Source: Candidatus Altimarinota bacterium | Lineage (GTDB): Bacteria; Patescibacteriota; Gracilibacteria; Absconditabacterales; Absconditicoccaceae | Reading direction: 5' to 3' | Assembly: GCA_027046965.1 (NCBI GenBank) | Contig: JALTWR010000029.1 | Span: 1-32,148, forward strand | Length of the DNA stretch: 32,148 nucleotides | Shown here: in pieces, positions 1 through 32,148 of the stretch | Layout of the letters: each line of letters starts with the position of its first letter | Position numbering within the stretch: the stretch's first letter is position 1 | Made by a program: the position numbers and the translations under genes | The notes under the pieces: generated by a model | Databases searched by the model: none | Seen by the model: the letters and a program-made list of their open reading frames with translations, nothing else | What the model was told of the DNA's origin: nothing

Positions 1-153
1 GCCGCTAGGAGTACCATCATTGGTCAAAAACAAAGCTTTAAGATAAGCCCTCAAAGATGGTATAGTCTCATCCACTGTAAGGGCTGCTACTATGGCTCAC
101 CCTACAAATACCCCCAAAAAACCTACAAGTACGAATTTAATAGTTTCTTTCAT
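1..153 (-). CDS. N-terminus of a membrane-anchored protein (partial)
   Basis: This is the 5' end of a minus-strand gene that runs off the left edge of the window; 51 codons are visible. It starts at an ATG (151-153) with Lys near the N-terminus, then a hydrophobic stretch (about residues 6-26) that looks like a signal anchor or uncleaved signal peptide, followed by a more polar region. One UGA inside the hydrophobic stretch reads as Gly. No family is recognisable from so short a piece. It follows the helicase gene on the same strand after a 96-base gap holding a possible terminator and promoter, so it is probably its own transcription unit. Confidence 0.55.
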
Positions 154-195
154 TAATATTGTTGCCTATTGTAAAATTTAAAAAAAGCTATAATA

Positions 196-224
196 ATAGT
201 AATCCTATGATTATAAAAAAGCAA
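196..224 (-). promoter_or_regulatory. possible sigma70-like promoter for the partial gene at the left edge
   Basis: Read on the minus strand there is a TTGCTT (-35) and a TACTAT (-10) separated by 17 bases, placing a start near 188 and a leader of about 35 bases before the ATG at 153. The match is moderate and the DNA is AT-rich, so chance is possible. Confidence 0.3.
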
Positions 225-240
225 GTTTTCAATGCCTTTT
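215..240 (-). terminator. possible intrinsic terminator after the SF1 helicase
   Basis: On the minus strand, ten bases past the helicase stop, an AAAAGGCA arm pairs with TGCTTTT (one bulged G) around a loop of about nine bases and runs into six T. The stem is weak and bulged, so this is tentative. It overlaps the -35 proposed for the next gene. Confidence 0.35.
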
Positions 241-249
241 GATATAATT

Positions 250-2241
250 TATATATTCCTTAAACATCTCTATAGACAAAAGATTATTGACATTGCCTAT
301 GTTAGCTAACAATCTTTTGGCTCTAGTAATGGCCACATTAAAACGCCTAGGATCTATCAAAAATCATTCTCATTGAGTTCTAACCCAACTTATAATTATT
401 ACTTCTTTTTCTCTCCCCTGAAATCCATCTATGGTATTGATATCCAACTCACCGATATTCTCAAAAGCAACCTTTAATTTATTTTTCTGAGCAGAATAAG
501 GAGTAATAATCCCTATATCCCTAGCTTTTATCCCCATTTCTAGTAACTCATCAATTAAATTTTTAATAACTTCGATTTCTTCAAAATTCATTAAGCTCTT
601 TGTCTGTTTCTCTAAAACTTGATTACCTTTAACATCCAATCGTAAAATAACATCATCGCTATGAATAATATTGCCCTTTTTCTTTCACACTAAGTCTGTT
701 AATTTTATATTTTTGACCTCAGGAGCTGCTTCTAAAAGACCACCATAAAACTTGCTACTAGGGAATCCCATAAGAATTTCATTCATACGATACTGGATCC
801 TTAGCATTTCATAAGCCTCTTTAGTAAAAGCTCAGTTATCCATCAACTCAATTAGATATTCAAACAAAGATTGTTTAAGTCCATCTGCTTTAGGAGATAA
901 AACAGTTGGAGGCAGTTGACGATGATCCCCTGCTATTACAAATCTATCAGCAGCTATAATAGGTAAAAGTGCAGAGGGCAAGCTGGCCTGAGATCACTCA
1001 TCAATTATAGCCACATCAAACCATTTAGTTTTTAAAAAATCAGACAACACCATCGAATTGGTGGCTAACACTACCTTAGCGTTTTCTACAACATCATCAA
1101 TTATCTCCTCCCTAAGCATCTCTTTTTGCTTCAGTAGCCTTTCTATCTGTTTTGATAAAAGCAACCAGTTACTCATAGACTGCAATTGTTTAATTTTTAA
1201 TCATCTATAATTTTTTTTAGCGGCTGCTAGGCGATGTATTTGCATATCACTAAGGCCCCTCCTCAAAGCTGGTGTTGGCTTTAAAAATATTTGTTGTTGT
1301 TTTTTTATTTTTTCTATTTCTATTTCTACAGCTTTAAACTGTGGATATTTATGATGATTTTCTATTAATGAAAAAATACTATACTCCCATACTCTCTGAT
1401 TATTTCATATAGAACTTATGGGTCAAACTCTAACTACATCTCATGGATTAAAAATATCATACTCCAAAAATTTATATAAAAAATTATCCACAGCTGTATT
1501 TGAATCTCAAGTTACAAGCACTTTTTTGCTATCTTTTACCAATTGGAAAATCAGCTCAACCAAAGTAGTCGTTTTGCCGGTTCCAAAAGGACCATGTAAG
1601 ATTAAAAAATCACCGCTATAAATTGCCTTAGATACAAAGCTTGTCTGATAGTCATTTAAATTAAGCTTAGTAGTTATTTCTCACTTTTTGATATCAATAT
1701 CAATTTTCTGACCTAAGAACAATTGTTTTAATTTATACAGCAGCTTTCATTTTCTTTTTTTAAAAATTTCTAATCCTTCCAATTGCCTACGAAAAGTTAT
1801 ATCATTTACATAAAGATGCAAATCTACTTCTTTTTTAAAAATAAAATAAGGTATGGGCTTATTAACCCATACCTCTACAAAGTACTTTCAAACACTAGCT
1901 ACGTTACCAAGGGGATAATTATTTGTTAATTTTGTTACCTGCTCAAAATTATTTAACTTACTTAGTGCCTCATAAAAATTATCATCCACAATTAATACAA
2001 CATCTCCTGCCTTAATCTCAGTCTGCATAATTTTGTTCCTACCAAATCTTATCAAACCCACTTCATCTATCTCTTTCAATAATTTCCCTTTTACCTGGCC
2101 AATAGCTTTTAACCTTTTTTCTCTATTTTTTTTCAACTGAATAATTTCTCACAAATGTTGGTGAATTTCAGCACTCCTCTCTATTTCTATCTGAGACTTC
2201 CAAAAATTTATGAATTCACCTAGATCAGAGAACCTCTTCAT
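250..2241 (-). CDS. superfamily 1 DNA/RNA helicase, IGHMBP2/UPF1-like
   Basis: The 663-residue product has the full helicase motif set. An N-terminal region (about 1-120) contains a predicted beta-barrel-like segment. Walker A is HGPFGTGKTT near residue 218, Walker B is VAIIDEGSQAS near 413-423, motif III is GDHRQLPPT, then QYRM, then TIDGFQGREKE, and finally RRFNVAITRAK close to the C-terminus. These are the signatures of the SF1B UPF1/IGHMBP2/Dna2 group. Such enzymes translocate on single-stranded nucleic acid using ATP; whether this one acts on DNA or RNA cannot be told. The ATG at 2241 matches the reading frame; another ATG at 2248 is in a different frame. UGA supplies Gly in DEGSQ and in the loop before motif VI. 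It lies 13 bases after the MscS-like gene and probably shares its transcript. Confidence 0.88.
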
Positions 2242-2254
2242 CCGCCATCTACAA

Positions 2255-3427
2255 TTATTTAATATACTTTGACAACCACTTTGCAGCTACATCTTTACCA
2301 CCAAGTCCTACAGCTAATGCAAAAGCTACAGCCAACGCACCAACTACAAGACCAAAAGTCAAATTTATGATATCCTGTCCTATTCAAATTTGCCCTAGCC
2401 CCATAGCCAAAGAAATAAATACTATAGCCCATCTTACGATTTCCGGAGCTAGTTTAGATTTAGAAGTAGATTTCAAAATATCAGCTACTAAACCTGAAAG
2501 GTAAAAACCAAAAGCAATTACTACAACTCCTACTAAGACATTTATACCAAAATTTATAATTTCATTTAACACATCAGATATCACACTTAAACCCAATCTA
2601 TTGCTAGCTTCCAAAGATGCTATTAAAATCACAAAAGTAGCAGCCAAAACCCCTCCCAGATCAGATAAAGACAAATTAGAATCCTTACTCATACCAAACT
2701 TGGTAGCAAATCCATCAATTCCAACCCCATAAAGTAGCTTAGAAACAATCTCTTTAACTATTTTTGCCAAAATTATTCATACTCCCAATATTACTCAAGC
2801 TACCACTAAATTAGGTATAAAATCCCATATACCTTGAACTAACTGATTTACTGGATCATATAGCCACTCAATACCCAAAGGTCAAATAATAGTTGGTAAA
2901 AACATCAAAAATATAAACCAATAAGCAGCACTGGCTAACGTGTCACTCAAAGAAGTACCTTTAACATAATCACCAGCTTTAGCGTCTAGTCCAATTTCAT
3001 CAAACCAAGTTTTAAGGGTATTTCTAGTTATATGAGCACCTGCCCAGACTAATACAAACAATCCTAGAGCAGTGAAAAATGCTGGCAAAAAGTTAATTAA
3101 ATCGTTTACCACCTTTTCCAATGGAGCTGTCAGGGAAGTTAATTTCAAAAGAGCAAAAAACTGATTTAAAATCAAAAGCAAGCCAACTACATAAACCAAA
3201 ATCCCTATAAAATTACCTACATGCTCTAAATTTACAGGTAGACCAATTTTTTTAAATACTTTTTTCAAAAATTTACATTCTCAAACAAATCTAGCTGTTA
3301 GTCTGGAAATCCATTTAACTACGAACCATCATATACCTAAAAATACAAAAGCTATCAAAAAATTAACCATACTGCTCATCAGCTGGTTTACATCAATACC
3401 CGCAAAAAATGATGTCAAGTTTTCCAT
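2255..3427 (-). CDS. multi-TM protein related to mechanosensitive channels (conserved TM-helix type)
   Basis: The product has 390 residues and many hydrophobic helices: one near 18-36, a pair near 65-85 and 105-130, then several in the second half. Amphipathic TM-helix repeats of the kind found in MscS-related proteins (conserved TM helix family) appear twice, each with a Gly/Ala-rich helix followed by a charged loop. The C-terminus ends with an AVGLGGKDVAAKWL-like segment, which in MscS-type proteins marks the end of the pore-lining helix. The soluble beta domain that normally follows in MscS is missing, as the gene stops ten residues later. It may be a channel, a channel subunit or a membrane scaffold. 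The start is the ATG at 3427; no SD is visible. It is the first gene of a likely two-gene unit with the SF1 helicase. Confidence 0.75.
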
Positions 3428-3455
3428 CTTAAGCTAAAATTAAGATATAAAATTT

Positions 3456-3471
3456 AGCTAGGTGGCTAGCT
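3456..3471. repeat. inverted repeat in the leader of the MscS-like gene
   Basis: AGCTAG and CTAGCT form a perfect 6-base inverted repeat around a GTGG spacer. It lies between the proposed transcription start (near 3479) and the ATG at 3427. It could be an operator or a leader hairpin; it has no T run, so it is not a standard terminator. Confidence 0.4.
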
Positions 3472-3485
3472 TCAGCGACACTTAA

Positions 3486-3513
3486 ACTATACACTTAGCA
3501 AATAAGATTTCAA
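3486..3513 (-). promoter_or_regulatory. sigma70-like promoter of the MscS-like/helicase unit
   Basis: On the minus strand TTGAAA and TATAGT are separated by 16 bases, giving a start near 3479 and a leader of about 50 bases. The leader contains the inverted repeat at 3456-3471. The 3428-3591 gap also has to serve the divergent gene at 3592, for which I see no convincing -35/-10 pair. Confidence 0.5.
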
Positions 3514-3591
3514 CCATTTCATATCTTTTTTAGTGGACTTAAAAGTTTTTTTAGATATCATATTCTCAATTTACAATTTATACATTATCGA

Positions 3592-4455
3592 ATGTATATT
3601 TATACCTTTGAAACGTCCTATCCAGGTCCTACTTCCTTAATACTTGGCTCCGTTCACTGAAACGAAAAATGAGGCTCTCAAGCTATCATCGAATTTGTAA
3701 AACTTCTAAAACATAACAAAGCAAAAATCAAAAAATGAAAAGTTATATTAATCTCTCATGTTAACGAGAAGGCATTTGAACAACAAAAAAGATTTATAGA
3801 CTATGATTTAAACAGACTTTTCAAAGATGACTATCCAAACCTAAACGAGATAAAAGATACTCATGAATATCAATTGGTTCAAAAACTTAAACCCATTTTG
3901 GCAAAGGCAGACTTTATGCTAGATTTACACTCTATGGAAGCAAGTTGAGAACCATTTGCCTTTGCAGAAAAAAAAGTATTATCTTTTGCTAAAAAATTAG
4001 GGATACCACACTTGTTGCGGTGATGGTGACAACTCTATCCAGATGTGACTTGATGAGATACTGAAAATTATGTAAATTCCAATTGATGACTAGCAATAAC
4101 CTTAGAAGGTGGCTCACATAACGATCCACAAACATTTAAAAATCTTTTTCAAGGGCTATTGAACTTTTTGGTAGCCACCTGACAAATTGAAGAAACTTTT
4201 TTTAAGCCCCTAGGAGAAGAGTCTAAAGTTTTACATCTCGTAGATGCTTATGTATCCAAAAATTCCTATCCAGACTTCAAATACCTCATAAATCCCTCTC
4301 ACTTGAAACCTATCTCTAAATCAACCCCTATATTAAGAGATTGAAAAAATATCTACAAGGCACCATACGATTTCACTATGGTAATGCCTATTAGTGAAAC
4401 CAGAGTCAAAGACGGTAGAGAGGTGTTTTTCATAGCAAAAGAAGAATGAATATAG
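3592..4455 (+). CDS. AstE/AspA-type zinc-dependent deacylase (M14-like)
   Basis: The 287-residue product carries the zinc and catalytic signatures of the succinylglutamate desuccinylase/aspartoacylase family. These are GSVHGNE (His22 and Glu25 as metal ligands), YDLNRLF, DLHS (His113 as third ligand) and ITLEGG (Glu172 as the likely catalytic acid/base). Members hydrolyse N-acyl amino acids or related amides; the substrate here is unknown. Both glycines around the zinc motif (after His22 and at Gly27) are written TGA, supporting UGA=Gly. The gene stands alone after a divergent promoter region and precedes an ATP-grasp gene on the same strand. AstE-like enzymes next to ATP-grasp ligases can form and cleave related amide bonds, but a functional link here is inference. 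It starts at ATG 3592 without an SD. Confidence 0.85.
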
Positions 4456-4546
4456 TTTTGACGATATGTAATTATGTAATATTGACTTGTGTTTAAGAAT
4501 AATTATTTTAAGATATATAAGTATTTTTATTATTTGTTGTACCTAA

Positions 4547-4975
4547 ATGAGTGTTTTATCACCAGAGGCTTCTACATTACCTCTATCTCAACCTTATCCA
4601 GAGATTAATTTAGAAAAGATTAAAGACCCTGTCCTTATTATTCCCGATGTAGACCCAAACTATTTAAAAGATCCAGATTCCCTAGATTATATTTATATTG
4701 CCCAAAGATACATTTGGTTAGCACTTAACTATGCATCTAAGGAAAAACCTGTAATATTATTTTTACCCGAGACTCACGACACATTGGCATTACGAAATTT
4801 TATAATGCAAAAATTTCCCCCTTTAACCAAGCGAATATCTTTAATTCCAGTAGACCCTAGATTTTATCTGCTATCCAATAGCATATCAGGTTTACTTCCC
4901 GATATACCTTGAATAAGACAAAATCCTCAACAATCTCCGGAAAATTTTTTTAGAGAAGTACCACCGGATAGTTAA
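4547..4975 (+). CDS. N-terminal part of a split ATP-grasp protein
   Basis: This 142-residue ORF starts at ATG 4547 and ends at a TAA (4973-4975). After that stop the same frame stays open for 427 more codons and encodes an ATP-grasp domain. The sequence has alternating hydrophobic strands and helices (an LIIPDVDPNY segment near 28-37, VILFLPETHD near 66-75, ISLIPVDPRF near 95-104) resembling the Rossmann-like pre-ATP-grasp domain that precedes many ATP-grasp catalytic domains. I read it as the front half of the gene continued at 5132-6256, cut by a premature stop, or as a separately made domain. The 91-base gap upstream is very AT-rich, with a weak TTGACT near 4482. Function is not known. Confidence 0.65.
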
Positions 4976-5131
4976 GTTGCACAAATTGTAACATCAACTC
5001 AAGAAAGTCTATCAAATGCTTTATGAAAAGCTCCACCTCTAGAAATCAGAACATATTCTCCTCATCCCAAATTTCTTATACCTACTGAAACAATTAATAC
5101 CGCTAACCCTCAAATTTACGGAAAAGAAGAT

Positions 5132-6256
5132 ATGTCAAAAATTGCTCAATTAAAAGGTAAAAAATGGATGCATCCTTATCGAAAAGATGAAAAATATCCT
5201 TATCCAGACATTGTACAACAAATAGGGAAAGAATATCTACCTTTGGGATATTTTGTACCTACTAGTGACGGCCTAAAATGAATTGAGCATGCAATATTAA
5301 AATTAAATTGCAATGCTAAAAAACCATATAAATTCATAATAAAACCGATTTTAGCCTCATCAGGGGAATGAATTACATTCGCCCAAATTATTGAGAAAAA
5401 TTGAAAAATTGAAATTAACTTTTATCAAGACCCTAATTTTGAAACTCCTCTGGAGAATGCTAAAGAGATATTTCAAATGGGAGATATAATTGTTGAAGAA
5501 TTTTTGGACTTAAATAACTGAAACTTAAAATTAAATGGCCAGGAGATTGCCTCATCATTTGTTATCCCTTATTCAAATGGTAAAGTTGAAAAATTTAAAG
5601 ACAATCAAATACTTTTACAATTAACTCAAAATGGACATTATATTGGCTGAGCATTAGTAGATATAACAACTGCCAGCGAATTATTTTCAATAGAAACTTC
5701 GACCTTACAAGAAGAACTAGAAAAGTTAGAAAATAGCATACAAAAATTGATAAACACTCTATGATTACAATGATCAGGAGCTATAGACATATTAGTAACC
5801 AAAGATGGTCAATTTGTTATTTCTGACCCAAATTTATGAAGAGATACTGGATCTATGCCGCTTAGAACAGTAAAACAATTATTCAAAAAGCAACCTTCCA
5901 TAATGGTAAATGTTCAATTATCAATTAACAAAGGCTTCTTACCATCTCCAATTTTAGAACTATTCAGGTTTTACTCAGTTGATCATGAATACGGAGCTTT
6001 GCCTATGACAATTGCTCAAGATGATGAACATGCCCATATGAGTGTCCTTTTACGAGGCAAAAATATGAAAGATATAAATCAGATGTATACAAATTTACTA
6101 GATACTATTAATGCGTTACAAAATGCATATGCATCAAATACCATACAAGAAGCTACAAAAACCGCTCTCTTTTCTATTTTTTCACAATCTTCACCTGATA
6201 AAAAAACACCTGAAAGAACACGTGTATGAACTATCTCCTATTCTCAAGGCTTATAA
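5132..6256 (+). CDS. ATP-grasp domain protein (carboxylate-amine ligase type), downstream half of a split gene
   Basis: From the first in-frame ATG the product has 374 residues, but open, coding-like sequence extends back to 4976, just after the TAA that ends the upstream ORF. ATP-grasp features appear in order: FIIKPILASSGEG (nucleotide-binding Lys and glycine-rich loop), IIVEEFLDL (adenine-binding hinge), and GAIDIL followed by VISDPNLGRDTGS, whose Asp/Asn/Arg set suits Mg-ATP binding. Such enzymes join a carboxylate to an amine via an acyl phosphate. The substrate is unknown; the layout is reminiscent of peptide-ligase-like ATP-grasp proteins. Several glycines are UGA, including the one before RDTGS. 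If only the part from 5132 is made, the catalytic domain is mostly retained. Confidence 0.7.
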
Positions 6257-6317
6257 TCTCTTTATTTTAATTTCAAAAACTCTATCATATAGCTGCTTTA
6301 GAGACTTATGTTAAAAA

Positions 6318-7208
6318 ATGAACGTTGTTAATCTCTACCACTACATATCCCAAGGATTATTTTTCAAAAATCAAACAACTCAAAAAAGTTTTGATATCAT
6401 AATCGCTGAAAAAACAATTACTAATGCACCATTAAACTTTATAAGTCTAGAGAGCCAGAATCTAGAATTTGGCATCAGCTGATTAATAGCAAGCTTTGCT
6501 CAAAGCCACAAAAACATATTAGTAATCTTAGATAGCCTTAACTTGTTTTATTTAATTCCCTTGTTTAAAAAATTACCTAAAACTACAAACATTACTATTT
6601 TAAACTTAGGGGCATGAGCCAGCTCTGTTATCAACAAAGAATACCCAGAATTAGAAGACATAAGTATAGCCAAGACCTTCCAAATACCTTTGTATGACAC
6701 TATAGACTTGTTACAATTTTTTAAAATATTATCATACAAGCAAACTAAAATTATTAGAATCCCGAATCTAGATTTACCCACCAATATATCTAACAATTTC
6801 CAAATAAAGAGTTTCAAGGCTAACTCTATAATAGGTCCTGACCAAACGCTAATCGAGTGAGGCAAAATAAATATTATAACCGAAGGATATTTTTTTGCTA
6901 CTCTCCTACAAATTAATGAGTTTTTGATTGAGAGCCACAAAATTTCAATTAATGGCTTTTTAATAAATAATCGAGATTTTAAAAACTTGGAAAACTTCTC
7001 ATCGTATCTAAACTTTCCTACTATTTTTATTATAGACCAAAATTTGACACCATTGTTAGAATCTTACCTCACCAAAATATTTAAAAAAGTTAGAGAAATC
7101 ATCACTCCACAACTCCCAAGTACTATTCAATCAGAATGAATATGGCCTCAAGCAAAACTTTCTAGTGGATACTTAATCAAAAAAATCATTCCACTTATTA
7201 CCAAATAG
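6318..7208 (+). CDS. degenerate transketolase/DXS C-terminal-half-like protein
   Basis: The 296-residue product resembles the second half of transketolase-type thiamine enzymes: the pyrimidine-binding domain followed by the C-terminal domain. Recognisable parts are LESQNLEFGISGLIASFA near residue 44 (compare the family's AEQN...GIAAGLA), NLGAGAS, EYPELEDISIAKTFQIPLYD (the segment ending in 'EDI..LR.IP' in the family), and GKINIITEGYFFATLLQINEFL at the start of the C-terminal domain. The usual Gly-Pro-Thr-His is not present, and the catalytic Glu is off register by one residue. No N-terminal TPP-binding half is encoded nearby. It may be inactive, regulatory, or partner an unseen subunit. Its ATG at 6318 overlaps nothing upstream (61-base gap). 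The 3' end overlaps the opposing PH-like gene by 36 bases. Confidence 0.6.
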
Positions 7209-7646
7209 ATTTTTCCTTGGAGAAATATAAATGTTTTCACCTCATTTAAGTGAAATCCTAATCACTTTATCAGTCGATGTCAAAACATACAAACCTTCTT
7301 CCTTTTGCCTAAATCACCAATTGGGAGTCCACAAGTGAGAAAGCTTTAATTCTTCTACTGCCTCAATCTTATCTCTAGGCACAAAAATTTGTTTTTTCCT
7401 AAAGTTAATAATCGTTAATCATTTTTTATCATAGGCATAAAAAGTATTCCTCCATACCCTTAACCATCTATACCACTCCCATCACAATACTAATAAAATC
7501 AAAAACAATCCCCAAAAAACTCGACTATGCCCCGCAATCAATATCCCTCAAAAAATTAAAAAATTTATTAGTATTACCAATACCACGCCCATTATTACAA
7601 ATACTGTCCTTTGCCGTATTGTCTTAAATCCTACAGATTTTATCAT
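7173..7646 (-). CDS. small membrane protein with PH-like (bPH2/YdbS-type) domain
   Basis: The 157-residue product begins with two hydrophobic helices (about 13-36 and 43-60, joined by a short loop). A beta-rich region follows with the pattern YAYDKKGLTIINFRKKQIFVP, IEAVEELKLS, GLYVLTSTDKVIRIS. That two-TM plus beta-sandwich layout fits bacterial PH-like membrane proteins of unknown role. Trp-rich turns (WEWYRWLRVW) sit at the membrane exit. The ATG shares one base with the TAA of the pilin-like gene (TAATG), which suggests translational coupling. The last 36 bases overlap the convergent transketolase-like gene. The PH-like call rests on pattern only. Confidence 0.6.
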
Positions 7647-7993
7647 TAATGTGTCCCTACGTATTGAATTATCTTAACTATAGTATAAGAAAAAATCACC
7701 AACACTAATCCTATCAGAGAGTACTTGATACCATCTTTACCTCTAGCTATTTGTTTTTCATCTCCTCATCCAAATATCAAAAGTAGAGCTGAATAGATCA
7801 ACGCTATACTAACTATAGCTCAAATAAAAAAGGTAGCTCAGCTCACTAAATCTGTTAAAAAATTAGTAGGTTCTTTTTTTTCAGTAGTAATCCCAAAAGC
7901 CTCATTAGGATTAAAAGAGCCTTTCACAACTCATCCTTCCGGGTTTATTTGTACTGCCTCTGTTTCAGCTTTAACAATATCAAAATTCTTCAT
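7646..7993 (-). CDS. T4SS-pilin-like small two-TM protein
   Basis: The product has 115 residues with a polar N-terminus of about 45 residues, then two hydrophobic segments (about 47-70 and 85-107). They are separated by a charged loop, GGGDEKQIARGKDGIKYSLIG. This loop-plus-helix signature is shared with the short VirB2/TrbC-like 'type IV secretion pilin' proteins that are very common in CPR genomes. No signal-peptidase site is evident. No other T4SS gene is in the window, so the role as a pilin is unproven. It is probably cotranscribed with argS, the Nudix gene and the PH-like gene. UGA encodes several glycines in the TM region. Confidence 0.6.
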
Positions 7994-8016
7994 ATTTTTA
8001 AGCGTAATTTTTAAAG

Positions 8017-8553
8017 CTATTTATTAAGATTCCACAAACATAGTGCTGCCATGGTATAAGAATCTTTTATTTCTCAATTTTTAATCATTATCTTTACCTG
8101 TTCAATATCAAAATATTTTTTTTCAACAATAAATTCATAACTCCCGTCATATCTACCCCAAACATTATAGTTTTGGAAATCATCTACTTGTGCCAGATAA
8201 ATTCCAACCTCTCAATCAATAAAGCCACTATCTGGATAAATTGCTCATAATTTCTTCACTTTTTCAACTGGTATACCTAGTTCCTCTTCTACCTCTTTTT
8301 TCGCTACTTCTTCAAAGCTAATATCAGGTTCACCTGAGCCCCTTACAATCTCCCAAACTGCCTTTTCCAATGGTAAACGGAATATTTTGATCAATGCTAT
8401 TCTATTTTTACTATCAACAACCAACACTGCAACTCCTCCATATTCCTTATGAGCATAAGCCCAAGGATAATCAACTCACTTAACAATTTTTTGTCTGAAT
8501 TCCCAAAGCCATGACTTTGCAACCAACTTGTCTTTTAATAACTTTATCTTCAT
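8017..8553 (-). CDS. Nudix hydrolase (ADP-ribose pyrophosphatase-like)
   Basis: The 178-residue product contains a Nudix box near residues 77-99, RGSGEPDISFEEVAKKEVEEELGI. The Glu pair and final Gly that bind Mg are present, while the usual Arg before the Glu is Lys. The preceding strand, NRIALIKIFRLPLEKAVWEIVRG, resembles ADP-ribose/nucleoside-sugar pyrophosphatases more than MutT. The N-terminal region (LWEFRQKIVKGVDYPWAYAHKEYGGVAVLVVDS) is also of that kind. The likely job is clearing nucleotide sugars or damaged nucleotides; the substrate is not determined. The ATG lies one base after the argS stop, so the two genes are coupled. Confidence 0.82.
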
Positions 8554-8554
8554 A

Positions 8555-10414
8555 TTACATTTTAGTTACTATAGGTAAATTTAAAGCCTGCATCAGCCTT
8601 AAGAAACCTTGATGAAGGGTTTGCAAAAACACATATTTGCTTTTTTGAACTTCCAATTCCATCTCAACAATTTTTGGAGAATTACTATACCAACTGTTAA
8701 ATTCCTTTATCAATTCTAGCAAGAACTGTGCTACTAAATGAGGTTTATTAAGCCTTGAAGCTCTGGCTAAGATTTCCTCTACAAAAGATACTTTTTTTAT
8801 CAATCCTTTTTCGACCTCACTTAGATGAGATAGATCTATATCTTGAGAAGGATTTAACTTCATCAATAAGTTTTTAAGTCTCACATATCAATAAAGAACA
8901 TAAGTACCTGTATCTCCATTTAATTTTACTATTTTTTGAGGATCAAAATCTATGTTTTTAATCCTATCAGATTTAAGATCATTAAAAACCAATGAAGCTA
9001 CAGCCAGTTTTGAAGCTGTTTCCTCATCAATTTTATTTTTGAATTCCTCTAAAATATTCCGTTCAAGAGTGTTAATAAGATCCTCCAAATAAACTACATT
9101 ACCCTTCCTAGAAGACATTTTTTCTCACCCCATCAACATCAAACCGAATTCAACATGTTCAACATATACTTTATCAATCCATCACACTTTTTTAGCTAAT
9201 GCAAAAAGCAGTTGAAAATGCAAAGATTGTTCAGCTCATACAACATACAAGATCTTATCAGCTTTTAGCTTTGTCAACCTTAACCATAATGTAGCTAGAT
9301 CCCTAGTTGCATACAATGTAGTACCATCCTGTTTTCTCAAAAGCATTACCTCAACATCCTTATCAGCCCTGGATACTCATCATTTTTGAGGAATTCGACT
9401 ATTCCCCTCCTTTTTGAAATAAACCACCAATGCTCCCTGAGAATGAACAATATACCCTAAATCATCCAAAATTTTCAGTATCTCATCCACATATTCTTGA
9501 GCAAAAGCCTCTCACCACCACAAGTCAAACTCAATTCCTAGCTTTTGGAAGACTTGCTTATACTTCTCAATAGATAGATGACGAAACACTTTCCAAATAT
9601 AGACTATTCGCTCGTCTCACTTGTCCAAAAGAGCAAAATATTCTCTAGCCTTGATATCTTTATCTTCAAATGGAAGCAGTCTAAATACTGCATACAAATC
9701 TGCCATCACATCAATAGGACTTGACACAAAATTTTTAATTAACATATCCCCACTCCCCCATTTTTTTAAAAAGAATTCTAAAGTTGAATCTTGAGTTTCA
9801 AATCATTGATAAAATTTTTCAAACGCAAAAATCAGCTTACCAAAAGGCGTACCCCAATCTCAAATATAATTCCACCTCAAAACATCCCATCCCAAGAGCT
9901 GATGAATATTAGCTAGAGACTGACCAATAACTGAAGAGCGTAAATGTCACACACTCATCTGCTTTGCCACATTTGGAGAAGCATAATCTACAATAAGTTT
10001 TTTAGATGGTTTATCCTGAAGTCAATTATTTAAAAACTGTTCGATATAAAAATCTTTAAGATTAAAATTAATAAAAATTCCTGCTTGTTTGATTTCAACT
10101 AACTGCAATAAATCATCATCAGTTTGCAGTTTCTCAAAAACCCGGTCAGATACTTGCTTGATAGAGCTAAACTTATTTTTTTTAGACTCCCATACTCTTT
10201 TAATATCTACAATCAAATCAGGCCCTTTTACAGATGGGAAATCTACAACCTCTTCATCTACCTCCAAAGCCTGTTTAACTTTGTTTTTAACAACATCCAA
10301 AGGATTATTCAATGGATTAGATGAAGACTGATACAAATTGCTATCTAAATCAGGTTTTTGTAGATGTATTTCTCAAAAATGCTGGTATAATTTTTCATAT
10401 AAGCTATCTATCAT
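8555..10414 (-). CDS. argS: arginyl-tRNA synthetase
   Basis: The 619-residue class I synthetase charges tRNA-Arg with arginine. An N-terminal Add1-like domain occupies about 1-130. The catalytic core follows with ASPNVAKQMSVGHLRSSVIG, the family's HIGH-equivalent (VGHLRS), and later KMSSRKGN, the KMSK loop. Segments typical of ArgRS are present, such as YIGDWGTPFGKL and LYATRDLAT. The C-terminal helical anticodon-binding domain ends with LGFLRLMQALNLPI-type sequence. Several glycines are UGA. The start at ATG 10414 follows a promoter-like pair at 10451-10478. It heads a unit continuing into the Nudix, pilin-like and PH-like genes. The length is normal for the family. Confidence 0.95.
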
Positions 10415-10450
10415 CAAATTTCTTACATAGAAAAATAAAACTCTTCTAAA

Positions 10451-10478
10451 GTTATATAAAAATCTACTCTAGAGTCAA
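10451..10478 (-). promoter_or_regulatory. sigma70-like promoter of the argS unit, overlapping a palindrome
   Basis: TTGACT and TATAAC are 16 bases apart on the minus strand, between the DUF389 stop and the argS ATG. A perfect 10-base palindrome, ACTCTAGAGT (10466-10475), overlaps the -35 and spacer and could be an operator. Confidence 0.5.
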
Positions 10479-10494
10479 ACTCTATAGACTGGAT

Positions 10495-12111
10495 TTAACG
10501 AAGCTTTAAATAAGGGAAAACTCTCACATCTAATATATACCCTGAAAAATGTTCATCCAAAAACTTTTTAACTTGTTCCTGCCATCTTTTTACACCATCA
10601 GGATACTTATAATTTGCCTTAACTTCTATCTCAACCATCAACAAGTTTCCAGAAAAATCAATATTATAATTGTGGACCAAAACTCAATCAATCTTCAAAT
10701 CTCTCAAAAAACCCAATATTTCTGCCTTTTGCTGATCTTGTTTTGAAAGTTGAGGAGATTCGGAGGTTAATCTATATTCCACAAAAGGAGCCCATATAAG
10801 TTTAAATGTAAGCTGTGGGAAAGTTTGTTCTATCTTTTCTTCTATGGATTTTAGTTTTTGTTGAGAAAGGGTTTTATCAGGAGGCACTCCCAAAATTATT
10901 TTTAAAAGATAACTACCATTACCTATTTCCTCTAATATTAAGTCAACAACATCCACTTCTGGCATCTCTTGAGATAGCAATTTTCTAAGTTTTCCCCTTA
11001 TCAATTGTTGAGTTGAAGTATCTTGTCTATCACTCTGGATGGAAGCTATTCTAATAAGCTCCAAATCCAATTGAACGTTTCTATGCAAATCTTTTGAAAG
11101 TTTTTCTACCAAATTTTGTTGAAAATCACGGTAAAAAGTAATGCCTTCAGGGATTTTAAAAGTAGATTGAATAGCAACTTTATTTTTATCAATTAACTGG
11201 ACATTAATTTTATCTACAAGGATAGATGTACCAGAAAGCATATCATTTAAAATTGCCCTTACTTCATTTGTAAGTTTAATTTCCTCCTTAAAATTAACTA
11301 ACGATGTATACAACGGTAATGCTATAGCTACAATCAAAATACCTAAAAATGCAAAATTTCTAATCATTAACTTTTGCTGTTTTTCTACATGAGGAGTATA
11401 CCCAAAAAGTAAAAACACCACCACCCCAACAAATACAATTGCCAAAATGTTGGTCAAAAACAACATAAAACTTCAAAAAGCCAGTACATAATTGCCTAAA
11501 TAAAGCTCAATTCAGATTACAGAAAGGGGAGGTAATAAAGCAGCCGCAATAGCCACTCCAGCAACTGATTCACTGAGACGAGAAAAACGCAAAGACAAAA
11601 TAGCCACTAGTGCTCAAAACACAGCAATAAAAAGATCTAAAATATTTGGCCTGGTACGAGCTAATATTTCAGAAGTCTCTATCTTTAACGATACCACCCA
11701 GCTAGCACTCCAAGCAATTAGGACAGTCAAAATAAAGCTCAATACGATAGTCTTAGCTGCTATCAATATTATCTTTTTTTCTCATCTTGCTATACCCCAA
11801 GCAAGAGCATTGAGCGGTCTCAAAAAAGGAGCAATAAGCATAGCTCCTATAATAACCGCAACAGAATTTTGCAAAAGACCTAAAGTAGCTATAAAAGCTG
11901 CTAAAATTACTTCAAGCCAATAAAGCCTATCAGGAATACCATCATCTTTGATTCTCAACGCAATCTCTTTTTTTAGTTCAGGCTCCAAGTCCATCAAAGC
12001 CAATCTTTTCAAAAATTTTTTAAATTTATTCTCAAAGTCTTGACTTTGAACTGTAGGGTCAGGAATATTCTGATCAGGAACTAGATCTAATTGGGGATTT
12101 TGCTTCTCCAT
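10495..12111 (-). CDS. DUF389 family integral membrane protein
   Basis: The 538-residue product has a charged N-terminal region (1-70). A cluster of membrane helices follows, carrying AVIIGAMLIAPFLRPLNALAWG (near 92-113) and ESVAGVAIAAALLPPLSVIG. These are the hallmark repeats of the DUF389 family, which includes the TIGR00341 proteins. The membrane part ends near residue 275. A soluble C-terminal part of about 260 residues follows, with two repeats of similar predicted alpha/beta character that contain LSKDLHRNVQLDLELIR and a KLLSQEMPEVDVVDLILEE stretch. The cellular role of the family is not established. The gene has its own good promoter at 12145-12173 and starts at ATG 12111 with no SD. 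Confidence 0.85.
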
Positions 12112-12144
12112 CTAAAATCAACAAATAAGATAATTTATATATTA

Positions 12145-12173
12145 ATTATACTCCATCTATCTTTTGATATCAA
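12145..12173 (-). promoter_or_regulatory. strong sigma70-like promoter of the DUF389 gene
   Basis: On the minus strand TTGATA and TATAAT are separated by 17 bases, in the 70-base gap upstream of the DUF389 ATG. The predicted start is near 12138, leaving a leader of about 27 bases. Confidence 0.65.
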
Positions 12174-12181
12174 CTTAAAAA

Positions 12182-13381
12182 TTAAGCCGCCCTAAAAGAC
12201 ACCACCAATCCTAAAGCTACACTAACTATAATAGCTAGATATCTTGATAATATTCAAACATAAGGAACCACATTCTCTTCTGACAGATTTTGTATAGCAA
12301 CTACTTTCACCTTTTGAACGGATGATTCTGAAAACAATGGAGGATAATTTAATATTTTCTCGGGCAATATAACTTGTTTTCTTATTTCCCAGCCCGCAGT
12401 TCTAAAATCATAATATACTGGCATTCTCCCTATCGATTCCCCATCAACTACAATTTCTCTAACAGCATAATCTCCTATTCCTCTACCCTTGTCCTTAACA
12501 ATATTATCGATTGGCTCAACATTAAAAAACTCTAGCTTTACCTTATCAGGAGATATACCCCCAAAAATTTGTTTAAATTCTTCTTTTGATATCTTAAATA
12601 AACTCTCAAAATCATCATTGTTAACCTGATTCAGCTTATCTTCAATAAATTTTTTCAATGCAGCAATTATGATTTCTTTAATTTGAGCTTCATTAATATC
12701 CAAGCCAGGGAATACATCTTTAAGTTCTGGGACTAAAAATATTATTTCTCCTTCTGAGGATACCTTCCATCTTATTCTCTCCTCTAACCACTCTTCTACC
12801 ATTTCTATTTTTATATCTCCAAAACGCAACCTACCTGCAACTCATGTCATTTTATTATCATCAGATCAAGTAGCATTATCTCTAGTAGTTAATATTGTCT
12901 TTACTTGCCCATTACTAATTATAATTTCATCCACTCCTACAGAAAAATATCATAAGCCTACGCTTATCTTCGCAGTTCATTCCCTCACAAACAGATCATC
13001 CAAATTTGTACCGCTAATTTTTATTAGCTCTGATAGATTTTCACCATTAGCTAACTTTATTTCTTGAGGCAAAACAGACCTACCAGTTTTTAAATCGTAC
13101 AACTTTCACTCTCTAGAATATTTTTGTAAATCTAAGACAAAAAAATTATCAGGGATGCTTACTATATTCCCAGCAGTCCATTGATCTTCATATGACAATA
13201 CTGCATTAAGAATAGTTAAAGCCCTAATATGCTCTCAGTCCATATAATAAACTAAGGGCAAAAAAGCCTTATCTGGATTATTTTGCATAACTTCATTTCT
13301 AATACGAATTTCATTAGCCAACAGAGGTCTCTCAAAAAAATCTTGCAAGTACTGACCTTTTTCTTGCTCAGAATGCCTCAT
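12182..13381 (-). CDS. tail-anchored protein of unknown function
   Basis: I do not recognise this 399-residue protein. Most of it is soluble. The first 100 residues are mixed and contain a YYMDGEHIRALTILNAVLSY segment. The middle has beta-strand-like stretches with a GTAKISVGLGYFSVGVDEI pattern. Further on comes an acidic, helix-rich region (about 190-270) and then a Val/Glu-rich part. The last 22 residues, after VVPYVG, form one hydrophobic helix ending SFRAA, so the protein is probably anchored by its C-terminus with the bulk in the cytoplasm. No signal peptide is seen. Its promoter is a perfect consensus, which suggests strong expression. It precedes the DUF389 gene on the same strand but that gene has its own promoter. 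Confidence 0.7.
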
Positions 13382-13414
13382 CTTTTACAATAAAATTTTT
13401 ATAAAGCTATTTAT

Positions 13415-13443
13415 ATTATAGACCACTTATCTGGATGTGTCAA
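13415..13443 (-). promoter_or_regulatory. perfect consensus sigma70 promoter of the tail-anchored orphan
   Basis: TTGACA and TATAAT with exactly 17 bases between them lie on the minus strand. The start would be near 13408, giving a 26-base leader without an SD. It is divergent from the tRNA-Pro promoter 15 bases away. Confidence 0.75.
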
Positions 13444-13457
13444 TATAATTATTTTAT

Positions 13458-13485
13458 TTGATATCTTGTGAAAAATTACTATTAT
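13458..13485 (+). promoter_or_regulatory. promoter of the tRNA-Pro/adk operon
   Basis: TTGATA and TATTAT are separated by 16 bases, placing the start around 13492, two bases before the tRNA. This spacing is what a tRNA-headed transcript needs. Confidence 0.6.
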
Positions 13486-13493
13486 CACAAAGA

Positions 13494-13567
13494 CGGGCTG
13501 TGGCCCAGATGGCTAGGGCACCAGGCTGGGGGTCTGGTGGTCGTGGGTTCGAGTCCCACCAGCCCGA
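13494..13567 (+). tRNA. tRNA-Pro (anticodon GGG)
   Basis: The 74-base cloverleaf is complete. The acceptor stem is CGGGCTG/CAGCCCG, the D stem GCCC/GGGC, the anticodon stem CCAGG/TCTGG (one G-T pair) with loop CTGGGGG, the variable loop TGGTC, and the T arm GTGGG/CCCAC with TTCGAGT. The anticodon at loop positions 34-36 is GGG, so it reads CCC/CCU. The C1-G72 pair and A73 fit tRNA-Pro identity. The 3' CCA is not encoded. It is the first element of the plus-strand run that continues with adk. Confidence 0.95.
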
Positions 13568-13598
13568 ATTATTCGGATTTAAAAACAATAAAAAGTTT

Positions 13599-14195
13599 AT
13601 GATATTAGCCCTAATCTGACTTCCTGGAAGTGGCAAATGAATGATATCTAAACGACTAGCCTCTCAATATAATTTTAAGGTATTTACTCCAGGGGCAGAG
13701 TTTAGAAAGCTAGCATCTAAAGATCCTAAGTTAGCTCAAATACTGAATGATTGAAAGTTGGTCCCTCCCCATGTAGCTCAAAAAGCTCTGGGGGATTTTT
13801 TAAAAAAGCATAAAACTTCCAAAATTGTATTAGATTGATATCCCAGAAGCTTGGAACAAAAAGAAATGTTAGAAAGATATACTCAAGATTATCTTGGAAT
13901 ATACTTAAAAATAACACCCAAGATAGCATTTCAAAGAGTAGCAACAGCAATGTACAATCCTATTACAAATGAGCGTTTTCCAGCTCACTTCACTCATGAT
14001 CCCAAAACTGGGGTTAAACTCCAAAAAAGAGGAGATGATAATCCTCAATCTTTACAAAAAAGGATAGAAACGTTTAGGCAACAAACCCTACCATTGATCA
14101 AAGAACTCGAAACACAAAGCAAATTAAAAACAATAGATGCTTCCTTGCCACTGGATCAGGTAAAAAAACAAATTTTAGACATTATCGATTTATAA
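13599..14195 (+). CDS. adk: adenylate kinase
   Basis: The 198-residue product interconverts ATP + AMP and 2 ADP in the cytoplasm. The P-loop is GLPGSGKG at residues 7-14, where the first and last glycines are encoded by TGA. The usual Thr after it is Met. The AMP-binding region contains FTPGAEFRKLA, and DGYPRS marks the switch region before helix 4. The LID segment lacks the four zinc-binding Cys and reads TNERFPAHFTHDPKTGVKLQKRGDDN, with the conserved RxDD-like ending. The start ATG 13599 lies 31 bases after tRNA-Pro with no SD. The gene ends two bases before hpt. Confidence 0.92.
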
Positions 14196-14197
14196 CA

Positions 14198-14707
14198 ATG
14201 AAAGTGCTTTTAACTCACCAACAAATACAACAGAGAGTACAACAAATGGCAAATGATATAAATCAAGATCTAAGAAGTGAGGAAGTTGTATTTATTGGTA
14301 TTTTAAACGGAGCTTTTATGTTTTTTGCTGATTTGCTCAAGCATATCAATTTAAAAACAAAAGTAAGCTTTGTGCAACTTAGCAGTTACAATGAAACTAA
14401 TACATCATCCTGAAAAATAATATTTGTAAAAGAACTAGATTTAAATATAGAAGGCAAAAATGTAATCGCTGTAGATGATATTATAGATACAGGAAGAACT
14501 CTTAAATATTTCGTAGATTATTTATCAAATAAAAAACCATTAAGTATTCGTACTGCTGTATTACTAGATAAGAAGTCAAAAAGAGAGGTAAAATTTGAAG
14601 CAGATTATGTATGATTTGAAATACCTCCCTATTTTGTGTTTGGATATGGCTTAGATAACATCGGTTGATATGATAGAAATTTACCTGATATATATATCAA
14701 AAATTAA
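14198..14707 (+). CDS. hpt: hypoxanthine/guanine phosphoribosyltransferase
   Basis: The 169-residue product transfers phosphoribose from PRPP to a purine base for salvage. The PRPP-binding motif VIAVDDIIDTGRTL is near residues 89-102. The early loop VVFIGILNGAFMFFADLL and the flexible-loop region QLSSYNETNTSSGKI are typical of bacterial HPRT. The C-terminal region has YFVFGYGLDN and a YDRNLPDIY segment that covers the base. UGA codes three of its glycines. It starts two bases after the adk stop and ends three bases before the PriA-like gene, so it is part of the same operon; adk and hpt together serve nucleotide balance and salvage. Confidence 0.92.
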
Positions 14708-14710
14708 TCT

Positions 14711-15748
14711 ATGAACTACATTCACATCCAAAAAGATGGAAAAAATATCTTTGTTATTGATATGAAACAAGAAAAAGACAAATTTTTTTCTCAGTTATCT
14801 GTTAAAGGTATTCAAAAATATCTAAAACAAAATAAAAAAATATTAATACTAGCTAATAAAAAAGGATATTCTTCGGGCATTATATGTCAAGATTGCGGTT
14901 ATATTCCTCGTTGCCAAAAATGTGATGTGTCCATTTCTTACCACAAAGACAAAGCATGAAATTTTTTTGGTCTATGTCATATTTGCAAATCCCATTACGA
15001 ATATCCTTTAACTTGTCCCAGTTGTTGAGGAGCAAATTTAAAATTTTTTGGCACTTGAACTCAGCAAATTCAGGAATATCTGTCAATTAACTTTAATACA
15101 TCTGCCCTTATTATAGAAAGCCAGCAAGCCAATTCTCCCAAAAAAATCCAAAAGATTCAAGAGCAAATACATTCTCACCAAATACTAATAGCCACCTCTC
15201 TGTTAACTTTCCCCCCTCATAACCGAAAACCTGATTTAGTAATCATATTTAATGCAGATATAGGCCTCAACGTACCAGATTTTAATGCAAATTATAATAA
15301 TTTTTTATTTATATATGAAACCATTAAAAATTACTCCCCAAAAGCTTTTTTAATTCAGACATTTAATCCAGAAGCTTACAGTATTAAATACGCCACAAAT
15401 TTAGATATTAACTGATTTAAAAAGCAAGAGCTCGAATATAGGCAACAGTTCGCATATCCACCTTTTGGCCAGTTGGCAGTTTTGCTTTACAAAAATGAGA
15501 TAGAAGAAAAATTATTTAACAAAGTCAACAAAATATATCAAGATTTAGAGTATCTAAAGGAAAAGCTAAACTTTGAAATTGAAATTTTTCCCACTCCTCC
15601 TCTGGTATACAAAATGTTTGGTAAATACAGATACAATATCATACTCAAGGGAGAAAATGTTGAATCATTTTTGTTTGAGGCTAACAAACATATCAATTTT
15701 CAAAAGGAATGATTTCAAATAGATATCAAACCTCTTAATTTAGTATAG
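14711..15748 (+). CDS. priA: PriA-like protein: C-terminal helicase half only
   Basis: This 345-residue protein matches only the second half of primosomal helicase PriA, which is normally about 700 or more residues. It starts with IDMKQEKDKFFSQLS (the region opening helicase lobe 2). It goes on through ILILANKKGYSSGIICQDCGYIPRCQKCDVSISYH and LCHICKS...TCPSCGG, which give eight cysteines for two zinc sites, then GTGTQQIQEYL and a PDLVIIFNADIGLNVPDF segment where PriA has its motif V/VI region. The usual QGRAGR-like motif appears altered and Walker A and DEAH are absent, as is the 3'-DNA-binding domain. It cannot be a complete ATPase alone. No upstream in-frame extension exists because hpt ends three bases before the ATG. 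Confidence 0.8.
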
Positions 15749-15818
15749 ATTCAAAAAATATATTCAATTTAAAGTCGAAATGATTATAACCTTTTATGTT
15801 TAGCTCTATCAAAAGCCA

Positions 15819-18020
15819 ATGGACTTTTTAAACTATCTTAAAGATAATCTTAATCCTCAACAATATCAAGCGGCAACCTATATAGACACTTCATCCTTGA
15901 TTCTGGCTTGAGCTTGAAGTTGAAAGACAAGAACTCTAACATATAAAATAGCTTATTTGCTATGGCATCATAGGGTGCATCCTACCAATATTTTGGCAGT
16001 CACTTTTACTAACAAGGCTGCCAATGAAATGAAAGAGAGACTCAATCAAATTTACCAAAATATTACAAATGAAGATCACGACGATAATGTAGATTTTGAG
16101 CAGCTAGTTGCTAATTCCAGCAAGTCACCTTCAAATATAAAATTATCTGATTTACGAGTTTGAACCTTTCACTCTATATTTGTAAAAATACTCAAGGAAG
16201 ATATACATCACTTAGAAATGTGATACAACAGATTCTTTGGCATATATGACAGTAGTGACTCTTTGAGTTTGATAAAATCTATCATTAAACAAGACACCCA
16301 GCTATCAGATATTGATATTCAGATAGCAAAATCAAAGATTTCAGGATGGAAAAATATAGGGCTGCTGCCCCAAAAAGTATTGAATCAAGTAGAAGAAATA
16401 GATATTCCTATAGCAATTTTATATCAAAAATATCAACAACAATTAATCCAGGCCAACTCTTTGGACTTTGATGATTTATTGCTTTTGCCTTATCATCTTT
16501 TTCAAAAAGTCCCTCAAGTATTAAATAAATGGCAACAAAAATTCAAATACATCCTAGTAGACGAAGCACAAGATACCAACTGGATTCAGTTTGAACTTTT
16601 AAAACAGCTTTCTATATTTTCAAATTGACAAACTAATAATATCACTTTTATAGGAGATGATTTTCAATCAATTTATGGCTGGCGCTGAGCTATGATGGAA
16701 AATTTTCTAAATGTTCAAAAGCGACGAAAAGATATTAAGATTTTTAGATTAGAACTAAATTATCGTTCTCGCCCCCATATCGTGGAAGCTGGTAATAATA
16801 TTATCAAAAACAACATCCAACAATATCCAAAGACTATAAAGGCAACTAGAGAAGGAAAGGATAATATCAAAATATTGATAAGTGCAGATGAAATTGATGA
16901 AGCTGCAAATGTCATAGAACTTATCAAAAAGCTCCAAAAGGAAAAAGGATTTACTTTTAATGATTTTGCAATCCTTTATAGAACTAACGCTCAATCCCAG
17001 CCTTTTGAAGAAGCATTGATTACCGAAGGTATTCCTTACAAAGTTTGGTGAGGCTTCAAATTCTTTGAAAGGAAAGAAATAAAAGATATTGTAAGCTATC
17101 TTAAGGTACTATACAATCCTGCTGATAATATCTCTTTAAAAAGGATCATCAACACCCCTAACAGGAAAATAGGGAATGTAACTGTTCAAAAACTTGAAGA
17201 TTATGCTATTCAAAACAACTTATCTTTATCTGATATCATTTTCCAAATAGAAACTCTACCTTTAAGTCTAGGAACTTCTACCAAAAATGCTATCAAACAG
17301 TTTAGTCTAACACTAAAACTTTTGCAAAATGATATACACAACAAATCCCCATCACAGCTAGTAAAAGAAATTATTTCATTTACAAAATACAAGGAATGGC
17401 TTATAAAGCAAGAAGGAGAGGAAAAGGCTGAAGAAAAAATGGAAAATATTTGACAACTTATTACCATGGCTTCAAAATTTACCAATACTGGTAAAGAAGA
17501 ACTAAAAATGTTTTTGGATGAAATATCCCTAATGAGTGAATCTGATCAACAAGAAGATTGAGAAAGCGTCAAATTGATGACAATCCATGCTGCCAAATGA
17601 CTAGAATTCCCTGTAGTATTTGTAGTTTGATTGGAAGAAAATATATTTCCATTAACTAGAGCAAAATTCGAGCCCAAAGAAATGGAAGAAGAAAGAAGGC
17701 TAATGTATGTAGCTATTACCAGGGCCAAAGATATATTATTTTTGTCACTAGCGAAATCTCGTACACAATGGTGACAAACTCGCTACAACAAACAATCAAG
17801 ATTTATAGAAGAAATTCCATCTCATCTTGTCAAAATTTACGATATTTCGTCCTCGCGTCTCCAAAAACAACAAGACCTTTGAGTAGGGACTAAAATCAGA
17901 CATAAAATTTTTGGAGAATGAGAAATCATGGAAGTCTGGGGTAATATATGAATTGTAAAATTCTTCAACCCAAAATATGGTATCAAAAAGATTGATTTAA
18001 ATTTTTTGCAAAAATTGTAA
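15819..18020 (+). CDS. uvrD: UvrD/PcrA-type superfamily 1A DNA helicase
   Basis: The 733-residue 3'-5' helicase acts in nucleotide excision repair, mismatch repair or replication restart. Motifs in order are AGAGSGKTRT (residues 30-39), [99 protein letters not shown] and [13 protein letters not shown]. The three Walker A glycines at 15909, 15915 and 15921 are all TGA, the clearest proof of UGA=Gly in the window. An acidic insertion ([12 protein letters not shown]) lies between motifs Ia and Ib. The C-terminus ([15 protein letters not shown]...) resembles the PcrA/UvrD tudor-like RNA-polymerase-binding domain. Its stop abuts the exchanger ATG. Confidence 0.95.
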
Positions 18021-19007
18021 ATGGAGAATAATTTAATTTGGGCTATAGTAAAACTAGCTATTTGAATACCTCTATTAATATTTAGTGCAGATATACTAGT
18101 AAAATGAGCTAGTTCTTTGGCCAAAAAATTAGGTATATCTGCTCTAATGATATGATTAACCATTGTTGCTTTTGGAACTTCAGCTCCAGAATTGGCCATA
18201 AACATTATAGCAGCTTTTAAGGGACATACTGAACTAGCCTTATCCAATGTGCTGGGAAGCAATATAGCCAACATACTGTTAATATTGTGAGTAGCAGCCA
18301 TAATATATCCTATTAAGATCCAATCTGATCTAGTTAGGAAAGAAATACCATTTAACTTCATAATAACTCTTATTTTAGCTTTTTTGATACTTGATAAGTT
18401 AGCTGGTTACGATCAAAATATTGTAACTTGGTTAGATGCTTGAGTCTTATTGAGTATCTTTTGAATTTATTTTATGTACTTACTATACCAATTTATAAAA
18501 CAAAAAAATTCGAACCATCTCCAGCAAACCCAAATCGCTAGTTACTCTCCCCTTATTAGTCTTGTAATGATCTTATGATGAGCTATCTGACTGGCTCTTG
18601 GGGGAGAAATGATAGTACAAGGAGCAACAAGTTTAGCATACCTTCTAAAAATCCCCTCAGAAGTTATAGGTGCTACGGTTTTGGCTATTGGTACTTCCTT
18701 ACCAGAACTCGCAGTTTCAATCTTAGCAGCACTGAAAAAACACTCTGATATTGCTGTGGGGAATGCCATAGGAAGCAATATATTTAACATACTATGGATT
18801 TTAGGACTAACCTGACTAATAAACCCCTTACCATGATATCCATTGATATCAATAGATTTAACAATAGCCGGATTAGCCTCTTTGCTTTTGTTAGCCTTTG
18901 CTTTTTGGTTTGAAAAATACAAAATCACAAGAGGAGAAGGAATTTTTATGATAGCTTTGTATATAGCATACCTTGGATTTTTAACCTTTAAAACATTATA
19001 TTTTTAA
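18021..19007 (+). CDS. calcium/sodium antiporter, CaCA family (YrbG-like)
   Basis: The 328-residue membrane protein has about ten TM helices and both alpha repeats that form the ion path. Repeat 1 is GLTIVAFGTSAPELAINI with SNVLGSNIANILLILG. Repeat 2 is GATVLAIGTSLPELAVSI with GNAIGSNIFNILWILG. The Glu in each PELA motif is the ion-coordinating residue. The two halves are separated by a polar segment near residues 155-170. It probably expels Ca2+ in exchange for Na+ or H+. ATG follows the uvrD TAA with no gap, and the stop is one base before dedA, so the genes are translationally coupled. Gly by UGA is common in its helices. Confidence 0.92.
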
Positions 19008-19008
19008 A

Positions 19009-19656
19009 ATGATGCATTGGATACCAGATGCTGCAACTATAGAAAGCATTGTTCAATCTTGGTGATACTTAGCTATATTCTTTTTTATGACCATTGAAAG
19101 TATGTTTATCCCTTTCCCTTCTGAAATTGTTATGATCCCGGCTTGAGTATACTCAGCCAAGTGAGTTTTAAGCTTGCCGTTAGCCATCTTAGCTTGAACA
19201 TTATGAAGCATATTTGGAGCTATAATCAACTATTATATAGCGCACTGGGGAGGTAGACCTCTATTACAAAAAATGATAGATAAAAAGTTAATTAAAAAAG
19301 AACACTGGGAAAAAGGAGAAAACTTTTTCAAAAAAAATTGAAACACAGCAACTTTTATAGGAAGATTAATTCCTGTAGTTAGACAATATATTTCATTCCC
19401 TGCTGGCCTTTGGAAAATGAATATATGGCAATTTACCCTTTACACAGGTCTAGGAGCATGAATTTGGCTCACATTTTTAGCAATACTGGGATACATCTCC
19501 TACAAATATTTCTCACAAAATCCTCATCTAGTAGAAAAATACCAAAAAATAGGTAGTATTGTCTTACTACTAGCCATAACACTTTTTGTAATCTTCAAAT
19601 ACAAAGTTCACATTTATCTTAAAAATATGTGGGTATGAAAAAAAACCTACAAATAG
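19009..19656 (+). CDS. dedA: DedA family membrane protein
   Basis: The 215-residue protein has four or five hydrophobic segments and the DedA (SNARE-associated) signature. [19 protein letters not shown] lies near residues 30-48, and [18 protein letters not shown] near 120-137. The two Arg residues of the second motif are required in E. coli members. DedA proteins act as half-transporters or scramblases for undecaprenyl-phosphate and phospholipids, linked to envelope homeostasis. Two ATGs (19009 and 19012) are adjacent; the first is used here. With UGA as Gly the C-terminus extends through residue 215 and overlaps the start of htrA by 22 bases. Confidence 0.88.
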
Positions 19657-20702
19657 TCTTTTTTTTACTAATTGCACTCCTTAGCGGTTGGTGGATAGGT
19701 CAGAAAACTTCTACGCCTACTGGGACAAACGAAAATAATCCTATATTCAAAGCCAGGACACCTTATGAGGATATTCAATCCAAAGTTATAAATACAGCCA
19801 AACAAACAATTGCAGATGTATACAGTGTGATTATTACCAAAAATTTAAGATACTTGGTAGAAGACCCTTTTTGGATATACCCTCCTATAATAACCGAACA
19901 CTCCACACAAATTTGAGAATGAAGTGCCCTATATCTTCAAGATGGATACTTCTTAACCAATAAACATGTTGTAAAAGACTTAAAGGCAGATTACACTTTA
20001 ATTGATTCTCAAGGCAATAAATTTAAAGTTGATTGAATTCGGTTTGATCCTATTTTGGACCTAGCTATTGTGCATGTTCAAAATATCCATAAAAAATCAA
20101 ATATTAACAAGATAATTCCATCCACATACAAAATACCTATCTGAACTTTTGTAATTGCCATCGGAAACGCTTTGGGAGAATATCAAAATACAGTAACTTT
20201 TGGTATCATATCCAACAAAGGTAGAGCTTTAAAACAGCAAGCCAATGATAGTATTTATATTTGACTGTATCAAACAGACACAGCTATCAATCCTGGCAAT
20301 AGCTGAGGTCCACTGGTAGAAGTAAACAGTGGATATATCATAGGAATCAATACCGCCATTTCCAATTACGGACAATGAATAGGTTTTGCAATACCTATAA
20401 ATCAAGAAATGATTAAAACTATGCTCAAAAGCATTAAAGAAACAGGGGAAATTGTCCATCCATTTTTATGAATTTCCTACACAAGTACACCAAAAGGCTA
20501 TGAAATTACCTCAGTGAAACCTTGATCCATAGCCCAAATCTATGGTTTATCTACAGGTGGAATAATTACACATATAAATGGGCAGAAAATAGATCCCAGC
20601 TATCCCCTAATCTATTATCTTTATCAATTCCTACCAGGACAAAAAATAATATTTACTATAAGCTACAACAACAAAACCCAAAATATTGAAGTGAAATTAT
20701 AA
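19635..20702 (+). CDS. htrA: HtrA/DegP-like serine protease with one PDZ domain
   Basis: The 355-residue protein starts with an N-terminal membrane anchor (FFLLIALLSGWWIG, residues 9-22), so the protease lies outside the membrane. The catalytic triad is His111 (LTNKHVV), Asp142 (PILDLAIV) and Ser223 (NPGNSGGP); the glycine after Ser223 is TGA. A PDZ domain follows (about residues 270-350, beginning HPFLGISYTST), reading TGGIITHINGQKI. It degrades or chaperones misfolded envelope proteins. The start is taken as ATG 19635; a GTG two codons upstream is also in frame. The gene ends at the shared hairpin terminator and closes the operon that begins at tRNA-Pro. Confidence 0.93.
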
Positions 20703-20710
20703 GAGTTAAC

Positions 20711-20740
20711 AAAAAGGCACCTTCTTATAGGTGCCTTTTT
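20711..20740. terminator. bidirectional intrinsic terminator between htrA and rpsA
   Basis: AAAAAGGCACC and GGTGCCTTTTT form a perfect 11-base stem around TTCTTATA. T tracts are created in both directions, so it can end both the plus-strand operon and the minus-strand rpsA transcript. Confidence 0.9.
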
Positions 20741-20772
20741 GCTAATTAATCAAATTTTATGATTTTCCAAGT

Positions 20773-22017
20773 TTATTCTTTCTTTTCCCCTTCTACTTCT
20801 TTAGATTTTTTAGCAACTGTTTTTTTAGGAGAAGTTGTTGTAGAAGATTTTTTCTTAACTACAGGTTTTTTCGCAGATGATGATTGCTTATCCTGAGATT
20901 TTTTAGCTCTAGATGATTTTTTGTCTTCTTCTTCATTAACCTTTAATGTCAATCATAATTTCCTACCTTTGGGATCTAACAATATAATTTTTGCTTTTAC
21001 TTTTTGTCCCAACTTTACTACTTCAGCTGGATTTACAATACCCTTATCAGCTAATTCAGATATATGAATCAAACCATTAATATCATCATAAACTCTAACG
21101 AAAACCCCGTAAGGAACAAATCTTACCACTTCACCTTCAATCACATCACCAACCTTGAATTTCTTAGGTATAAGCTTCCATGGATCTTCTTTTAATCTTT
21201 TCCTAGAAAAAGAAATCTTGCCATCGTCATATCCTATAACTTTAACTTTAACTTTATCTCCCACTTTACCATATCTTTTGATATCATCTACGTGACCATA
21301 AGTAATTTCTGAAATATGGACTAATCCTTCTATACCTCCCCCAATTGTAACAAACTGTCCATAAGAAGAAATACCAGAAATCACCCCCTCATACTCTTTT
21401 CCAACTTCCAAATCTTGCAAGATTTTTTCCCTTTCCTCTCTCAACGCTTCTTTTTCACTTAAGATTAGTCTTTTGCCTTGCTCATCTATATTTATTATCC
21501 TTACTTTAAATTCTTTACCTATCAAATCTAAAAGATGTTGGAATATTTTTTCTTGGTCACCATCTTCAACTCTAGGATAATGAACCGGTGCTAATTGAGA
21601 AAGAGGTATAAATCCTTTGATACCATACATATCTACTAAAAGACCACCAAGATTTGCTTCTGTTGGTATCACAGTAATGATTTCATCTTTTTTGGCTTTT
21701 TCCAAAAGAGAAGACCAAATATCATACTGCAAAAGTTTGGTAATAGATATCAAAAAATATCCTTCCTCAGATCTAATAGAAGTATCCAAAAGCTCCGCTT
21801 CTATTTCAGTTCCTGGAGCCAATTCTGTACCTACTCTAGCAAGCTCTTTTGCTTCTTTAGAATAAATAAAACCTACAAAAGCACCATCCTCAACATCTAC
21901 TATAACACCAGAAGATGTATGTTTTAATACTTTACCTTTGACTTTAGCTCCAGCCTTTAAATTAGGTACTTTTATCTCCCCTGATGAGAGTTTTTCCTTA
22001 AATTGATTTAAATCCAT
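20773..22017 (-). CDS. rpsA: 30S ribosomal protein S1, four S1 domains
   Basis: The 414-residue protein contains four S1 RNA-binding repeats, near residues 22-93, 105-192, 206-277 and 291-365. Repeats 3 and 4 match the consensus best (GVISGISSYGQFVTIGGGIEGLVHISE and GEVVRFVPYGVFVRVYDDINGLIHISE). A Lys/Ser/Glu-rich tail of about 55 residues follows. S1 helps mRNA bind the 30S subunit, which fits a genome where SD sequences are scarce. It has about 38 glycines but only one UGA, near the end of the fourth domain, unlike most neighbours. It starts at ATG 22017, 65 bases after rpsO, and terminates at the shared hairpin. Confidence 0.92.
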
Positions 22018-22082
22018 CGTTAAGATGTAAATTTAAAGATATAAAAAAATGCTTAAAAAGCTCCGGCTAGATACATATCTAA

Positions 22083-22343
22083 TTATGCTTTTAATTTCAA
22101 CTTTTTAGCAACCAGATTGTATCTTTCCAAATCATGAGATTTAAGATATCTCAAATATTTCCTGCGTCTAGCTACTTTTTTTAATAAAGCTCTTTTGGCA
22201 TCTACATCATGAATATGCTTTTCAAGATGCTTTTGAAGCTCAGAAATCTCCCAAGTCAAAATAGCAATCTGAACTTCTGGAGAACCATTGTCATTTTCAT
22301 GCCTTTGAAAAGGCTTAACAAATTCTAATACTTCCGGTTTCAT
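22083..22343 (-). CDS. rpsO: 30S ribosomal protein S15
   Basis: The 86-residue protein matches S15 along its length: PFQRHENDNGSPEVQIAIL, then LQKHLEKHIHDVDAKRALLKKVARRRKYLRYL, then LERYNLVAKKLKL. It binds the central domain of 16S rRNA early in 30S assembly. ATG 22343 gives the normal family length. An upstream in-frame TTG (22385) would add 14 residues not found in the family, so I reject it. It contains no UGA codon. It lies between tRNA-Arg and rpsA, all on the minus strand. Confidence 0.93.
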   Translation of the reverse strand: MKPEVLEFVKPFQRHENDNGSPEVQIAILTWEISELQKHLEKHIHDVDAKRALLKKVARRRKYLRYLKSHDLERYNLVAKKLKLKA

Positions 22344-22412
22344 TGGATTAAAACGAATTAAAGATATAAATAATATGCCCTCCAAGAAGCTTTAAGCCTC
22401 CCTATTGAGCCT

Positions 22413-22484
22413 TACCCCCGGCAGGAATCGAACCTGCATCTACCCCTTAGGAGGGGGTTGTTCTATCCATTGAACTACGGGGGC
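22413..22484 (-). tRNA. tRNA-Arg (anticodon CCU)
   Basis: The 72-base cloverleaf reads GCCCCCG/CGGGGGT for the acceptor stem (first pair G-U), D stem GTTC/GAAC, anticodon stem ACCCC/GGGGT with loop CTCCTAA, and T arm GCAGG/CCTGC with TTCGATT. Anticodon CCT reads AGG. The discriminator is A and CCA is not encoded. It precedes rpsO on the same strand, 70 bases downstream of murB. Confidence 0.95.
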
Positions 22485-22507
22485 ACTAGCTAAAGATGCA
22501 ACTATGA

Positions 22508-22535
22508 TTTTTAATGATTTTATTCTTGTTTTCAA
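22508..22535 (-). promoter_or_regulatory. possible promoter for tRNA-Arg/rpsO/rpsA
   Basis: TTGAAA and TAAAAA are 16 bases apart on the minus strand, in the gap between murB and tRNA-Arg, with a start about 17 bases before the tRNA. The -10 is weak. A TCTTGT/ACAAGA inverted repeat (22524-22549) overlaps the -35. Confidence 0.35.
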
Positions 22536-22554
22536 TTGCAAATACAAGATTTTT

Positions 22555-23460
22555 TTATTCCCAAATTTCTGGTTCAATTTCCAAATCCTCTCCAAATTGC
22601 TCTTTAACCTTCTTTTTTATTTTATCAATCAATTTTGAAAAATCCTCCCAACTCCCTCAATGATTCTCCAAAAAACCAGCATGTTTAGAACTTATTTTAA
22701 CTCACTGACCATATCACTTAAATCCAAGCTTTTCCAAGGTTGTCCCCACATAAAAATCTGGCTTAGGTCTTTTAAATATACTCCCGGCTGTATTCGCTAA
22801 GAGAGGCTGCTTGTCCCACCTTTTAATGTTGAAGTCTTTAATTTGATTTAAAGCTTCATTTGTCTCAACTTGATCAAATTGCAAATAAACTCAAAGCAGT
22901 AAAAGGTCTTTATTTTTTTGCAAAACAGATTTTCTATAGTCAAACTCCATTTGCTCTCCAAAATAATACTCTATAGTCCCCCTTGATAAATCCAAAATCA
23001 AGGCTTTAACAAAAATATCTTTAATTTCTTTGCCATAAGCCCCTGCGTTCATATAAACAGCTCCTCAGACTGTACCAGGGATACCAGCAAGCTCCGACGC
23101 TCATCATAATCCCTCATAGGCTAGATTATAAATCAATCAAGACAAGCTAGTCCCTGGCCAAATCCAAACAATTCATCCTTTTTTAATTTCTCGCCAACTT
23201 AATAAACTTGTATTAATAACCACAAATTTGAATTTTTTTTGAGCTACAATAAGGTTGGACCCAAAACCAATAACTCTAAAATCAATTTCATTTCAATGAA
23301 GAAATTTTGCTAAATATTCAAAAGCATTCAAAGTTTTAGGGAAAAACATATAAGGAACTTCTCCTCCAAATCCAAAAGTGGTAAAATCAGATAGTTTTAC
23401 ATCTTTACGGATATCAACACCTTGTAAATAAATTTCTTTCAAATCTTGCTCTGATATCAT
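22555..23460 (-). CDS. murB: UDP-N-acetylenolpyruvoylglucosamine reductase
   Basis: The 301-residue FAD enzyme reduces UDP-GlcNAc-enolpyruvate to UDP-MurNAc using NADPH, the second committed step of peptidoglycan precursor synthesis. The FAD-binding region has TTFGFGGE and RVIGFGSNLIV. The core has GGASELAGIPGTVGGAVYMNAGAYG. The substrate region follows with EFDYRKSVL, RWDKQPL and ANTAGSIFKRP, where the Ser is the likely proton donor. The C-terminal KISSKHAGFLEN is also typical. Ten glycines are UGA, including two in a row before the ASELAGIPG motif. The gene starts 17 bases after malic enzyme. Its presence shows that the cell makes at least part of its own wall precursors. Confidence 0.92.
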
Positions 23461-23477
23461 CTGATAAGTTTAGTAAT

Positions 23478-24629
23478 TTAAGCTTTTTTAATAGCCTCAG
23501 CTACCACTTTAGCGACATTTTTATCTAGTGGATCAGGAACAATTTTTTCAGGTGAAAGATCATCTACATAATCAGCTATAGCCTTAGCAGCAGCTATTTT
23601 ATGTTTAGTTTCTATGGATTTAAGCCTTGCATCCAATGCTCCTCTAAACACCCCTGGGAAAGCAAGTAAATTATTAATTTGATTTGGAAAATCACTCCTT
23701 CAAGTAGCGATGATAAAAGCGCCTCATTTTTTAGCTTCATCTGGTAATATCTCAGGTATAGGATTGGCCAAAGCAAATACAATAGGCTTATCAGCCATCT
23801 GCCTAATATCCTCTGATCACAGCAAATTGGGTTGGCTAACTCCTACAAACACATCTGCACCTCTTAACACCTCCTGAAGAGTTCATTTTTCATTGTTAAT
23901 GTTAAACTTAGCAACTTTAGCTTTATAAGGATTTAAGTTCTCCCTACCAGGATAAATTACCCCCTTAGAATCTACAACAATAACATTTTTTACTCCAAAA
24001 TGCACAAGCAAATTAGCTATAGCTATCCCTGCGGCACCAGCTCCTGATACAACAACTTTGATGTCCTCAGCTTTTTTATTAGTTAGTCTCAATGAATTAA
24101 TTAGTCCAGCCAAAACAACAATAGCAGTACCGTGTTGATCATCATGAAATACAGGGATATCCAATTGCTCTTTTAGTTGCTCTTCAATATAAAAACATTC
24201 TGGAGCTTTAATATCTTCAAGATTAATACCTCAAAATCCTGGGGCAATATTTTTAACTGTATTGATGATTTCTTCTGGATCTTGAGTATCAAGCACTATT
24301 GGCACTCCATCGACTCATCAAAACTCCTTAAGCAAAATAGCTTTTCATTCCATCACAGGCAATCACGCCAATCCTCATATGTTACCTAACCCAAGTACTG
24401 CACTACCATCACTTACTACAGCTACAGAATTAGATTTCCATGTAAATTCATATGCCTTGTTTGGGTCATGTGCTATAGCTTTACAAGGTTCAGAAACTCA
24501 TGGAGTATAATATACAGATAAGTCAAACTTTGATATCAGTGGTACTTTTGATTTTATCTCAACTTTTCACTTATGTTTGCGATGCTCTTCCAATGAGATC
24601 TCGCAATAAGTTTTATCTTTTTTTATCAT
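23478..24629 (-). CDS. malic enzyme (NAD(P)-dependent malate dehydrogenase, decarboxylating)
   Basis: The 383-residue enzyme converts malate to pyruvate and CO2 with reduction of NAD(P). Features in order are VYYTPGVSEPC (catalytic Tyr), [33 protein letters not shown] (catalytic Lys), [18 protein letters not shown] (metal-binding acidic pair), [12 protein letters not shown], and a Rossmann fold with [15 protein letters not shown]. Toward the end are [11 protein letters not shown] and [21 protein letters not shown]. The short length is like the bacterial monofunctional type. It is the one gene here with a clear Shine-Dalgarno sequence. Glycines are frequently UGA. It sits between the Clp ATPase and murB on one strand. 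Confidence 0.93.
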
Positions 24630-24633
24630 CTGG

Positions 24634-24638
24634 CTCCT
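24634..24638 (-). promoter_or_regulatory. Shine-Dalgarno AGGAG of malic enzyme
   Basis: AGGAG lies four bases before the ATG at 24629 on the minus strand. Comparable sequences are not seen upstream of nearly any other gene in the window, so this one may be translated more like a typical bacterial gene. Confidence 0.6.
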
Positions 24639-24661
24639 AAAAATTTTTTAAATCTTTTTGC

Positions 24662-26704
24662 CTAAGATTTTGAAGAAGATTTTTTTTGAGCTCATTCCAA
24701 TACTTGATCAATAAGCTTAGGCTCTATTTCTTCATAAATATACCTTTCCAAAGGCCTAGCTCCATATTGAGGTTCAGAAATCTTATCAATAATTTGAGAT
24801 ATTTGCTTTTTGGTAAATCTAGGTAATTTTATACCCTCTTTTTTCCATTGTTTTAAAAATTCTGAAAGTTTAGTTTCCATAATTTGCTCAAGAACTTCTT
24901 TGGAAAGCGGCTTAAAAACTATAACTCCATCTAATCTATTCAAAAACTCAGGAGGTAAATACTTTTTTAATCTTTCAAGCACCCTACCTTTAATCTCTTC
25001 AAAATCACCATCCTTTTTGTCCCCTGCAGTAAATCATATTTTAGGCACTTCCTTGGCAAATTCTTCTGACCCAATATTAGATGTAAGTATAACAATAGTA
25101 TTTTTAAAATCTACCATTCTTCCTTTACTATCTTTAAGATAGCCTTCATCCAATATTTGTAATAAGATGTTCAGGACATCTTTGGATGCCTTCTCAATTT
25201 CATCAAAAAGCACCACGCTATAAGGCCTACGTCTTACAGCTTCAGTCAATATTCCTCCTTCTTCATATCCCACATATCCTGGAGCAGAACCTATAAGTTT
25301 AGAAGTGGAATACTTCTCCATAAACTCTGACATATCAACTCTAATCAAAGACCTCTCGTCTCCAAAAAACTCCTTTGCCAGAAGCTTTGCCAAATAAGTC
25401 TTACCTACTCCTGAAGGCCCCAAAAATAAGAAAGACGCAATAGGTTTGTCCCTCTTAACTACAGAAAGCCTGTTTCTCCTAATAGCTCTTACCACTGCAT
25501 CCACCGCCTCATCTTGACCGAAAATTTTAGATTTTAATATTTTATCAAGATCTCTTAACTTTTGAATTTCAGAAGACGTAATCTTATCTTCAGGAATACC
25601 AGACTTCTCCGCCAACACTTTACCAATATCTTCACGCTTTAATGTCTCTCTAAGGTGAGGAGGTAACACATTTTGAGTCCTAAGTTGCCTCATCTTTTCC
25701 TTGATTTCATCTTCTTTTTCCTTTAGCTCTGCGGCTCCAAAATAATCTTGCTCCTCTATGGCTTTTTCTATCTTTTCTTGAATCTTTTTTTGCTGTTCTT
25801 CTAATTTTTTGTATTCTTCATTTTTTCCAAGAATATCAGACAATGTAGAACGCCTTGCACTAGCCTCATCTATCAAATCTATTGCTTTGTCTGGTAAGTA
25901 TTTATTTAACAAATACCTTTTTGACAACCTCACAGCAGACTCAATCGCTTCATCAGATATATTTACCCCATGATATTCCTCATATTTTGGTCTCAGTCAT
26001 TTTAAAATTTCAATAGTATCTTCTTCTGATGGTTCATCCACATAAATTTCTTGAAACCTTCTTTTAAGAGCTGCATCCTTTTCAATATACTTTTGATACT
26101 CATCAAATGTAGTTGCTCCTATCAGCTGGATTTTACCCCTTGCCAAAAACGGTTTAAGAATATTTGCCGCATCAGCACTTCATTCAGCATTTCATGCTCC
26201 AATAATCGTATGAATCTCATCTATAAAAAGTATAATATTATTTTGAGGGTCGGCAGCCTCTTTTAATATAGCTTTGAGCCTTTCCTCAAATTCTCACCTA
26301 TATTTAGTACCAGCTACTAATGATCCCATATCTAATCCAATAATCCTCTTATTTCTAAGCCTTAAGGGCACTTTGCCTTCAACTATCCTTTGAGCTAATC
26401 ATTCAACTATAGCAGTTTTACCAACACCTGCCTCCCCGATAAGTAAAGGATTATTCTTTGTTTTCCTGAGCAAAGTATAGATAACCTGATCAATAAGCTT
26501 TTCCCTTCAAATAACAGGATCCAGTTTCCCCTGTTGAGCCTCTTTGGTAAGGTCATAACCAAAATATTCTACCGTTAATTTATTATCTGTAGCTACATTG
26601 TCTTCCTCTATCCCGGTTTCCAAATCCTCAGGATCTCCTATTTCAGAATTTCATCATCCTTGCTGTAAAATAATTTCCATTTTTTTGTATTTATTTCTAT
26701 TCAT
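24662..26704 (-). CDS. clpC: Clp/Hsp100 AAA+ ATPase (ClpC/ClpB-like) without an N-domain
   Basis: The 680-residue ATP-driven unfoldase has two AAA+ modules. D1 has Walker A GEAGVGKT (residues 90-97) and a [13 protein letters not shown] Walker B. D2 has GPSGVGKT (429-436), [10 protein letters not shown] and an [11 protein letters not shown] sensor. Between them lies a short charged coiled coil (about 295-345) with an [22 protein letters not shown] pattern, closer to ClpC's UVR-like segment than to the long ClpB middle domain. The usual N-terminal Clp repeat domain is missing and is replaced by about 45 acidic residues. No ClpP-binding IGF/L loop could be confirmed. The ATG at 26704 overlaps the upstream 62-aa gene by eight bases; an ATG at 26680 is an alternative. 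Confidence 0.88.
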
Positions 26705-26885
26705 TTTTTTTAGCCTTTTTAAATAAATTTTTTAAGAAACTTATTGCTCTTTGCTTTCATTTTTTAATATACCCAGCAACCTTATTAGCCTTTTCCTTAT
26801 TGGCTAAAACTCATCATACTCCCAACACTGCACTACCTAATACAATTCAAATCAAAATCTTATTTAAGCTTTTTTTTGACCCCAT
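26697..26885 (-). CDS. 62-residue single-TM basic protein (YtxH-like)
   Basis: This small protein has one hydrophobic Gly-rich segment (about residues 8-28, LNKILIGIVLGSAVLGVGGVLA). A Lys-rich tail follows, with [21 protein letters not shown] at its end. The layout resembles small membrane-anchored YtxH-type proteins, but there is no diagnostic motif. Four UGA codons give Gly. It is the first gene after the promoter at 26922-26949 and overlaps the Clp ATPase start by eight bases, so it probably sets up coupled translation of that gene. Confidence 0.6.
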
Positions 26886-26921
26886 AATAATATTAAAGTG
26901 ATAAACATCTACTACCTTTTA

Positions 26922-26949
26922 TTTATACTCATTTAATATGAATTTTCAA
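26922..26949 (-). promoter_or_regulatory. sigma70-like promoter of the 62-aa/clp/malic/murB unit
   Basis: TTGAAA and TATAAA are 16 bases apart on the minus strand, with a start near 26915 and a leader of about 30 bases. It lies just past the terminator of the YeeE gene. Confidence 0.55.
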
Positions 26950-26965
26950 TTTTAATTACTATCAA

Positions 26966-26992
26966 AAAGCACCCTGCTTCGCAGGGTGCTTT
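26966..26992 (-). terminator. intrinsic terminator after the YeeE/YedE gene
   Basis: AAAGCACCCTGC and GCAGGGTGCTTT form a perfect stem of about 12 bases around a TTC loop. On the minus strand it is followed by a run of T, 23 bases past the transporter stop. Confidence 0.9.
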
Positions 26993-27015
26993 GAAATAAC
27001 ACATCCACAATCCCT

Positions 27016-28689
27016 TTATCCGCATACCTTTTGAGAGTCTTCACCCTGAAGTTTAAGATGAAGTTCTTCAGTATTGTTCATCACAATATCTGCCTCATTA
27101 ATAGCAACCTTTCCATCAGAAAGATATTTCTTACCAACTCTAAAGGTCCAAACAAGAATCCATACTATAGCCAAGAACCATAATACAGCGACTAATAGCG
27201 CAACGCTATGAGTCGCCCAATAAGTAGCACTATCAATTTCCCCTCCAGCAAGCATCTTATGAGCTACAAAATCACTCTTACCAGTCACCCAATATGCTAC
27301 TAAATCTGGCCAAGTGAAAATTTGGTTTTTTTCAAGATAAGAAGGGATAGTACTATAAAGCCACTTTCTATGAGCATCATAATAAAGAGTAAATGGAAGA
27401 TATCCTATAGCGAAACCAATGAAACCAATTAAAGTGTTAAGATAAAGCATACCAAGCCTCATATAAGACCTAATCTCACAACCGATCAAAAGTACAGCAC
27501 CAGCACCTAAAAAGAATCATCATAGGACACTACCAATTGTCAAAAAGTATTTGTAATTATAACCCTCTGGATCATAGCTACTGAAACCATGTCCCATACC
27601 AAAAAATCACCAGGTTATCAATACAAACAAACTTACAATAACCCATGAAGCAGCTACACCTTGCAAAGGCAATAATCCTTTGAACAATGTGAAAGTAATA
27701 TTTGGCAATCCATATTTTTTCCATTTTTCTTCCTCTTTCCTAAGCATACTTGCAGCTTCAACAGAAACCAATGCACATTCAGTACCAAAACCTGACTTAG
27801 CCATACCAAAACCTGCTATAATACCCGCAAGTAGAGTGAAAAATACATAAATAAACCCTTTGTGAGCGACAGATTTATAAACTGCGTGAAGGTCGTCTCA
27901 GCTCATATATCTCAACCACTCCGGATTTTTAGAACCTGCATACCAAGCAACTCCAAATAAAGCCAATGTAAATGCGATACCAATCCATGTAGCTGGTCTC
28001 TTCCAAGGATTGTAATTTGGATCATATGTAGCACCATCTCTCATATTACCCTTTTCATATTCATGTTTTACATAACATTTAGTCTCCTGATGCTTAAAAT
28101 ATTGTGCCAATCCCATTCTAGACATTAACAAGAAAGCCAAAAGACCTCATAAAGACATGAATATCAAAGTAACTGTAGAGTGGATATTCATCATAGGCAC
28201 ACCACCCAATAGGTGATTTAATGTACATCCACCAGCAAGTCTTGTACCGTAACTGAAGAGCATACCACCAACAAATGAAGTTAGAAGCAGTTTTGTACTA
28301 TATTTTGCCCAAATTCTTGGCTCTCTTTCCAAAAGTACTACAATCAAACCACCTATTGCCATACCTATAATTTGCCAACCCACACCAGGAACAAATGCTC
28401 CTCATTTAACACTTATCCAAGATCCATCTGCCAATTGTTCAGCTTTACCATAAAGCTGATAATCTGGCAAATTAAATAGCTTGTAAAAAGCCACCTCCAA
28501 AGCCCTAAACATCTTACCTAAGTCTGTAGTAACCGTAATAGGCTTTACGCTTAAATTAAGTAAATCTGTCTTTCATTTTAATACACTAGCCAAAATGTGG
28601 CCACCCATGTAAATGATCTGTGCAAGCCCAAAGACTACTCAAGCCCAGAAAAAAGACCATTGCTTAGTAAACAAGTTTCTTTTTCACAT
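27016..28689 (-). CDS. yeeE: YeeE/YedE family sulfur-compound transporter
   Basis: The 557-residue protein has more than ten TM helices and the two cysteine-bearing signatures of the YeeE/YedE (TsuA) family. These are SYGTRLAGGCTLNHLLGG (near residue 135) and LIGCEIRSYMRLGM (near 400), with inserted soluble loops (a KHQETKCYVKHEYEKGNMRDG stretch and a KHPYF-type turn). Family members import thiosulfate or related sulfur compounds, with the cysteines contacting the substrate. The length and inserts are larger than in the basic 350-residue TsuA. No TusA or sulfurtransferase gene is adjacent. It stands alone with a strong promoter (28730-28758) and a strong terminator. The start ATG 28689 is the only one in frame; the second codon is UGA. 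Confidence 0.85.
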
Positions 28690-28729
28690 GGATCTTACAA
28701 AGTTAAAATATAAAAATAGACCCAGCTTA

Positions 28730-28758
28730 ATATTAGTAATTTAGGTAAATTAAATCAA
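28730..28758 (-). promoter_or_regulatory. sigma70-like promoter of the YeeE gene
   Basis: TTGATT and TAATAT are separated by 17 bases on the minus strand. The predicted start near 28722 leaves a leader of about 33 bases. A TCTATT/AATAGA inverted repeat (28769-28782) sits just upstream and could be an operator. Confidence 0.6.
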
Positions 28759-28828
28759 TGGCACAACCTCTATTTTAATAGATTAGCTTTGTTAAATGTT
28801 TAAAATAATTTTACAAGATATTGACAAA

Positions 28829-29875
28829 TTAAGAGTTTAGCAGTCTTTCTAAAACTTTTCTAGTCTTTAAAGCGTCATGCCTAATAAAATCTTTTTGAGA
28901 AATTAAATCTGCCAGAATCACTCTTGATTCCTTAACATCAGAGATAACCAATTCTTTACCCTCCATTTTGTAGGCTTCAAGGAGATCTTTGGGAATATTC
29001 AACGAATCTGGGTCTTGAGCAATTACTATATCAAAAATATCTTCTCACAAATACTTTTTAAATTCCTCTAAAAAGTCTGACAATTTAAATCCAGCTGTTT
29101 CTCAATATTTGGTAAAAATATTAGCCATCAATATTTTTTTAGCTTTAGATTGCTTGAGATAAGAAGCTATATTGTTGACCAATATATTTGGTAGCACAGA
29201 AGTAAACAAGTCTCCAGGCCCTATAATAATATAGTCTGCTTGAAACAAGACTTCTTTTATTTTGGGATTAGCGTTTGGTCTATCTTGACGAGCTTGTTTT
29301 AATACATCTTCCATAGCAGCACCCACAGTTGGGATTTCTAAGTGCTGCTTGAGAGACTTCAAAATTCTAGCATATTCTTCTTTTACTACCAAAAAATCCT
29401 TAATTCTTAAATTTCCATCATGCTTTGGAACATCAATATTAGTCTCTCAAATTATAATTTCATTATTCTCCAACTTAGCTATTATTCTAGTTTTTTCAAA
29501 AGTAGCAGGATAAATTTTACCTTTGACGTCAAAAAGCTCCTCAAGCTTATTGATCGCCTTACCAAAATCTCATTCTATTTCACTTGCTGCAAGCATTATC
29601 AGATTACCTAAATTGTGACCATCAAAACTCCCTCACTTAAATCTAAAATTAAATAGTTTTCTCAAAAAAACAGTATCTTCATCCTTTGCCAAAGCTACCA
29701 ATGCACGCCTGAGATCTCATGGAGGCAAAACTCAATATTCATCTCTCAATACCCCTGTACTTCATCAATCATCAGACATAGAAACAATAGCATGTATATC
29801 CACATCCAAAGGTTTCAATGCTCTAAGTAAGTTATATGTTCAGGTTCATCAACCTATCGTTACTACATTTGTCAT
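28829..29875 (-). CDS. yvcK: YvcK/CofD-like gluconeogenesis factor
   Basis: The 348-residue protein belongs to the YvcK/CofD family. The N-terminal TIGGGTGTYNLLRAL and SMSDDGGSTGVLRDEYGVLPPGDLRRAL are diagnostic; most of these glycines are TGA. HNLGNLIMLAA, ADYIIIGPGDLFTSVLPNIL and VIAQDPDSLNIP complete the fold. In Bacillus and relatives YvcK binds UDP-sugars and is needed for normal carbon flux into the cell wall on gluconeogenic substrates. That suits a cell with malic enzyme and MurB, though they are in other units. It is the last gene of a run that starts with prephenate dehydratase; spacing to the HAD gene is 11 bases. Confidence 0.9.
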
Positions 29876-29886
29876 TACTGTCAAAT

Positions 29887-30597
29887 TTAAGATAAAACTC
29901 TAACTAAACTAGAAGCAGTTGATCATTCAGGTCAACCCTGCCTAAATTTTACCTGCTCAAAAGAGCTTATCCTAGCACCAGCTAGCTCATCACCCTGAGT
30001 TTCTACACCTTCTCTTGCAACAAGCACAGGAACTAATCCATTTATACTACTAACTCATTGTGGTAAACGGTCATCAAAAAACATTATGGCTTTTCATGAT
30101 GCAGATGCTCTTTCTTTAAGCTCAGGAATTTTATCCTCTTTACTAGTTACTACAATAATATCCCCTTCGAAGTTTATACCTGCCTTTTTAAAAGCAGCTT
30201 TTATCTTAGTAATTTGAAAATCTCTAGGACCAGCTGTTAAGATAACTACCTGATGGCTCAGACTCTTAGCTTTTTCCATAAAATTTTTTGCATCTTCAAA
30301 AATTAGCCCACTTGGTTGTGAAGTAATAATTTCTTCTAATATACTTAAAACCTTCTCCTGGATTAAATTTAGTAGTCTAGAAAACTTCTCAAACCACCTG
30401 CTATCTACTTCTTTAGACTGCTGATACAAACCGTATATATACTCTGTACTTTTTCAAAGGTCCGAAGCTAATCTATCAAAAAATAGTCCTTTTAACTCAT
30501 TACTATCAAATAAAGTATCATCAAAATCCAAAACTATTACAGCTTCTTGAGGTATTTCAATAGTATTTTTCGATTTTGGCATAGATTCCAAGCTCAT
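29887..30597 (-). CDS. HAD superfamily hydrolase
   Basis: The 236-residue protein has the HAD motifs: motif I VIVLDFDDTLFDSNEL (near residues 20-35, the first Asp being the nucleophile), motif II VVILTAGPRDF, and motif IV IMFFDDRLPQGV. A helical cap lies between motifs I and II. Substrate cannot be predicted; small phosphatases for nucleotides or sugar phosphates are usual. It ends with an unusual Ser/Gly-rich tail. Two ATGs (30597 and 30582) are in frame. It lies between the HD and YvcK genes with gaps of 16 and 11 bases. Confidence 0.8.
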
Positions 30598-30613
30598 CTA
30601 CCAAGCTAAAAAA

Positions 30614-31150
30614 TTAAATTTGAGACATAGCCTGTGCTACTTCTATCACAAACTCATCAAACGAAATATCCAAATATTTTTCACAATTTTTAAGTTCTTC
30701 CCTATCAACTCAAGCAGCGAAGGATTTATCTTTGATTTTCTTTTTAATAGATTTTAATTTCATTCCTTCAAAACCTTCTGGTCTCATCAAAGCATAAGCA
30801 TTTAAGAACCCACTCAACTCATCCACTGAAGCCAAATATTTTGAAGGCAAATCAAAAGGTTCGATGCCTGTTAAAGATGATGCATGAGCCCTAATTTGCT
30901 TTTTCATCTCCTCAGAAAGTCAGATTTCATCAACAATTTTATCAAAGTCTTCTTTTAAATGTCTATTTGGATCTTTACCAACAAAATCCCGATCAATATC
31001 ATGTAAAAGTCACAAAACATACCATATATCTTCATCCTCACCCAGTTTCTTTGCAAAATACTCCATAAGCTTAGCTACCTGTTCTGCATGTTTACGAGTA
31101 TCATTTAAATATTTATCAGCAAGTTTTATAGCTTCTTCTCTCAGACTCAT
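30614..31150 (-). CDS. HD domain phosphohydrolase
   Basis: The 178-residue protein has the HD signature: RKHAEQVAKLMEYFAKKLG (first His near residue 22), YVLGLLHDIDRDFVG (the His-Asp pair) and MKKQIRAHASSLTG (a further His). These fit a metal-dependent phosphohydrolase; it lacks an attached RelA or GGDEF domain. A small nucleotidase or cyclic-nucleotide hydrolase is possible, but the substrate is unknown. It is flanked by Nudix and HAD genes on the same strand with short gaps, so it is probably part of a nucleotide-handling operon. Confidence 0.82.
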
Positions 31151-31172
31151 TATTTTTTAAATTTTTATAAAA

Positions 31173-31598
31173 TTAAACTTGGCAAAAATTAGCATATGCT
31201 TTTTGAAGGATATTTCTTTGACCAGCAAAATCAAGTAATTTCAAAGCATCATGAATTGGAACTAATTTCCAAGCTTGAATCTCTTTTTTGTCTATTTTTA
31301 TCTCTTTTTCAGGCTCCACCAGTAATTGCCCGACAAAATAATCCACAAACTTTAGCACTCTTTTACCCTTAAGAGTAAAAATATATTCATCTTGATATAC
31401 TAATCTAGGGGAAATATTTATATCGCTTTTTGCCAACCCTGTTTCTTCTTTCAGTTCTCTTAAAGCCGCTTGCAAGCAACTTTCTCATTTTTCTATATGG
31501 CCTTTGGGAAATCACCAATGATTATGCCGACCTTGAACTAACAAAATCCTACAATTTTCATCAAATAAAAGCAATCCACAACTTTTTTGAATTTCCAT
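31173..31598 (-). CDS. Nudix hydrolase (diadenosine tetraphosphatase/MutT-like)
   Basis: The 141-residue protein carries a perfect Nudix box near residues 38-60. It reads G-x5-E-x7-RELKEETGL, beginning GHIEKGES. The preceding WGFPKGHIEKGES is typical of bis(5'-nucleosyl)-tetraphosphatases and MutT-like clean-up enzymes. The 'WGFPKG' glycine and that before ES are UGA. It begins 11 bases after the pheA stop. It differs from the Nudix gene at 8017-8553 in length and substrate-loop sequence, so the two are not duplicates. Confidence 0.88.
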
Positions 31599-31609
31599 CT
31601 AGATAAAAA

Positions 31610-32146
31610 CTAATAAACACCTAAAACCTTAATTTCTTTTGAAAAAAATCCAAGTTCTTCCAATGCCTCCTTAACAAGCTTTTCAGGTACATTTTTTTGA
31701 AAATCCAACCAAAATATATATTCAAAAGCTTTTTGCTTCGCAGGAACAGACTCTATCTTGGTTAAATTAATACCTCTAGTTGCAAAAGCCCCCAAAGCTT
31801 TATATAATGCTGCTGGAATATCTTTGAGTCTAAAAAGGACACTCACCTTCTCATAAGGTTTAGCACTAAAATCATCTGAAATCTTACTCTGGATATTTTG
31901 ATGAACTCATTCAGGCACAATCACAAAAAATCTAGTAGTGTTACCATCTTGATCTTGGATACCCCTTTTTAGTACATTTAAGCCATAAATTTTTCAGGCA
32001 TATGGCGACGCTATGGCCCCGATACTAGGATCTTTTTTTTGAGCAACTATCTTTGCAGCTAAGGCTGTATCAGCTACTTCTTCGGTCTCCCATCAATACT
32101 GCGAAACAAAATCCTCTGTCTGCATTAGAGCCTGAGGGTGGGAAAT
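31610..32146 (-). CDS. pheA: prephenate dehydratase, C-terminal part (partial)
   Basis: The 3' 179 codons of the gene are in the window; the start lies beyond the right edge. The PDT catalytic domain is recognised by SHPQALMQ, then IGAIASPYACKIYGLNVLKRGIQD and NTTRFFVI, the segment carrying the catalytic Thr-Arg. The regulatory ACT domain follows, with VLFRLKDIPAALYKALGAFATRGINLTKIES, where phenylalanine normally binds for feedback control. The enzyme makes phenylpyruvate from prephenate. Such an aromatic biosynthesis gene is notable in a reduced CPR genome. It is the first visible gene of the run toward YvcK. Confidence 0.92.
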
Positions 32147-32148
32147 TA

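Follow-up and report, generated by a model that had tools for sequence, protein, structure and literature searches.

A lone in-frame TAA in a predicted ATP-grasp ligase gene of a bacterium reading UGA as glycine: a probable young nonsense mutation

In the window, a whole contig of 32,148 bases from a draft genome (855 kb, 32 contigs, 94.8% complete) of a Candidatus Altimarinota bacterium, one predicted ATP-grasp ligase gene is interrupted by a single in-frame TAA at codon 143, and we consider it probable that this is a dispensable gene recently inactivated by a nonsense mutation. According to this reading, one gene for an ATP-grasp carboxylate-amine ligase (start 4547, stop 6254-6256) would have gained the inner TAA only recently, as a genuine and presumably fixed mutation, and RF1 would end translation there, releasing a fragment of 142 aa. 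Since such a fragment would be without the ATP-grasp core, the gene would probably be switched off, with its remainder still undecayed. No second disabling mutation was found in the frame, and the intact invariant ATP-grasp residues also fit a functional gene.

The organism is a user of genetic code 25, in which TGA is glycine. In 385 kb of the window's genome (45% of the genome), from which all codon, stop and start statistics were derived, TGA occurred 21 times per 1000 codons of ORFs of at least 200 codons, slightly more often than GGA, and when read as glycine it was the commonest codon for this amino acid. Stops were TAA in 182 and TAG in 54 of the 236 long ORFs sampled. Moreover, a tRNA with a UCA anticodon, labeled tRNA-SeC by ARAGORN, was located in the same genome (L036:9373-9446), and the single class-I release factor gene scored above the prfA and below the prfB cut-off; RF2 was not found in this 94.8% complete genome, RF1 being the sole release factor detected. 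Table 4 (TGA as Trp) was also tried, and glycine was preferred because the loss of RF2, the UCA-anticodon tRNA and the presence of TGA at glycine-like positions (for instance SGEGI and QGSGAID) fit code 25. Code 25 is known from Gracilibacteria and Absconditabacteria (PMC8629427, PMC6851277), and the genome resembles the described members in its heavy sense use of UGA, its UCA-anticodon tRNA, the failure to find RF2 and the retention of RF1; no difference from them was seen, UAA still being a stop in both.

The first-pass annotation had described the forward frame 4547-6256 as continuous except for the TAA, and translation with table 25 bore this out, giving 142 residues, the inner stop, 426 further residues and the final TAA. 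The 569 codons include eleven TGA codons, read as glycine, and are open under code 25 but for the stop at codon 143; the first ATG, GTG or TTG beyond it is the ATG at 5132, 52 codons downstream. From base composition, TAA and TAG would make up about 5.5% of random triplets, so that the 426 open codons past the inner stop are far beyond chance, and the 52 codons taken alone would stay open with a chance of about 5%. Using a codon model trained on the long ORFs of the genome (in bits per codon), the in-frame coding score was +0.118 before the TAA, +0.198 in the 52 codons and +0.158 thereafter, while the remaining forward frames were negative throughout (-0.31 and -0.59 over 4976-5131). The value for the 52 codons compares with an in-gene median of 0.188 and lies above the 99th percentile of off-frame windows on the forward strand; over the same interval, an antisense frame scored similarly (+0.219) but contains a stop. 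Furthermore, the G+C content of these codons is gene-like (0.34), with values of 0.18 and 0.23 in the adjoining intergenic stretches, a difference that is not decisive alone because one quarter of the uncovered stretches reach 0.345.

Start sites were evaluated by their sequence context. Upstream of its starts this genome has A/T-rich sequence and no Shine-Dalgarno motifs, which makes a Shine-Dalgarno test uninformative for choosing between starts; a position matrix built from 199 starts and 1206 internal ATGs was used instead. With this matrix the ATG at 4547 scored 7.95, the 86th percentile of starts, a value reached by 0.1% of internal ATGs, and it is most likely where the gene begins. The ATG at 5132 scored -4.25; only 1.5% of starts are as low, and 37% of internal ATGs score at least as high. 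It is thus probably an internal methionine, and it is unlikely that a second gene begins at this position. As a general observation, GGAG, GAGG or AGGA precede 5.5% of gene starts against 15% of internal ATGs in the 385 kb; starts avoid such sequences, and translation initiation in this genome therefore appears independent of them. The features of the interrupted gene and its immediate neighbors are listed in Table 1.

Table 1. Features of the interrupted gene and adjoining ORFs in the window.
Feature	Position	Strand	Evidence
AstE/aspartoacylase-type hydrolase, intact upstream partner	3592..4455	+	Pfam AstE_AspA_cat 5.5e-19; same pairing in L103, L086, L094
5' part of ATP-grasp gene (142 codons), likely real start ATG 4547	4547..4972	+	Open frame, positive coding score, start context
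Lone in-frame TAA	4973..4975	+	No UUA/CUA-anticodon tRNA among 41; RF1 present
52 coding-like codons from TAA to next ATG/GTG/TTG	4976..5131	+	Coding score, G+C 0.34
Remainder of gene: predicted ATP-grasp core and final stop; ATG 5132 probably internal Met	5132..6256	+	Profile match, invariant positions, start score
Intact downstream ORF, 296 aa	6318..7208	+	Open under code 25

By its core, the protein is assigned to the ATP-grasp ligases from sequence comparison. A close copy of the gene was found neither in 353 genomes of the class nor among GTDB contigs, IMG/VR, phages and plasmids, and a profile scan of viral contigs found no relative either. None of the other class genomes holds a close copy, so the wider lineage can do without the gene. 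The neighboring AstE-type gene led to distant relatives; its homologues occur in 64 of the 353 class genomes, the window's own included. Among those examined, an ATP-grasp-type ORF of about 410-460 aa adjoins the AstE-type gene in L103, L086 and L094, and a fourth relative, L136, was without AstE inside the fetched stretch; in all four the ATP-grasp ORF is single and uninterrupted. Identity to the distant relatives is 19-24%. A profile built from eleven relatives, with the window protein left out, matched residues 258-445 (E 4e-12), and the invariant ATP-grasp positions of the family are kept, among them K266, D427, N429 and R432.

Weak matches to Dala_Dala_lig_C, RimK, ATP-grasp_3 and MvdD-like proteins at the end of the domain that binds metal and ATP, together with the conserved invariant residues, liken the protein to ATP-grasp carboxylate-amine ligases, the enzyme class predicted for the intact protein; unlike those ligases, it stays below all curated cut-offs, including those of the Pfam ATP-grasp models, and falls in no named subfamily. 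The first-pass annotation had taken the 52 codons as coding and as following directly from an N-terminal domain. Their coding character was upheld by a score like that of the gene interior, whereas the region around the TAA did not prove recognizable as a domain, since the N-terminal part had no match in Pfam or NCBIfam and the relatives-only profile gave no significant match upstream of residue ~258. Homology across the TAA was considered on the strength of an aligned HPY motif and of the residues preceding ATG 5132, but neither the relatives-only profile nor shuffle tests supported it. An AlphaFold model made from the single sequence was too poor for use (mean pLDDT 35.7).

On the question of read-through, we searched the 385 kb for stops with 45 open codons on each side, and 38 of the 629 so found were coding-like on both sides. 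Most of these 38 have a start codon within a dozen codons, as in adjacent genes. Of the eight others with the longest gaps, seven were translated; judged by eye, these are most plausibly neighboring genes, such as one for a sigma factor ahead of one for an HU-type protein, or antisense frames. The candidate lone stops elsewhere in the 385 kb were set aside on these grounds. The TAA at 4973 is hence the only clear single-gene case, with no second in-frame UAA of this kind inside a gene of the 385 kb, which argues against a general read-through of UAA. A local accident is the simplest account of it.

Two such accidents, a young nonsense mutation or a sequence error, had been proposed in the first-pass annotation, and either fits all data. 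The main rival to the young nonsense mutation is that the draft assembly carries a consensus error or the allele of a minority strain at this site, the gene being intact in most cells. A draft in 32 contigs with 94.8% completeness, a gene intact in its remaining part and a case unique in 385 kb are in keeping with it, but a consensus error would have to be a substitution, whereas many assembly errors are indels, and the TAA, at position 4973 of 32148, does not sit at the edge of the contig; we regard this rival as rather unlikely. The preferred young nonsense mutation shares with nonsense-disrupted bacterial pseudogenes of recent origin the single in-frame stop, the otherwise undamaged frame, the patchy occurrence of the gene and a failure to detect a suppressor tRNA. 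It differs from them in that no near intact orthologue was found, so that the ancestral intact state is deduced from the coding signal and the distant relatives only. Moreover, an organism that reads UGA as glycine can also gain nonsense codons from its UGA codons in one step, and such events are therefore to be expected.

Two proteins, an N-terminal one of 142 aa and a C-terminal one of 374 aa (longer if a rare start were used), might arise by reinitiation or as split subunits, as the long open frames kept on both sides and a non-canonical ATT, a rare start type, ten bases past the inner TAA (at 4985) would allow. This two-subunit proposal lost ground nonetheless: the 52 codons ahead of ATG 5132 look coding, the context of this ATG is that of an internal methionine, no ATG, GTG or TTG lies in frame between the TAA and 5132, and the distant relatives are single ORFs, which makes it quite improbable. 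Nor did the distant relatives available (L103, L086, L136 and L094) show the gene split in two with the stop conserved. Read-through of the UAA at a useful rate, yielding some full-length enzyme, would suit the unspoiled downstream part and a code that is already altered; against it, UGA is the only codon altered, UAA serves as the principal stop, RF1 is present, no other gene in the 385 kb shows such a case, and no UUA or CUA anticodon was found among the 41 tRNAs detected by the Rfam model, which were all within stretches typed by ARAGORN (with about 5% of the genome absent from the assembly). The suggestion of read-through in an altered-code organism is thus unsupported, and we judge it very improbable. 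It is similarly hard to credit that a full-length ligase is made by site-specific read-through of UAA, or that reinitiation directly past this codon yields a second subunit that works, with RF1 only and no dedicated suppressor tRNA.

If the TAA is real, it marks a routine gene-loss event, in which a module of AstE and ATP-grasp genes is dispensable in this lineage, and UAA retains its stop meaning in an organism with UGA as glycine. The handling of UAA by a bacterium with RF1 alone would be at issue only in the unlikely case of read-through, and the finding is an ordinary one.

The pairing of AstE-type and ATP-grasp genes, plus the M20 peptidase, ArgG and ArgH homologues of L103, suggests a role in amino-acid or N-acyl amino-acid metabolism, and within the module the ligase may form an amide bond and the hydrolase may cut one. 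In L103 (297-7166, genome G136) the M20 peptidase, ATP-grasp, AstE, ArgG, Lyase_1 (ArgH-like) and GNAT protein genes follow one another on a single strand, and AstE likewise adjoins Lyase_1 genes in L095 and L096; an arginine-type pathway of an unusual kind may exist in these reduced genomes. In another lineage, also recoded for TGA (genome G129), the AstE homologue at L099:2709-3593 is interrupted by a single in-frame TAG (3180-3182), and here it is thus the other gene of the module that is broken up. As for the window itself, the ORF downstream of the interrupted gene had no match in Pfam or NCBIfam, and its layout, by eye, is reminiscent of transketolase-like enzymes in their C-terminal half. 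A further ORF at 14711-15748 looks PriA-like by eye, with the zinc-binding and C-terminal helicase parts only, the N-terminal part being missing.
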